Shown here one piece after another: positions 1-49,325 of a DNA stretch of 49,325 nucleotides. The notes under the pieces were generated by a model. It had not been told where the DNA came from, searched no databases, and was given only the letters and a program-made list of their open reading frames with translations. Each line of letters begins with the position of its first letter. The stretch's first letter is position 1. A program made the position numbers and the translations under genes. Source of the DNA: a virus; the IMG/VR virus record IMGVR_UViG_3300008111_000063, positions 1-49,325 of that record. One strand, 5' to 3'.

Positions 1-999
1 TATTGGGTCACCGCTACCATCATCAACGAGTATGTATTCAGGACATTTTTGCCCATCTATATAAACTTTTTTCCACATTTTACCTGGCGGTGGCGGTGCT
101 AACACCGGGTCAGGACATTCTGGGTCCAGAATGATATCAATATCACCTTTACCTTTTGTTACAAAAGCAAAATTTAAACTAACTGTCGAATTAGATGATG
201 GTTGTGTTCTTTCCGCCAATGCCTCATATTCTCCAGTATTTGTATTATATTCATATTCTTGTACAGATATAACTTCTTTATATAAAACATCTAATCTTGT
301 AGGAGGTTTCGGATTAAAATTAAAATCAGTATCTGATGCCTGGAATTTTAAATTTTCAATTGGTGATTTTCCTAAACCAGTTCCAAAATTCGTTTCAAAT
401 CCTTTTATAAGGTCACCCTTTACAGGAGATAAAACATCACTTTTTATTGGGTCTTTTATTAAATCATCTACACCAATTAAGTCTATGTTTGGATATGCTT
501 TTTTTATAGAAACTACGAAATAGTTTTTTGATATTCTACCATCTATATTCGCACGATAAGTTCTACTTGTTCCAAATTTTGTAGATGGTTGATATTGTAC
601 TTTATATACCTCACCAAATCCTAATGTATTATCATTTTCAAGAAATTGAACCGGCTCTGGCGCGGCCATGTAAATTCCAATATATGGAAATGGTTCGTAT
701 GATGGTGGGATAAATGTTGGGTCAGGTTTAACAGGTGGTATAAAAACAACACCACCAGCATCTACCGTACCACTTCCCCCTCCGATTGGTCCATCATCAA
801 TTACTACGGGCCCACCTGAAAATTTAGGGCCGCCACCTCCTATATCACCAACCGTTGAAGTGGGTACAGAACTTCCTCCTGTGGTTCCGCCTCCACCGCT
901 ACCATATACAAATGGATTGTACACACCTGTACCATCGTATGGATTACCGATATCACTTCCACCTAAATCACTATCAAAATCTGGTCGTCTTGCTGCCAT
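1..999 (-). CDS. Gly/Pro-rich tail or baseplate protein, partial (C-terminus outside window)
   Basis: The reading frame opens with ATG at 999 (MAARRPDFDSD) and stays open for 333 codons to the window edge, so the C-terminus is missing. Residues 1-75 are rich in Gly, Ser and Asp (GSGGGGTTGG and similar). Residues 76-110 are Pro-rich (FIPPVKPDPTFIPP). The remainder looks globular, with a second short Pro run near residue 300. Its low-complexity N-terminus resembles the Gly/Pro-rich C-terminus of the gene just upstream (1021-2460), which suggests co-evolving or interacting virion parts. It is last in a baseplate gene run, so a structural role is likely by position. No family was recognised. Confidence 0.72.
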   Translation of the reverse strand, partial: MAARRPDFDSDLGGSDIGNPYDGTGVYNPFVYGSGGGGTTGGSSVPTSTVGDIGGGGPKFSGGPVVIDDGPIGGGSGTVDAGGVVFIPPVKPDPTFIPPSYEPFPYIGIYMAAPEPVQFLENDNTLGFGEVYKVQYQPSTKFGTSRTYRANIDGRISKNYFVVSIKKAYPNIDLIGVDDLIKDPIKSDVLSPVKGDLIKGFETNFGTGLGKSPIENLKFQASDTDFNFNPKPPTRLDVLYKEVISVQEYEYNTNTGEYEALAERTQPSSNSTVSLNFAFVTKGKGDIDIILDPECPDPVLAPPPPGKMWKKVYIDGQKCPEYILVDDGSGDPI

Positions 1000-1020
1000 T
1001 TACTTTTTTTATAAATATTT

Positions 1021-2460
1021 TTATTGTATATTTTCGGTTGTTCTTACACCTATATCTCTTGGGTTATTAAAATCATTTCCACCACCACTGCCTCCTATTG
1101 TACCATCATTAAATCCAAAATTACGAGGGTCGGTGTTTACAAATCCACCCCCACCTCCACCTCCACTAAATGTGGGTGGAACCTCTCTAATTGGGTCTAT
1201 AACATCACCACCCCTAGGACCAATTGGGTCTAACATATCATCAAATTTAGGCGGTGGTGGCAAAATATCAATAGGAAGCACATCAAATTTAGGCGGAGTA
1301 TCTTCTATTGGTAATGGTTTTGGTTTTGGGTCAGGTTTAGGTTCCGGTGTTGGAGTTATTTCGATTGGGTCAACCTTAACAGGTGGTGGGTCCATTTCTG
1401 GTGGTGCGTGTGGTGTTATTATTGGTGTTGGTTTTGGTTGTTCTTTTACCTTAATTACTCTTTCTCCATCAAAAACCACCTTAACATCCTTAACTGGATT
1501 ATTAAATAATCCCAATGTATCTAAAACATCTCTTTTAACATCTACTTTTTGAAATTCTCTTTCTTTCCTAACTATTGCTATTTCACGTCTCTTTAAAAAA
1601 GACATATTTACAGCAATACAATTTGCTAATATATTTTCAATATCACCTAATATTAAATTAAAATCATATCTTTCACAATTATCAAAACGAACTTCTGATG
1701 GTTTACCATATGTACCATCTCCCAATGTATAGTAACGATTTTCTAAATAGTAAGTTACAGATGTTCTAAAATCTGTAAATATTTTTGTTCTTAAATCTGA
1801 AAATTTTGCAAGTCCAAAATCTTTTTTTAGTAATGCAAAAAAATCTTTACCAAATTTTGTTTCTAAAGCTGTATCTATTTTTTCAAGGTATTGTGATTGG
1901 TATAAATCTAATGAATTAAGTATTTCTCTTTTATAAAAAATAAAATCTTTTGTTAGATTATTAATATCATTGAACTCTTTATTATTTTTTTGATTTATAT
2001 TTTCAAATTTTGTTTTTAAAGGTAATATTCTTACTTCTTCTCTTGATGGTGATATTTCTTGAATCCAAACCCTTTCTAACTCATTATCTGAACCGATTTT
2101 GTTTCTAACAAAGTTTATATTAAGTTTAAGTATACCATTTGTAAAACCTAAATCGTTCAATAATTTTTCAGCATTAATTGCTAATTCCTTTTGACCCTGT
2201 TGGTTTGTAACATTGTACATATATTCTGCAATGTTTTGTGATTTAATGTATGCAACATTATTTCCGGTCTTTTGTGGTAAAAGATTATTATTAACATCAT
2301 ATACGGCCACTTCCATTACATCGTACTTACATTCACCAAAATAACTTTCTTCAATTTCATTTTTTGTGACAATAAAAAAGTCTTCAGTTTGTAAGTACTG
2401 TCCTTCGTTTGTGGTTTTTAAATTAACCTGTTCAAAGTTTGTATATTTTTTAATACTCAT
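1021..2460 (-). CDS. Baseplate/tail-associated protein with Pro- and Gly-rich C-terminus
   Basis: The product has 479 residues in two parts. Residues 1 to about 325 are a normal mixed-composition region. Residues about 330-400 form a Pro/Lys/Asp linker (PKPDPKPKPLPIEDTPP), and the last 75 residues are Gly-rich with a seven-Gly run. Such a tail is typical of flexible linkers in phage fibres or baseplate connectors. It lies between a coiled-coil protein and another Gly-rich protein in the baseplate operon. No enzymatic motif is visible. A large open plus-strand frame over 860-1552 is a shadow of this low-complexity region. Virion function is inferred from position and composition only. Confidence 0.8.
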   Translation of the reverse strand: MSIKKYTNFEQVNLKTTNEGQYLQTEDFFIVTKNEIEESYFGECKYDVMEVAVYDVNNNLLPQKTGNNVAYIKSQNIAEYMYNVTNQQGQKELAINAEKLLNDLGFTNGILKLNINFVRNKIGSDNELERVWIQEISPSREEVRILPLKTKFENINQKNNKEFNDINNLTKDFIFYKREILNSLDLYQSQYLEKIDTALETKFGKDFFALLKKDFGLAKFSDLRTKIFTDFRTSVTYYLENRYYTLGDGTYGKPSEVRFDNCERYDFNLILGDIENILANCIAVNMSFLKRREIAIVRKEREFQKVDVKRDVLDTLGLFNNPVKDVKVVFDGERVIKVKEQPKPTPIITPHAPPEMDPPPVKVDPIEITPTPEPKPDPKPKPLPIEDTPPKFDVLPIDILPPPPKFDDMLDPIGPRGGDVIDPIREVPPTFSGGGGGGGFVNTDPRNFGFNDGTIGGSGGGNDFNNPRDIGVRTTENIQ

Positions 2461-2466
2461 ATTTTA

Positions 2467-3582
2467 TTAGTATGATTTAGGATGCATTATACCGATTTGC
2501 ATTTTGTATTCTTTATTTTGTTCACTACCATCGGATGTTTTTTTAACTTTTATTATCATAGTACCCTGATAAAACTTACTATTATCCCTTTTACCATATC
2601 TACATCCACCTGGAGTAATTGTTAATGCTAATTTTTCAGTTTGTCCAGCTGTTACATTAAAGTTTGTTTTTGGTACACTTAACCACTTCTGTCCTTCACC
2701 AAATTGCAAAACAATCTCTATCTGAACATCTTTGGTATCATTATTTACTATATCAATTGTATTACCACATATCCATTTTGTTGCATTATCTTTATTATTA
2801 ATTCTTGCATCAAAATCAGGATATTCTGCTTTTTCTTTTTTAGGTGTAACTTTAATTGCAACTGCTCCGTTTACAACATCCGCACCACTTGCTAATGCTA
2901 CGTTTGCTGTAGATTGTTGAATTGCTTGCTGTTGTTGAACCGCACCTAATTGAGATTGTAATCCTTCAATGATGGAATTAAGTGAATCAATTTGTTTTAT
3001 TAATGCATTAATCTGTGCTTTAAATCCTGTGTTTTGTGCCTGTAATGCCGCTCTTAACACCGATTCATCAACGGACTTTTGTAATGATGTTGCAATTTGA
3101 CCCGAAAACTCATCAATTGTTTTATTTATTGTATCTAATTGATTAACCAATGCATCGTTTGTTTGTTCAATATTTAAACGATTATTAATTTCTGTTTGAA
3201 CTCTACTTTGTAAATTTGTTATATCTGTTTCTAAAGATTGTACCTGTGTTTCTAAAGTTGAAACTCTTTTTCTTAAATCTTCATTTTCCGTAACAACTCC
3301 ATCATATAAAGGTCTAGGAACCAAATCTCTAACCTCTTTTGGTATATTTGGTTTTAATTCTTTTAGATTAATATCAATCGCCTTTTTTAATTCGGACTCA
3401 TCGTATTTTGGTTTATTTAATTTTTTAAAAACCAAAGATGTTTCAGGTCTTAAATCATCAACAATGTTTACATTATATTCATTTTTAGAAACAGCAGATG
3501 AACCCGAAACACTTAATATTTGTTCGAGTCTTCTATCCTTTTCTTCTTGCAATCTTAATGCTATAGCTTCTAAATTTGTCAT
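2467..3582 (-). CDS. Coiled-coil virion protein with C-terminal beta domain
   Basis: The product has 371 residues. From about residue 95 to 225 it shows long heptad-like stretches (for example VSTLETQVQSLETDITNLQ) and a Gln-rich segment, giving a probable trimeric or dimeric coiled coil. The last 115 residues are rich in Val, Thr, Lys and Gly (NVTAGQTEKLALTITPGG) and look like a beta-sandwich. Coiled coil plus terminal beta head is a common build for short fibres or fibritin-like whiskers. Its ATG lies at the very end of the upstream gene (one-base overlap at 3582), so the two are translationally coupled. The family is unknown. Confidence 0.82.
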   Translation of the reverse strand: MTNLEAIALRLQEEKDRRLEQILSVSGSSAVSKNEYNVNIVDDLRPETSLVFKKLNKPKYDESELKKAIDINLKELKPNIPKEVRDLVPRPLYDGVVTENEDLRKRVSTLETQVQSLETDITNLQSRVQTEINNRLNIEQTNDALVNQLDTINKTIDEFSGQIATSLQKSVDESVLRAALQAQNTGFKAQINALIKQIDSLNSIIEGLQSQLGAVQQQQAIQQSTANVALASGADVVNGAVAIKVTPKKEKAEYPDFDARINNKDNATKWICGNTIDIVNNDTKDVQIEIVLQFGEGQKWLSVPKTNFNVTAGQTEKLALTITPGGCRYGKRDNSKFYQGTMIIKVKKTSDGSEQNKEYKMQIGIMHPKSY

Positions 3583-4673
3583 TATATAACATCAAATATT
3601 AATTTGTCATCAATTATTTTTGAAACACCATCAACTACAACTTTTAATTTTAATCTATAAGTTCTATTGATTGGATATGTTGCCGTATCTAAATAAAAAT
3701 AATTTGATTTAGAATCGCAACTTAATTTAGAATAATCTCCAAATGGAACAACTACTTCATTTGTTCTATAATCTTCTATTTGATAATAAGATGATGTTGG
3801 TAAGTATTTTGATTGGTCATATTCAAATGTTGTTCCGAAAGATTTTGTAGGATAAATATCTCTACCTTTTACTCTAACTTTTGTTTTAGTATTATGAAAA
3901 TATTCTTTTTGTAAATTTGTTACTACTATTTTAGAATTCTCTAATGCATCGGAACTAATTGAACCCGTTATTGGTGAAAGTGTACCTGTGTTAAATATAC
4001 TATCATCCCACACTAATTCTAATTTTGGTTGATATATTGTATTAGTTTCTTTTGAGAAAAATTTTAATACACCATAATCCAATGAATCGTTTTCAGCATC
4101 AATACTATGTCTTACTATAAATCCATTATTTGGTAAAGAACCACTAATCCATTGATGTATAATATTTGTAACATCCATTCTAACATCATCTGGTTGATAG
4201 TTATAGGATTGAGTTGCAGAGCCTGTTATATACCACGTACCACCTTCTGCATTTGCTGAACCTGTTGTACCTGTCACAAAAACAGCTGTTCCACCTGTTG
4301 TATTATCTTGCCACTTTGTTGTTCCGTTTCGGTATTTCCAACTAACACCATCCGATGTTATGTTATCAAATTTTGTACCAGTTCCCATTGTCCAACTTTG
4401 AGAAACTGCGTTTGCATAAATTGAATATTCTAATGGTAACTCTTCCGAATTTGCAGAACGAAGAACTAAAAATACATTCCAATTAGCATTACCAATTGTT
4501 TGTATTTCGGACTTCAATGAGCCTGTATCAAATTTTATTAAGGTTCTTGCTATATCTTTTGTAGAACCATAATAGAGTTTACCTACTTCCAATATTTCAT
4601 CTCTACCCGCATTTTGGTCAGGTTGTTGTAGGTAAATACTTGCGTCGTATGATGATGTAAAAAATTTATGCAT
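3582..4673 (-). CDS. Virion structural protein with DNRLRE-like domain
   Basis: The product has 363 residues. The N-terminal part (ASIYLQQPDQNAGRDEILEV, then ARTLIKFD) and a central segment with DVTNIIHQWISGSLPNNGF match the pattern of DNRLRE-type beta domains, in which a fixed-spacing strand pattern ends in a 'V T ... W ... G ... N G F' signature. Such domains occur in secreted and phage surface proteins. The C-terminus ends in a Tyr/Lys/Val-rich beta region. It lies directly after the gp6-like baseplate wedge gene, so a baseplate-peripheral or fibre-connector role is likely. The DNRLRE assignment is by eye and moderate in strength. Confidence 0.8.
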   Translation of the reverse strand: MHKFFTSSYDASIYLQQPDQNAGRDEILEVGKLYYGSTKDIARTLIKFDTGSLKSEIQTIGNANWNVFLVLRSANSEELPLEYSIYANAVSQSWTMGTGTKFDNITSDGVSWKYRNGTTKWQDNTTGGTAVFVTGTTGSANAEGGTWYITGSATQSYNYQPDDVRMDVTNIIHQWISGSLPNNGFIVRHSIDAENDSLDYGVLKFFSKETNTIYQPKLELVWDDSIFNTGTLSPITGSISSDALENSKIVVTNLQKEYFHNTKTKVRVKGRDIYPTKSFGTTFEYDQSKYLPTSSYYQIEDYRTNEVVVPFGDYSKLSCDSKSNYFYLDTATYPINRTYRLKLKVVVDGVSKIIDDKLIFDVI

Positions 4674-4674
4674 A

Positions 4675-6708
4675 TTATAAAGCTCTTCCTTTTATATCTT
4701 TGTTTGGAAATCTAACTTCGAAAACACAAGGGTCTAAAGATGGATAAATTATCTTACCTCTAGTCGCCTCATCTAAATTATATTTGTTTGGTGAATATCC
4801 TGCACCACCATCACCGCATATATTATAAAGTTTAACAGATGGAACACTCATTACACCCTCTACATTTGCTAATATTAATTCTATTTCAGAAATATTTATT
4901 GGTTTGTTAAATGTCCAATTATCTATGTTAAAATAATCTTGTAATTCTGCTAAACAATTTGCAAGAACTTCTCTTTTGTTGTAATTTGAATAACAAATTA
5001 TTTCAAAATCAATACCAATGTTTACAACAAATCCATCTATAATATTTACACCATCCGTTAAAATACGATATTCACCTAAATAAGTTTTTAAATTTTCTTT
5101 TACGGCTGTATTTAAATTTGTTAATTTTTTATCCGAATTATAACCCAAAACATACATATTGATTGCAAATGGATTATTAACTTCATTTACATTTCCTCTT
5201 TTTTGATTCAAATATTTAGCAAGTTCAGATTGTATATCATTTTTTGATAGGCCTTGCATCGATTCTACTAAATTTGTAAATTCTTGCAAATTTTTAGGAT
5301 TAGAAAGTATTGATGCCGGTGAACTATTATCTATTTCTCCATCCGCAGTTACATAAACTTTTGCAACACTTCCATATCTTTCCGGCATAGATAATGCTCT
5401 AACAACATAATCTTGTTTTGTCACTGCTCTATTTTGTGAACCAAACATTGCTAATGCATTTTGTCTGATTTCCTCAATAGATTCACCACCCCTACCGCCA
5501 ACGGCAGGTTCTAAATTTTCAACAGCTATTGAATCTTTGTTTGATTCGTATAAAGCCGCTTCGGCATCGGATAAACTTAAAAGGTCTTCTTCAAATTCTA
5601 TTCTATCTATAACTGTTAAATCTTCCGAATTTATATTGGATTCAACACCACCACCAACTAAATACTTTATTGTAAGTGTTTTTCCAAATGGAGATATACC
5701 AAATGTATTTGTTTTTAAAAAGTTTGAAGGGTCAATTCCTTCATTTGTTCTTTTTATAGAATTTGCTAAACCCAATCCAACGTTTTTAGTATTTGGTAAA
5801 AGTATTTCATCCTCAAATCCTGCAGAATTATTTCCACTTCCAAACTCAAGCGTTATAGTGTTGTTTGCGTTTATTTTACTAGAAAATCTTCTTGGTACTT
5901 TTTGAACCTCAAGTATGTATGGAACAGTTGCTGCAGCTGCAGATAAATTTGAATTGGATTCTGTATTTGGTTTTTCTACAAATATACTTTCTTGCGCTAA
6001 ATATGGAACTTCGTACCATTTATTTCCTTGTGAATCGGTTACGGATGTAATGGATATTATATTTGTTTCATTTAAATCTATACTTGGATATTCCGAATTA
6101 TCGGTTATATCGATTGTTATTTCTTTTTCTTGCGCAGATATTGCTTTTACTTTTTTTGTTATTAAATATAAATTGGGTGCGCCTGTCGCAGAGTCCCTAC
6201 CAGCAACATCTATTTCTCTATCCGTTGGATTAGAAAAATCAATAGTATCCGTTGTTCTAAAAATTATAGATGAATTTGTTCTCGATTGTACTTGTAATCC
6301 ATCTTTTATTTTAAAATAATATTTAGAATTTGGTTGGAAATTACCTCCTGCACCATTAGCTGGAACGGTTTGGTATACTGTCAATGTTGTAACAGCTGGT
6401 GCTGTTAGTTTTGGTTTATATCCCAATGCTTGTGCTAACGATACAACATTTTTTCTTTCGGTTGCATGTAACAACATTGATTCTTTTAATTGAACATCTT
6501 GATAAAAAGATAGAACATCTCCGACATATGAAGCCATATCTAAAAATACACCACCAGGTGAAGCTTCGCTAAAATCAGAAAATGTATTAGGAAAATATGT
6601 TTTAGAGTATTCGACCAAATTTTGTCTAAATGATGCAAAATCTTTACCGACATAATTTATATCCCTATTATTGTTTTTCCAATTTTTATCCGTTGGTTTT
6701 AGTGCCAT
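4675..6708 (-). CDS. Baseplate wedge protein, T4 gp6-like (baseplate J family)
   Basis: The product has 677 residues. The N-terminus (INYVGKDFASFRQNLVEYSK, then FSDFSEASPGGVFLDMASYV) is the hallmark of gp6-like wedge proteins in marine T4-like phages, followed by VLSFYQD and the LAQALGYKP segment. The middle contains the baseplate-J-type stretch GGRGGESIEEIRQNA with a following TKQDYVVRAL. In T4, gp6 forms the iris-like ring of wedges round the hub and changes shape on contraction. Length is close to T4 gp6 (660 residues). The gp25-like gene lies immediately upstream, as in other T4-like genomes. Confidence is high. Confidence 0.93.
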   Translation of the reverse strand: MALKPTDKNWKNNNRDINYVGKDFASFRQNLVEYSKTYFPNTFSDFSEASPGGVFLDMASYVGDVLSFYQDVQLKESMLLHATERKNVVSLAQALGYKPKLTAPAVTTLTVYQTVPANGAGGNFQPNSKYYFKIKDGLQVQSRTNSSIIFRTTDTIDFSNPTDREIDVAGRDSATGAPNLYLITKKVKAISAQEKEITIDITDNSEYPSIDLNETNIISITSVTDSQGNKWYEVPYLAQESIFVEKPNTESNSNLSAAAATVPYILEVQKVPRRFSSKINANNTITLEFGSGNNSAGFEDEILLPNTKNVGLGLANSIKRTNEGIDPSNFLKTNTFGISPFGKTLTIKYLVGGGVESNINSEDLTVIDRIEFEEDLLSLSDAEAALYESNKDSIAVENLEPAVGGRGGESIEEIRQNALAMFGSQNRAVTKQDYVVRALSMPERYGSVAKVYVTADGEIDNSSPASILSNPKNLQEFTNLVESMQGLSKNDIQSELAKYLNQKRGNVNEVNNPFAINMYVLGYNSDKKLTNLNTAVKENLKTYLGEYRILTDGVNIIDGFVVNIGIDFEIICYSNYNKREVLANCLAELQDYFNIDNWTFNKPINISEIELILANVEGVMSVPSVKLYNICGDGGAGYSPNKYNLDEATRGKIIYPSLDPCVFEVRFPNKDIKGRAL

Positions 6709-6711
6709 CTA

Positions 6712-7149
6712 TTATTGTTTTATACTTACATTTATTGTTTCGGAAAGATTTTCATTTGATTTTAAAGAAAACCTTACTTCTAAATTTATTTGATGTTTAT
6801 CAATATCTTCATCATCATAATCAAAAATTATTTCATCAATATTAATATAGGGCATCCAAATATTTACTGCTCTTATTATTGTTGCCTCTATTTTATCATC
6901 GATTTCACCAGTAATAATTGGTTCAAATAGTAAAGACCAAATATCACAACCAAATTCAGGATACATAACTCTTTCTCCCTTTTTTGTCATTATGAGATTT
7001 TTTAAATTATCTCTAGCCTGCGAAATAGTTGTAAAATTGACAGAAAATATACCATTAGAATTAGAACTTCTATCTATACCTATACCGATTACCTTATAAT
7101 CGTTTTTAGATAAATCATTTACATTAACTTTTCCTAATTCTATTGCCAT
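6712..7149 (-). CDS. Baseplate wedge subunit, gp25-like (GPW/gp25 family)
   Basis: The product has 145 residues, typical of the family (T4 gp25 has 132). The diagnostic core is present: a SQARDNLKNLIMTKKGERV stretch followed by YPEFGCDIWSLLFEP, then a C-terminal beta region. In contractile machines gp25 binds the sheath and nucleates its assembly at the wedge. The gene sits three bases upstream of the gp6-like gene, so the two wedge subunits are co-transcribed. There is nothing unusual in length or motif. Confidence 0.93.
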   Translation of the reverse strand: MAIELGKVNVNDLSKNDYKVIGIGIDRSSNSNGIFSVNFTTISQARDNLKNLIMTKKGERVMYPEFGCDIWSLLFEPIITGEIDDKIEATIIRAVNIWMPYINIDEIIFDYDDEDIDKHQINLEVRFSLKSNENLSETINVSIKQ

Positions 7150-7150
7150 T

Positions 7151-7654
7151 TTATCTTAATCCTTTTTCTTTTTCCTGCTTTGTGAATACTTTTGTCAATT
7201 GAGTATAATCTCTATTTAATGCCTTTTGAATTGCATCCAATCCTGCATTACCCGTTGATGGTATTTGTTTTGGTGTTTGTTGCATCCTGTAATCCATAGT
7301 TTCCCAACCATCCTCTTCATATCTTTCTGGTTGTATCATATCTAATACAGAACTTTCATCCATCATTCCACCTTCTGCTCTTTGTGCTGCAGTGAACGGA
7401 GTAGTTTGATTTAAGACTTCATTTAATATGTGATTATTTGAAAATTGCTTTGTTGGTCTATGTAAATCAAGTTGTGTATTTTTTACTGGTTGTTTTTTAA
7501 CTTCCGTCATTTCCATTAATGATGGTTGTTTTCTTTCTTTGTTTAATGTAACTGCACCGGACTTAATCAATTTTGCCAATTCTTCTTTGACTTGTTGCTT
7601 AACTTCGTTTTTTACAACTTCTTTGATTAATCCGACTAATAATTTCGAATCCAT
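7151..7654 (-). CDS. Hypothetical structural-operon protein
   Basis: The product has 167 residues, highly charged and Gln/Lys-rich. The N-terminal 35 residues form a probable amphipathic helix (LLVGLIKEVVKNEVKQQVKE). The middle resembles an acidic unstructured segment, and the end is KVFTKQEKEKGLR. It lies one base upstream of the gp25-like gene. The gene is first after a 39-base gap carrying the sequence ATATTTATTA on the minus strand (7669-7676 core), a possible late promoter. A scaffold or baseplate-chaperone role would fit but nothing proves it. Confidence 0.75.
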   Translation of the reverse strand: MDSKLLVGLIKEVVKNEVKQQVKEELAKLIKSGAVTLNKERKQPSLMEMTEVKKQPVKNTQLDLHRPTKQFSNNHILNEVLNQTTPFTAAQRAEGGMMDESSVLDMIQPERYEEDGWETMDYRMQQTPKQIPSTGNAGLDAIQKALNRDYTQLTKVFTKQEKEKGLR

Positions 7655-7693
7655 AATAATTGTTTTTAATAAATATTGAAAGTTAAAATTTAA

Positions 7694-8239
7694 TTAGGGT
7701 ACAATATATCCAGACCAGGGTATAACTCCAGGAGCAGGTGGTGCTGGTGGTGGATATTGTGCTAATACTATGTATAATCCACTAACAGTACTCAAATGTA
7801 TTTTTGCTGCATTAATAAATGCATCTAAAAATACCGATGGATTATTGTTTGGTGGAACAGGAATAGGTGTCCAAACTCCTGGGTTTAAAACCAAACCTTG
7901 TGTAAGTGCTATACTTTTTATTGCACCCGGTGGAGGTATTATTGGTGGGATTGGCATCATTAATCCACCCGTCCAATAGGTTATAACTGCAGGCCCTATA
8001 ACATCTAATAAAGTTAGCGAATTTGATTTTTGTGTTTGTGATAGTAACCCAACTATTTGGGCTTCCATTGCTGTTACGTTTCCTTTCATCAATGGGATTG
8101 GACTTACCGTTTCTTTTCCTGCTTTTATAGCAGTATCATATGCTAATGCGAATGCTTTCGCAAATCCTGCCATATTGTTCCCAAATGCGTGTGATTGCAT
8201 CACCGGCAGCAAAGATGCTTTGAAAATACTCCATGACAT
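7694..8239 (-). CDS. Conserved-looking baseplate-region protein
   Basis: The product has 181 residues. The N-terminal half is an Ala-rich helical region (GFAKAFALAYDTAIKAGKET). The second half has three Pro-rich patches (PIPPIIPPPG, PIPVPPNNNP, YPPPAPPAPG). Its start codon overlaps the stop of the gp5-like gene upstream by one base, so translation is coupled. By position between gp5-like spike and gp25/gp6-like wedge genes it is probably a baseplate or tail-tip component. I do not recognise the family. Confidence 0.78.
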   Translation of the reverse strand: MSWSIFKASLLPVMQSHAFGNNMAGFAKAFALAYDTAIKAGKETVSPIPLMKGNVTAMEAQIVGLLSQTQKSNSLTLLDVIGPAVITYWTGGLMMPIPPIIPPPGAIKSIALTQGLVLNPGVWTPIPVPPNNNPSVFLDAFINAAKIHLSTVSGLYIVLAQYPPPAPPAPGVIPWSGYIVP

Positions 8240-9456
8240 TAGTTCTTACTTAAAAAGTTTTTAGCTGCTAATATTGTTTTTAATTTAGATTTTATCTGAT
8301 TAAACGTAGCTACATTTGTAGGCCCCGTTGCAGATGGACCAGCTGGTGTTAAATAAATTTGTTTTGTTATTGCATCTATTAAATCTTCTAAAATCTTAAC
8401 TAACTCACCACCTAATACCATTTTTTGTACTGCCGCTCCTGCATCACCTTCACCTTTATCTTTTCCTAAATATATTTTACCACTATCCGAATTTAAGAAA
8501 ATATTGTTAGAACCTTCCGAATGTATTGTTATGTTTTTCTTATTGTGAAAGTAAATTTCCTTTTCAGCATCAATTGAATAATTACCATCCGTAATTACTC
8601 CCGTATTTCCCTTACCAAATATTATAAACTCTTTTGCTTTTGCTGATAGTACTATTCTATCCGAATTTAACCAAAATTGGTCACCCTTTAAATCATCTGA
8701 TGATGGGTATTCTTTAAATCCTACTTTTGTTTTTTCAATCGTTTCTTTAAACGGAACTTTTACTTTACCAGATGTTAAGTAAATAGATGTACCATCTTTG
8801 TTTATATCTTCTTCTATTAACTCACCAATCTTCTTATCATCTAATTCTGGGTTTTGTTTATTACGAATGAATATAGATGGTGATGATGTTTTATCATCTT
8901 CTGTTAGGAAAAATTCGGAAAAACGAATTGTGTTACCAACTCTACCTTGAATTATCGTATCACCTTCTTTTGGTTTTAGAAACTTTATTTTTTCGTTTAC
9001 TTTGTATTTTTTAGTTTCTGATTTTTTAGCAGGTGGTGGGGTATTTGTTGTACCTGTTTGCTTCGTTTCTTTATAATCTTTTGCAGTAGATTTTGTATTT
9101 GCTTCTTCTGGTTTTCTTTCTTTCGATGTTTCGGATGTTTTATAATCTTCTCTATAATTTGGATATAGAGTGGTAGAGTATGGTAACCAGAAATACTCAT
9201 TTTCTATTTCTAAAATAATTACAGTCTCACCTTGTATCGGATATGTAAAATTATTTTTATCAAATGGAAATGCATATGCTTCTACGATAATAGGAGTTTC
9301 TCTTGCATATGTTATTGCTCCCAAAAATCTAGAATCTTTATCTGCAAAGTTTTTGTTATCATTATATTTTAAAAGAAAATCATCTTTTTTTTCGGTATCG
9401 AAAAAATCTTCTTCTTTATAGAATACTTTAGTTACCGTTGCTAAAAAGGATACCAT
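8239..9456 (-). CDS. Baseplate hub/spike protein, gp5-like OB-fold without lysozyme domain
   Basis: The product has 405 residues. Residues about 40-110 (FLGAITYARETPIIVEAYAF, then PIQGETVIILEIEN and FWLPYS) match the N-terminal OB-fold of T4 gp5-like spikes, which sits on the gp27-like hub. Residues 110-155 are a Lys/Thr/Pro linker. Residues about 165-345 repeat a GRVGNTIRF ... ILTSGKVKVPF ... NSDRIVLSAKAKEF ... KEIYFHNKKNITIHS pattern typical of spike beta-structures. The C-terminal helix follows. The muramidase domain of T4 gp5 is absent, so wall cleavage must come from elsewhere. Confidence 0.8.
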   Translation of the reverse strand: MVSFLATVTKVFYKEEDFFDTEKKDDFLLKYNDNKNFADKDSRFLGAITYARETPIIVEAYAFPFDKNNFTYPIQGETVIILEIENEYFWLPYSTTLYPNYREDYKTSETSKERKPEEANTKSTAKDYKETKQTGTTNTPPPAKKSETKKYKVNEKIKFLKPKEGDTIIQGRVGNTIRFSEFFLTEDDKTSSPSIFIRNKQNPELDDKKIGELIEEDINKDGTSIYLTSGKVKVPFKETIEKTKVGFKEYPSSDDLKGDQFWLNSDRIVLSAKAKEFIIFGKGNTGVITDGNYSIDAEKEIYFHNKKNITIHSEGSNNIFLNSDSGKIYLGKDKGEGDAGAAVQKMVLGGELVKILEDLIDAITKQIYLTPAGPSATGPTNVATFNQIKSKLKTILAAKNFLSKN

Positions 9457-9863
9457 TATTTAATCTTTTTTGTTATTTCTTCAATCTCTATTTCAATATC
9501 CGTAATTCTTTCTTTGTTTTTTGCATCAACTTCATCAATAGTTTCTTCTAATTGAGAAAACAATTGTGCTTTCTCTTGCTCACTTAACCAACCATCTTCA
9601 CCAATACCCTTTGCTTCTGCTGCAGCAAGTCTTTGTGCAATAGTTGCCATCTTAATTAAGTGTTCATCATTTTTAACTGATACTTCGATAAGGTCTTTTA
9701 TGATTGGGGCAATAACTGTTGCTTCACCAACGTTCTTAATTAATTTCCTCAATGATTCAATTAAATCGGAAATGTTTTTCTTTTTGTTTTGTTGGTTTTC
9801 GTATATATCTCTAAATAATGATGATAGATTTTTACCATCAAATAGTTGAAATTCTGAACTCAT
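9456..9863 (-). CDS. Hypothetical helical protein of the baseplate operon
   Basis: The product has 135 residues and is almost entirely predicted helix, with a Glu/Lys-rich C-terminus (ITDIEIEIEEITKKIK). An EF-loop-like acidic stretch (GEDGWLSEQEKAQLFSQLEE) sits near residue 95. It overlaps the SGNH hydrolase gene by four bases (ATGA) and the gp5-like gene by one base. An assembly chaperone or small baseplate part is possible. No family was recognised. Confidence 0.75.
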   Translation of the reverse strand: MSSEFQLFDGKNLSSLFRDIYENQQNKKKNISDLIESLRKLIKNVGEATVIAPIIKDLIEVSVKNDEHLIKMATIAQRLAAAEAKGIGEDGWLSEQEKAQLFSQLEETIDEVDAKNKERITDIEIEIEEITKKIK

Positions 9864-10627
9864 AATATCACATTCTTTACTATATAATTATAAAATTCTT
9901 CACTTATTAGATTATATCCCAATTCGTTTGGATGTTGAGCCGGATTTTTTGTAATCATTTTTTCATCTTCAAAGCAATCTGTTTTGGTTTCTATTAAAAA
10001 ATCTTTAAATGTTTTTTTCATAAAATTCCAATATACAGATTTATCAATTAAGTGTGTAATATCATCCTTTGAATCCAAATCAACAATCATTTTGTCAAAA
10101 GCATCTGCCATTATCCATTTCACACCATAATATTCAAATAACTTTTGTAAAAATATTATATAATTTTGATTAACAATATTATAATAGTTTTGATTAAACA
10201 TTTGGTTTAAAAAAAATGATTTATATTCTGATAGGAATAAATCGTAATTAGAATTATTGCTTTTATAAGAATTTATAAACTTTTCAGGTAAATTAATTAG
10301 ATGTTTTACAGACCAACTAACCCATTGTTGTCTTGGTAAAAATGCAGCGTAATCTCTTAAAGATGAACTCCATAATACAATTACAAAATCACCTCTCTTA
10401 ACCCTACCATTCGTAACATCATCTATAATTTGATTAAATATTACTGCGTTTGGATTTCCACTTTTACCATTATTAATCCAACTCAATCCTAATTTGTTTC
10501 CTAACAGTTTTACCCAAGAGTGTTGATTTCTATATATGATTAAATCCTGATTTTTTAATTTGGATTCTTCATTTAAATTACATCCTTCACCTTCGGTCCA
10601 ACTATCACCGTAAGCATGTAATATCAT
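9860..10627 (-). CDS. SGNH/GDSL-type hydrolase
   Basis: The product has 255 residues. Block I is at the N-terminus (YGDSWTEGEG, Ser nucleophile in GDSW), the block III-like GxxN region follows (NNGKSGNPNAVI), and the C-terminal His block is HPNELGYNLISEEFYNYI. Enzymes of this fold remove acyl groups from sugars, lipids or cell-wall polymers. It overlaps the carbamoyltransferase gene by one base, so the pair is probably functionally linked, for example in adding and removing glycan substituents. A second SGNH gene lies at 25744-26352. The substrate is unknown. It could also act on host surface glycans as part of the tail. Confidence 0.85.
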   Translation of the reverse strand: MILHAYGDSWTEGEGCNLNEESKLKNQDLIIYRNQHSWVKLLGNKLGLSWINNGKSGNPNAVIFNQIIDDVTNGRVKRGDFVIVLWSSSLRDYAAFLPRQQWVSWSVKHLINLPEKFINSYKSNNSNYDLFLSEYKSFFLNQMFNQNYYNIVNQNYIIFLQKLFEYYGVKWIMADAFDKMIVDLDSKDDITHLIDKSVYWNFMKKTFKDFLIETKTDCFEDEKMITKNPAQHPNELGYNLISEEFYNYIVKNVIL

Positions 10628-12327
10628 TACTTATAAATTATAAAATTATTAATTACTAAAACATCCATATCACAATTTAGGAATGTCCATATTGCTTTAT
10701 CTGGATCATTTGTCATTGTGTGGTCTTTTAAATTAAATGACGTATTTAAAAGTATAGGGGTACCTGTTAGTTTTTCAAACTCTTTCAATAATTTATAATA
10801 TAAAGGGTTTTGTTCTTTTGTTACAGTCTGTATTCTTGCACTATTATCAATATGTGTTACGGATGGAATTGGTATTTGTGAAACTACTTTTACAACTTGA
10901 TTCATATATGGTACATCACCTTCGGAACTAAAATATTTTTGATAATCTTCTTGTGTTACTGATGGAGCAAATGGTCTAAACATTTCTCTTTTTTTGACAA
11001 CTTTATTAATTTTATCTCTAATATCTGGAAGATGTGGATTACCCAATATAGAACGATTGCCCAATGCTCTTGCACCGAATTCAGTTCTACCTTGAAACCA
11101 ACCAACTATTTTTCCATTTTTTACATATTTTGCAATTATTTGGCATAAACGTTCTTCATCAGGTGCAACTTCAACACATAATTTTTTATTTTGCTTTACA
11201 ATATCTCCGACTTTAATATTCCATTCTGGTCCTAAATATGGTGATTGATTATCCCCACCATGTACTTTTGGATTACCTAATGTAATATGCCAATGCCACA
11301 AACATGCGCCAATTGCAGAACCTGCATCCGATGGCGCAAATGGTATCCATACATTTTTAAAAGTTGTATGATGTTTTATTTTACCGTTTGCTGTTCCGTT
11401 ATATGCACATCCACCACCCAATACTAAATTCTCACTATTCCAATTACTATTTACTCTGTTTAAAATAAAATAAAATTGAGATTCATACCAGCTTTGCAAT
11501 GCTGCGGCTAAATCTTTATGATGTTGTTCAATTGATTCACCTTTAAAACGGGGTGGAAATCCTATTAATGAAATCAAATTCATATTAAACATATCCGTTT
11601 CTGATGTGCGATATGTGAAATATTTTTGGTTTATGTTTACTAAATCAGCAAGCCTTTCATAATACGTTATTTTATCAAACACATGTTGATATTTTGAACT
11701 ATCCCCATATGGTGCTAATCCCATAACTTTATACTCACCTTCATTTGGTTTAAATCCTAAATAAGCAGTTAATGCAGAATATACCAATCCCAATGAATTC
11801 GGAAAATTTAATGATGTTATTTTATGAAATTTATTATTTCTAATATAGCATGCTAAAAGTGTTTCATTTTCACCTACTCCATCAATTGATACACCAATTG
11901 CATCATCAAATGGTGATGTGTAATATGAAAATGCTAAATGAGATAGGTGGTGTTTTGTATATAGTATTTCACCTGTATATCCGATGGTTTCTAAAAGGCC
12001 TTGTAAATTACCTTCGGTTTCATTCCATCTTTTTTCAAATGCTCTCCATTGTGGAAACCATCTTCTCAATGGAAACCATTTAGAACCTATTTGATTTTCA
12101 ACTCTTTTAAATTTTAGGTCAGGAGATTCATACCAACAAACCATATCAACTTCATCGATTGTTATTTTTCCAAATTCTAAAACCCATTGGATTGCCTTAA
12201 ACGGAAAAGAACTATCATGCTTTTCACCGGATAGTTTTTCTTCTTCAATTGCTGCTATAACTTTACCATCAATAACTAATGCTGCAGCTGAATCATGGTA
12301 AAAGCCGGATAAACCTAATTGTATCAT
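10627..12327 (-). CDS. Carbamoyltransferase (NodU/CmcH/TobZ family)
   Basis: The product has 566 residues. It begins with the family signature (LGLSGFYHDSAAALVIDGKV) and then HHLSHLAFSYYTSPFDDAIG and SIDGVGENET, the Kae1-like ATP and metal region. Next are GGGCAYNGTANGKI and the C-terminal YrdC-like hallmark GRTEFGARALGNRSILGNP, ending with LLNTSFN. The family uses carbamoyl phosphate and ATP to O-carbamoylate sugars or antibiotics. Full length and all motifs suggest an active enzyme. It lies next to an SGNH hydrolase and near the late sigma gene. Related genes are known in T4-like marine phages. The acceptor (glycan, virion protein or nucleotide) cannot be read from sequence. Confidence 0.93.
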   Translation of the reverse strand: MIQLGLSGFYHDSAAALVIDGKVIAAIEEEKLSGEKHDSSFPFKAIQWVLEFGKITIDEVDMVCWYESPDLKFKRVENQIGSKWFPLRRWFPQWRAFEKRWNETEGNLQGLLETIGYTGEILYTKHHLSHLAFSYYTSPFDDAIGVSIDGVGENETLLACYIRNNKFHKITSLNFPNSLGLVYSALTAYLGFKPNEGEYKVMGLAPYGDSSKYQHVFDKITYYERLADLVNINQKYFTYRTSETDMFNMNLISLIGFPPRFKGESIEQHHKDLAAALQSWYESQFYFILNRVNSNWNSENLVLGGGCAYNGTANGKIKHHTTFKNVWIPFAPSDAGSAIGACLWHWHITLGNPKVHGGDNQSPYLGPEWNIKVGDIVKQNKKLCVEVAPDEERLCQIIAKYVKNGKIVGWFQGRTEFGARALGNRSILGNPHLPDIRDKINKVVKKREMFRPFAPSVTQEDYQKYFSSEGDVPYMNQVVKVVSQIPIPSVTHIDNSARIQTVTKEQNPLYYKLLKEFEKLTGTPILLNTSFNLKDHTMTNDPDKAIWTFLNCDMDVLVINNFIIYK

Positions 12328-12329
12328 AT

Positions 12330-13022
12330 TTAAATTTTTATATCACCGTGTTTATCAAATTCATTATATAACTCCATTTGTCTTTCTTTCATTTTGTTGA
12401 CAACCTTTGTGATATAATGGGTTGGATGTCCTGTCATTTCCCTAATAAGTAGGTACAAAGATTTTTTATTGAAATTTTCTATATATTCTGCTCTACGAAA
12501 TAACTCTAATACTGCATCGGCGATTTGCATATCTCTTTTTTTCGGAAAGAAATTCTCTAAATGTTTATCCCAATATTCTAACATTCTTACATTGAATGTT
12601 CGGTGTTCATCATTACGAACTTCTTCTCTAAAATTATTTTCAGTATCCCAACTTTCAGGCAACGCAGACATTATATCCGTATCTTTATATCGTTTATAGT
12701 TTGCATTGTTATTTAAAATTAAATAGTTTCTTGCAACAATAGTAAAGTATGAGAATGCTTTACCCTTACCATTTTTGTACATATGTATTTTTTCAATCAT
12801 AAATGCAACCACTTCGGCCATTACATCCTGTGGGTCGTCATCAAAGTATGTGAACTTCCATTTATTATAAACTATCTCTGCTAATTTTTTAAATGCAGAA
12901 TCTATACGTTCTCTGTAAATTCTATCTTTCGTAAATTGGTCGGTTGTAAGATTATATTCAATTATAGCATCTTCCGTATCTTTTGTAAAGTATTGTCTGT
13001 TAGGTCCTCTTTTTCTTGGCAT
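12330..13022 (-). CDS. RNA polymerase sigma factor for late genes (gp55-like)
   Basis: The product has 230 residues. The central part (DPQDVMAEVVAFMIEKIHMY, then GKGKAFSYFTIVARNYLI) matches sigma region 2 of phage late sigma factors, where the AFSYF...ARN segment contacts the promoter. The N-terminus is basic (MPRKRGPNRQYF). There is no clear region 4, as in T4 gp55. It overlaps by one base with the small membrane protein gene upstream and is followed by the virion genes it probably activates. Its promoter sequence in this phage is unknown; see the ATATTTAT note. Confidence 0.85.
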   Translation of the reverse strand: MPRKRGPNRQYFTKDTEDAIIEYNLTTDQFTKDRIYRERIDSAFKKLAEIVYNKWKFTYFDDDPQDVMAEVVAFMIEKIHMYKNGKGKAFSYFTIVARNYLILNNNANYKRYKDTDIMSALPESWDTENNFREEVRNDEHRTFNVRMLEYWDKHLENFFPKKRDMQIADAVLELFRRAEYIENFNKKSLYLLIREMTGHPTHYITKVVNKMKERQMELYNEFDKHGDIKI

Positions 13023-13285
13023 TATTTTTGAGTTTTAAATCTTTCAATAGTTTCTTTTATTTGATAAAATATAGAACCTACATCATCATCTTTCTCAAAC
13101 ATTTGACGATTATCAATTTGTCTTAATGCTTCCAGTAATGCTTCGTTTCTGTTTGTTTCCGTTTCGATAAATTTTTGATATTCTTCAAATTGGTCTTCAT
13201 ATTTTTCTAACTTTTTTAGTAAGTTAAAAATAACATAAATACAAACTCCAAGTAATACAAAAATTATAAATAAAGTTATTTTCAT
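13022..13285 (-). CDS. Small single-pass membrane protein with cytoplasmic coil
   Basis: The product has 87 residues. Residues 1-22 form a hydrophobic segment (LFIIFVLLGVCIYVIFNLL). The rest is a charged helix rich in Glu, Gln and Lys (LEKYEDQFEEYQKFIETETN). The arrangement is that of an N-anchored coiled coil with its bulk in the cytoplasm. It is placed between peptide deformylase and the sigma factor, with a one-base overlap to the latter. No family was recognised; a spanin or a holin lacks support here. Confidence 0.78.
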   Translation of the reverse strand: MKITLFIIFVLLGVCIYVIFNLLKKLEKYEDQFEEYQKFIETETNRNEALLEALRQIDNRQMFEKDDDVGSIFYQIKETIERFKTQK

Positions 13286-13287
13286 AA

Positions 13288-13923
13288 TTATACTATTTCA
13301 TATCCTTTTAAAAAATAATCGTTTGCTTTTTTGTATTTAACCTCAACCATATCTCCATCTGGTGATTTCATTACAACTTTATCATTTCTACCATATGTTT
13401 GTTTATTAACAACCGTTGTAGTATAAACTCTATCTTTAATTGTAAAACCATCCAAATGGTCAATTTCATGTTGAACAATTACGGTCATCATTGTCTCTTT
13501 TGAAACCTGCTCACCCTGTCTATCACCTTCTGGATTAATCTCAAATGTCATTTCACCCATATTATCTGTATCAACTACAACTTTACAGGCTCTGATTGTT
13601 CTGATTGGTTTTTCTATTGTTCTTGGAATTGAAAGACATCCTTCATAAAAAAGAAATCCCTCATTAGATTTTTCTTTAATAACAGGGTTTAATAGGAATA
13701 AATCTTCATCACCAAATTGAATTAAACATGCTCTTTTTTTAATACCCAATTGAGTTGCTGATATTCCCAAACCAGGATGTTGTTTTAATCCTTGTTCTAA
13801 TTGTTCTCTTAATTGGTCTGCTTCTTGTTGTGTAATTTCTGTTTTAGGACATGGTGTTTTTAGATATTCTCTAAATTCTTTTGTTTCAAATCCTTTGCTG
13901 TTTTTGTCAACTACTAATTTCAT
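13288..13923 (-). CDS. def: Peptide deformylase
   Basis: The product has 211 residues. All three motifs are present: motif 1 GLGISATQLG (residues 51-60), motif 2 EGCLSIP with metal-binding Cys96, and motif 3 QHEIDHLDG with His152, Glu153 and His156. The enzyme removes the N-formyl group from nascent proteins. Phage versions in marine T4-like phages are active and thought to speed protein maturation during infection. This one has an additional C-terminal tail of about 45 residues beyond the catalytic helix, longer than the minimal phage forms. It overlaps the DUF2061 gene by four bases. Confidence 0.95.
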   Translation of the reverse strand: MKLVVDKNSKGFETKEFREYLKTPCPKTEITQQEADQLREQLEQGLKQHPGLGISATQLGIKKRACLIQFGDEDLFLLNPVIKEKSNEGFLFYEGCLSIPRTIEKPIRTIRACKVVVDTDNMGEMTFEINPEGDRQGEQVSKETMMTVIVQHEIDHLDGFTIKDRVYTTTVVNKQTYGRNDKVVMKSPDGDMVEVKYKKANDYFLKGYEIV

Positions 13924-14132
13924 TGTTGTTTTTTTAATCCGTATTTTATAAATTTATACCAAATTCTTTCATGTAGAAAGTAAATGATTGGTTTTATTAT
14001 TAATTCACCCAATCCTACCATTCCTGCCCATTTTATGGGTAGGCCAGCAAATAGAGTGAGTATAATTGTAGTTATAGTTCCAATAAAACGATAACTAATA
14101 CTTTTTACTATATGTCTTTTAACTAGTGGCAT
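13920..14132 (-). CDS. DUF2061 small membrane protein
   Basis: The product has 70 residues. The start (RHIVKSISYRFIGTITTIIL) followed by GLGELIIKPIIYFLHERIWY is the DUF2061 signature: two membrane segments with a conserved Glu/Lys-Pro turn and an aromatic C-terminus. Function is unknown; the domain is often linked to sulfur-assimilation kinases or lies alone in phage genomes. It overlaps the nucleotidyltransferase gene by 14 bases and the deformylase gene by four bases, so it is within a coupled operon. Confidence 0.88.
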   Translation of the reverse strand: MPLVKRHIVKSISYRFIGTITTIILTLFAGLPIKWAGMVGLGELIIKPIIYFLHERIWYKFIKYGLKKQQ

Positions 14133-14493
14133 ACTCTATAACATCTCCGTTTGTATCCATATAACCTTCTCTAATCTTTGTTCCACTAATCATTTCAATA
14201 TCAGCTGGTGGTGGGTGGTTAATAACTTCATATCCAACACCTCTACCATAGTTTACACTTTCAATATCAGGGATGATACTAATAAGAATTTTATCTGAAT
14301 TTTCAATAAAGAATTTTTCTTTTGATAAATCTATTAGGACTTGTTGTGCGGTTTTTGGATTATTTTCATCAACTTCTACATCTCTAATTGCTACCCAAAC
14401 ATTTTTACCCTTATTTAGTTGCTGATTAATCAACCATTCATGTCCGGCATGCCATGTTTGCCATCTGCCAATGTATAATGCGTATTTTTTCAT
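14119..14493 (-). CDS. Nucleotidyltransferase of the HxGH superfamily (NMN or cytidylyl type)
   Basis: The product has 124 residues. The phosphate-binding motif is GRWQTWHAGHEWLI (His15 and His18) and the second nucleotide-binding motif is ISGTKIREG near residue 100. This is the adenylyl/cytidylyltransferase fold. At about 125 residues it is shorter than full NMN adenylyltransferases (about 170), and lacks a long C-terminal helix. The likely reaction is joining a nucleoside triphosphate to a phosphorylated small molecule; NAD synthesis is one possibility. It sits between UvdE and DUF2061. Confidence 0.82.
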   Translation of the reverse strand: MKKYALYIGRWQTWHAGHEWLINQQLNKGKNVWVAIRDVEVDENNPKTAQQVLIDLSKEKFFIENSDKILISIIPDIESVNYGRGVGYEVINHPPPADIEMISGTKIREGYMDTNGDVIEYATS

Positions 14494-14494
14494 A

Positions 14495-15382
14495 TTATAT
14501 AAATTTTAAAATTGCTAATTCTTTTGCTTTTGCTTCAACCATAATATCAATATCCAATCCGTATGTATTTGGTAATTGATTAATGTATAATGAGTGAGCT
14601 TGTGGTTTTTCCTTTGGATTATTTTCGTGCAATGCTTTTGATTCGGAATAATGAACTTCTTGCGTAATACCTTTAGGCCAAGTAGTTGCTGCAAGTTTGA
14701 GTGCTTGTTCTTCTGAAAGGTCACCTGTACAAAATTGGTGGTGATGATAATCAAATACAATCGGAATACCGGTCTTTTGATGAATATACATTAAATCCTT
14801 AACAGAGTACATAGAACCCTTATCATCATTCTCAATTGTAAGCCTCTTTTTAACCGAATTAGAACACTTATTAAAGTTGGTGATAAATCTATCCATTGCA
14901 CTCTGTTTATCTCCGTAAACCCCATTACAATGAATATTAATGTTATTGTATGGTGTTTTAGATAACCCCATCATATCAAATATCTTACCATGTAGTTCCA
15001 AATCCGCAATCGTATTGTTTACAACGGTTTCATTTGGTGAAGTAAGTACACAAAACGGACCAGGATGCGAATTTATACGCATATTGTGAAATTTAGCAAA
15101 ATCACCTGCTTTTTTGAGTTCTCTCTTAATTTCTTTGTAATCTTTGAGTTGAGTCAAATCAATATGGTCACCCCACGGAATGATTGCAGAAGATAATCGG
15201 AAGAAATAGATACCATTTAGCCTATTCCACTCCAATATTTTGATAATATCCGATGCATTTTTAAGTGCAAGTTCGGAAACATAATCTAATCCCTTAGCTT
15301 CAAAGGTTTTTTTAATCATAGCACGGTTTGTAGAAACCTGCTTACCCATACTCATATTAATACATGCATATCCTATATTCAT
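14495..15382 (-). CDS. uvdE: UV damage endonuclease UvdE
   Basis: The product has 295 residues. The N-terminus MNIGYACINMS and the segment LEWNRLNGIYFFRLSSAIIP are family signatures. Metal-ligand motifs of the TIM barrel follow: INSHPGPFCVL, NINIHCNGVYGDK, LTIENDDKGSMYSV, IVFDYHHHQFC and EVHYSES. The enzyme nicks DNA 5' of pyrimidine dimers and abasic sites. It is rare in phages, where T4-type endonuclease V is more usual. A near-perfect Bacteroidota promoter ends just before the ATG (box 15388-15395), predicting a leaderless or 0-3 base-leader mRNA. Confidence 0.95.
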   Translation of the reverse strand: MNIGYACINMSMGKQVSTNRAMIKKTFEAKGLDYVSELALKNASDIIKILEWNRLNGIYFFRLSSAIIPWGDHIDLTQLKDYKEIKRELKKAGDFAKFHNMRINSHPGPFCVLTSPNETVVNNTIADLELHGKIFDMMGLSKTPYNNINIHCNGVYGDKQSAMDRFITNFNKCSNSVKKRLTIENDDKGSMYSVKDLMYIHQKTGIPIVFDYHHHQFCTGDLSEEQALKLAATTWPKGITQEVHYSESKALHENNPKEKPQAHSLYINQLPNTYGLDIDIMVEAKAKELAILKFI

Positions 15383-15387
15383 AGAAT

Positions 15388-15418
15388 GTAATATACGAAA
15401 AATAACTTAAAATACAAA
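15388..15418 (-). promoter_or_regulatory. Promoter for uvdE (TTTG-N19-TATATTAC)
   Basis: On the minus strand TTTG (15415-15418) is followed by 19 bases ending TTATTTTTCG and then TATATTAC (15395-15388). This matches the Bacteroidota -33/-7 pair. With the usual 4-5 bases from the -7 box to the start site, transcription would begin at or within about 3 bases of the A of the uvdE ATG. Confidence 0.75.
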
Positions 15419-15422
15419 ATTA

Positions 15423-16553
15423 TTAGTAAGTTTTAATTAAATCATCTTGCTGTGATTTCTTATACTTCAACCAATAGTTCACAGCATTTTGGTCATTTAT
15501 CCAATTTGCTTTATTATCCCAATCAAAATCAGTTCTTGCGTAATATGGTAATTTATTTCTAATTTCTCTTCCTCTCATTGATGTTTTTGGAACCCACTCA
15601 TCTATCATTCCATCCCCATCGGTATCATAACCATCAATATTACCATCACCATCTAAATCTATCGGAATTCTTAAATTATTTTCTACTATAACAGGCACTT
15701 CCTCTTCAATTGATGAATTTTTTCCACTATCTTCAGTATTTTGTGAAATATTTTCCACTATATCCTCTTTTTTATCGCCATATACCTCATATAACCCCAA
15801 TTTTTCATCATTTTCCATCATTTCTATCAGAGCTTCCTTTTGTTTACGCTTTTTATCAGAAATTAATCCGTTAAAAGCGATAATTAAAGCAACCACTACT
15901 TGTGCTAATTCTACGTTAAATGCTTCTGCAACAAATCGAAATCCACCCACTTCTTTCTCTATATCAATGTTTGCATTCTTAATTTTATTAATTTCTTCGT
16001 AATTTTTGTTGTTTTCTTCGGTTAATTTATTGATTTTTGCTGAAATTGTAGTAATTTCTTTATCGGCATTACGAATCATTTGAGAAACTCGTGATGTAGA
16101 TACGTTTTTATCAATTTGTTTGGAAAGATTTGATTTTTGTGAGTTACGGATGTTTTGTTGATTAGTTAATTGAGTAGTATAACGAGCAATTTCACTCTCA
16201 TTTTGCTTAATTTTTGTATCAAAAACGGCAATTTCTCTTTCTATTTGTAGGAGTTGTATATTTTGTTGTTGGAATGCATTAGAAAGGTAACCAAAAATAC
16301 CGGCAGATGTGATTAACATCAATACGCCAACGGAAATCGTTATGTACCACTTATTAAATCCACTAATTTCATCCCATTTTTGCTTCAAATAAGTAGCCGC
16401 AACTAACTTTGCCAATTCCAATGCAGATGCCATTATCATCACCGAAAGTGATGCTCCGGCAAATAGTACACCCAACCCCGTCACAGAGAAGTATGCCGCA
16501 CAACCAGCGATAATTAGTGCGGAAATTCCGACTAAAATCTTAAGCCAATTCAT
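15423..16553 (-). CDS. Membrane protein with coiled coil and Ca-binding-like DxDGDG repeats
   Basis: The product has 376 residues. Residues 1-100 contain about four hydrophobic segments (ILVGISALIIAGCAAYF; WYITISVGVLMLITSAGIFG). Residues 105-220 form a Gln/Lys/Glu-rich coiled coil. One more hydrophobic segment is near 230 (LAQVVVALIIAFNGLI). Near residue 310 two thrombospondin-3-like calcium loops occur in tandem (DLDGDGNIDGYDTDGDGMID). It starts by TAATG coupling to the 58-residue gene at 16553-16729. Topology suggests a membrane-bound assembly; a role as tape-measure or lysis factor is not supported. The family is unknown. Confidence 0.8.
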   Translation of the reverse strand: MNWLKILVGISALIIAGCAAYFSVTGLGVLFAGASLSVMIMASALELAKLVAATYLKQKWDEISGFNKWYITISVGVLMLITSAGIFGYLSNAFQQQNIQLLQIEREIAVFDTKIKQNESEIARYTTQLTNQQNIRNSQKSNLSKQIDKNVSTSRVSQMIRNADKEITTISAKINKLTEENNKNYEEINKIKNANIDIEKEVGGFRFVAEAFNVELAQVVVALIIAFNGLISDKKRKQKEALIEMMENDEKLGLYEVYGDKKEDIVENISQNTEDSGKNSSIEEEVPVIVENNLRIPIDLDGDGNIDGYDTDGDGMIDEWVPKTSMRGREIRNKLPYYARTDFDWDNKANWINDQNAVNYWLKYKKSQQDDLIKTY

Positions 16554-16729
16554 TATCTATTAATTCTTACTAATTCAGAAACACGCTCTACAATTTTTTG
16601 AGCATCATCAATTGTTTGATTAACATCGGATGGTGATAATTGTTGTGCACCATTTGCTACATTCTTTAAAATACGCAATTTACCTTCTAATGAATCTAAA
16701 AGCGTTTGTATTTTTTCATTATATATCAT
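16553..16729 (-). CDS. Small helical protein, 58 residues
   Basis: Found by reading the gap upstream of 15423-16553. ATG at 16729, TAA at 16555-16553, overlapping the next ATG as TAATG. The protein (MIYNEKIQTLLDSLEGKLRI ... KIVERVSELVRINR) is fully helical and charged. The tight coupling and good codon pattern support a real gene. It follows ATATTTATTA (core 16734-16741), so it may be first in a transcription unit with the membrane protein. Function unknown. Confidence 0.72.
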   Translation of the reverse strand: MIYNEKIQTLLDSLEGKLRILKNVANGAQQLSPSDVNQTIDDAQKIVERVSELVRINR

Positions 16730-16750
16730 ACTAATAAATATTTTTTAAAT

Positions 16751-16785
16751 AAAAAAAGGGTAAAATCATAAGACCTTACCCCTTT
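16751..16785 (-). terminator. Rho-independent terminator after hsp20
   Basis: Read on the minus strand: AAAGGGGTAA, a loop of about 12 bases, TTACCCTTT and then a run of T. It lies just after the Hsp20 stop codon (16807). Its 5' foot overlaps a promoter-like -7 box at 16784-16791. Confidence 0.8.
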
Positions 16786-16815
16786 AATCTACGAAAAATA
16801 ACTGAATTAACCAAC
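16784..16815 (-). promoter_or_regulatory. Promoter-like element overlapping the hsp20 terminator
   Basis: GTTG (16815-16812), 20 bases containing AGTTATTTTTCG, then TAGATTAA (16791-16784). The 14 bases before and into the box are nearly the same as in the uvdE promoter. The -33 part lies in the end of the hsp20 coding region and the start site would fall inside the terminator stem. It may be an attenuated promoter for 16553-16729 and 15423-16553, or a decayed copy. Confidence 0.45.
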
Positions 16816-17202
16816 TTTTATGGTTAATTTTTTTGGTTTGGACTCTTCTTTTCTTTCTACTACGATTGATAAGATACCATTTTTAATTTCTGCTTTTGCA
16901 TTTCTACCGTCCAAATCCTTACCCAATGTAATTGTTTCATTAATGTTTGCAATCAATTGGTCTACTGCTGTTTTTTCATCTTTACTTTCCTTTTTAGCTA
17001 CCACTTCAATTTTATCTTCATAACAATTAATCTCTACACTTTTAGGGTCGTGACCTAAAACGGATAGAGCGATGAATGCTTTATCATCTTTTACTTCAAC
17101 TGCAAATTTAGATGGTACAAATGTAGTTGAATGATTTTTCCAAATTGGAGAAGTAGTTTCAAATAATGAATCAAAAACCTTGTCGAAATTTGTGTAATAC
17201 AT
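16807..17202 (-). CDS. Small heat shock protein, Hsp20 family
   Basis: The product has 131 residues. The alpha-crystallin domain covers about residues 30-125: FAVEVKDDKAFIALSVLGHD, then NCYEDKIEVVAKKE, ending with the hallmark AEIKNGILSIVV (the A-x-x-x-n-G-v-L motif). It is an ATP-independent holdase; related genes are common in T4-like marine phages and may help fold virion proteins. The C-terminal IxI motif appears as LTIKV. It has its own terminator downstream. A 73-base AT-rich leader separates it from the HD gene, with only a poor promoter match. Confidence 0.92.
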   Translation of the reverse strand: MYYTNFDKVFDSLFETTSPIWKNHSTTFVPSKFAVEVKDDKAFIALSVLGHDPKSVEINCYEDKIEVVAKKESKDEKTAVDQLIANINETITLGKDLDGRNAKAEIKNGILSIVVERKEESKPKKLTIKVG

Positions 17203-17276
17203 AATTTTAATTTTTTTGGTTAATAATACGTTATATATTTCAATTATTATACCAAAGTATTTTTAATGACAAATTG

Positions 17277-17927
17277 TCAGAACATTTCATTATCTTGCGA
17301 CTCAATTACAGTAGACATATGGTCTGCCCAATGCATAATGTATGGAAGTTTATATCTCATACGTTTATTAGGGTCAAATGCTATAAGATATTTTTTATTA
17401 TCATCATCATATAAACCATCCGTAAGCTTCATTCCAAAATATTCAGCTTCGGAATAAGCTATTCCATATTGTTGTAATGTAAAAAAAGTTCTATCTGTAA
17501 GAGTCATAAAAGAATCGGCTGTATTTTTCTTATAATAGTCTCCTCTGTTTTTTACGTGCCATTCGGAATCGTTTGGTAAATAATGTAAATTTTCTTTTGT
17601 ACCTAATTTACCTAAATCGTGATGCAGTGCTGTAAATATTAATTCTTCATCTGTAAAATCTACTTTTCCTCCAAGCGATATAAACATCTCTTTTACTTTT
17701 AACGCGTTTTTACATACATTAAATATGTGGTCTATATAACCACCTGGATATGCATTATGATATCCCGCATTTCCACTTGCTGGCGATATAATTAAATTAC
17801 CACCCAATTCACCATCGGAATACATGAATAGTAATTTTTCTAATCTTTCACCTGTAAAATACTTTTTAAGAATTTGAATGAACTTTTCGTAGTTTTCTCT
17901 TAACTGCTGTTCTGTTTTTTGTTTCAT
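17277..17927 (-). CDS. HD-domain phosphohydrolase
   Basis: The product has 216 residues. The metal-binding pattern is His67 in GGYIDHIFNVC, His102/His103-Asp104 in TALHHDLGKLGT, and a late His-Asp pair in YIMHWADHMSTV. HD enzymes cleave phosphate esters of nucleotides, cyclic nucleotides or RNA; the layout resembles the HD module of YhaM-type exonucleases and phage nucleotidases. Full length for a single domain. A clear promoter lies at 17954-17985, giving a leader of about 22 bases. The exact substrate cannot be read. Confidence 0.85.
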   Translation of the reverse strand: MKQKTEQQLRENYEKFIQILKKYFTGERLEKLLFMYSDGELGGNLIISPASGNAGYHNAYPGGYIDHIFNVCKNALKVKEMFISLGGKVDFTDEELIFTALHHDLGKLGTKENLHYLPNDSEWHVKNRGDYYKKNTADSFMTLTDRTFFTLQQYGIAYSEAEYFGMKLTDGLYDDDNKKYLIAFDPNKRMRYKLPYIMHWADHMSTVIESQDNEMF

Positions 17928-17953
17928 AATTTAGAGTTTAACTTTATAATACT

Positions 17954-17985
17954 CTAATATACGAAAAATATTCGAAATTATCAAA
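17954..17985 (-). promoter_or_regulatory. Promoter for the HD gene (TTTG-N20-TATATTAG)
   Basis: Minus strand: TTTG (17985-17982), 20 bases ending AATATTTTTCG, TATATTAG (17961-17954). The -33 box lies over the end of the upstream oxygenase gene. Confidence 0.75.
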
Positions 17986-18550
17986 TAATTGTTATAATCT
18001 TTTTATGTGATGGCCAGGCATTTATTGAGTATCTACTGCCCGATTCTACTTCTTCAATCATGTGTGGTACATTACAATCAAATACAAATATACTACCTGC
18101 TTTTTTAGGAACAACATACTCTATATTATTTATTTTATATTTTATATCCCCCCCTATGTAATCATCATTTAATTGTAGAATAATAGTTATTGTTCCTGCA
18201 TTTTTTATTTCTTGCATATCAGAATGCCATTTTAAAAAATCACCACTACCATATTTGTTAAATGTATACTTATCGCACACGGTATATAGTGTTGATTTAA
18301 ATGGCGATAATTTATTTGATATTTCTATTATCTTCGATGATAAATTTTTAATTGTTTTTTGGTGTTTTTCTTTATTTGTGAAATAATATCCTTTTCTTTT
18401 TAAGAAATTTGAATTATGATTTTTTAACGGATTTCCCCCATTATCAAATGATGTTGATTGCATATCAATCAAATTACAAGATAACCCAAAATTAATAAGT
18501 TCGGTACATTCATCTAATGATATAAAGTTTTCTATATATTCGTTGAACAT
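17981..18550 (-). CDS. 2OG-Fe(II) oxygenase (prolyl 4-hydroxylase-like), copy A
   Basis: The product has 189 residues. The double-stranded beta-helix metal triad is His109-x-Asp111 (LKWHSDMQE) and His163 (NVPHMIEE), with Arg173 (GSRYSINAW) to bind 2-oxoglutarate. The LQLNDDYIGGDIKY strand between them is typical of P4H-type phage enzymes. All key residues are present, so it is probably active. It lies last in a run of modification genes. Likely reaction: hydroxylation of a protein side chain or other acceptor. Three further members lie at 19076, 19639 and 20683. Confidence 0.9.
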   Translation of the reverse strand: MFNEYIENFISLDECTELINFGLSCNLIDMQSTSFDNGGNPLKNHNSNFLKRKGYYFTNKEKHQKTIKNLSSKIIEISNKLSPFKSTLYTVCDKYTFNKYGSGDFLKWHSDMQEIKNAGTITIILQLNDDYIGGDIKYKINNIEYVVPKKAGSIFVFDCNVPHMIEEVESGSRYSINAWPSHKKIITII

Positions 18551-18554
18551 TTTA

Positions 18555-19076
18555 TTAAATTATTTTAGATTTATTTTTTGTTTCTATTTTTTTAAAAAAT
18601 ACCGATGTTTCTGTCGCTGTACCATCTTCTCTTTCGTATGGAAAATCTGTACAATAGTAATTCTCTCGTAAGAACCTATATGCATCAACATTCCAAGTAC
18701 CATTATCCAAAACTATAATTGAATCATTTTTTTTATATTCATCTATTAGTTTAGCAAAAATACTTCTTGATATGTGTGTCGGATTATTATCTATTAAAAA
18801 AATATCAGCTGACTTAATTAATTCTATAAATTCTTTATTTTGTAAAATAGATTTATCAAACATTGATAATTTTACATTAGAGATTATTTTATCTTTTAAT
18901 AAAGAATCTATTTTTAAAAACCACTCAACATTATCTTCAAAAGAATAAACAAATTTAAAATGCTTTGAAAAAAATAAAGTAGAATACCCTGAACCGATTT
19001 CTATAATTACATTATTTTTAAAATCGTTTTGTGTAATCCAACTTACAAAATTTTTAGATAATTTTGAATTATCCAT
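18555..19076 (-). CDS. SAM-dependent methyltransferase-like protein
   Basis: The product has 173 residues. The glycine-rich SAM loop is VIIEIGSGYSTLFFSKHF (residues 23-40). An acidic strand-2 residue is seen in YSFEDNVEW, and a motif-IV-like strand is ADIFLIDNNPTH. The C-terminal strand is ETSVFFKK. The E-x-GSGYST form occurs in small-molecule and sugar methyltransferases. Its ATG overlaps the stop of the upstream oxygenase gene by one base. Substrate unknown; it could methylate a sugar or amino acid made by its neighbours. Confidence 0.82.
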   Translation of the reverse strand: MDNSKLSKNFVSWITQNDFKNNVIIEIGSGYSTLFFSKHFKFVYSFEDNVEWFLKIDSLLKDKIISNVKLSMFDKSILQNKEFIELIKSADIFLIDNNPTHISRSIFAKLIDEYKKNDSIIVLDNGTWNVDAYRFLRENYYCTDFPYEREDGTATETSVFFKKIETKNKSKII

Positions 19077-19642
19077 TATATAAGTGTTTTTTTGTAATTA
19101 TTAATAGGTTTTAAATTAAACCAACTAACCAGAGAATATCTTATACCAGATTCTACTGGGCTAACTCTATGATTAATATCAGATAAAAAAACAAATAAAT
19201 TCCCGATTCCGTTTTCAAATGTTGTAATACCTTCTATTTCATCAATTTTCATTTGTAAATCTCCGCCTGTATAATCGGTGTTTAATTGAATAACTATTGA
19301 ACAATATCTTTTAGCATATTCACCCTCTGGCGAAGAATCGGTATGCCAGTTATAATATTCACCAACTTTATATTCCGTAAACTGAAATGGTGCACCATCA
19401 AAATTTATTTCGTAACCTTTTAATTTTATTTTTTCTGAAATTTTTTCTACTAATCTTGCTTTTAAAAATGGAAAAATATTATCATAATTTGCAAAAGAAA
19501 TAGATGACTTTCTATAATTTTCATCTATCACATCGTTCATTATCTTTCCGGGTTTTAAATCTAAATTTTTTAAAGAAAAGTTTAAAATTTTATTACATTC
19601 ATCTATTGATAGAAATTCTTTTATTGTAAAATAATTAATCAT
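19076..19642 (-). CDS. 2OG-Fe(II) oxygenase, copy B
   Basis: ATG at 19642 is preferred to an ATG further upstream because it forms an ATGA overlap with the preceding stop (19641-19639); this gives 188 residues starting MINYFTIKEF. The triad is His100-x-Asp102 (YNWHTDSSPEG), His158 (DINHRVSPV) and 2OG-binding Arg168 (GIRYSLVSW). The strand LNTDYTGGDLQM links them. It is similar in plan to copy A (shared [L]N-D-Y-x-GGD and GxRYS), and the two probably arose by duplication with strong divergence. Confidence 0.9.
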   Translation of the reverse strand: MINYFTIKEFLSIDECNKILNFSLKNLDLKPGKIMNDVIDENYRKSSISFANYDNIFPFLKARLVEKISEKIKLKGYEINFDGAPFQFTEYKVGEYYNWHTDSSPEGEYAKRYCSIVIQLNTDYTGGDLQMKIDEIEGITTFENGIGNLFVFLSDINHRVSPVESGIRYSLVSWFNLKPINNYKKTLI

Positions 19643-20238
19643 ATGAGTTTTGTATTTATTGTTTTTTCTATTAAGTTGCAGTTTATAACGCATTTATCTT
19701 CGTTTTTTGATGGAACACCGGCGTGAGGTATTAATCCATCAAATATCAAAATTCTGTTTTCAACACAATCTACTTTTTGAAGTATTTCGGTTTTATCATC
19801 GTTATATAACAAAGTATATCCATTATTTGTATTAATATAAAATATATAAGAGGTATGTTCGGTTTGTCTATCTAGATGGATTGCATTAATAATATCGGTA
19901 TCGGTAAAGGTTTGTGCTTTTGTTAAATTTATTTTAGTTCTCAATGTATAAACGTATTTTTTACTAGTCTTTTGTTCTACACAACTTTTTATTTCATCGA
20001 TAATTGATAATATTTTTTTATCAATCTGTATGTTTTCACTTGGGATTGATATAACAAAACCAGCACCAACTTTTGTTTCAATTAATGATGGAGATTTAAA
20101 AAACCTTTCACCTTTAGAACCTACTATTTTTTCTAAATAAAACCATTCTAATTCATCTTGTCCTTTTAAAAAGTATTCTTGTAAGGTTTTTAAAGATTCT
20201 TTATTCAAAATATCATCATATACTTTATACTCTTTCAT
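19639..20238 (-). CDS. 2OG-Fe(II) oxygenase-like protein, copy C (variant)
   Basis: ATG at 20238 is chosen because it follows the upstream stop directly (TAATATG), giving 199 residues from MKEYKVYDDI. The metal triad is His121-x-Asp123 (AIHLDRQTEH) and His172 (LIPHAGVPS). The position normally held by the 2OG-binding Arg appears to be Lys182 (NEDKCVINC). It lacks the GGD strand signature of copies A, B and D and resembles the phage HxD...H group with the NNGYTLLYND turn. The Lys substitution may alter co-substrate binding. Confidence 0.8.
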   Translation of the reverse strand: MKEYKVYDDILNKESLKTLQEYFLKGQDELEWFYLEKIVGSKGERFFKSPSLIETKVGAGFVISIPSENIQIDKKILSIIDEIKSCVEQKTSKKYVYTLRTKINLTKAQTFTDTDIINAIHLDRQTEHTSYIFYINTNNGYTLLYNDDKTEILQKVDCVENRILIFDGLIPHAGVPSKNEDKCVINCNLIEKTINTKLI

Positions 20239-20239
20239 A

Positions 20240-20683
20240 TTATTTGTAATAACCAATACTTTTTATTATATCAATAATTGCATAATTCCACTCATTTACT
20301 TCTACGTGTATAGTATCATAATCTATTAGCATATAATCTGTTACGTTTTTGTAAAACCAATACGGACTAAATGCTGGCCTTTTTTCTTTTTTTGTAACAT
20401 ACAAATTATATCCAAAACAATCATTTTCATTAATTTTTTTAAACCAAACATATCCAATTGATGTGTTTTTGTAATATAATAAAAATGCCGTTTCTTTATT
20501 TTCAATTCTTTTATTTACATCCTGTATTGTAAACATCTCCGGCCATTTATATTCCAAATTAAAAAAATCTATTAGTTTGGTAAATTCTAATAAATCGGAA
20601 TTTGATATTGAATTACTTATTTTTTTTATTTTAAGTTGAGATTCTTTTATTTTTTTATTATGTGATATTTTAAAATTTTCCAT
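20240..20683 (-). CDS. GNAT-family N-acetyltransferase
   Basis: The product has 147 residues. The central strands (AFLLYYKNTSIGYVWFKKI) followed by GYNLYVTKKEKRP and the C-terminal VEVNEWNYAIIDIIKSIGYYK reproduce the GNAT beta4-alpha-beta5 pattern with the late N-x-A...GY/F segment. The R/QxxGxG/A pyrophosphate loop is degenerate (KKEKRPAFSPYW), so acyl-CoA binding is less certain. It lies between two oxygenase genes. It could acylate an amino sugar or a protein amine. Confidence 0.72.
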   Translation of the reverse strand: MENFKISHNKKIKESQLKIKKISNSISNSDLLEFTKLIDFFNLEYKWPEMFTIQDVNKRIENKETAFLLYYKNTSIGYVWFKKINENDCFGYNLYVTKKEKRPAFSPYWFYKNVTDYMLIDYDTIHVEVNEWNYAIIDIIKSIGYYK

Positions 20684-21189
20684 TATATAAGACTTTTTTC
20701 TTTTGCAAAATCTTTATCAAAATCAAAAAACATTACCATACTATATCTTTTTCCAATTGTAACGGGTAAAACTCTATGTAGTACATTTTTTGAGATTAGG
20801 ACTGCGCTGTTGGTTATGGGTTTATATTTTTTTATATCTTCTACAATATTAGAGTTTATATACTCTAGCTCACCACCAACGTAATCATCGTTTAAATACA
20901 TTATTAATGAAAAATCGGCCACATCGTAATGGAATGCATCTTCTTTATTTCCTCTATTATCAACAACATTTATCCAACTAGCCGTATGTTTACATTTTAT
21001 ACCATAGTTATTTTTGATAATATTTAATATATTTTCTATAATTTCTTTCTTTAAATTAATTGGCGTTCTTTTGTAGGAACTTCTACCAGAAACGGGTTCC
21101 ATTAACGTAGCATCATCAATAGATTTGCAAAACTTATTAAGATGTTCTATATCATTTTTATCTAAAATATTATCAATATACTTAACCAT
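20683..21189 (-). CDS. 2OG-Fe(II) oxygenase, copy D
   Basis: The product has 168 residues. The triad is His87-x-Asp89 (DAFHYDVADF) and His138 (NVLHRVLPV), with Arg148 (GKRYSMVMFF). The strand YLNDDYVGGELEY is like copies A and B. The ATG overlaps the GNAT stop by one base on the other side, so the cluster is coupled. The N-terminal helix carries GRSSYKRTPIN, which may contact the substrate. Full set of catalytic residues. Confidence 0.9.
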   Translation of the reverse strand: MVKYIDNILDKNDIEHLNKFCKSIDDATLMEPVSGRSSYKRTPINLKKEIIENILNIIKNNYGIKCKHTASWINVVDNRGNKEDAFHYDVADFSLIMYLNDDYVGGELEYINSNIVEDIKKYKPITNSAVLISKNVLHRVLPVTIGKRYSMVMFFDFDKDFAKEKSLI

Positions 21190-21190
21190 T

Positions 21191-22474
21191 TTATATTAAC
21201 TTTTTTATATCTTTACTATTTTTTAGGATAACACCCTGTAATAATAAATCTAAAAAAGAATTTTCTTTATAGATTTTTTCTATTAATAAAGAATGGACTT
21301 TATCTGTCCATAGTTTACATAGTGTATAATTTTCTTCATAATTTTCCATAAATTTTTTTACAAATTGAACAAATTTATCATTCTTCCCTCTGTACTCAAT
21401 AGCTTCTTTGTAAAATGGATGTTCCTCTATTCCTGTTATTTCTTTTAAAATTTCATACGGATATGTGTGAGTAGATATAAATGGTATTTTACCTAAAACA
21501 AATCCATAAGTTTTTTCTGACAAATAATTTGAAGCATATTGAACAGGCAACCAATCCCATGATTCACTTAATATGTGCATTTTGGCCTGTGGTAATATTC
21601 GCATCATATATTCTAAATAGTGTTCTATATTTTCTATATAAGAAATATCATCCCAATTATCCGTGCCCCATTTATTTAAATTTATATTTTTATTGTTTTT
21701 TATTTGAGTTGAATTTACATCATAATCTATATTTTGACAATTATCTGTTCTACTTAAATAAATTTCTTTATTGTTCAGCTTTGCGATATCATCTATTATA
21801 TCTATTCTATTTTTTTTATGATTTCTAACGGAAAAACATAATTTATATGGTTGATTTAATTTTTCGAAAATGTTTGCAAATTCATAATACCAACGTATTG
21901 AAAGTAATTCATTCCATTGAAACATTGTATTTGTAGCTATGAAATTATGATTTGGATAATGTATCGATTCTACCGATTTATCAATAAAAAAATTATCACT
22001 AAATATCCAATGGTTTTTTAATCTTCTAATTTGATATTCTAAATCCTTTACGGGTGCATATTTTAGCATTTCTGCTTCTATAAAACTTTTTTCTGTTCTC
22101 ATAATAGAAATTAACCAACCTTTTCTATTTTGAACGTTATCAGCTAACCATTTCATTATTGGAATATCATTAACACCAAATTGGCCACCACCCCTATGTG
22201 CCGTTAATCCTTTTTCTTTGTTTATACAATCTATTTCAGTATAATCTTTCCAATCAAACATTTGATAATTTATTGTTAAAAAATCTATCAAATGATATCC
22301 ATCTTCGGCATCGTGTAATTCTGGATTGAAAACTAATTCAAATTTTTTATCATTGTAATCACATAAAATAGTACCAATGTTGTTTTTTATATTAGATACT
22401 CGATTTATTGTATTATGAAATAACTTTAAAAATAAAGAACGAGAATAAAAATGGTGTATGTATATTTTAATCAT
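21191..22474 (-). CDS. Glycosyltransferase-like protein
   Basis: The product has 427 residues. Near residue 305-340 it carries SESWDWLPVQYASNY, then LSEKTYGFVLGKIPFIS and YEILKEITGIEEHPF. This E...SEKT...PFI pattern is that of GT-B type enzymes (as in GT10-like fucosyltransferases and related phage proteins), where it binds the nucleotide sugar. The N-terminal half is unfamiliar (LTAHRGGGQFGVNDIPIMKW). The same pattern recurs in 40273-41331. It overlaps the sulfotransferase gene by one base. Donor and acceptor unknown. Confidence 0.68.
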   Translation of the reverse strand: MIKIYIHHFYSRSLFLKLFHNTINRVSNIKNNIGTILCDYNDKKFELVFNPELHDAEDGYHLIDFLTINYQMFDWKDYTEIDCINKEKGLTAHRGGGQFGVNDIPIMKWLADNVQNRKGWLISIMRTEKSFIEAEMLKYAPVKDLEYQIRRLKNHWIFSDNFFIDKSVESIHYPNHNFIATNTMFQWNELLSIRWYYEFANIFEKLNQPYKLCFSVRNHKKNRIDIIDDIAKLNNKEIYLSRTDNCQNIDYDVNSTQIKNNKNINLNKWGTDNWDDISYIENIEHYLEYMMRILPQAKMHILSESWDWLPVQYASNYLSEKTYGFVLGKIPFISTHTYPYEILKEITGIEEHPFYKEAIEYRGKNDKFVQFVKKFMENYEENYTLCKLWTDKVHSLLIEKIYKENSFLDLLLQGVILKNSKDIKKLI

Positions 22475-23277
22475 TAAAATAGTTTTTTAGTAAAATAACT
22501 TTTTTCAAATTTATTCCATATCCAATCCCTTAATTTCTGGTCCTCTTTTATATCCATTTGTGGATATGCATAATTTATTTGATTGTCTTTTCCTATTTTT
22601 ATATCCGTATCATATTTACTTTTTATTAATTCTTCAAATTTATATAGTTCGTATATATCAAATTCATAAGTTGGTTTGTATCCACTTTTCCATGCTTCTT
22701 GTGAATCAAATACTCTCCAATTAATATAAATGTTATCTTTCATCATATTTTCTATGATATATTTTTTATTATAATTCATTGAATATTTTTCTATCAATGG
22801 TACTATTATTTTTGATTTCATTTTTTTATCAAATTCAAAATTTTTATCATTTTGTATCATAGATTTTATACAATCTATTATTTCATCTGTAAAATATTCG
22901 TAAATAAAATCATTTGTTATTTTATTTGGAATGTAACTTAATCCATATGCTTCCTTTACCCAGTGTCCAAATATATAATAAACTCCACTCAAAAATCGTT
23001 TACAGTAATCTCTTTTTATTGTTATAGTATTTACTTTACTACCTAAAAAAGTATACACTTCAGAAATAGATTGATGTCTGTGTGTTTTTATTTTTGTGTA
23101 TGTGACTTCTTTACCGTGAATTGATGGCATTACATATCCGTTACCAAATAAATCATTTGCATCATCTTTAAATGTTGGTTCTATTTTTAAATCTGCTTTT
23201 TCAAATGCTAAATGTACAGAAATACTGGCGCATTTGGGAATTGATATAAATACAATATCATTTTCAATTAACATCAT
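22474..23277 (-). CDS. Sulfotransferase-like protein
   Basis: The product has 267 residues. The 5'-phosphosulfate loop is IPKCASISVHLAFE (residues 13-26), as in carbohydrate and type-2 sulfotransferases. The 3'-phosphate site is TIKRDYCKRFLSGVYY (Arg-Asp...Arg...Ser). A His-rich segment KTHRHQSISE sits between. The enzyme would move sulfate from PAPS to a hydroxyl or amine, probably a sugar. It is the first gene after a clear promoter and leads the modification cluster. Two start codons (23277, 23274) are adjacent; the promoter predicts a leaderless message. Confidence 0.85.
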   Translation of the reverse strand: MMLIENDIVFISIPKCASISVHLAFEKADLKIEPTFKDDANDLFGNGYVMPSIHGKEVTYTKIKTHRHQSISEVYTFLGSKVNTITIKRDYCKRFLSGVYYIFGHWVKEAYGLSYIPNKITNDFIYEYFTDEIIDCIKSMIQNDKNFEFDKKMKSKIIVPLIEKYSMNYNKKYIIENMMKDNIYINWRVFDSQEAWKSGYKPTYEFDIYELYKFEELIKSKYDTDIKIGKDNQINYAYPQMDIKEDQKLRDWIWNKFEKSYFTKKLF

Positions 23278-23280
23278 AAC

Positions 23281-23311
23281 CTAATATACTAAAAATAATT
23301 GAATTTACAAA
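23281..23311 (-). promoter_or_regulatory. Promoter of the modification cluster (TTTG-N19-TATATTAG)
   Basis: Minus strand: TTTG (23311-23308), 19 bases ending TTATTTTTAG, TATATTAG (23288-23281). The last base of the box is four bases from the ATG at 23277, so the transcript should be leaderless or nearly so. The -33 box overlaps the last codons of 23305-23637. Confidence 0.75.
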
Positions 23312-23637
23312 AGTGTTTTTTTATTTTTTTGAGTTGAAGACCATAACTCATCATCAACTTCTTTCCATTTACCCAATGGACACTCATTAAATGTTTTTGT
23401 AAATATTTTTTTCTTTAGTGGACATCCACAATCATTGCAATATGGGTCGCCCGTCACATCTCTTTGCGCACGAAACTCTGGACATTGAATACAGATGTTC
23501 CACCTAGCCTCAGCCAATTCTTTTTGAAATTTTGTAGGATTGGATGCTGTAATCCATGCATCTGCTATTGTAACTATTTTGGATGGGTCTTTAACTAACC
23601 CACTTATTATTTTTTTAATACCCAAATCCATAACCAA
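23305..23637 (-). CDS. Small zinc-ribbon-like protein
   Basis: The product has 110 residues. Cysteines at 49, 52, 67, 70, 72 and 86 (CIQCPEF, CNDCGCPL, ECPLGKW) suggest one or two zinc sites. The N-terminal 45 residues are helical (LGIKKIISGLVKDPSKIV), then FQKELAEARWNIC. Small Cys-rich proteins with CxxCGCPL...CPLGKW occur in T4-like marine phages. A role in nucleic acid or protein binding is likely; function unknown. A second start, Met3, is equally possible. Confidence 0.78.
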   Translation of the reverse strand: MVMDLGIKKIISGLVKDPSKIVTIADAWITASNPTKFQKELAEARWNICIQCPEFRAQRDVTGDPYCNDCGCPLKKKIFTKTFNECPLGKWKEVDDELWSSTQKNKKTLL

Positions 23638-23645
23638 AAAATTAA

Positions 23646-23795
23646 TTACATATGTTTTGCTTTCAATGCTGTAATAAACTGATTTACAATTGTATTCAAT
23701 GCAATTTTTTTAGGAGATTCGGTTACTTTTTTTCTTCTTCTTTTAAATTGATTTTCTGAAGTCCAAACTCTATTTTTATTATTTTCAGTTGCCAT
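23646..23795 (-). CDS. Small basic protein, 49 residues
   Basis: Found by reading the gap between neighbours. ATG at 23795, TAA at 23648-23646. The protein has a basic patch (NQFKRRRKKVTESPKK) followed by a helix (LNTIVNQFITALKAKHM). It starts one base after the stop of the 637-residue protein gene ends its span (23797), which fits the packing here. The basic patch suggests nucleic-acid or membrane binding. No family was recognised. Confidence 0.68.
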   Translation of the reverse strand: MATENNKNRVWTSENQFKRRRKKVTESPKKIALNTIVNQFITALKAKHM

Positions 23796-23796
23796 A

Positions 23797-25710
23797 TTAA
23801 TTTATTTTTTTAAATTGAACATCTATTTTATTATAATCTACCATTAATAAACCATCTTCTGGGTTTATCATTAAAGCATGTTCAAATGCTGTTCCTATCA
23901 ATTCATTACCCATAACACCTTCATATAATCCATCTTCTCCCTTATAGGTATATTGATAAATATTTATACCACCATTTGATTTACCAATCAATTTTATATT
24001 TTCTTTATGAGCGATATCCGATTTAACATAGTTACAATATCCTGCACTTTGGCATATACTTGGTACAGGAAATTCACCACATGGATATGCATTACAATAA
24101 AATGAACCGGCTATGCATGGTGGATATCCAGGTGCACCACATCTACAACATTCTACATTTGCCCAGCTTGCACCGGAACCATTTCCACATTCATAACAAA
24201 ATATACAGTTTGCGGTAATTGATTTACAATCAAACGTATAGTTGTGAGTTAATAAACCATATCTCAATCCACCCTCTTCCGAAGTTAGGAATAGGTCTAA
24301 TTCTTCAAAATTTACAGCATAAACTTCTATTTCATCATATGAGTATGTTATTGTTTGAATAGTTTTTTCTATTAAAGAATTTGTTTGTGAATCAAATAGT
24401 ATAAGTGTATCATTTGGTTTTAAATCCATATATTGTGTAAATTTCACAACATAATCCGATGAACTACCACTTTCTAATTCTTTTTTCAAAATCATAGCAT
24501 GACTAACATCTGAAAATTTAGTTCCACCCTCACATTCTATGTTCCAGAAAAATCCAACGTAATTTTCTCTTTTTACTATGTTTGTTAATTGAGATGAACT
24601 TACTTCAAAATTGTTTATCAAATTAGTAAATGATCCTGACCAATTTTGTAAATTTACGGTGTTTTCGACCATAGGTAAATCAGGTATTGTAATAGATTTT
24701 ACCGTATCGTTTTGATTTAATGATGATAATAGTGTTAATGTATTATCTGGTAAAAATACCTTCGTACTTGTATCGGCAGATACTTTTGGTGCTTTTTCAC
24801 CATTATTGTATTTGTAAAAATATTTAGGTCTTTCCCAAATAGGTATTTTATTATCATCATCTAAATCACATATGTTATCCAAATCAAATGCATTAGAAAA
24901 CTGTACGGACCATAGATTTAAAACATCTAAATTTGAACCATAGACTAAATCAACACTTCTATAATGTGTTAGTTTACCGTCTAATAAATCGGAATCATTT
25001 AATATGTACTCTTGAATATATTCATCATCTGCTAATCCACTTTTTAAAACATTCAATTCTTCTATTGTATTTATTTTATATAATTTTGGATGTATATGAT
25101 TATCGGCAGGGGTTATTCTTTTCTTAATCATATAGTTAGGATGGACACCATTATCTCTTAAAGTTGTTCCAATAGAATCAAATCCTAATTCCGAATCATT
25201 GATATATGTAGCTGGAATAGATGTTGGGTTTGAATCATGCATTAATTTAAGAAATTCCCAATTATCTCTTGCGTAGGTATCATCTATTAATGCGGTAACA
25301 TCATATGCTATACGGATAATCAATTTATTGTCCGAATCTTCAATATAAGGAATGGTCATTGAATTCGCATCTAATACGATATTGTTAAACGTAAATCCTT
25401 TAGATTGACAATAATATTCTATCATTTGTGAAAACATCTTTCGGTTATTATCATCAATTGAACTTCCTGAAATTGTATTTTCTGATTCCGGAGTTAATTC
25501 TATTTCCGAAACATATCCACCTCTTAAATTTCTTTTATTGATTAGGTGTACTTCATTTATTTGGGTTCCTGCAACTATTTGCTCTAACACATTAACATCA
25601 AAGTAATATCTCAAATCCACTGCCGGATGTATATTGGTATTAGTTTCTATGGCTTTGAATGAACCATCAGTATCTCTTACAAAATCTGTTCCTGTTAGTA
25701 CTGCTCTCAT
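23797..25710 (-). CDS. Multidomain virion-like protein: ATP-grasp-like N-part, Cys-rich segment, S74-type chaperone tail
   Basis: The product has 637 residues in three parts. Residues 1-230 contain strings that resemble ATP-grasp elements: TDFVRDTDGSFKAIETNTN (the D...dG...E-N metal-binding strand) and YMIKKRITPADNHIHPKLYK with EYIQEYIL. Residues 495-559 hold 12 cysteines (CIFCYECG, ECCRCG). Residues 564-637 match peptidase S74 intramolecular chaperones: SDIAHKENIKLIG (Ser564, Lys569), INIYQYTYKG, YEGVMGNEL, LLMVDYNKIDV. S74 domains trimerise fibres and then cut themselves off. The order of ATP-grasp strings is unusual, so that part is tentative; the S74 call is firm. Probably a tail spike or fibre. 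Confidence 0.82.
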   Translation of the reverse strand: MRAVLTGTDFVRDTDGSFKAIETNTNIHPAVDLRYYFDVNVLEQIVAGTQINEVHLINKRNLRGGYVSEIELTPESENTISGSSIDDNNRKMFSQMIEYYCQSKGFTFNNIVLDANSMTIPYIEDSDNKLIIRIAYDVTALIDDTYARDNWEFLKLMHDSNPTSIPATYINDSELGFDSIGTTLRDNGVHPNYMIKKRITPADNHIHPKLYKINTIEELNVLKSGLADDEYIQEYILNDSDLLDGKLTHYRSVDLVYGSNLDVLNLWSVQFSNAFDLDNICDLDDDNKIPIWERPKYFYKYNNGEKAPKVSADTSTKVFLPDNTLTLLSSLNQNDTVKSITIPDLPMVENTVNLQNWSGSFTNLINNFEVSSSQLTNIVKRENYVGFFWNIECEGGTKFSDVSHAMILKKELESGSSSDYVVKFTQYMDLKPNDTLILFDSQTNSLIEKTIQTITYSYDEIEVYAVNFEELDLFLTSEEGGLRYGLLTHNYTFDCKSITANCIFCYECGNGSGASWANVECCRCGAPGYPPCIAGSFYCNAYPCGEFPVPSICQSAGYCNYVKSDIAHKENIKLIGKSNGGINIYQYTYKGEDGLYEGVMGNELIGTAFEHALMINPEDGLLMVDYNKIDVQFKKIN

Positions 25711-25743
25711 TTTTATCTATTTGTTTACTATAAGTATATTAAA

Positions 25744-26352
25744 TTAAATAATCTTTGTAATCGGTTCTGGTATCGTATTTATCGGAATTAAGTTTAATTT
25801 TTTTATTATTTCCCTTGCCATATGTGAACAACCTTTTATATTTGGATGGCCAAAATCATCCCATACAAATCCGGCTTTTATCATACTCAACCTATCAAAA
25901 TACAAAAATTTATTCCAATCAACTTTATTATAAATATTTAATTTTTTTACAGAATCATCTAACCCAAAATAATCAATAAATAAGTAGGGATATCCCATTT
26001 TAATTAGAAACTCTTGTATACAATATATGTAATGCAATGTGTGTTTAGATGCCATAGGTTCTAATTTTGGATTTAAATTAGTATGGTCACTTACTGTCAC
26101 ATACCATTCTTTATTATCAACGCATTGGTGAACTCGTCTATATGGTGAACTCCATTGTATTATTACCAAATCCGGTACAGGTTTTAAATTTATCAAACTT
26201 TCTAATGATTTGTGAAATATCCAATCATTACCAACTGAAGGTCGGGCATCATTCATCCAGCCTGACTTTAGGGAATCAGCAAGTATTTCAGTATAATGCG
26301 TTTCAATCCCATAACCAGAACTTATTGAACATCCATTTGAGTATATAAACAT
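25744..26352 (-). CDS. SGNH-type hydrolase, second copy
   Basis: The product has 202 residues. Block I is SNGCSISSGYGIE (Ser in place of the usual GDSL Ser, after NGC), a mid block is DLVIIQWSSPYRRVHQ, and the C-terminal block is DDFGHPNIKGCSHMAREI, with Asp and His at the expected DxxH-like place. It resembles 9860-10627 in plan (IxxWSSxxR; HPN.xG) but is shorter. Both may belong to a phage-specific SGNH subfamily. It precedes the spike-like protein gene, so a glycan O-acyl esterase acting on the tail or host surface is plausible. Confidence 0.8.
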   Translation of the reverse strand: MFIYSNGCSISSGYGIETHYTEILADSLKSGWMNDARPSVGNDWIFHKSLESLINLKPVPDLVIIQWSSPYRRVHQCVDNKEWYVTVSDHTNLNPKLEPMASKHTLHYIYCIQEFLIKMGYPYLFIDYFGLDDSVKKLNIYNKVDWNKFLYFDRLSMIKAGFVWDDFGHPNIKGCSHMAREIIKKLNLIPINTIPEPITKII

Positions 26353-26366
26353 ATAATAACTTTTAA

Positions 26367-26386
26367 GGGGTGGGGTTGGGGGGAGG
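26367..26386 (+). repeat. G-rich tract able to form a G-quadruplex (plus strand)
   Basis: The plus strand reads GGGG T GGGG TT GGGGGG A GG in an otherwise AT-rich intergenic gap (26353-26392). A near copy lies on the opposite strand at 35061-35079. Confidence 0.55.
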
Positions 26387-26392
26387 TCGTTT

Positions 26393-26602
26393 TTAAAGAA
26401 AATTTTTGTTATCTCTATTGATAGAATTACGTTTTAAACCCTTTATCTTCTTATTTAACCACCATATAGGGAATTTTAGTACAAAGTATCCACCAACCAA
26501 AATGGACATGATTAAAGCAACAGGAAGCAACATTAGAACGGTTATAACATCACCTATCCAATCCAAAGGTGATTTAGTGTGATTTATTTCCTCCAATTCC
26601 AT
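26393..26602 (-). CDS. Small membrane protein
   Basis: ATG at 26602 (MELEEINHTKSPLDWIG) is preferred; an upstream ATG at 26632 is in frame but lies deeper in the preceding gene. The product has 69 residues with one or two membrane spans (VITVLMLLPVALIMSILVGG; YFVLKFPIWWL) and a basic C-terminus (KKIKGLKRN). It overlaps the preceding membrane protein gene by 29 bases. Two small adjacent membrane proteins could be a holin pair, but nothing else supports lysis here. Confidence 0.68.
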   Translation of the reverse strand: MELEEINHTKSPLDWIGDVITVLMLLPVALIMSILVGGYFVLKFPIWWLNKKIKGLKRNSINRDNKNFL

Positions 26603-26861
26603 AGTTCCAAGTATTAAAGATGCCCACAGCACCTACGATTAACCAAAATATATTTAGTGCGATATACGCTCTATTACCCCTTTGCCATGCACACCACGTT
26701 AGAAGTGCGGCATCAATCGTATTAATAATCCACATAAGTAGAAACGGAGTATCCTCATTAAGTATCGATAACATACCAAAAGAGAATATCCTCATAGCAA
26801 CACCGAATCCTTCCAAGAATCCAATCCATTTTTCCGTATGTGGGTCTAATTTTCTTTCCAT
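26574..26861 (-). CDS. Small membrane protein, holin-like in size
   Basis: The product has 95 residues. Three hydrophobic segments can be seen: GFGVAMRIFSFGMLSIL, FLLMWIINTIDAALLTW and ALNIFWLIVGAVGIF. The N-terminus is charged (MERKLDPHTEKW). A protein of this size and topology fits several phage families including class I holins and SemiSWEET-like folds. Six bases separate it from the 392-residue protein gene. Function is not assigned. Confidence 0.75.
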   Translation of the reverse strand: MERKLDPHTEKWIGFLEGFGVAMRIFSFGMLSILNEDTPFLLMWIINTIDAALLTWCAWQRGNRAYIALNIFWLIVGAVGIFNTWNYGIGGNKSH

Positions 26862-26867
26862 AACATA

Positions 26868-28046
26868 TTATACCGGGTCACAATAATCATTTCTATCCGC
26901 AATACCCCATCCAACGAGGGTAGTTTTATCCGCTTCATATACCGCCCATATCTTTTGTCCGTGCTCCCAATCTTTGTGGAAATATCCCCAAAACGTATTA
27001 CCTTCTTTGATTACACGTTTTCTTGCTCCCTTTGCTTCCACAGTTGGGTCCCCTTCATATACAGGTATATTGTTTTTACCCGGTCCTCTTTTCTTTCTCA
27101 ACCTTAATTGTATTACCGGAGGTGTTGTAGTTGTCGGTTGGCCAGACGGCGGTGGAGTACCTTCTTCCCCTCCCGTTGTGCCGGTAGCCGGGCCACCATT
27201 TGATGGAGTAGGTGGAGTAGTGTTCGGAGTAGGTTCGACAGCAAGGATACGAGAGTACTTAAATACGGTAGGGAATTCATCTTCTTCGGACACCGTTTGT
27301 GCTACTTGAACGAAATCGGAAGTTAATTGGGATTCAGGGAATGTACCATTATAGAATACATCCTTAATCATATTGAAATCCTCTTGCATTATAGCCAGAC
27401 GACCATTTAATTCTTTTAGAGCAGTTTCTAACTTGGCTTTATCTAATGTACCATCGGACTGACGTGTTTGTGTATTTAGTTGTGTTATATTATATATCTT
27501 ATCAGCATCACCTAAATCTAATAAGTTAATACCAAATTTATCATCTGGTCTACCTATATCTGAATTAAGGGTATAATTAATTTGTTTGAGTAGGTTTAAG
27601 GGGATGTTCGTTCCGTCCGCATTATCTCCTTCATATACATAATTAACGAATGCTACACCCGCTTTACGGTTTTGTACATCCAATTCCTCTGCTCTTTCTT
27701 TAAGTTTATCTACATCTACCTTAATAACCTTTACGGAATTACCCATCCCAACTGGCTTACCTTTCACTTCGATAGAACCCGCTGATTCTATACTATAATG
27801 TGGGTTTTGAGAATCACTCAATGCTGTAAGGGTTCGCGGTGATACCAAATGTGTAACGGTTTCACCATCTACAATCTTTATGATAACTCCATCTACTTCT
27901 AAATCTGGTGTACTCACTACATTATCTAATACCTCACCCTTTTGAAGAAATACGGAAGGGATATTAGGTGAAGCAGAGATTTGCCAACCCCTATCTATTT
28001 GGGTGTACCTTTGCGGGTTTTGAGATATTGGTATTAGTTTCGCCAT
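26868..28046 (-). CDS. Hypothetical protein with Thr/Pro/Gly linker
   Basis: The product has 392 residues. Residues 1-270 look globular (QIDRGWQISASPNIPSVFLQ; a central helix LDKAKLETALKELNGRLAI). Residues about 272-315 form a Pro/Thr/Gly-rich linker (TPPTPSNGGPATGTTGGEEG). The last 75 residues form a separate basic and aromatic-rich domain (NTFWGYFHKDWEHGQKIW, ending DRNDYCDPV). The DNA is richer in G+C than its flanks, hinting at separate origin. A linker plus small domain fits a virion decoration or host-binding protein. Family unknown. Confidence 0.8.
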   Translation of the reverse strand: MAKLIPISQNPQRYTQIDRGWQISASPNIPSVFLQKGEVLDNVVSTPDLEVDGVIIKIVDGETVTHLVSPRTLTALSDSQNPHYSIESAGSIEVKGKPVGMGNSVKVIKVDVDKLKERAEELDVQNRKAGVAFVNYVYEGDNADGTNIPLNLLKQINYTLNSDIGRPDDKFGINLLDLGDADKIYNITQLNTQTRQSDGTLDKAKLETALKELNGRLAIMQEDFNMIKDVFYNGTFPESQLTSDFVQVAQTVSEEDEFPTVFKYSRILAVEPTPNTTPPTPSNGGPATGTTGGEEGTPPPSGQPTTTTPPVIQLRLRKKRGPGKNNIPVYEGDPTVEAKGARKRVIKEGNTFWGYFHKDWEHGQKIWAVYEADKTTLVGWGIADRNDYCDPV

Positions 28047-28329
28047 TTATATTCTTATATGCTCTTTTATATATACTTAATTCGGATTTAAGGCGCTTGT
28101 TTGTGGATTTGAGCCTGTAAACTTCCCTTTGTAATTTCTTATATGTACCATCAATTACACAATCTGCTATAATCCAATTAACATCCAAATCGTTTGATAA
28201 TTGTTTGTAACTTTCACTCGTGATTTCTTCAATATGGTCTTTCTTTTTCTTATAACCCATTATCTTTGCAACACCTACTGGTACTCCAAATTCTAATGAT
28301 GCTTTTTGATATATTTTCTCTGGTAACAT
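27991..28329 (-). CDS. Helical DNA-related or regulatory hypothetical protein
   Basis: The product has 112 residues. The N-terminus ends in a helix-turn-helix-like stretch (ASLEFGVPVGVAKIMGYK) and the second half is a basic coil (LQREVYRLKSTNKRLKSELS). It overlaps the next gene by 56 bases in another frame, which is long for this genome but both frames are well-formed. A possible late-type motif ATATTTATTA lies seven bases upstream of the ATG (core 28336-28343). No family assigned. Confidence 0.7.
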   Translation of the reverse strand: MLPEKIYQKASLEFGVPVGVAKIMGYKKKKDHIEEITSESYKQLSNDLDVNWIIADCVIDGTYKKLQREVYRLKSTNKRLKSELSIYKRAYKNINGETNTNISKPAKVHPNR

Positions 28330-28352
28330 ACACTAATAAATATCTGAAAAAA

Positions 28353-28377
28353 GAAAACCCCACTTTTGGTGGGGTCT
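28353..28377 (-). terminator. Strong rho-independent terminator
   Basis: Minus strand: ACCCCAC, loop CAAAA, GTGGGGT, then TTTCTTTTTT. Seven-base-pair perfect stem. It ends the unit containing the 36-residue gene at 28384-28494. Confidence 0.92.
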
Positions 28378-28383
28378 CTGTTG

Positions 28384-28494
28384 TTATTTGTTAATAAACT
28401 TTTTTCCGAAGTTGATTAGGTACGGAAGAACTTTCCAACCTACGATTAAACCTACAGCGAATTGTAAGTTTAAAACGAAATCTAATACTGCCAT
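28384..28494 (-). CDS. Small membrane protein, 36 residues
   Basis: Found between terminators. ATG at 28494 and TAA at 28386-28384. The protein (MAVLDFVLNLQFAVGLIVGW, then KVLPYLINFGKKFINK) has one hydrophobic segment followed by a Lys-rich amphipathic end, like phage microproteins that act on membranes. The leader has CTGAAAGAAAATG and a perfect terminator follows, so it is its own transcript. Function unknown. Confidence 0.72.
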   Translation of the reverse strand: MAVLDFVLNLQFAVGLIVGWKVLPYLINFGKKFINK

Positions 28495-28609
28495 TTTCTT
28501 TCAGTTTAGGGTTAATTAATATATAACCATTCAGTCAACTGATATTCGAATTCGTATTAATAAGTATAAAGGAAATTGGTAAAAGTGTTTACTGTCTTAC
28601 TGCTACTAT

Positions 28610-28750
28610 TTACTGTCTTGCTTTATTTGCTTCTACTGCTGTTTGCTGCTGCTGTCTTTTATAACTATTATACTTTTTACATTTTTCTTTAGTATTTAGG
28701 TAAATATATTTTTCCACAATCCTATATGTGAGTGTCAACTCATGTATCAA
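28610..28750 (-). CDS. Possible small protein with TTG start
   Basis: An open frame of 46 codons from TTG at 28750 (LIHELTLTYRIVEKYIYLNT) ending at TAA 28612-28610. It has no ATG start; an AGGGA stretch lies about eight bases upstream of TTG. The C-terminal half is KRQQQQTAVEANKARQ, encoded by a purine-rich RCAGYA repeat. The frame has a reasonable amino acid pattern but may be chance in a gap bounded by terminators. Confidence 0.3.
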   Translation of the reverse strand: MIHELTLTYRIVEKYIYLNTKEKCKKYNSYKRQQQQTAVEANKARQ

Positions 28751-28764
28751 AAAGGTTCCCTAGA

Positions 28765-28806
28765 GGAAAAAACCGGGCTCGGTATTTAAGCGTATCCGAC
28801 CGGGTT
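28765..28806 (-). terminator. Rho-independent terminator
   Basis: Minus strand: AACCCGGTCGG, 13-base loop, CCGAGCCCGG then TTTTTT. About ten pairs with one mismatch and one bulge. It is the second of two terminators within 140 bases. Confidence 0.85.
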
Positions 28807-28874
28807 ATGCAACACGCCGATTTTCCCAGTTACATGAAATTCAGTTAGCAGTGATAGTGACAGCGAATGAGCAT
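28807..28874 (-). other. Non-coding stretch between two terminators
   Basis: About 68 bases with no open frame over ten codons. On the plus strand it contains CCAGTTACA and CAGTTAGCAG; the latter also occurs in the repeat cluster at 32859-32955. If a promoter lies here or upstream it would make a short RNA ending at 28765. No promoter was recognised. Confidence 0.4.
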
Positions 28875-28906
28875 GAAAAACCCGCAACGAAGTTAATCGC
28901 TGCGGG
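28875..28906 (-). terminator. Rho-independent terminator after 28955-29185
   Basis: Minus strand: CCCGCAGCG, loop, CGTTGCGGG then TTTTT. Strong GC-rich stem. Confidence 0.9.
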
Positions 28907-28954
28907 GCGTGAACGGTTTATGTTCGTTCACTATTGTATATGAGTAATTAGCGC

Positions 28955-29185
28955 TTAATACATTCGACGTATCCATTCAGGCCACATCTTCTCGCCTTCG
29001 GATAGTGGTGCGGACCATTGTGCCATCATTGAGTTAGCATTGTTAATACCTTCTCTATTATGATATAGTACACCTATCTTCATATCCTTACACCATTGTA
29101 TAAAGTCCTTATCTGCCATAGTAGTATTACGTTCTCTCTCTATGGTATCTAGTCTCTCTATTGTTATATTGTCTATTGTATTCAT
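28955..29185 (-). CDS. Hypothetical small protein
   Basis: The product has 76 residues. The start is MNTIDNITIERLDTIERE; a second in-frame Met23 (TMADKDFIQWCKDMK) could be used. The C-terminus is rich in Trp and Met (MMAQWSAPLSEGEKMWPEW). It is followed by a strong terminator and belongs to the short-gene block. No family was recognised. Confidence 0.68.
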   Translation of the reverse strand: MNTIDNITIERLDTIERERNTTMADKDFIQWCKDMKIGVLYHNREGINNANSMMAQWSAPLSEGEKMWPEWIRRMY

Positions 29186-29227
29186 ACTCTTTGCTGAATT
29201 TAATTTTGTAAGGGTGTCCGAAATGAA

Positions 29228-29458
29228 TTATGCTTTTGCTTTCGGGGGATGTTGTACAAACTGCTCTGCCAATATAGCATCTTCATTCTCTGCAAACATC
29301 TCGTCCAATTCACCATGCGCCTTCAATATGGCCATAGCGTGACGTATTTCATTCAACCTTTCACTTGCGGCATATTTAGGTTTACCATCTTTCATTGCTT
29401 TAATCTTTTTCATTAGGACTACTTCAGCGTGTCGTAGTATTTCCATTACGTGTTCCAT
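29228..29458 (-). CDS. Hypothetical helical protein
   Basis: The product has 76 residues, mostly helix (MEILRHAEVVLMKKIKAMKD; LNEIRHAMAILKAHGELDEM) with an acidic middle (FAENEDAILAEQFV) and a PPKAKA end. It overlaps the metallopeptidase-like gene by 35 bases, since that frame runs on past the ATG at 29458. Function unknown. Confidence 0.7.
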   Translation of the reverse strand: MEHVMEILRHAEVVLMKKIKAMKDGKPKYAASERLNEIRHAMAILKAHGELDEMFAENEDAILAEQFVQHPPKAKA

Positions 29459-29852
29459 TCACTTTGTCTTTAATTGAATCCCACAATATCGGGGTGTATT
29501 TTTTTTCTTTATATCGAGCTTGCCTCTCGTACGGGTTCCTGCTATATGAGCCAGGGTATTTGTAGTATTTAGTTGTTATTGGTTGTAATTGATGTGTCCA
29601 TTCGTGTATGCATGTTGCAATGAGCTCTCTGACGTCCTTACATTGGTCCCAAAATATGTAGACCTCATTATCGGTATCATCATACTGCCCACACACATCA
29701 GGCTCAAAACCTTTCACTATGGACCAAACAGGTTCATATTTTTTTCTGTTATTAGTACCAAACTCTCGTCTGCACCAGCGTAATGCCATATTTGCGATAC
29801 GAACTGTCGGCTCTCGTCCGAGTCGTTCTATCGGGGTGTTTAAGTGTATCAT
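29424..29852 (-). CDS. Zinc metallopeptidase-like protein (HEWTH)
   Basis: The product has 142 residues. The catalytic motif CIHEWTHQLQ (His83, Glu84, His87) follows a helix (DVRELIATC), and a third ligand candidate is Glu in NPYERQAR, in the manner of SprT-like or minigluzincin domains. Preceding strands (DNEVYIFWDQ) fit an active-site edge strand. It has no signal peptide, so it would act in the cytoplasm. Possible roles include host-protein cleavage. A strong terminator lies just upstream at 29872-29903, so it needs a start signal of its own that I could not identify. Confidence 0.75.
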   Translation of the reverse strand: MIHLNTPIERLGREPTVRIANMALRWCRREFGTNNRKKYEPVWSIVKGFEPDVCGQYDDTDNEVYIFWDQCKDVRELIATCIHEWTHQLQPITTKYYKYPGSYSRNPYERQARYKEKKYTPILWDSIKDKVNGTRNGNTTTR

Positions 29853-29871
29853 TTCATTTTATTAGTTTAAA

Positions 29872-29903
29872 TAAAAAAGACCGGCGCTCTCGTGCACCGG
29901 TCT
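29872..29903 (-). terminator. Rho-independent terminator after the tRNA-like region
   Basis: Minus strand: AGACCGG, inner stem and loop, CCGGTCT followed by TTTTTTATTT. It closes the transcript holding 30101-30424 and the structured segment 29905-30100. Confidence 0.92.
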
Positions 29904-30100
29904 ATACGTTAGTACTGCTTTAGTTGTAAAGTAAATCGGAGAATAACCATTGAGTAAGAATCGAGATGCAATTCTAACATTGTAGAGCATAGAGTGGGAG
30001 TCGAACCCACGCTATGCTATAAAGTATGGCGGTAGTCAGTAACTCGAGTAGTTTAGTTTGAGAATAACCTACTATGAAACAAAGCTACACGCCAATTAGA
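29904..30100 (-). other. Structured non-coding segment after 30101-30424
   Basis: Contains, besides the minihelix, short hairpins on the minus strand: GGCGTGTAG with CTACCGCC (bulged T), AGTAG with CTACT, AGAAT with ATTCT and CTTTA with TAAAG. The 10-mer GGTTATTCTC occurs twice (29940-29949 and 30060-30069). No coding frame of note. Confidence 0.5.
29986..30018 (-). ncRNA. tRNA-like minihelix (acceptor stem plus T-arm only)
   Basis: The minus strand reads AGCATAG, C, GTGGG, loop TTCGACT, CCCAC, T, CTATGCT: a 7-bp and a 5-bp stem separated by one C/T mismatch, with a 7-base loop. The sizes equal a tRNA acceptor stem and T-stem, and GGGTTCGACTCCC fits the T-loop consensus (T-T-C-R-A-N-Y). No D-arm or anticodon arm is present between the 5' strand and the T-arm. 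It lies in about 195 bases of non-coding, hairpin-rich RNA between a stop codon and a terminator. It could be an RNase P processing site or a decayed tRNA. Confidence 0.6.
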
Positions 30101-30424
30101 TTACTTCGCGATTGAAGTAGTATCCGCAGATACTGCTGCAGTTGTATCAACTGCTACTACTGAACTATCTACCTTTGTAGAGTCAGTTGCGGTTGCTTCA
30201 GTAGAAGCTGGATTACCACAAGCTACCATACCCAATGTGATAGCAATTGCCATCGCACCGATTTTAGCTTTACTTACGAATGTGCTCAAACGCTTTGCGT
30301 TGTAAAGAGCCTTTGTAGTGAAGAAGTCACGCTTTTGCTCACTTTGAGCAGTTGCTGCTTCGTTAAGGTTGTTCACTAATTCTGTTACCTGATACTCAAC
30401 TTTTGACTTAATTGTCTTAGCCAT
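30101..30424 (-). CDS. Putative lipoprotein-like membrane protein with internal lipobox
   Basis: ATG at 30424 (MAKTIKSKVEYQVTELV) is preferred over a frame start at 30544, because the promoter at 30514-30545 would start transcription inside the longer version. The product has 107 residues. Residues 1-55 are a charged helix; residues 56-71 are hydrophobic and end in a lipobox-like LGMVACGN; the C-terminal 35 residues are Ser/Thr/Ala/Asp-rich (ATDSTKVDSSVVAVDTT), as in surface lipoproteins. A lipobox this far from the N-terminus is unusual. Leader about 86 bases. Confidence 0.72.
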   Translation of the reverse strand: MAKTIKSKVEYQVTELVNNLNEAATAQSEQKRDFFTTKALYNAKRLSTFVSKAKIGAMAIAITLGMVACGNPASTEATATDSTKVDSSVVAVDTTAAVSADTTSIAK

Positions 30425-30513
30425 AAAAAAACTGTTTTGACCCACTTGATTATTAATTATTGAAGTCCGCCATAGTGGGGTCGGTTTACTATGGTTTCTT
30501 TCACGATTGTTAT

Positions 30514-30545
30514 ACAATATACGAAAACTTTTCGATATTGCCAAA
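30514..30545 (-). promoter_or_regulatory. Promoter (TTTG-N20-TATATTGT)
   Basis: Minus strand: TTTG (30545-30542), GCAATATCGAAAAGTTTTCG as spacer, TATATTG(T) (30521-30514). Excellent match to the phage set, including TTTGGCAAT and TTTCGTATATT. Confidence 0.78.
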
Positions 30546-30546
30546 T

Positions 30547-30849
30547 TTATTTAGTAAGCATTCGCTTGATGGTATCTATTTCACCATTCATTACAAACTT
30601 GTCCCAACGTCCACGAGTTTTACCGGTGGGTACTGTATTAACATAGTTAGTGAAGCTTTCTATATTTGTTTTCACTTTTCTTAAAGTCTTCATTTGCTTA
30701 TAAGCCTTTGTTATAGCACTTTTGGCGAAAGGTCTACCTGCTTCGATAGCAGTAGGGTCATATTGGTGAGTTAATGTAACTGATAATACATAGTCACGCG
30801 AATTAAGAATACTACCATTTGATTCCATTTGAAATGATGTCTTGCTCAT
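30547..30849 (-). CDS. Hypothetical small basic protein
   Basis: The product has 100 residues (MSKTSFQMESNGSILNSRDY), rich in Thr, Lys and Arg in its second half (AYKQMKTLRKVKTNIESF). No family was recognised. It is first after the terminator at 30871-30904 on its upstream side. Many genes in this block start MSK, which may reflect shared leader use rather than homology. Confidence 0.72.
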   Translation of the reverse strand: MSKTSFQMESNGSILNSRDYVLSVTLTHQYDPTAIEAGRPFAKSAITKAYKQMKTLRKVKTNIESFTNYVNTVPTGKTRGRWDKFVMNGEIDTIKRMLTK

Positions 30850-30870
30850 TTATATTTCATTTAATTGTTT

Positions 30871-30904
30871 AAAAAAGTGGGACCGGTTTACCACGCCGGC
30901 CCCT
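30871..30904 (-). terminator. Rho-independent terminator after 30923-31276
   Basis: Minus strand: GGGGCCGG, loop, CCGGTCCC, AC, TTTTTT. Strong stem in a 73-base gap. Confidence 0.92.
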
Positions 30905-30922
30905 TATATGAATCACACACTA

Positions 30923-31276
30923 TTATAGTACATGCTTTTCGAACCAATCACGGGTAGCCTGTACAGCTACGTCAATTGTGTAGTCCGTATCAATATCAAT
31001 ATCAGTCAATACGATTGTGTTGCCATCTTCGATTTCGAATTGAGCACTTTCTTTATCGTACAGGTCCGACTCATCAATACCTACATACATTTCATGTCGG
31101 ATATGTTCAACTAATTCCTCAACTTGCTCGTCACTAAATGCTGATGTACGTTGGTCCGTTTCGATTGATTTAACTAATGCAATTACGTCACTCTTTGTGA
31201 ACATACTTGCAGGAGAATTGTTAATGATATCAATCACCTCATTAACTGTCTTCGGGGTAGCACTTTGCTTACTCAT
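30923..31276 (-). CDS. Hypothetical acidic protein
   Basis: The product has 117 residues. Acidic throughout, with VKSIETDQRTSAFSDEQVEE in the middle and DIDIDTDYTIDVAVQATRDW near the end. The N-terminal part has a helix (VNEVIDIINNSPASMFTKSD). An AGGAT before the ATG resembles a Shine-Dalgarno, rare in this window. A DNA-mimic or inhibitor role would fit acidity but is speculative. Confidence 0.75.
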   Translation of the reverse strand: MSKQSATPKTVNEVIDIINNSPASMFTKSDVIALVKSIETDQRTSAFSDEQVEELVEHIRHEMYVGIDESDLYDKESAQFEIEDGNTIVLTDIDIDTDYTIDVAVQATRDWFEKHVL

Positions 31277-31300
31277 ATCCTAAATTTAAATGTTTAAAAA

Positions 31301-31672
31301 TTACTTATCGGTATCTTCCGGTCTCTTTGCTTGCGCATCTCTCAATGCTGCCGGCACAATTGTTTCCAAATCAGGAACCAATTCACTTAACTCCTTAGCT
31401 GCTTGCATTTCCTTACGTTCACTCTTTGTGGATGCACGTTTAACTGCATTAGTAAATGCTTTATCCAAGCTTGCTTCGGTATCTACTGAAGTCACAAACA
31501 TTCTCACACTATCCTCGTCCACAAAGTAACGTGGTTTATCAATGTTCTTACCGGTCACTTCATACACTTCGTACTTATGGCGACCTTCACCAAAATTAAA
31601 TATCTTTGTTTTAAGGGTTGCAACATAACCACGTTTCAATCCCTTCAGGGTTTTCACTTTACTCTTACTCAT
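31301..31672 (-). CDS. Hypothetical basic protein, paralogue of 32107-32337
   Basis: The product has 123 residues. Residues 30-65 (HKYEVYEVTGKN ... PRYFVDEDSVRMFVTSVD) align with the 32107-32337 product (TYEVWKVSGPRK ... KYFVTKKDATAFVKRMN). Both share a YEV-[YW]-x-V-[TS]-G strand and YFV strand followed by a helix, so a small alpha/beta unit was duplicated. The C-terminal 60 residues are helical and charged. Probably an early gene. Function unknown. Confidence 0.75.
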   Translation of the reverse strand: MSKSKVKTLKGLKRGYVATLKTKIFNFGEGRHKYEVYEVTGKNIDKPRYFVDEDSVRMFVTSVDTEASLDKAFTNAVKRASTKSERKEMQAAKELSELVPDLETIVPAALRDAQAKRPEDTDK

Positions 31673-31673
31673 A

Positions 31674-31988
31674 TTAATGTGTACTATTTAGTTCGTAATT
31701 AAATTCTTTAAGCAATTGGGTTTCTAATTTGTGCGCCATTGCTTTACCACGCACAACGTCTACAATAAACAATTCGTAAACAGTCGGGTCATTCTCACGC
31801 ATATCTACATAGAGCGCCCATTCTTTTTGTTCACGTCGGGCTCTACTCTGATGTTTTAAGAAACGCAGGTGAGCCGAATAGTGTACACGTCTACCGATAC
31901 ATGCAGTAACACCCAAATACGATTTGCCGTTTGATGTGTTTACAATTTCGTATATAACGTGGTTTCTATCTGACCTTTTCTTACGCAT
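31674..31988 (-). CDS. GIY-YIG-like endonuclease domain protein
   Basis: The product has 104 residues. The two signature strands are VIYEIVN (residues 11-17) and SYLGVT (23-28), with catalytic-type Arg33 in CIGRRVHYSAH and the late Glu in KLETQLLKEFN. The sizes and spacing match a free-standing GIY-YIG nuclease (about 90 residues), though Gly-Ile-Tyr is replaced by V-I-Y and YIG by YLG. It may cut host DNA or be a homing-like element. It lies in the early block. Confidence 0.82.
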   Translation of the reverse strand: MRKKRSDRNHVIYEIVNTSNGKSYLGVTACIGRRVHYSAHLRFLKHQSRARREQKEWALYVDMRENDPTVYELFIVDVVRGKAMAHKLETQLLKEFNYELNSTH

Positions 31989-31994
31989 ATAGTG

Positions 31995-32105
31995 TTATTT
32001 ACTTTTTTTAATGTAGGTTTCATAAAATGCCTTAATAAAGGCGTAACTGAAAATTGAACCAATTGAAATAACAATCAATTCAAAAATGGTAATGTGTGTA
32101 CCCAT
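31995..32105 (-). CDS. Small membrane protein, 36 residues
   Basis: ATG at 32105, TAA at 31997-31995. Sequence begins MGTHITIFELIVISIGSIFS and ends KAFYETYIKKSK: one hydrophobic segment with a basic tail. It starts two bases after the stop of the upstream gene (32107), in keeping with the operon. Function unknown. Confidence 0.68.
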   Translation of the reverse strand: MGTHITIFELIVISIGSIFSYAFIKAFYETYIKKSK

Positions 32106-32106
32106 A

Positions 32107-32337
32107 TTATTTACTATTAATTTCTTTTAACAAATTAGTTACTACTTCGATACTCATTGTAGTATCATTCATACGTTTAACGAAAGCAGTGGCATCTTTT
32201 TTAGTAACAAAGTATTTCACAAACTTACGTGGACCAGATACTTTCCAAACTTCATACGTTGCCGGTTCAAAAGACTCTGATTTCATTCTTAACGTCCTGC
32301 GGACTTTCTTAATACTATATTTATTTTTCTTACTCAT
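32107..32337 (-). CDS. Hypothetical basic protein, paralogue of 31301-31672
   Basis: The start at 32337 (MSKKNKYSIKKVRRTLRM) is preferred to one two codons earlier because MSK starts recur in this block. The product has 76 residues. The core YEVWKVSGPRKFVKYFV is shared in pattern with 31301-31672. The C-terminal helix is MSIEVVTNLLKEINSK. The basic N-terminus could contact nucleic acid. Confidence 0.72.
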   Translation of the reverse strand: MSKKNKYSIKKVRRTLRMKSESFEPATYEVWKVSGPRKFVKYFVTKKDATAFVKRMNDTTMSIEVVTNLLKEINSK

Positions 32338-32365
32338 ATACAAATTTTAAAAAGGTTATTTAATG

Positions 32366-32391
32366 AAAAAGGCCGGTATTAATAACCAGCC
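32366..32391 (-). terminator. Terminator overlapping the end of 32379-32759
   Basis: Minus strand: GGCTGGT, loop TATTAAT (holding the TAA stop), ACCGGCC, TTTTT. The stop codon lies inside the loop, so translation could influence folding. Confidence 0.82.
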
Positions 32392-32759
32392 AATTTGTTG
32401 ATAAACGAAGCACCACAATTAGGGTAAATTTGTTTAACGTCAGAGCGAAATTCACTCATAAACTTTTTAGGAATACGACCCATCACGATCGGATATTCAC
32501 CAATGATATTTTTTAAGGTAGCACATTCTTTCTTAAAAATAGAAAGGTAAACTTGCGCCTCACGCATTTGGGTTTTATTACGGACCGGTATTCTGTGAAC
32601 TTTACCGAACATGTCAGTATATTCGACAACGGTCATTGGTTTAACACTATTCGACAACTTTGAAGCCGAAAAATTCTTAAAAGGGTTTTCAATCAAATTA
32701 CCCAAACGATTAGAGCCTGTTTTTATGGACTCTTTAAACTCAATACTAAACTTACTCAT
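32379..32759 (-). CDS. Hypothetical protein of the early block
   Basis: The product has 126 residues. The middle is TVVEYTDMFGKVHRIPVRNK, followed by the helix TQMREAQVYLSIFKKECATL and a basic C-terminal half. It is the first gene after the non-coding repeat region and has its own promoter (32807-32838) and terminator. Such placing suggests an immediate-early product. No family was recognised. Confidence 0.75.
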   Translation of the reverse strand: MSKFSIEFKESIKTGSNRLGNLIENPFKNFSASKLSNSVKPMTVVEYTDMFGKVHRIPVRNKTQMREAQVYLSIFKKECATLKNIIGEYPIVMGRIPKKFMSEFRSDVKQIYPNCGASFINKLAGY

Positions 32760-32806
32760 ATTATAAAAATTTACTATATACTGTCCGATATTGGAACTTT
32801 ACTCCG

Positions 32807-32838
32807 TAAAGATACGAAATAATTTTATAACGGCCAAA
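32807..32838 (-). promoter_or_regulatory. Promoter (TTTG-N20-TATCTTTA)
   Basis: Minus strand: TTTG (32838-32835), spacer GCCGTTATAAAATTATTTCG, TATCTTTA (32814-32807). Leader to the ATG at 32759 of about 45 bases. Confidence 0.75.
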
Positions 32839-32858
32839 CTTTTTTAAAAGAATTTTTA

Positions 32859-33120
32859 TTGACAATCAACCAGTTAGCAGAAAGGCAGATCCTGAACCGG
32901 CTAACTCGTTGATACTCAATAAACTTTTTTCTCATTGATAATCAACCAGTTAGCAAAATCTATTTAACATAATATCCATTATACGAAATTTCCACGTTTT
33001 TTCGAGCTAACGTGTTGACGCACAACGAGTTCCCTACTTAACATAATATATTATATAGGACATACATAAGCGGTTGATAATCAATAAGTTGTGCAACCGA
33101 TTGAAAATCAATTAATTGCA
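32859..33120. repeat. Cluster of imperfect palindromic repeats (TTGAT-n-ATCAA with GTTAGC arm)
   Basis: Two direct copies of TTGAyAATCAACCAGTTAGCA lie at 32859-32879 and 32935-32955; an inverted related copy GGCTAACTCGTTGATACTCAAT is at 32899-32920. A partial inverted copy (GCTAACGTGTTGAC) is at 33006-33019. Two copies lacking the GTTAGC arm, GGTTGATAATCAATAAG and CGATTGAAAATCAATTAA, are at 33072 and 33098, each followed by a TTG(T)GCA. The core is an 11-base near-palindrome. Such spaced repeats occur at replication origins and in operators; the region is non-coding. Confidence 0.6.
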
Positions 33121-33603
33121 CCGATTATTTTTTAGATATTTTTTAATTGGGACACGCTTTAAAATAAATAATATTCAGGAAACCCTTGCTCCCGTTGAAT
33201 TGCATCGAATAGTTGGCAAATTCATTTATTTTTCGTATCTTCTGGAATCATTAGTGTGTCTATATTGCATAGCGCTAGCGCCCTTACAAAAATAAATTCA
33301 CTTCACGCAACTCACCACGACTCACACTACTAAGCCGCACTCATTCTGCTTACTCTGCTCACACCATTCCGCCGGCAAGCACCCCTTACAGAAAAATTGG
33401 GGAGCAATGTAAGCAAGGGTGGGATATTTGGACTCTTTGTGATATACTTTTATTGGGTTTCAACTTTATTGTAGTGTGTTAGTATGTAAAAAATTATTTT
33501 GACACATAACATATTTTACCACTCTTTAACACAATTTACCACTTTCACCCACTTTTTAACACCCGTATTTTAATTTTGATATAGTATTCTTTAACATACA
33601 CAA
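33121..33603. other. Non-coding region, with inverted repeats and G-poor tract
   Basis: About 480 bases with no good reading frame on either strand. It holds a perfect palindrome GCGCTAGCGC (33272-33281), an inverted repeat CACCC-CTTACA / TGTAAG-caa-GGGTG (33380-33421), and a plus-strand tract at 33300-33365 that is rich in ACTC/CTGCT and poor in G. A plus-strand promoter candidate lies at 33212-33243. Replication origin or regulatory RNA are options. Confidence 0.5.
33212..33243 (+). promoter_or_regulatory. Plus-strand promoter candidate (GTTG-N20-TATCTTCT)
   Basis: Plus strand: GTTG (33212-33215), spacer with GCAAATTCATTTATTTTTCG, TATCTTCT (33236-33243). Shares TTGGCAAAT and TTTTTCGTAT with the minus-strand promoters. 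It would transcribe the non-coding region away from all neighbouring genes. Confidence 0.45.
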
Positions 33604-33634
33604 ATAAAAAAGGACCTGATATTCTCAAGTCCTT
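33604..33634 (-). terminator. Rho-independent terminator after 33651-33902
   Basis: Minus strand: AAGGAC, 13-base loop, GTCCTT, TTTTATTTG. It ends the long gene run coming from the right. Confidence 0.85.
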
Positions 33635-33650
33635 ATGCGTTACACACTTT

Positions 33651-33902
33651 TTATTTTGGTTTATTCATTATTGGTTTACGCACCCCTTCTACTCTTCTGC
33701 GTTGTAAGTCCTGCGCACGTTCCCATTCCTTTCTATTCCATACGATAATTACTTTATTCCCTTTGAACTTTATACTTTCGGGTTTAGGTCTTTTATCCTT
33801 TGTGTTTTGTGTAAGGTGATTGTAGTATCCCTTCTCCATTGTTTGTGCATTGATTGTAAGTGTAGCAAATACAATGATTGCGGTTGTTAATATTCCTTTC
33901 AT
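33651..33902 (-). CDS. Small secreted protein
   Basis: The product has 83 residues. Residues 1-19 form a typical signal peptide (MKGILTTAIIVFATLTINA) with a likely cut after NAQ or INA. The mature part is very basic (TKDKRPKPESIKFKGNK; ERAQDLQRRRVEGVRKP). A periplasmic or surface role is expected. It is the last gene before the non-coding region and is followed by a terminator. No family was recognised. Confidence 0.75.
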   Translation of the reverse strand: MKGILTTAIIVFATLTINAQTMEKGYYNHLTQNTKDKRPKPESIKFKGNKVIIVWNRKEWERAQDLQRRRVEGVRKPIMNKPK

Positions 33903-33908
33903 ATTCTT

Positions 33909-34202
33909 TTATTTGGATTGTTTATATTGTGGTGCGTAGTGGGTTTCCATTTCCTCTTGCCAATGTCTCATTCCCTCTATTTCAGTTTCCCTTTCACTCA
34001 TTAAACTATCTATTACTATTGAGTATTCGTATTTAATCAGTATTTCCTCTTTTAATTCCCTATGTAAGTTTTCGTTTTCCATTCCCAGCCATACACATAA
34101 AAAAGTTAGTAGCATACAACACACTATTAACAGGCGGTTTGTTCTATTGGTTTTCTTAAAGTGTTCGGGGTGTCTCCACCTTCCGTAGTTATTCCAATTC
34201 AT
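33909..34202 (-). CDS. Single-pass membrane protein with coiled coil
   Basis: The product has 97 residues. Residues 28-44 are hydrophobic (LLIVCCMLLTFLCVWLG), preceded by a basic N-terminus (RHPEHFKKTNRTNR) and followed by a charged helix (NLHRELKEEILIKYEYS). N-in, C-out topology is expected, with a periplasmic helix. An i-spanin-like role is possible because a secreted basic protein gene follows, but no lipoprotein partner overlaps. Its ATG immediately follows the stop of 34203-34322 (TAAATG). Confidence 0.7.
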   Translation of the reverse strand: MNWNNYGRWRHPEHFKKTNRTNRLLIVCCMLLTFLCVWLGMENENLHRELKEEILIKYEYSIVIDSLMSERETEIEGMRHWQEEMETHYAPQYKQSK

Positions 34203-34322
34203 TTAGTATCGGTTTATTTCGATTATCATTCTACCTATCTGCTTAAAGGTTTCTATTACCCACCAAGTTATTATTCCTATACCTGCTCCCTGTAGTGCTC
34301 TTTTTTTCCATTCCCCTTTCAT
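34203..34322 (-). CDS. Small membrane protein, 39 residues
   Basis: ATG at 34322, TAA at 34205-34203, next gene ATG directly after. Sequence MKGEWKKRALQGAGIGIITW then WVIETFKQIGRMIIEINRY: basic start and one hydrophobic helix. Found by reading the gap. Function unknown. Confidence 0.68.
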   Translation of the reverse strand: MKGEWKKRALQGAGIGIITWWVIETFKQIGRMIIEINRY

Positions 34323-34346
34323 ACCTTATACTCTTATTTGCTGAAT

Positions 34347-34505
34347 TTATTTTATTAAGGTTGTCCAAATTGCTTTACCGGCATTCCATAAAAGTACAAA
34401 TCCGGTAGTTAATACCATGCATGCCACACCTACTCCGATGCCCACAATTACGGATTCGATTATCAATTCGGTACGGGTGTACGTTTCGTTATTATCTTTT
34501 TTCAT
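34347..34505 (-). CDS. Small membrane protein, 52 residues
   Basis: ATG at 34505, TAA at 34349-34347. The protein (MKKDNNETYTRTELIIESVI, then VGIGVGVACMVLTTGFVLLW) has a polar N-terminus and a long hydrophobic segment with small residues, followed by NAGKAIWTTLIK. Found by reading the gap. May be a toxin-like or holin-assisting microprotein; no proof. Confidence 0.7.
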   Translation of the reverse strand: MKKDNNETYTRTELIIESVIVGIGVGVACMVLTTGFVLLWNAGKAIWTTLIK

Positions 34506-34519
34506 ATTTTATATTTTTA

Positions 34520-34708
34520 TTATTTACGTCCACTATGTTTTGTTATCCACTTATACATATAATCCGTATCAAGTGGGTCGGATTGTAAGTGATGCTTTTC
34601 AACTAACTCCATTATTTCACGCGTTAGTGTACCCGCAGTTTGTGTTCCGTCGTTATTCCAACGAATGATTAGTGTTTCTATTTTACTATATAAATCCTTG
34701 CTATCCAT
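34520..34708 (-). CDS. Hypothetical small protein
   Basis: The product has 62 residues (MDSKDLYSKIETLIIRWNND ... YMKWITKHSGRK pattern at the end, DTDYMYKWITKHS). Helical with acidic N-terminus. It overlaps the upstream gene by eight bases. A possible ATATTTAT motif lies at 34728-34735. No family was recognised. Confidence 0.68.
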   Translation of the reverse strand: MDSKDLYSKIETLIIRWNNDGTQTAGTLTREIMELVEKHHLQSDPLDTDYMYKWITKHSGRK

Positions 34709-34919
34709 TTATTTTTAATTCTCTATTATAAATATTCCTTTCCTTTAAGAATTTCACACACTCCATTATTGCATCTGCTCTATGCCAACTTGCTGTATCA
34801 TTTTCCGATTGAGCAAATAGTTCTCTTGCCCTATCTTTTAATTCATGCAAGTCCGACCTTTCAATTAGTAGAAACTCTTTGTAACCACCGAATACTGCTG
34901 CGTTTGGATTTTTACTCAT
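34701..34919 (-). CDS. Hypothetical small protein
   Basis: The product has 72 residues (MSKNPNAAVFGGYKEFLLIE), with a long helix (RSDLHELKDRARELFAQSEN) and a C-terminal basic segment. Its ATG overlaps the stop of the tiny membrane protein gene upstream (ATGA). Function unknown. Confidence 0.7.
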   Translation of the reverse strand: MSKNPNAAVFGGYKEFLLIERSDLHELKDRARELFAQSENDTASWHRADAIMECVKFLKERNIYNRELKING

Positions 34920-35017
34920 ACGTTTATATTTTTATTACTCTTGTCGAAATGATTGATAAGCAAACCGATTAACGCAATACCTATCCACATTCCAATAAAT
35001 AAAATTACATCCTTCAT
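34916..35017 (-). CDS. Small membrane protein, 33 residues
   Basis: ATG at 35017, TGA at 34918-34916, overlapping the next ATG. Sequence MKDVILFIGMWIGIALIGLL then INHFDKSNKNINV: single hydrophobic helix then polar tail. Found by reading the gap. The ATGA coupling supports it. Confidence 0.68.
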   Translation of the reverse strand: MKDVILFIGMWIGIALIGLLINHFDKSNKNINV

Positions 35018-35060
35018 ACTTTTATATATTCAACTATCAAAAAATTTTCCTAAAACGACT

Positions 35061-35079
35061 CCACCCCAACCCCCGCCCC
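35061..35079 (-). repeat. G-rich tract (minus strand), near copy of 26367-26386
   Basis: The minus strand reads GGGG C GGGGG TT GGGG T GG within an 88-base gap. In RNA it could form a two- or three-layer G-quadruplex just before the 33-residue gene. Confidence 0.5.
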
Positions 35080-35105
35080 TTCGGTTCGTGGTTTGTGGTT
35101 TCGTT

Positions 35106-35390
35106 TTACATTAACAATAAATTCATTGCGTTAATAAATTTATCAGGTGTGTCCAAAACATATTTAGGAAACATTAACCTTTCAGGGTATTGATTTCCCT
35201 TTACAGGTTTCCAATGCCACATTTCATATTCACCTGCAATACTATTCCTTTCTAAATTCACTTGCAATCTTTCACCATTGGATTTGAATAACTGAAATAA
35301 GTATGCACCCGGCATTGTTTCTATTTTACCAATACGCCATCCTGCCACATCTCGTTTCCAAACCTTTGTTATGTTTTGTATTGTAAGCAT
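35106..35390 (-). CDS. Hypothetical protein
   Basis: The product has 94 residues. It begins MLTIQNITKVWKRDVAGWRI and has a beta-rich middle (GAYLFQLFKSNGERLQVNLE; YEMWHWKPVKGNQYPE) and a helical end. The gene is followed by a G-rich gap. The family is unknown. Confidence 0.72.
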   Translation of the reverse strand: MLTIQNITKVWKRDVAGWRIGKIETMPGAYLFQLFKSNGERLQVNLERNSIAGEYEMWHWKPVKGNQYPERLMFPKYVLDTPDKFINAMNLLLM

Positions 35391-35391
35391 G

Positions 35392-35727
35392 TTATATTGT
35401 ATTAAATTTTTCCTCTGCTCTTTTAACTAACCAATCTAAAAATTCGTTTCGGTTTTTCAGTTTGCGATACGATACTAAAAAATCTTTTGTAAGTGCACCT
35501 GTGTAATCACTCACTTCCAATGCAATATTTTTATCATCCCGTTTGCATCGGTTTATTTTAAATAAATAACTTGCACCTTTGTCATATGTTATTTTATATT
35601 CATAATAGTAGAAACTTTCTGCTAAATAAATAACTTCAACGTGATGTCCACTCATGCACATATTCAAACTATTGATTGCGCCTGGGTTTTCAATTGTTAT
35701 TCTTATTTTTGGTTGTAACCTTCTCAT
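35392..35727 (-). CDS. Hypothetical basic protein
   Basis: The ATG at 35727 (MRRLQPKIRITIENPGAINS) is chosen over an upstream TTG at 35751, since it overlaps the stop of the preceding 59-residue gene as ATGA. The product has 111 residues, beta-rich (GHHVEVIYLAESFYYYEYKI) with a C-terminal helix (NEFLDWLVKRAEEKFNTI). Function unknown. Confidence 0.72.
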   Translation of the reverse strand: MRRLQPKIRITIENPGAINSLNMCMSGHHVEVIYLAESFYYYEYKITYDKGASYLFKINRCKRDDKNIALEVSDYTGALTKDFLVSYRKLKNRNEFLDWLVKRAEEKFNTI

Positions 35728-35903
35728 TCGTCCTCGTCTAAATTTAACCAATCGTTTTTATACTTTGGTTTCTTTTTAATTGGTTTAGGTTTTTTATCGT
35801 GCATATCATTGTACACACCATACCCTAATTTTTTTCCTTTGTTTTCTTTTGGGCGCCCTTCATCGTCCCAATTCTCATTTCTTTGTTTCTTTTGATTTTT
35901 CAT
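35724..35903 (-). CDS. Small highly basic protein, 59 residues
   Basis: ATG at 35903, TGA at 35726-35724, overlapping the next ATG. Sequence begins MKNQKKQRNENWDDEGRPKE and has KKPKPIKKKPKYKNDW before an acidic end (LNLDEDE). Probably disordered and nucleic-acid binding. Found by reading the gap. Confidence 0.7.
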   Translation of the reverse strand: MKNQKKQRNENWDDEGRPKENKGKKLGYGVYNDMHDKKPKPIKKKPKYKNDWLNLDEDE

Positions 35904-35904
35904 T

Positions 35905-36126
35905 TTAAATGATTTTAATCATTCCATTATTATTAATCGGTATTCTCCAATCAAAACAATTTTCATCTAAAATTATCCCTACAACTTTTTTCATTGTGTC
36001 CGAATTACCTGTAACAATTTGCAATTCGTTTCCCTTATTATGTTCTGTAAATAACCAATTCGGTAATTGGTCTTTTATTTGTTCGTATGTTTTTCCGTGG
36101 CAATCAAAAACTGAAATCTTACTCAT
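35905..36126 (-). CDS. Hypothetical small protein
   Basis: The product has 73 residues (MSKISVFDCHGKTYEQIKDQ), of alpha/beta look with a central ELQIVTGNSDTMKKVVG stretch and a GIILDENCFDWRIPI strand. Such small units resemble a Smr-like or anti-codon-like fold, but this is weak. It overlaps the 35-residue membrane protein gene by eight bases. Confidence 0.7.
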   Translation of the reverse strand: MSKISVFDCHGKTYEQIKDQLPNWLFTEHNKGNELQIVTGNSDTMKKVVGIILDENCFDWRIPINNNGMIKII

Positions 36127-36226
36127 CGTCTTTAATTTTACTAATTTGTTTTAAGATATCCACTACTCCATAAAGTGCAACTCCTGCAATTGAAATAACA
36201 ATTATTCCAAAAATTAAATCACTCAT
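36119..36226 (-). CDS. Small membrane protein, 35 residues
   Basis: ATG at 36226 and TAA at 36121-36119, overlapping both neighbours (ATGA with 36223-36435). Sequence MSDLIFGIIVISIAGVALYG then VVDILKQISKIKDDE: one hydrophobic segment. Found by reading the gap. Confidence 0.68.
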   Translation of the reverse strand: MSDLIFGIIVISIAGVALYGVVDILKQISKIKDDE

Positions 36227-36435
36227 TGTTTTTTATTTTTAATTAACCAAATAGAATGTATTATTAATACGCATGTGTTTACAAAGATAGTCGGCATTAT
36301 TTGAGTTTGTATTCCGTAAACTATCCATGCGATACTTCCGATTGCGTTCACTACTCTTAACTTTACAATGTTATTTAATGTAAAGGAAAATAAAACTAAA
36401 GCAGTTCCAATCCATCCAAAAATATCAGCCATCAT
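36223..36435 (-). CDS. YgjV-like/SemiSWEET-like small membrane protein
   Basis: The product has 70 residues with three hydrophobic helices. The pattern IFGWIGTALVLFSFTLNNI, then LRVVNAIGSIAWIVYGIQTQ and PTIFVNTCVLIIHSIWLI is that of YgjV-type and SemiSWEET half-transporters (a three-helix unit with a conserved N in helix 3). SemiSWEETs move sugars as dimers. A second such gene lies at 46159-46422. Confidence 0.78.
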   Translation of the reverse strand: MMADIFGWIGTALVLFSFTLNNIVKLRVVNAIGSIAWIVYGIQTQIMPTIFVNTCVLIIHSIWLIKNKKQ

Positions 36436-36616
36436 TTTTTTTATTTTTTAATCTTTGTATTTTACGTTCAATAGTTGCGTATCTTTTGTGCAACCTTTCT
36501 AATCTCACACTCCTTGCCCATTTGCCGAGCCAATTTACTCCCTGATATTTTTCCCAGTAAAGTATTTGTTCTCTGACTTCCTTTAAATCTTTATAGAGTG
36601 CCATTTTATCTTGCAT
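36425..36616 (-). CDS. Hypothetical small basic protein
   Basis: The product has 63 residues (MQDKMALYKDLKEVREQILY), helical with two basic clusters (WARSVRLERLHKRYATIERK). It overlaps 36223-36435 by 11 bases. Met5 is an alternative start. Possibly RNA or membrane binding. No family. Confidence 0.68.
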   Translation of the reverse strand: MQDKMALYKDLKEVREQILYWEKYQGVNWLGKWARSVRLERLHKRYATIERKIQRLKNKKNDG

Positions 36617-36626
36617 TGTTTATATT

Positions 36627-36959
36627 TTAAAACGGGTTAGGAGTTTGTAAATTTAACATCCTATCAATTAATTGTTCGACTGTTTGTCGAAAATGTGAAA
36701 GGGAACGCATAGCCTGTTTATCTATTTTTGCAGTAGTATGGTTTTTATTTTCATCCCACATCATTACACTAAAATGGTCATCACCTTTGAATTTAAATGC
36801 AGGTGATAATACCGATAATTCCCACTTCGGTCTTTGTGGTAAATTTAAATTAAGAATAGTTGCGAAATATTTAGTTTCCTCTGCATTGTGCATAGGATTA
36901 ACTACACACATTCCTTTGTATGTAAATCCCTGTATTTTTTCCCAACCTTTTATTTTCAT
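36627..36959 (-). CDS. Hypothetical protein
   Basis: The product has 110 residues. Beta-rich N-terminal half (KGMCVVNPMHNAEETKYFAT; LSVLSPAFKFKGDDHFSVMM) and a C-terminal helix (SLSHFRQTVEQLIDRMLNLQ). The fold looks like a small single-domain protein. No family was recognised. Confidence 0.72.
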   Translation of the reverse strand: MKIKGWEKIQGFTYKGMCVVNPMHNAEETKYFATILNLNLPQRPKWELSVLSPAFKFKGDDHFSVMMWDENKNHTTAKIDKQAMRSLSHFRQTVEQLIDRMLNLQTPNPF

Positions 36960-36960
36960 T

Positions 36961-37155
36961 TTAATATCCTTTTTGGATTGTAAGATAGTAATTCCATTTT
37001 AAGAAACTTACACCTATTCCGAATGCGGGTGTGAATACACCTGTTTCAAAAAAGTAATTTTGTGAATACCATACTTTAATGAATGGTAAAATGTTTACGA
37101 TGTCTTTGTTTTTTTGTAGTTTATTATTTGCTATAAACCATTTTGCTTTTTTCAT
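36961..37155 (-). CDS. Hypothetical small protein
   Basis: The product has 64 residues (MKKAKWFIANNKLQKNKDIV), aromatic and hydrophobic-rich (VWYSQNYFFETGVFTPAFGI; FLKWNYYLTIQKGY), resembling a short beta-hairpin membrane-associated peptide. It overlaps the next gene by four bases. Unknown function. Confidence 0.62.
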   Translation of the reverse strand: MKKAKWFIANNKLQKNKDIVNILPFIKVWYSQNYFFETGVFTPAFGIGVSFLKWNYYLTIQKGY

Positions 37156-37346
37156 AATTCAATTTGTTTTTTAATTTGTTCGGTGTGCTCATCTAATTCT
37201 TTTATTTTATCGAGCATTTTATTCCGAACTTGTTTACCTAATTCCTCATTATCTTTTATATTCAATATCCAATCTGCTTCCAGTTTTATAAATCTTTTGT
37301 TTTCCTCATTAAATCCTATAATTTGTTTTCCATAGTATTTATCCAT
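37152..37346 (-). CDS. Hypothetical helical protein
   Basis: ATG at 37346 (MDKYYGKQIIGFNEENKRFI) is likelier than the one four codons upstream, given the promoter at 37389-37420 and the overlap with the SPFH gene stop (37339). The product has 64 residues; the C-terminal half is a coiled coil (VRNKMLDKIKELDEHTEQIK). Function unknown. Confidence 0.68.
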   Translation of the reverse strand: MDKYYGKQIIGFNEENKRFIKLEADWILNIKDNEELGKQVRNKMLDKIKELDEHTEQIKKQIEL

Positions 37347-37884
37347 TGCCAATTTCATTTAATGGTAAAGGTTTTACATTGTTATCACCCAATATACGAA
37401 AAGTTTTTACAATTGCCAAATCTGTTATTGTAATTGTTTCTACTTCGATACCCCACTTTTGCACATATTCTTTCACTTCGTTTGTTATTTGTGAATTTAC
37501 ATCTACTAAATTTTCCCACGTTGTTATTTCAACAATATCCCTAATCATTCCCTGCGTTGTATCAATCAGTACATCATTTGCGTGCATTACACCTAACAGA
37601 TATTCTTTAACATCATTAACTCTATAACGAATGATTGCCTTCAATACAATACCTTGTTCGTCTAATGTAGTTAGTGTTTGAGCCGGTAAGTTTACCGATT
37701 GTGTAATCACAGGGGTTTCAATAATTGAATCCAAAAATGGTAACTTAAAATGTATACCTGGGTTTCTTACTGCAATAAATTTACCAAATCGTAAATGTAC
37801 TGCTCCATTCCATTGCTCCACAATAACAAATGGTAATAAATCTTTTCCAAATTGTATTAAAAAATCTATTAATTTATCAAACAT
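37339..37884 (-). CDS. SPFH/Band 7 domain protein
   Basis: The product has 181 residues. A short N-terminal hydrophobic stretch (FGKDLLPFVIVEQWNGAVHL) leads into the SPFH core: GKFIAVRNPGIHFKLPFLDS, LPAQTLTTLDEQGIVLKAII, YRVNDVKEYLL and EITTWENLVDVN. The SPFH domain is normally followed by a long coiled coil, absent here, so this is a short form. Bacterial relatives (HflK/HflC, QmcA) form membrane rings that limit FtsH proteolysis; a phage version could protect phage proteins, as in lambda CIII/FtsH biology. A promoter for the next gene lies within its 3' end. Confidence 0.9.
   Translation of the reverse strand: MFDKLIDFLIQFGKDLLPFVIVEQWNGAVHLRFGKFIAVRNPGIHFKLPFLDSIIETPVITQSVNLPAQTLTTLDEQGIVLKAIIRYRVNDVKEYLLGVMHANDVLIDTTQGMIRDIVEITTWENLVDVNSQITNEVKEYVQKWGIEVETITITDLAIVKTFRILGDNNVKPLPLNEIGNG
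37389..37420 (-). promoter_or_regulatory. Promoter inside the SPFH gene (TTTG-N20-TATATTGG)
   Basis: Minus strand: TTTG (37420-37417), GCAATTGTAAAAACTTTTCG, TATATTGG (37396-37389). It drives the genes from 37346 leftward, with a leader of about 40 bases. Confidence 0.72.
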
Positions 37885-37887
37885 AAC

Positions 37888-38388
37888 TTATTTTTTTACA
37901 CGCCCTGCTCCCCTTAATGCTTTTCTGTATCGGGGTTCATTTATTGAACTAATCTTTACACCTTCATATCGGTTTGCTGCATGTACGAATAATGTTTCAC
38001 CAATGTATGTAGCACAATGCCAACCCGAAGGTGATACACTACTTCTAAAAAATAGGAGGTCACCAATTTGTAAACTATCTAATTTTATCCTTTCAGTTTG
38101 TTCCCATTGTTTATAGCACACATTTTGCAATTCTAATTTATATACATCTGCATACAATCTTTTATTGAATTGCGAACAATCAATACCTCGTTCCGTTTTG
38201 CCACCCAATCGGTATGGTTTTCCCAACCAATGATAAATGAAATTATTTAATGTAGTATCGGGTGTTAATACAGGAACTGAATCCAATACGAATAATTGTT
38301 TTTTAGTTTGTGCAGTACATTGAAAACATAACAACCAAAAAAGAATTGTAAAAACTACATACAATATTTTTGTTTTGTGCTTTCTCAT
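37888..38388 (-). CDS. Secreted NlpC/P60 cysteine peptidase
   Basis: The product has 166 residues. The signal peptide (ILYVVFTILFWLLCFQCTAQ) holds an FQC that could be a lipobox. The catalytic Cys71 is in GIDCSQF, His124 in WHCATYIG and a third polar residue His136 in LFVHAANR. These enzymes cut D-gamma-glutamyl-diaminopimelate links in peptidoglycan. The C-terminus is basic (RKALRGAGRVKK). It could be the endolysin or an entry or anti-superinfection enzyme; its place beside SPFH and ThyX genes, away from holin-like genes, leaves this open. Confidence 0.88.
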   Translation of the reverse strand: MRKHKTKILYVVFTILFWLLCFQCTAQTKKQLFVLDSVPVLTPDTTLNNFIYHWLGKPYRLGGKTERGIDCSQFNKRLYADVYKLELQNVCYKQWEQTERIKLDSLQIGDLLFFRSSVSPSGWHCATYIGETLFVHAANRYEGVKISSINEPRYRKALRGAGRVKK

Positions 38389-39002
38389 AATTTAAATGCT
38401 TTAATTGTGTGTTCAAATGGATTCCCTTCAATTCCTTTTACCAATTCTAACATTTGCTGTGCTAATTCCCTAACTTCTTTTTGTGCATGTTCGGAATTTC
38501 TTAATCTTAAAAAATGTACAAAGGACCTGAAATTAAACATTACGTCCATTGTAATTTGTGAATTGAATGTTTTAAAGAAACGAGCACTTTCTTTTGCACG
38601 TTTGCGACCCAATATCGGAGTCATATCCTCTAAACATTCGTGATACAAATGATTTGCTCTTTCAGTAAAGTTTTTAAGTGCAACTGCCCAACGATTATCC
38701 CAATCATCTGGTATATACATTTTATCCTCTTTTAATTCTTTGTATCTTGCACTTTCACCATTAATACTAACTCCTATTCTATGCTTTAGTAAATGAATAT
38801 GTGTCGCTTGTTCTACTGTCACCAAAAAATGTAATGAACTTTTTTCAAAAGGTGTTTCGTGTCCTTCACTTGCTAACATATTCAATAACTTCGGAACTCT
38901 ATTTATTTTTTCCTCTGTCAATTCTCTACTCGTTGATGTCCATGCCGATTGTGCATGTATCAAATCACTTCCGTAATAACCTAATAACTCTACTTTATTC
39001 AT
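38385..39002 (-). CDS. thyX: FAD-dependent thymidylate synthase ThyX
   Basis: The product has 205 residues. The ThyX motif occurs as KHRIGVSINGESARYKEL (residues 73-90), a phage variant with one residue added to the R-H-R-x-x-S-x-N-E-x-S-x-R-Y consensus. FAD and dUMP-contact segments include FEKSSLHFLVTVEQATH and FRSFVHFLRLRNSEHAQKEV. It makes dTMP from dUMP with methylenetetrahydrofolate and NADPH, supplying thymidine for an AT-rich genome. Full length; probably active. Confidence 0.95.
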   Translation of the reverse strand: MNKVELLGYYGSDLIHAQSAWTSTSRELTEEKINRVPKLLNMLASEGHETPFEKSSLHFLVTVEQATHIHLLKHRIGVSINGESARYKELKEDKMYIPDDWDNRWAVALKNFTERANHLYHECLEDMTPILGRKRAKESARFFKTFNSQITMDVMFNFRSFVHFLRLRNSEHAQKEVRELAQQMLELVKGIEGNPFEHTIKAFKL

Positions 39003-39005
39003 AAC

Positions 39006-39545
39006 TTACCATTTTACTGAACTTGAAACGGGCATATTAAAGTTTACATTTCCTGATACAGGTTTTAATCTAGTTTTCTTTTTTGATTCTAATTGTATTT
39101 CATAAATCAAACTACACATTGATTTGAATACATTGTTTTTTGATATTTCATTTTCAACAGAAAGTATAAAAGTTTGTATTGATTTAATATCATTTACTTT
39201 TATCAATCTTTTTACTTTCGAACCAGTTTGCATTTGTGAGTGTTCTATTTCCAAATCAAACATACCCGGCATCTTTTTTAGTTTTAGAAAAAATACAGGG
39301 TGTTTATTTATTGATGTGTGTATTTCACATTTATACTCTTTGATATTTTCCTCACAATTTGTAAAGTACATTTCAGCACCACAAACCGTCAGTTTTTCTC
39401 CTGATATTTTTTTCCAATTTACTATTTGCATTTTTTCTGCGGTTTGCTCTGCTGCAAGAATACAGCTTAAATGATTGTGACCAACTAGGTAATCCCAATC
39501 AACATGATATGTATCTTGCCCACAATATGAACATATTTGTTTCAT
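39006..39545 (-). CDS. Hypothetical protein with N-terminal zinc-binding motif
   Basis: The product has 179 residues. The N-terminus MKQICSYCGQDTYHV plus NHLSCILAA gives a CxxC...H...C zinc-binding site. The rest is beta-rich, with GKVKRLIKVNDIKS-like and CSLIYEIQLESKKKTRL strands. Its ATG abuts a promoter (39549-39580), predicting a leaderless message. No family was recognised; its control by a clear promoter suggests early expression. Confidence 0.72.
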   Translation of the reverse strand: MKQICSYCGQDTYHVDWDYLVGHNHLSCILAAEQTAEKMQIVNWKKISGEKLTVCGAEMYFTNCEENIKEYKCEIHTSINKHPVFFLKLKKMPGMFDLEIEHSQMQTGSKVKRLIKVNDIKSIQTFILSVENEISKNNVFKSMCSLIYEIQLESKKKTRLKPVSGNVNFNMPVSSSVKW

Positions 39546-39548
39546 ATC

Positions 39549-39580
39549 TAAATATACGAAAAAAATTCGTAATTACCAAA
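39549..39580 (-). promoter_or_regulatory. Promoter (TTTG-N20-TATATTTA) abutting the ATG at 39545
   Basis: Minus strand: TTTG (39580-39577), spacer GTAATTACGAATTTTTTTCG, TATATTTA (39556-39549), then GAT ATG. The start site is predicted at the ATG, giving a leaderless transcript. The stem-loop CGGGAG...CTCCCG lies directly upstream. Confidence 0.75.
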
Positions 39581-39600
39581 TCGGGAGAACTAATGTCCTC
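39581..39600 (-). terminator. Weak stem-loop terminator candidate
   Basis: Minus strand: CGGGAG, GACATTAG, CTCCCG then ATTTGG. The T run is short, so termination may be weak; it separates the 39630-39728 gene from the next promoter. A second inverted repeat TGCATG-G-CATGCA lies at 39611-39623. Confidence 0.45.
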
Positions 39601-39629
39601 CCGTTTGGTGTGCATGGCATGCAAGATTT

Positions 39630-39728
39630 TTATGTGTGTTTATTTTGTAAACCTTTTTTTATGTTTATTTTACGGCTTTTCTTTTGTATTCTTTTACGAT
39701 TTTTAGCCGCCTTTTCTTTGTTAGTCAT
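39630..39728 (-). CDS. Small basic protein, 32 residues
   Basis: ATG at 39728 and TAA at 39632-39630; overlaps the preceding gene by eight bases. Sequence MTNKEKAAKNRKRIQKKSRK then INIKKGLQNKHT: nearly one third Lys/Arg, a probable nucleic-acid-binding or ribosome-binding peptide. Found by reading the gap. Confidence 0.62.
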   Translation of the reverse strand: MTNKEKAAKNRKRIQKKSRKINIKKGLQNKHT

Positions 39729-39933
39729 TTGTTATAGTTTCAGCTTCAGGAATTAAATTCACAAATAAGTATTCATTTGTTTGTGGATTCCTTAATATTT
39801 TTTCTGCACCGAACCATTTTTTTAAATCTTCAGCGTGCCCTCCTGTTATTTCAACATTAAATTTATGTACTGAACATTTATAAACTATTTCATAAAGTTC
39901 CTCACCAACTTTTACTAATTGTGGTAATCTCAT
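39721..39933 (-). CDS. Hypothetical small protein
   Basis: ATG at 39933 forms ATGA with the stop of the upstream gene (39930) and is preferred to an ATG at 39981. The product has 70 residues (MRLPQLVKVGEELYEIVYKC; GGHAEDLKKWFGAEKILRNP), an alpha/beta unit. Function unknown. Confidence 0.7.
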   Translation of the reverse strand: MRLPQLVKVGEELYEIVYKCSVHKFNVEITGGHAEDLKKWFGAEKILRNPQTNEYLFVNLIPEAETITND

Positions 39934-40271
39934 TTCCAAAATATTTGAACTAAAATTATACTGGTTGCTAACATTAAACACGTAAATGTTTTTAACGATA
40001 TTGGTTCTCTAAATAATAACCAACTTAATATCACAAAAACAATAATGCCAATTCCAAATCCAATAAGACGTGATGGCCAAAGTTCACCACCTGCCCAATT
40101 AACCAAACTTTCTACTGATTTAATATAAAACCAAGCGGCTGGTATTGAACTTAACAATACAATAATTGGATATTTTTGAAACCAATTATATTTTATACTT
40201 CCTTGTAATTGTAAGAAAGATGCTACCTGTCCTAATACTCCAAATAGGACTCCTAATAATAACTTATTCAT
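39930..40271 (-). CDS. Multi-helix membrane protein, DMT/SMR-like half
   Basis: The product has 113 residues with four hydrophobic segments: LLLGVLFGVLGQVASFLQL, YPIIVLLSSIPAAWFYIKS, LIGFGIGIIVFVILSWLLF and LKTFTCLMLATSIILVQIF. The end (FREPISLKTFTCLMLA) is like the final helices of drug/metabolite transporters (F-x-E-x-[IL]-S-x-K-x). At this length it would work as a dimer. Function unknown, possibly small-molecule transport in the infected cell. Confidence 0.72.
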   Translation of the reverse strand: MNKLLLGVLFGVLGQVASFLQLQGSIKYNWFQKYPIIVLLSSIPAAWFYIKSVESLVNWAGGELWPSRLIGFGIGIIVFVILSWLLFREPISLKTFTCLMLATSIILVQIFWK

Positions 40272-40272
40272 A

Positions 40273-41331
40273 TTAATTAATTAAAAATTCAATTACACTT
40301 TCTTTTGGTGAATATATGTAATCTAATAACTTTTTTCTATTTAGCAAACTTATTTCATTCATTTTTGAAAATAGTTTCATTCTTTCTTCAAAGGTTGAGT
40401 TGTTTATAAAATCAATAAATTGAATAAACTTTTTTTCAATATCATTACTTTCAAATTCATCATTCAACAATTCAATATTCAATTCCTTTAAAGAATTTAA
40501 AATATGTTTATTTACGAATAAAAAAAATGGATTGCAAAAAAGTAATGCAAAAACTGTTTTTTCTGAAATCCAATTTTGGTCTTCTCGTGGGTAATCTACA
40601 TTTTGTGTTTCAAAAACTAAATTAAACATATATTGGTTGTAATCAAAAAAATTAGCTAAATGATATAACCCAAATTGAATTCTACTTAGCTCTACATTTT
40701 TATGTACGGCAGAAAATAATTCAAATTTACTTAAATCCATTTTTGATTTTAATAAATTAATAAAATAACCCCTATCACGCAATGAATGGTGTAATTCATC
40801 TACTCTTCTTGAATAAGAAAAAACTTTATCTATTGGTTTTTCAATTTTAAATTTATCCAATTTTACAAAATCTACAAGCGATAATTGATTTTTATAAAAG
40901 AAAAATGGTATACACAATTTTCTATCAAAAATAAAATCATTTTCAATGAAACCATTTGGTTTAACTGATGTAATCATTTTTACAGGTCGCTCATATTCAA
41001 ATTTCGCAGGGTCACCTAAAAATAATACTTGAATTAATATTTCATCTTTGTAAGTAGATAGTAAATCATTATCAATTAAATTTGGTAATGATATTATTTT
41101 TTTAAATTCTGATAAAAACGGATACTCCGCAAATATTACTTTGCTTTGATTTAATTTTATCCTTTGATTATTTCTTTTAACTGGTAGATAAAATGTATTA
41201 TCACCATATATAAACCTATATAGATTAAACTCATTTTTAGTATTTATTAATTCTAGATTATTTTTTCCAAAAATTATAGCCCAATGTGTCAAACTGCCAT
41301 CATCAGCATAATTTAAAATAACATAATCCAT
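40273..41331 (-). CDS. Glycosyltransferase-like protein, second member
   Basis: The product has 352 residues. Near residue 245-275 it has FNLVFETQNVDYPRED followed by WISEKTVFALLFCNPFFLF and LNSLKELNIELLNDEFE. This E...SEKT...PF pattern is shared with 21191-22474 (SEKTYGFVLGKIPFI) and is characteristic of GT-B-like transferases. The N-terminal half is unlike it. It lies two bases after a small gene in an operon with a DUF5672 protein. Probably forms a glycosylation pair with the latter. Confidence 0.65.
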   Translation of the reverse strand: MDYVILNYADDGSLTHWAIIFGKNNLELINTKNEFNLYRFIYGDNTFYLPVKRNNQRIKLNQSKVIFAEYPFLSEFKKIISLPNLIDNDLLSTYKDEILIQVLFLGDPAKFEYERPVKMITSVKPNGFIENDFIFDRKLCIPFFFYKNQLSLVDFVKLDKFKIEKPIDKVFSYSRRVDELHHSLRDRGYFINLLKSKMDLSKFELFSAVHKNVELSRIQFGLYHLANFFDYNQYMFNLVFETQNVDYPREDQNWISEKTVFALLFCNPFFLFVNKHILNSLKELNIELLNDEFESNDIEKKFIQFIDFINNSTFEERMKLFSKMNEISLLNRKKLLDYIYSPKESVIEFLIN

Positions 41332-41334
41332 AAA

Positions 41335-41514
41335 TTAATAATCTTCATCATCAAATTCAAATTCATCTAAATCATCTTGGGTGTAGACCTCATCTTCAAT
41401 TAAAGATAGTTGGTCGTATATTTCATCATGTAATGGATGATAAACTCCCTCATTGTCGATTTGCTTTAGATTGTCTTTTATTTGATTTACTATTCGTAAT
41501 ATCTTTTGACTCAT
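41335..41514 (-). CDS. Small acidic protein overlapping 41450-41818
   Basis: ATG at 41514 and TAA at 41337-41335. Sequence begins MSQKILRIVNQIKDNLKQID; the second half is very acidic (DDLDEFEFDDEDY). The first 65 bases overlap the end of 41450-41818 in another frame. The frame runs to the next gene with a two-base gap. Found by reading the gap. A DNA-mimic or regulator is possible. Confidence 0.65.
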   Translation of the reverse strand: MSQKILRIVNQIKDNLKQIDNEGVYHPLHDEIYDQLSLIEDEVYTQDDLDEFEFDDEDY

Positions 41515-41818
41515 TATCTTTATTTTTTTGAATAAGTATATTCAAATCACGGATTTCAGCACATTTTTCATATTCTTCTACTTCCATAAAAAAATCCATA
41601 GCCTTATCCAATGTTTGTTTTAAGTCAGAATTTTTTAAAATAAAAACAATGTTATCTGTATTATTAGATACTAATATAGCTTGTACCGTATCTAATTTAT
41701 TTTCTATCATTTTTCTTGCATATCTTAATATCTCTGAAAAAATAATGTATTTATTATTTTTCAGCCAACTTGCTATTGGATAATCACCTAACTCTATATG
41801 CAATATTACTGGTTCCAT
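41450..41818 (-). CDS. Hypothetical protein
   Basis: The product has 122 residues. The N-terminal half is hydrophobic-alternating (VILHIELGDYPIASWLKNN; FVMEVEEYEKCAEIRDLNIL region) and the C-terminus is a Lys/Ser/Asn-rich tail (NSKSNKRQSKANRQ). It overlaps the DUF5672 gene by one base. The AEIRDL stretch is UvrB/C-motif-like but too short to call. Function unknown. Confidence 0.72.
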   Translation of the reverse strand: MEPVILHIELGDYPIASWLKNNKYIIFSEILRYARKMIENKLDTVQAILVSNNTDNIVFILKNSDLKQTLDKAMDFFMEVEEYEKCAEIRDLNILIQKNKDNESKDITNSKSNKRQSKANRQ

Positions 41819-42624
41819 TACATTTCAAAAAAATCATTGTCACATTCTATATCAAATTCTCTTATATAATTATCAATTAATAATTCTTTTTGTAAAGATT
41901 TACAAATGGAAAATGCTTTTAGTTTTTCAATTTCATTAGGATTAAATACATGCATATCTCTATACATTTCCATAAAAAATTGTTCAGATGTGTATGGACT
42001 TCTATGCCATCCAAATGAATTTTTAGGCATTGTACCATTACTCATACCCTGATATGAACAAAATAAATTTGAAATATTTGTATCTGCCCATTTTAACTTA
42101 AATGGTGTGTTTCTTTTTTTCATCCACTCATTATCCAAAAAAGCAGAATAAAACCCATCTTCTGCTCCAGAACCAAAACTATCATTTATCTTTGATAATT
42201 CAATCATTGTTTCAGTTTTTCTTAAACTAAATCCGCCGTTATATGTTGAGTGTCCGCCACCAAGAAATGGATATTCATAAAAAATATCACTCCACATCTT
42301 TTCATTAACAGGAAATCCATCCCATTGGATAATCAAATACCAATCAGTTTTAATTAAATAAGGTAACTTCTTTATTAGAAAATTTGAATACCACATTATA
42401 GGATTAATCCCACTATCGGACATTGGCCATAGTGGCTCAAAAGATTCAGTAATTAAATTACTATTTTTATTGTAAGGATTTATAAAAAAGTAATCACCAA
42501 ACTTTATTTTGGTAGATAGGTATTTAACTATTTTAGACATTGCCGCCAATCTTATATTGTTTTTTGATTGATGGTCATATACAGAATCAATACTAACTAA
42601 CGTTATATTATTTAATTCTAACAT
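41818..42624 (-). CDS. DUF5672-like glycosyltransferase (GT-A type)
   Basis: The product has 268 residues. The diagnostic region is DWYLIIQWDGFPVNEKMW (the QxDG/DxD-like metal site), then YPFLGGGHSTYNGGFSLRKT (the NGGFSLR signature) and SGAEDGFYSAFL near residue 160. DUF5672 proteins are glycosyltransferase-like and occur in phages and capsule loci. It has no membrane anchor. It sits with the GT-B-like gene at 40273. The sugar and acceptor are unknown. Confidence 0.85.
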   Translation of the reverse strand: MLELNNITLVSIDSVYDHQSKNNIRLAAMSKIVKYLSTKIKFGDYFFINPYNKNSNLITESFEPLWPMSDSGINPIMWYSNFLIKKLPYLIKTDWYLIIQWDGFPVNEKMWSDIFYEYPFLGGGHSTYNGGFSLRKTETMIELSKINDSFGSGAEDGFYSAFLDNEWMKKRNTPFKLKWADTNISNLFCSYQGMSNGTMPKNSFGWHRSPYTSEQFFMEMYRDMHVFNPNEIEKLKAFSICKSLQKELLIDNYIREFDIECDNDFFEM

Positions 42625-42625
42625 A

Positions 42626-43117
42626 TTAAAATAGATATTCTAATCCTTTTGTATTAGCACGTCTTAATTGAATATCCTGAATTGACTGTGGATTTTTCAC
42701 TTTGGAATTTTTACGATACCATTCATACAAATCCTCCAATGTACCTTTACCCCTTTGTCTTTCCATAGCCTTATCCCACAAATCTTTTCCAAATTCCTGT
42801 TTTAACTCTTGCCTCAATTTCCACAAAACCTTTTCTTCATCCATTGCTGCTTCTAATTCCAACTTTAATGCTTTTACCCTTTTCATTCTACTTGCTTCTA
42901 AAGCAGCATCTATACGGTTTCTATCGTCAGTACCGCCGTAATTGTTATAAGTTTGTTCGTATGCTTTTCCAGCCGCATTTCTCATTTCTGTTGCTTCTGC
43001 GAACATATAAGAGTAATTGAAATCACCATTACGGATTTTCAATAAGAGTGGTGCGTTAGCTGGTAGTGGCTTCTTTGCTCTCCCCTTTGTCCACCATCTG
43101 TATTTGTTGTAACTCAT
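42626..43117 (-). CDS. Hypothetical helical basic protein
   Basis: The product has 163 residues, mostly helix (KLELEAAMDEEKVLWKLRQE) with a basic N-terminus (MSYNKYRWWTKGRAKKPLPA) and C-terminus (IQDIQLRRANTKGLEYLF). It overlaps the next gene upstream by 62 bases in another frame. No family was recognised. A nucleic-acid-associated role is possible. Confidence 0.75.
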   Translation of the reverse strand: MSYNKYRWWTKGRAKKPLPANAPLLLKIRNGDFNYSYMFAEATEMRNAAGKAYEQTYNNYGGTDDRNRIDAALEASRMKRVKALKLELEAAMDEEKVLWKLRQELKQEFGKDLWDKAMERQRGKGTLEDLYEWYRKNSKVKNPQSIQDIQLRRANTKGLEYLF

Positions 43118-43274
43118 ATTCTTTTTGTTTTTCTTCTAAAAATCTAAAACTTTCACTTGGACCAGTTATAGCATCGTATTTTCTGTATCTTTTTACGAAT
43201 GTTTCTAATCCCCACATTTCTAATTCTAATTGTAGGTTTTCAACGCTTGATATGTAGCAATGATTAAATCCCAT
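43056..43274 (-). CDS. Hypothetical small protein
   Basis: The product has 72 residues (MGFNHCYISSVENLQLELEM) with a middle KRYRKYDAITGPSESFRFLE and a charged end. It overlaps genes on both sides (62 bases on the left, 11 on the right). These overlaps are long, but the frame keeps a normal amino acid pattern. Confidence 0.65.
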   Translation of the reverse strand: MGFNHCYISSVENLQLELEMWGLETFVKRYRKYDAITGPSESFRFLEEKQKEYELQQIQMVDKGESKEATTS

Positions 43275-43545
43275 TATTTATTAATCTTATATTATTTTTA
43301 TGCATTTTAGTATAGTAATGTAAAACACCCGTATCAAAATTTAAACTCCAAGCATATGCTGTACTTAATTCATCTATTGTCCAATAATAAGTATTTTCAA
43401 ATCCACCCTCACCTTTTTTATGTAATGATTTATAGATTTGATTTAACTCTTTACGGGTTGGTAATCTCCAATCTTTATTTATTTTACAATATTCCATTGC
43501 ATCATACCAAGTCATTTTACCTAAATCAGTTTCAGCAACACACAT
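43264..43545 (-). CDS. DUF1566-type (FGE/C-type lectin-like) small protein
   Basis: The product has 93 residues. The signature is MTWYDAMEYCKINKDWRLPTRKEL in pattern (W-x-D-A-x-x-Y-C, then DWRLPT-x-x-EL), followed by YYWTIDE, AYAWSLNFDTG and RLINNG. These are the beta-strands of the DUF1566/lectin-like fold, as used for target binding in surface and phage-variable proteins. It is shorter than most (about 120-140 residues) and lacks a signal peptide. Perhaps a receptor-binding accessory or evolved fragment. Confidence 0.82.
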   Translation of the reverse strand: MCVAETDLGKMTWYDAMEYCKINKDWRLPTRKELNQIYKSLHKKGEGGFENTYYWTIDELSTAYAWSLNFDTGVLHYYTKMHKNNIRLINNGI

Positions 43546-43976
43546 TACTTCTTTTTCTTTTTAACCTCTTTGCGAAATTCTTCTACAGCGTTTTTTAATT
43601 TCTCATTTGGTTGCATCCATTCTGGCAATTCTTCATCATCTTCTAATCCATCATTAAGTGTAGAATCCCACTCCGAAACATCATCTGTACTATGTCTTAA
43701 ATTTTCATATCTTTGTTCATCTTGTTCCATTGATGCTATCGCATCATTCCATTTTTCATTTTCCTCTTCCTGATATTCGGCTGCTCTTTCTATTATCCAT
43801 TGTTTAAATCCATCGGAATGATATCCCATACCATCAATCAATGTTTGGAATGCATCCATAACTTCATCTAAACTTAAATCACTATGGTCAATTTCCACTG
43901 TCGTTTTTGTTCCGTAAGTTTGTGCGGTGAATATTGCGGGTTTATTAAAAGTTGTATTAAATTTTGTGTAATCCAT
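43545..43976 (-). CDS. Hypothetical acidic protein
   Basis: ATG at 43976 (MDYTKFNTTFNKPAIFTAQT) is chosen since it follows the upstream stop directly (TAATATG). The product has 143 residues; the N-terminal half is alpha/beta (KTTVEIDHSDLSLDEVMDAF) and the C-terminus acidic then basic (LEDDEELPEWMQPNEKLKNA; EEFRKEVKKKKK). Function unknown. Confidence 0.72.
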   Translation of the reverse strand: MDYTKFNTTFNKPAIFTAQTYGTKTTVEIDHSDLSLDEVMDAFQTLIDGMGYHSDGFKQWIIERAAEYQEEENEKWNDAIASMEQDEQRYENLRHSTDDVSEWDSTLNDGLEDDEELPEWMQPNEKLKNAVEEFRKEVKKKKK

Positions 43977-43977
43977 A

Positions 43978-44226
43978 TTATTTGTTTTTATCATTTATAA
44001 ATTTTTCGTAACCTTTTATTTGATTTTCTTTTGCTATCTTTTTTACACTATCGTAGTCGAATTTGTGACCAGATACTGCGCTTGATATTGCTGCAAATCT
44101 TTTTGTTTTGTATGCAGATAAAGGCGATGTATGCTTTGAAAGGTGTGCTGCTTTTGCATCTAAATACTCAAACAATTCCTCTTCAGTCATTTGTTCAAGC
44201 TCTTTATCGGTTTTATTAAAGTTCAT
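43978..44226 (-). CDS. Hypothetical helical protein
   Basis: ATG at 44226 (MNFNKTDKELEQMTEEELFE) is preferred to an ATG at 44274, as it gives an 11-base overlap rather than a 59-base one. The product has 82 residues, with long charged helices (EYLDAKAAHLSKHTSPLSAY) and a central HKFDYDSVKKIAKENQIKGY. No family was recognised. Confidence 0.7.
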   Translation of the reverse strand: MNFNKTDKELEQMTEEELFEYLDAKAAHLSKHTSPLSAYKTKRFAAISSAVSGHKFDYDSVKKIAKENQIKGYEKFINDKNK

Positions 44227-44542
44227 CGAAATTAAAATCTTTGTTTGCTGAATATAATATATCGCCTTCCTCACTAATACTCATATTGATTGCTCCCTTA
44301 TCTACTAAATCTTCCAATGTATTAGATACACTATCATTCAATACGTCTTGCATTACACCTTCAACCTCTTCCCAACTTAAATGATAGTCATCAAACTCTT
44401 CCCAACGTCTTTGCATTAGGTTTTGTAATTTTCTTTTAAGTGGTAATCTTTCGATAAACGGATTGTTTTCAAAAAATCCACTTTCGTCCAAAGCATCAAT
44501 CATCTCGTTTGTTACTTCGATTATTTCAGGCAGTATGTCCAT
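44216..44542 (-). CDS. Hypothetical protein
   Basis: The product has 108 residues (MDILPEIIEVTNEMIDALDE), helical and acidic, with MQRRWEEFDDYHLSWEEVEG in the middle. It overlaps both neighbours (17 bases upstream, 11 downstream). Function unknown. Confidence 0.7.
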   Translation of the reverse strand: MDILPEIIEVTNEMIDALDESGFFENNPFIERLPLKRKLQNLMQRRWEEFDDYHLSWEEVEGVMQDVLNDSVSNTLEDLVDKGAINMSISEEGDILYSANKDFNFDEL

Positions 44543-44789
44543 TTTGTTTTAATGTTTGTTTAAAGTTTTCATCTTCCTCTTCCTTTGTAGGTAGGTAAGA
44601 TGATTTGTAATATTCATCATCATATTCCCAATTATCAGTAAATATAGAACCATTACTTACACCTTCCCAATACTGCTCATTCATTTTTTCTTGCAGTAAG
44701 TATTGTTCGTAAAGGTAATCTTCATCATGTGAAGAACCTGTTGGTTCAAATTGTTGTTGTTGCATATACCACTCTTTTGTTTTACTCAT
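44526..44789 (-). CDS. Hypothetical acidic protein
   Basis: The product has 87 residues (MSKTKEWYMQQQQFEPTGSS), rich in Glu, Asp and Tyr (NWEYDDEYYKSSYLPTKEEE). It is first in a transcription unit started by the promoter at 44806-44836, with a leader of about 13 bases. An early regulator or inhibitor is possible. Confidence 0.72.
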   Translation of the reverse strand: MSKTKEWYMQQQQFEPTGSSHDEDYLYEQYLLQEKMNEQYWEGVSNGSIFTDNWEYDDEYYKSSYLPTKEEEDENFKQTLKQNGHTA

Positions 44790-44805
44790 AACTATTTCGT
44801 TTTGT

Positions 44806-44836
44806 CAAATATACAAAAAATATTCCTTATTTCAAA
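44806..44836 (-). promoter_or_regulatory. Perfect Bacteroidota-type promoter (TTTG-N19-TATATTTG)
   Basis: Minus strand: TTTG (44836-44833), 19 bases, TATATTTG (44813-44806). Full match to the consensus TTTG/TAnnTTTG. The -33 box lies in the end of the lipoprotein gene. Confidence 0.82.
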
Positions 44837-45366
44837 ATAATCTTTTCAACTTTCACTACACCATTTGAGCGTGCAACTATGGTCATTGTATCACCCCTCA
44901 TTCCCCACATTGGTGCTATGACTGTGTTGATTGTACCATCCGCTGAATTGAATGATACCGAATTAATCGTAGGTACTTCTGCTGTTTTAAGATTTGTTAC
45001 CTTAATACTATCCACAATTTGCCAACCCAATCCTCGCCATGTCCTACGATATATTGTACCAATTGTATCACCAACTTTGAGTGTCCAATAGTGTGAACTT
45101 TCCCATTCAACCATTTGACGTGGGTTATCAGGTATTCTACCATTACGGAGGATTGTACCTGATATTGTGTGAATGTTTTGTGTTTGTGTTGAATATAAAT
45201 TAAACACCGAATATCCGTTACTATCTTTTGGTAATCGGGTATCAATATTCAATTCAATTTTACCACCAAAATCATCTTTGTTACAGGATGAAAAGAATGT
45301 TAAACAAATCAACCCCAACACATACAATATCATTAGAACTGATTTTTCAGATAATTGTATTTTCAT
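44827..45366 (-). CDS. Phage-encoded lipoprotein
   Basis: The product has 179 residues. The signal sequence has a basic start (MKIQLSEK), hydrophobic core (VLMILYVLGLICLTFF) and lipobox ending at Cys28 (FFSSCNKDD); the Asp/Lys after Cys fits Bacteroidota surface lipoproteins. The mature part is beta-rich (GTINTVIAPMWGMRGDTMTI). Phage lipoproteins often block superinfection at the host surface; no direct evidence here. The C-terminus contains the promoter of the next gene. Confidence 0.82.
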   Translation of the reverse strand: MKIQLSEKSVLMILYVLGLICLTFFSSCNKDDFGGKIELNIDTRLPKDSNGYSVFNLYSTQTQNIHTISGTILRNGRIPDNPRQMVEWESSHYWTLKVGDTIGTIYRRTWRGLGWQIVDSIKVTNLKTAEVPTINSVSFNSADGTINTVIAPMWGMRGDTMTIVARSNGVVKVEKIILK

Positions 45367-45368
45367 AA

Positions 45369-45587
45369 TTAACGATATAAAGTTACAAATTCACCAAAGT
45401 GTTTATCGAATACTTTGAGTAGATTTTCATAATCACCGGTCATCATTTCAGCTTGGATTTTCTTTTTATCTAATCCCAATTGTTGAGCCAACCGGCCGGC
45501 AGTTCCAATTAATACAAAGGCGTTTCCATCCGGTCCTGTCAAATCTATTTCAACGGGACCTGTTTTCATTTTCTTATACTTTATCAT
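45369..45587 (-). CDS. Hypothetical small protein
   Basis: The product has 72 residues (MIKYKKMKTGPVEIDLTGPD) with GNAFVLIGTAGRLAQQLGLD and a C-terminal helix (YENLLKVFDKHFGEFVTLYR). It overlaps the SWIM-protein gene by four bases (ATGA). Similar short proteins occur in T4-like marine phages. Function unknown. Confidence 0.75.
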   Translation of the reverse strand: MIKYKKMKTGPVEIDLTGPDGNAFVLIGTAGRLAQQLGLDKKKIQAEMMTGDYENLLKVFDKHFGEFVTLYR

Positions 45588-46183
45588 ACGGTTTTTGTTT
45601 TAACTTCTCTAATATGTTTACACTCTTTTCCGCCTGTATATGTGAAAGATGGACAATCACATTCCCATGTTCCATTATCTTCGGTTACACTATATAATAC
45701 ATTTCGGTCTTTTGAAGATACTACTTTGTGGATTTTCACTTCGGTTAAACCTTTTTCTTTTAGTTTTTTCTTAATTAAGGTATCAACTTCATCATTAGTT
45801 GTCCATTGTGCTCTGTGCTTTCTAAACTCTTCAAAGAAATACCTATCATCACAAAGTGCATCCAATACTTTTAATGAAATATCTTCACCTTCAGCGGTAC
45901 AAACTTCATATAAATTCTGGTCGGTTGTTTTTACAAACTTACCTTGGTCAGCATAATCGCCGGCAACAACAATGTTATCACCTGCCCAACTACCAACAAT
46001 TTGGTTTTCACTATTAAGGTCTCCACCACCTCTACCATTTCCGTCTGCAAGTAATATTGCTAATCCAGCTAATACACCATTTGCCGACATACTGAACTCC
46101 ATTAACTTTGCACCATCACCAAATGTATGTGGGGTGATATACTGCTTTTTCTTTACGTTTACAATTTTGTAATACTGTCCCAT
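45584..46183 (-). CDS. Protein with C-terminal SWIM zinc finger
   Basis: The product has 199 residues. The N-terminal 90 residues (MGQYYKIVNVKKKQYITPH; WAGDNIVVAGDYAD) match a phage and bacterial family with a GQYYK-x-VN start and a WAGD...AGDY core. The last 30 residues hold a SWIM finger: Cys175-x-Cys177, then Cys188-x-His190 (WECDCPSF, GKECKHI), a fold that binds DNA or protein. The joining of the two parts is unusual. It could be a DNA-linked regulator. A linker helix (LDALCDDRYFFEEFRKHRAQ) separates them. Confidence 0.8.
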   Translation of the reverse strand: MGQYYKIVNVKKKQYITPHTFGDGAKLMEFSMSANGVLAGLAILLADGNGRGGGDLNSENQIVGSWAGDNIVVAGDYADQGKFVKTTDQNLYEVCTAEGEDISLKVLDALCDDRYFFEEFRKHRAQWTTNDEVDTLIKKKLKEKGLTEVKIHKVVSSKDRNVLYSVTEDNGTWECDCPSFTYTGGKECKHIREVKTKTV

Positions 46184-46422
46184 TTTGTTTTCAATTTATA
46201 ATATAATAAAATTCCTACAATAACCAAATTAAATGTGTAATTAAACATCAAAGGATAATCCCACAAATCTATTGCGTAGATTTCCATAAACACTTCACCC
46301 AAAAACCATAAAAGTAAAAAGGGCCATCCGAGATGGCACCTTTTATCTTGATATGTTCGGATAACTTCTGGTATGGCACATATTCCTAATAGTACGCCAC
46401 CTATATAACCTATCGTTTCCAT
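46159..46422 (-). CDS. SemiSWEET/PQ-loop-like membrane protein
   Basis: The product has 87 residues with three hydrophobic helices. The start METIGYIGGVLLGICAIPEV has the PQ-loop-type IPEV after the first helix, then GWPFLLLWFLGEVFMEIYAI and YTFNLVIVGILLYYKLK. This is the three-helix half-transporter layout. It overlaps the gene downstream by 25 bases. It could move a sugar or other small solute. Confidence 0.82.
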   Translation of the reverse strand: METIGYIGGVLLGICAIPEVIRTYQDKRCHLGWPFLLLWFLGEVFMEIYAIDLWDYPLMFNYTFNLVIVGILLYYKLKTKWDSITKL

Positions 46423-46429
46423 AACATGT

Positions 46430-47632
46430 TTACAATTTTTCTAATTCAACTTGAAGTTTACCATTTGTTTGGTAAATATCTCCATAGATAATTTGCATAT
46501 CTTTTTTATGATTATCGAAAACATTTTTTATTGGTAATGTATGACCTGCTTGGCCGGCTGATTTCCAATCCTTTTCAGTAAGTTTAGTAAATACAACTAA
46601 CCACCTTTCAATCATTTCATCATATGCAACTAATATGTATTGACCTTCTCTAATACCTTGACCACCTTTCCATTTTGTATTAGCTCCATCAAAACTAGTA
46701 ACTTTAATTTCTACTTTATCATCAATATCTCTATGATAAATATCTGGATCAGTAGGATGTCCTGAAGCACATTCTACATCATATCCTTCACTTCTTAAAA
46801 CCTCCGCACCAATACTTTCTAAAAACCAAGAAATATTTGCAGTAACAGCTGCTTTAACAAAATCATTGAAAGGATAAAATATCTCATCATTTAGCTTATA
46901 ATTAATATTTTTCATTTGAGATATGACATTAAAAGCTCTTCCCATAATAATTTTGAAAGTGTTGTCACTATAATACTGACTCCAATCTCTATCAGGATTA
47001 TTTGATTTAACAACTTTAACTTTGTTTTTACCCGTTGCTTCATCGTAAGCTGCTTTAACGGTAAAATCACCATTATCAATAAGTGGTAGCAAATCGGGTC
47101 TATTACGTTTAATTTCTTGCAGCTTTTCCATAGTATCTCTACTAATTTTCATCTCTGCTAGATGCTTGTCCTCTTCTTTCCTACTTCTCGATATTCCAAA
47201 TTCTAAAACATAAGCTTTACTCTTTGCTTCAAACTCGTTTAACTTAACCGATTGTGTAATTTTACGATGCTTGTTTGATGATGTAACTTGCTCCAATGCC
47301 GTGTATGGTTTGTTTTCAACATCAGGATATTCCGAATCCGATAATGTTACCCAAAGCTCACAACCAATCAATTTACCAGCTTTCCATCTAGTATGGCCTG
47401 CATCTATTAAGCCATCGGGATAAACAACGATAGGTTGTACATTTGGACATTGTCCGTTTTGGACTCTCTGTCTAAAGCTTTTAGCTATATCTTCTTGCGT
47501 TTTTGTTTCCTCTTCTTTATTAGAGTAAATCTCTACATTTAGAGGATTTGGTTTTAATTGATTTGGATGTACAAAGATTTTTCCATCCTTTTCTGTGTAT
47601 TCAAAAAGAATACGATTTTTCTTTTTATTCAT
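46430..47632 (-). CDS. ParB-like N-terminal domain fused to PD-(D/E)XK nuclease-like domain
   Basis: The product has 400 residues. Residues about 20-120 carry a ParB/Srx fold: VHPNQLKPNPLNVEIYSN, then NVQPIVVYPDGLIDAGHTRW (the D-G-H-x-R-box) and AGKLIGCELWV. The middle is helical (SRKEEDKHLAEMKISRDTM). Residues about 275-345 look like a restriction-type nuclease: SEGYDVECASGHPTDPDIYH, then DIDDKVEIKVTSF, giving the D-x(n)-E-x-K signature, and QYILVAYDE. The join recalls ParB-nuclease and DNA-modification-linked proteins. It may cut host or rival DNA or act in packaging. Confidence 0.82.
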   Translation of the reverse strand: MNKKKNRILFEYTEKDGKIFVHPNQLKPNPLNVEIYSNKEEETKTQEDIAKSFRQRVQNGQCPNVQPIVVYPDGLIDAGHTRWKAGKLIGCELWVTLSDSEYPDVENKPYTALEQVTSSNKHRKITQSVKLNEFEAKSKAYVLEFGISRSRKEEDKHLAEMKISRDTMEKLQEIKRNRPDLLPLIDNGDFTVKAAYDEATGKNKVKVVKSNNPDRDWSQYYSDNTFKIIMGRAFNVISQMKNINYKLNDEIFYPFNDFVKAAVTANISWFLESIGAEVLRSEGYDVECASGHPTDPDIYHRDIDDKVEIKVTSFDGANTKWKGGQGIREGQYILVAYDEMIERWLVVFTKLTEKDWKSAGQAGHTLPIKNVFDNHKKDMQIIYGDIYQTNGKLQVELEKL

Positions 47633-47643
47633 TTTTTATTGTT

Positions 47644-48744
47644 TTATTCATAACTTGCCCTATCAATATTGATTACATATGGAAAACGGGGTATTCCATC
47701 GGGCGTTAAATTGAAATACTTTACCGTTGCTTCCCTACCGATTAGTTTCTTTTTATTCTTTAACATTTCGGCGGTTTCTTCCCATGTACCTTTTACGTTT
47801 GATTTGAAAGGTTTACCTTCTGCTGTTTCAAACACAAAGTAACCTGCGGTGCCTGTACGATTACCTTCACCTTCTACAATATCAATGATTGTATATTCTT
47901 CATCTACAAACGATTTATGTTTCAGTAGAAACTTACTACGTTTATTTTCATACACATCATTCACTCGTAACATCTGACCTTCAAATCCACGTTCTATATA
48001 ATCCTCATACCATTCAGTAACTTCATCTTCATTCTTTACAATATGTGTTTCAACTAACTTCACACATTTAGGAAAATCCAATGCGATTTCATCCAACTCA
48101 ATGCATCTTTCTTTGAATGTGCCATCAACCGAAGGTATATCGTAAACGTGATATTCGATATTCTTTTCACTACGTTTGAGGTCGGCATCTGTTGGTTTTG
48201 TTTTCTTAACCAATGATACAATTGCGTTGAAATCATTTGCAAACTTATCTGCATACAACTCACCATCCAATATAGTATCGGGTTCGTGCTTAAACAATTT
48301 ATCCAATGCTTTACGAATATGTGGTGCTGAAATAATCTCTTTACCATTACGTGAGAACATTCCATCCTTTGTTACAATACAACGAATACCATCCAATTTA
48401 GGCTGTGAGTAAAGTGGATATTCTACTTTGTTTTTGTAATCTTCCCACTTTGCTGCAAGCATTGGTTCAAAGTATTGTTGTTTGTGTATGTGTTTGATAT
48501 TCTCAAAGTAACCACTTTCCAATTTCTTTGTACGTTTAGCTATTGCTTCTTTCATACATTGTTCCTTATCAGTAGTTGCGTTTGCTCTACCCTCATTCTT
48601 ACCATACACTACTGTCCATTCGTTAGTAACTTTCTTACCATCCGTTTGACCTGATATAGTTCGGTACTTATTACCTACTACTTCGATTGTCCACTCTTGC
48701 ACCTTACCACCTTTTGTGGATTTGTATATTGTATCTAATTTCAT
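47644..48744 (-). CDS. ATP-dependent DNA ligase with N-terminal WGR-like domain
   Basis: The product has 366 residues. Residues 1-80 look like a WGR domain (KVQEWTIEVVGNKYRTISGQ; WTVVYGKNEGRAN). The nucleotidyltransferase follows with motif I SQPKLDGIRCIV (Lys116 takes AMP), motif III ILDGELYADK, motif IV GFEGQMLRV and motif V SKFLLKHKSF. The C-terminal OB-fold ends with PRFPYVINIDR. The enzyme seals nicks in phage DNA replication or repair. WGR-ligase fusions are known in large phages. All motifs are intact. Confidence 0.93.
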   Translation of the reverse strand: MKLDTIYKSTKGGKVQEWTIEVVGNKYRTISGQTDGKKVTNEWTVVYGKNEGRANATTDKEQCMKEAIAKRTKKLESGYFENIKHIHKQQYFEPMLAAKWEDYKNKVEYPLYSQPKLDGIRCIVTKDGMFSRNGKEIISAPHIRKALDKLFKHEPDTILDGELYADKFANDFNAIVSLVKKTKPTDADLKRSEKNIEYHVYDIPSVDGTFKERCIELDEIALDFPKCVKLVETHIVKNEDEVTEWYEDYIERGFEGQMLRVNDVYENKRSKFLLKHKSFVDEEYTIIDIVEGEGNRTGTAGYFVFETAEGKPFKSNVKGTWEETAEMLKNKKKLIGREATVKYFNLTPDGIPRFPYVINIDRASYE

Positions 48745-48745
48745 A

Positions 48746-49105
48746 TTAAAATGTTTTTATAGCACCCATAGCAATACCTAATGCTAATTCATATCGGGTA
48801 TAAAATTTAACCTTTTCTTTCACTTCGGCAAAACTGATTTTACAATCTACACTTTCACCTTCATCATCACATCCCATAATCAATCCGTTACCTGCGAATG
48901 GTTGATGTGCTCCTTCGTATGTAAAGAATACATCCGTTCCGTTCATCAATCCTTCATCATCTACAAAGATGGCATCATCCTTTGGTAGATAAGTTGCGAT
49001 TGTAAAACATTGACAATTGAGAAACTTATACATTTCATCAATTCCCTTTCCGATTTCAACTTCTTTAACCTCTTTGTTGATAGAGTCAATTAATATCGCT
49101 TTCAT
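48746..49105 (-). CDS. DUF3846-like protein
   Basis: ATG at 49105 (MKAILIDSINKEVKEVEIGK) is likelier than the ATG five codons earlier, because the upstream stop is at 49110. The product has 119 residues. The pattern of an opening KAILID strand, then DDAIFVDDEGLMNG and FTYEGAHQPFAGNGLIMG, is that of DUF3846, a small phage and plasmid protein family. Function unknown; often in early gene regions. Confidence 0.85.
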   Translation of the reverse strand: MKAILIDSINKEVKEVEIGKGIDEMYKFLNCQCFTIATYLPKDDAIFVDDEGLMNGTDVFFTYEGAHQPFAGNGLIMGCDDEGESVDCKISFAEVKEKVKFYTRYELALGIAMGAIKTF

Positions 49106-49109
49106 AAAA

Positions 49110-49325
49110 TTACTTTTCAATTATTTGAACATAGTTTTTGTTTCGGTTGTTTTTATCCATACCAACAGGATAGTAACTTACATTTTCTAATCTAATAGAG
49201 TGTACCATATTACCACTATCCAAATTCTTTATCTTAATTGATTTGTCTGCTCTGTTATCCCAAATCAATCCGTCTGCTGCGATACGATTTTCATCCAATC
49301 GTTTCATTGTGTTTTGCATTTCCAT
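49110..49325 (-). CDS. Hypothetical protein, possibly partial at right edge
   Basis: Seventy-one codons are visible, with an in-frame Met codon at the very end of the window (49323-49325) and others just inside (MEMQNTMKRL). Whether translation starts here or beyond the edge cannot be seen. The C-terminal half is beta-rich (NMVHSIRLENVSYYPVGMDK) with a NNRNKNYVQIIEK end. No family was recognised. Confidence 0.62.
   Translation of the reverse strand: MEMQNTMKRLDENRIAADGLIWDNRADKSIKIKNLDSGNMVHSIRLENVSYYPVGMDKNNRNKNYVQIIEK

Follow-up and report, generated by a model that had tools for sequence, protein, structure and literature searches.

Which common substrate could call for a sulfotransferase, a glycosyltransferase, a methyltransferase and four different 2OG oxygenases, encoded side by side by one virus? 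The question is raised by a locus in a 49,325-nucleotide stretch of viral DNA, referred to here as the window. A sequence-only reading had proposed that a single scaffold, possibly a peptide, is modified step by step, and our analysis supports it in part, on grounds which that reading had not noted: unrelated enzymes share a C-terminal tag, and the tag centres on a Cys-rich, putatively self-cleaving protein. We hold with about even confidence that the cluster supplies the tailoring enzymes of a RiPP-like peptide-maturation island carried by the phage, in which tagged enzymes would modify the C-terminal peptide of an ATP-grasp/Hint protein.

Eight coupled enzyme genes

A same-strand run of eight genes spans positions 17981-23277 of the window and forms part of a larger hypervariable island. 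Spacings between consecutive genes are -1, +1, -1, +1, -4, -1 and +4 bases, in agreement with the coupling that had been described from the sequence. The apparent 55-base overlap of oxygenases B and C is really one of 4 bases, because oxygenase B most likely starts at 19642, the start used in relatives, and not at 19693; oxygenase C most likely starts at 20238. The cluster is low in GC (0.22-0.27 vs 0.30-0.34 in the flanks). The single strong promoter previously placed ahead of it found no support, as sigma70-like sites are at chance level (76 found vs 76.8 expected from shuffled sequence) and the first cluster gene follows the preceding one after a gap of just 27 bases. The predicted products, with their C-termini, are as follows.

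22474..23277, minus strand: sulfotransferase-like protein; profile match to heparan sulfate 2-O-sulfotransferase, 4.5e-5; tag ...FTKKLF
21191..22474, minus strand: GT-B-like glycosyltransferase; structure model and Foldseek (WaaG/epimerase); tag ...DIKKLI
20683..21189, minus strand: 2OG oxygenase D; PF13640, 8.8e-10; tag ...KEKSLI
20240..20683, minus strand: GNAT-like protein; acetyltransferase profile match, 0.002; untagged (...GYYK)
19639..20238, minus strand: 2OG oxygenase C (Lys variant); PHROG 61/274 and alignment A6; tag ...INTKLI
19076..19642, minus strand: 2OG oxygenase B; PF13640, 2.5e-13; tag ...YKKTLI
18555..19076, minus strand: SAM methyltransferase-like protein; profile match to SMU.1697c, 2e-4; tag ...NKSKII
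17981..18550, minus strand: 2OG oxygenase A; PF13640, 1.4e-11; tag ...KIITII

All four oxygenases carry HxD...H, accompanied by Arg (A, B, D) or Lys (C), both in the sequences and in alignment A6. The Pfam 2OG-FeII_Oxy_3 matches of A, B and D exceed the cut-off; oxygenase C, which had no match in the Pfam search, matches PHROG 274 (5e-29) and PHROG 61 (3e-5). Judged by iron site, Arg/Lys for 2OG and family similarity, the four are predicted 2OG-Fe(II) enzymes, just as the earlier reading had it. DNA modification by them was rejected, as they match PF13640 and PHROG 61 instead of a family that modifies DNA, and nothing in their surroundings pointed to such a role. The sulfotransferase-like protein has no Pfam match; A17, S18, R89 and S97 are invariant in its family, and its 5'-PSB loop and family similarity point to a PAPS sulfotransferase, the profile match bearing out the original assignment. 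That of the methyltransferase-like protein is likewise upheld by its profile match. For the GT-B-like protein, the model (pTM 0.81) matches WaaG and UDP-GlcNAc 2-epimerase by Foldseek (E 3-7e-4, TM 0.35-0.45); since non-hydrolysing epimerases have the same fold, the GT-B fold class is likely and the family is not fixed. The GNAT assignment remains weak.

The ATP-grasp/Hint protein and its C-terminal peptide

Upstream of the cluster lies a gene (23797-25710) for a putative precursor/ligase protein with the following parts.

24841..25710, minus strand: circularly permuted ATP-grasp domain, eukaryotic glutathione synthetase-like, residues about 1-290; AlphaFold and Foldseek
24241..24798, minus strand: Hint/intein-like domain, residues about 305-490; Foldseek, profile and conserved His-Asn
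24022..24240, minus strand: Cys-rich segment, residues 491-563, the proposed substrate peptide; from sequence
23797..24021, minus strand: S74-type intramolecular chaperone (SDIAHKENI...), residues 564-637 plus stop; PHROG 6121, 5e-9

The AlphaFold model of the ATP-grasp domain matches yeast glutathione synthase (Foldseek E 9.8e-5, prob 1.00), and among 29 homologues K196 and R251 are invariant while D9, E22 and N24 are nearly so. The modelled fold, the metal-binding D/E/N and the ATP lysine, whose roles are assigned by analogy, place the domain in the ATP-grasp superfamily. The Hint domain matches hedgehog/intein structures (Foldseek E 3.4e-7) and, independently, a KlbA intein profile (1.4e-4). 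It ends in a near-invariant His489-Asn490, HN being present in about 120 of the 121 homologues that are 440 aa or longer, and thus belongs to the Hint/intein superfamily by its fold and C-terminal His-Asn. Splicing is unlikely, because no N-terminal Cys/Ser nucleophile is seen in the first Hint domain of the homologue alignment and S, T or C follows HN in only 49 of 86 cases; the domain would perform C-terminal cleavage at most.

The Cys-rich segment (12 Cys in 73 aa) is disordered in the AlphaFold model. In short-form homologues the conserved enzyme-Hint part is followed by a patterned C-terminal peptide of ~30 aa, e.g., CWCPWNYCGHWCNSNYCPGC, which appears patterned like a conserved core. Such a core is not universal, because in some homologues (among them L027 and L038) additional Hint domains replace the Cys-rich peptide, and a few others (L014, L017, L041) all but end at the His-Asn position. 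As for the S74 region, BFVD matches are found at 38-46% identity, one of them named chaperone auto-processing domain, and the homologue in L069 exceeds the Pfam S74 cut-off.

The S74 chaperone of the window's form is typical of fibres, and it introduces an alternative that we consider unlikely, namely that the enzymes hydroxylate, sulfate and glycosylate the phage's own tail fibre or adhesin, with the ATP-grasp/Hint/S74 protein as part of the fibre tip instead of a small-peptide precursor. The island runs directly into a fibre-like gene of 1,200-2,200 residues in several lineages (L108, L135, L129, L148, L170) and is close to a tail-sheath-like gene in L093. However, tag density is centred on the ATP-grasp/Hint gene and not on the fibre, the HD-gene lineage has no adjacent large fibre gene, and it is not obvious why a fibre tip would require an ATP-grasp domain.

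A C-terminal tag shared by unrelated enzymes

The tag, with the consensus K-x-x-K-[ST]-L-I-COOH, is found on enzymes of more than 15 unrelated families around the ATP-grasp/Hint gene, including seven of the eight cluster products (all except the GNAT-like one) and genes beyond the cluster. It occurs in 455 of 550 proteins encoded within four genes of the ATP-grasp/Hint gene, in 85 of 598 more than seven genes away and in 2/171 from island-free relatives. In the first set of loci, where it was noticed, 203 of 264 island enzymes carried it vs 35 of 629 other proteins; in loci fetched later around the ATP-grasp/Hint gene, it is present in 92-100% at gene distances 1-3 and in about 20% beyond 7. 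Counted by cluster, the enrichment is less marked than by protein: at 50% identity, 81 of 127 near clusters are majority-tagged vs 41 of 249 far ones, and 17/37 vs 15/169 at the family level, the near clusters also taking in singletons and neighbours other than island enzymes. The tag is strictly terminal, with 455 of 551 proteins at offset 0 vs 4-18 at offsets 1-9; this control, the far genes and the island-free contigs led us to reject an AT-rich or positional artefact.

The tag is a feature of the protein, since codons vary (its Leu/Ile codons match background usage) and it is kept at non-overlapping gene ends, including those with a gap of more than 30 bases before the next gene; varying codons also rule against an RNA feature. 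Hydrophobic C-termini can be degrons, and many genes overlap at ATATAATG-like junctions, so that the tag could mark proteins for degradation or affect their stability, or could arise from translation coupling, without any part in recruitment. This is scarcely probable given the same variation in codons and persistence at non-overlapping ends, and given that conserved genes elsewhere in island contigs are mostly untagged. A single short C-terminal signal on unrelated enzymes is also the hallmark of cargo loading, by which enzymes would be packed into the virion or a compartment to act on the next host. We find this very unlikely, as the carriers cluster round one gene family and the tag nearly disappears without it. 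Peroxisomal PTS1 and encapsulin targeting peptides are cargo-loading signals of this kind, short, C-terminal and shared by unrelated enzymes; the island tag differs from them in sequence and in occurring around one phage gene family. Signalling through 2OG and nitrogen, a proposal made for cyanophages (PMC3037559), was rejected for the island as leaving the tag unexplained.

Outside the cluster, the genes concerned are the following.

25744..26352, minus strand: SGNH-like protein; sequence motif and tag (...ITKII), no Pfam match
23305..23637, minus strand: small Cys-cluster (zinc-ribbon-like) protein; PHROG 13558, 1e-8; tag ...KNKKTLL
13920..14493, minus strand: DUF2061 protein and HxGH nucleotidyltransferase-like protein; PF09834, 5.6e-13; association with sulfotransferases
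10627..12327, minus strand: NodU/Nol-type carbamoyltransferase; PHROG 1601, 8e-118; untagged
9860..10627, minus strand: SGNH/GDSL-like protein beside the carbamoyltransferase; Lipase_GDSL_2, 0.0013, below the curated cut-off; tag ...KNVIL

Members of the zinc-ribbon-like family carry the tag where the contig encodes the ATP-grasp/Hint protein and almost never where it does not; oxygenase and SGNH relatives outside the island retain the tag. The carbamoyltransferase, about 5 kb from the island, is absent together with it, in two independent tree events only. Records lacking both, one of them of 176 kb, have no 2OG-FeII_Oxy_3 domain. L018 speaks against the association, having the ATP-grasp/Hint gene with neither that domain nor the carbamoyltransferase in 41 kb. 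The sulfotransferase tracks the nucleotidyltransferase (36 with both, 6 with neither, 1 exception; 5 independent pairs), and an APS kinase is a neighbour in L054. Present where sulfotransferases are, the DUF2061 and nucleotidyltransferase-like pair may possibly serve sulfate activation.

The GT-B, sulfotransferase, carbamoyltransferase, SGNH and SIS-type genes would suit enzymes that decorate a glycan or a polymer of the host surface, as had been suggested for this locus, and capsule decoration is one option offered for a cyanophage cluster (PMC7824862). The suggestion gained no direct support and we give it little credit: in the relatives examined, the sugar-nucleotide and glycan genes are located apart from the island, the sugar-nucleotide genes in a region of their own, and most lack the tag, the SET, halogenase and radical-SAM members of related islands better suit amino-acid side chains, and the Hint protein at the centre is left unexplained.

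A candidate maturation island and known systems

In the peptide-maturation reading, the 23797-25710 protein would be precursor and part-enzyme at once, uniting an ATP-grasp ligase domain, a Hint domain and a Cys-rich peptide. We infer that the common tag recruits the tailoring enzymes to it, and that hydroxylases, sulfotransferase, glycosyltransferase and methyltransferase would modify the peptide. Cyclisation of Asn490 in the Hint domain would then free the peptide on its N-terminal side, the S74 chaperone of the window's version could cut on its C-terminal side, and the product would most probably be displayed on the tail or fibre, release being less likely. The domain architecture, the tag, the clustering and the co-occurrence beneath this reading are computational results; clustering at a single locus is also what a general hot spot for insertions would give. 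A further-reaching version strikes us as somewhat unlikely: one protein as scaffold, ligase and precursor, any enzyme that gains the tag being recruited and chemistry being swapped freely, to give a combinatorially modified, self-excised peptide. In that version the ATP-grasp domain itself might recognise the C-terminus of the tag, or even carry out ligation through it, much as tubulin tyrosine ligase recognises that of tubulin. If the maturation reading is right, the island would be a natural plug-in system in which a tail of four to seven residues suffices to bring an enzyme of any family into a pathway. Such a system would help in building modified peptides, and it could explain some of the scattered 2OG oxygenases, halogenases and carbamoyltransferases of phages that are at present classed as metabolic genes.

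Relatives of the ATP-grasp/Hint protein are encoded on about 100 IMG/VR contigs, in a viral scan with a single homologue as query. Searches for homologues of the protein, the glycosyltransferase, the sulfotransferase and the f27 oxygenase found none among 50,697 phage isolates, and a search with the short form, which reaches close relatives only, found none in 84,980 prokaryote genomes. The eight genes are kept as a unit in near relatives only (L003, L004, L092); more widely, the island keeps its position and tag while its genes are shuffled, and in relatives it additionally includes halogenase, radical SAM and SET methyltransferase.

In the open-access full-text literature we found no description of ATP-grasp with Hint in phages, of phage RiPPs or of such a C-terminal tag, and no described system with tagged diverse enzymes laid out around one Hint protein. 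The "second cluster" of jumbo cyanophage S-SSM6a (Iyer et al., 2021, PMC7824862) shares enzyme classes with the island, comprising carbamoyltransferases, a Trp halogenase, 2OG and other modification enzymes, and is predicted there to produce a secondary metabolite or to decorate a polymer. Unlike the island, it has no shared C-terminal tag (0/11 genes) and, in the passage describing it, no proposed precursor; the related S-SSM7 has no ATP-grasp/Hint protein by the A1 profile. Inteins, hedgehog proteins and bacterial intein-like (BIL) domains have the Hint fold and C-terminal His-Asn in common with the island protein, whereas its Hint domain has no N-terminal nucleophile and often no Cys/Ser/Thr after HN. 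In graspetides (PMC8939145), a small peptide is likewise linked to an ATP-grasp enzyme; here, the ATP-grasp domain is most like the permuted glutathione synthetase of eukaryotes, and the peptide fused to it is rich in Cys and aromatic residues and poor in acidic ones. Identity as a graspetide synthetase was rejected on the closest fold, glutathione synthetase, and on a Cys/aromatic-rich core vs acidic/hydroxyl motifs. In borosins (PMC8429565, PMC7878506), too, a modifying enzyme carries the core peptide at its own C-terminus, but here ATP-grasp takes the place of the N-methyltransferase, a Hint domain separates enzyme from peptide, and many additional tailoring enzymes are present.

A hypervariable island around the eight-gene cluster

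The virus fragment from IMG/VR (49,325 bases, 31% GC) carries baseplate wedge genes; Microcystis phage Mel-JY01 and Flavobacterium immuto phages are among the isolates closest to these wedge genes. The genes considered here are the following.

10627-12327 (-), carbamoyltransferase
13288-13923, peptide deformylase
13920-14493, DUF2061 protein and small HxGH nucleotidyltransferase
14495-15382, UV-endonuclease-like protein
16807-17202, HSP20-like protein
17981-23277 (-), eight-gene cluster, all products predicted
23797-25710 (-), ATP-grasp/Hint protein

The order of the UV-endonuclease-like, deformylase and HSP20-like genes is kept in most relatives. As the sequence-only reading had proposed, the eight genes are tightly packed on one strand, all on the minus strand of the window, with gaps of -1, +1, -1, +1, -4, -1 and +4 after start correction; the strong promoter it had placed ahead of them did not hold up in a promoter check. 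Cluster GC is 0.22-0.27, against 0.30-0.34 in flanking genes. Oxygenases A, B and D are assigned by Pfam match and C by PHROG match, while the sulfotransferase, GNAT and methyltransferase are assigned only via family profiles against PDB sequences, and the GT-B only from predicted structure.

The cluster belongs to a larger island. Across 80 loci fetched and mapped with the neighbouring HD-domain gene as anchor, gene order is kept in the flanks and shuffled in the slot between f19, a conserved small gene, and the HD gene (0.6 to 9.6 kb). According to Pfam, where informative, slot enzymes comprise 2OG oxygenases, two sulfotransferase families, GTs, GNATs, SGNH proteins, radical SAM, Trp halogenase, SET-domain and FkbM-type methyltransferases, and SIS. 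The island occurs in another context in L093, close to a tail-sheath-like gene; in L108, L129, L135, L148, L170 and other loci it adjoins fibre-like genes of very large size.

Some contigs (L109:10050-12770, L116:10705-13431) encode a ~900-residue protein 3' of the island whose C-terminal part is apparently FkbM-like. In some island-free relatives the slot is occupied by a class-II aminoacyl-tRNA-synthetase-like gene (L039:5132-5953; tRNA-synt_2, 5e-12).

A shared C-terminal ending

A reading of the C-termini shows K-x-[ST/K]-L-I as the ending of most island enzymes. Counted as [KRNST].?[LIVF][LIVF]$, this tag is present in 203 of 264 island enzymes vs 35 of 629 other genes in the first locus set; many of the 35 are enzymes of island families encoded outside the island, namely SGNH beside the carbamoyltransferase, and oxygenases at other sites downstream of the HD gene. 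Once the tag had been noticed, a second set of 80 loci was fetched, centred on the short form of the ATP-grasp/Hint gene (the version ending in a patterned peptide); it shares a few contigs with the first set. There the tagged fraction is 92-100% at three genes or fewer and 83-95% at a distance of four, and it drops to near 20% past the seventh gene. Pooling gives 455/550 for genes up to four away, 85/598 for those more than seven away and 2/171 in island-free contigs. These counts are not independent trials, since proteins are related within families; counted by family, the contrast is 17/37 near vs 15/169 far.

Tagged members per family are as follows: oxygenases 67/67, sulfotransferases 57/57 and 46/46, f27 oxygenases 40/40, small Cys-cluster proteins (Zn) 41/44, SGNH 31/33, GT 14/14, halogenase 12/14 and radical SAM 13/13. 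In an offset control the pattern lies at the exact C-terminus, not 1-9 residues upstream of it. Its codons match background use, and it is kept in genes separated from the following one by over 30 bases. In the window it is carried by seven of the eight genes (all but the GNAT) and by those at 23305, 25744 and 9860. One further match to the loose pattern, in the UV-endonuclease gene, we take as chance (3/41 in its family).

The central ATP-grasp/Hint protein

In a structure model (mean pLDDT 76), the N-terminal domain that the 23797-25710 product shares with its relatives resembles yeast glutathione synthase, a permuted ATP-grasp (E 9.8e-5, probability 1.00), and the Hint domain, shared too, matches hedgehog and inteins (E 3.4e-7); a sequence profile matches the KlbA intein as well (1.4e-4). 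An alignment of 29 homologues shows no variation at K196 and R251 and almost none at D9, E22 and N24, and the Hint ends at invariant Asn490, preceded by His489. Of 121 homologues with 440 residues or more, about 120 have this HN; L017 has YN instead, and in L093, which lacks the N-terminus, the HN is at an earlier position. Splicing is unlikely, because the first Hint has no N-terminal nucleophile and the residue after HN is often Gly, Pro or Ala. By analogy with intein chemistry, Asn cyclisation could possibly cleave the C-terminal side of the Hint.

The sequence 3' of HN is variable: a 73-residue stretch containing 12 Cys, followed by an S74 chaperone, in the window form; a patterned peptide, HN-[SGTAP]-CWCPWNYCGHWCNSNYCPGC, and a short tail usually ending K[LIV] in the short form; further full Hint domains, or almost nothing, in other homologues. 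Extra Hint domains replace the Cys-rich peptide in L027:1104-3371, L038:3124-5388, L049:3151-5415 and L066:3157-5403, the first three accompanying SET-domain genes without a sulfotransferase. Large relatives (L100:2892-4619, L102:2352-4013) encode among their tail genes a second, separate protein whose Hint domain ends in SHN-KG and is followed by an apparent lectin-type domain; its gene lies 3' of an S74 fibre gene and, in L100, 5' of a tail-sheath-like gene.

With the short form as query, relatives were found in 96 viral contig stretches. A pattern-based scan of 84,980 prokaryote genomes, which reaches close relatives only, found none, and a search of 50,697 phage isolates gave no match either. 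The window form had no match in the phage isolate search, nor did the homologue profile (A1) in the genomes of S-SSM7, HTVC008M, Mel-JY01 or immuto.

Co-occurring genes and relation to known systems

In island-free relatives, whole-record searches found no ATP-grasp/Hint gene, carbamoyltransferase or 2OG-FeII_Oxy_3 domain, even in a record of 176 kb, an absence that is not proof because the records are fragments. When mapped on a tree built from conserved proteins, the island changes state twice, as does the carbamoyltransferase, and the two go together apart from L018, a 41-kb fragment with the island and no carbamoyltransferase; this co-change is suggestive, with few events. Sulfotransferase and the f12 nucleotidyltransferase are both present in 36 cases and both absent in 6, with one sulfotransferase lacking f12, and five independent pairs agree in direction (p about 0.06). 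In L054 an APS kinase lies beside f12, which fits PAPS supply. The DUF2061 and HxGH nucleotidyltransferase genes possibly form a compact sulfate-activation module, with an APS kinase nearby in other phages; the module is missing where sulfotransferases are missing.

The simplest account using every observation is a peptide-maturation system, in which the common C-terminal tail would recruit the enzymes to one self-cleaving protein, the ATP-grasp/Hint protein, whose C-terminal peptide they would modify. The tag is linked to this protein by gene neighbourhood and co-absence. The peptide product may be either displayed on the tail (S74 domain, adjoining fibre genes) or released. We know of no precedent for the proposed tag-coded recruitment.

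The closest published idea is the S-SSM6a cluster (Iyer et al., 2021; PMC7824862). Unlike the island, that cluster has no tag, and the passage describing it proposes no precursor. The island is thus filed with RiPP-like or phage decoration systems.
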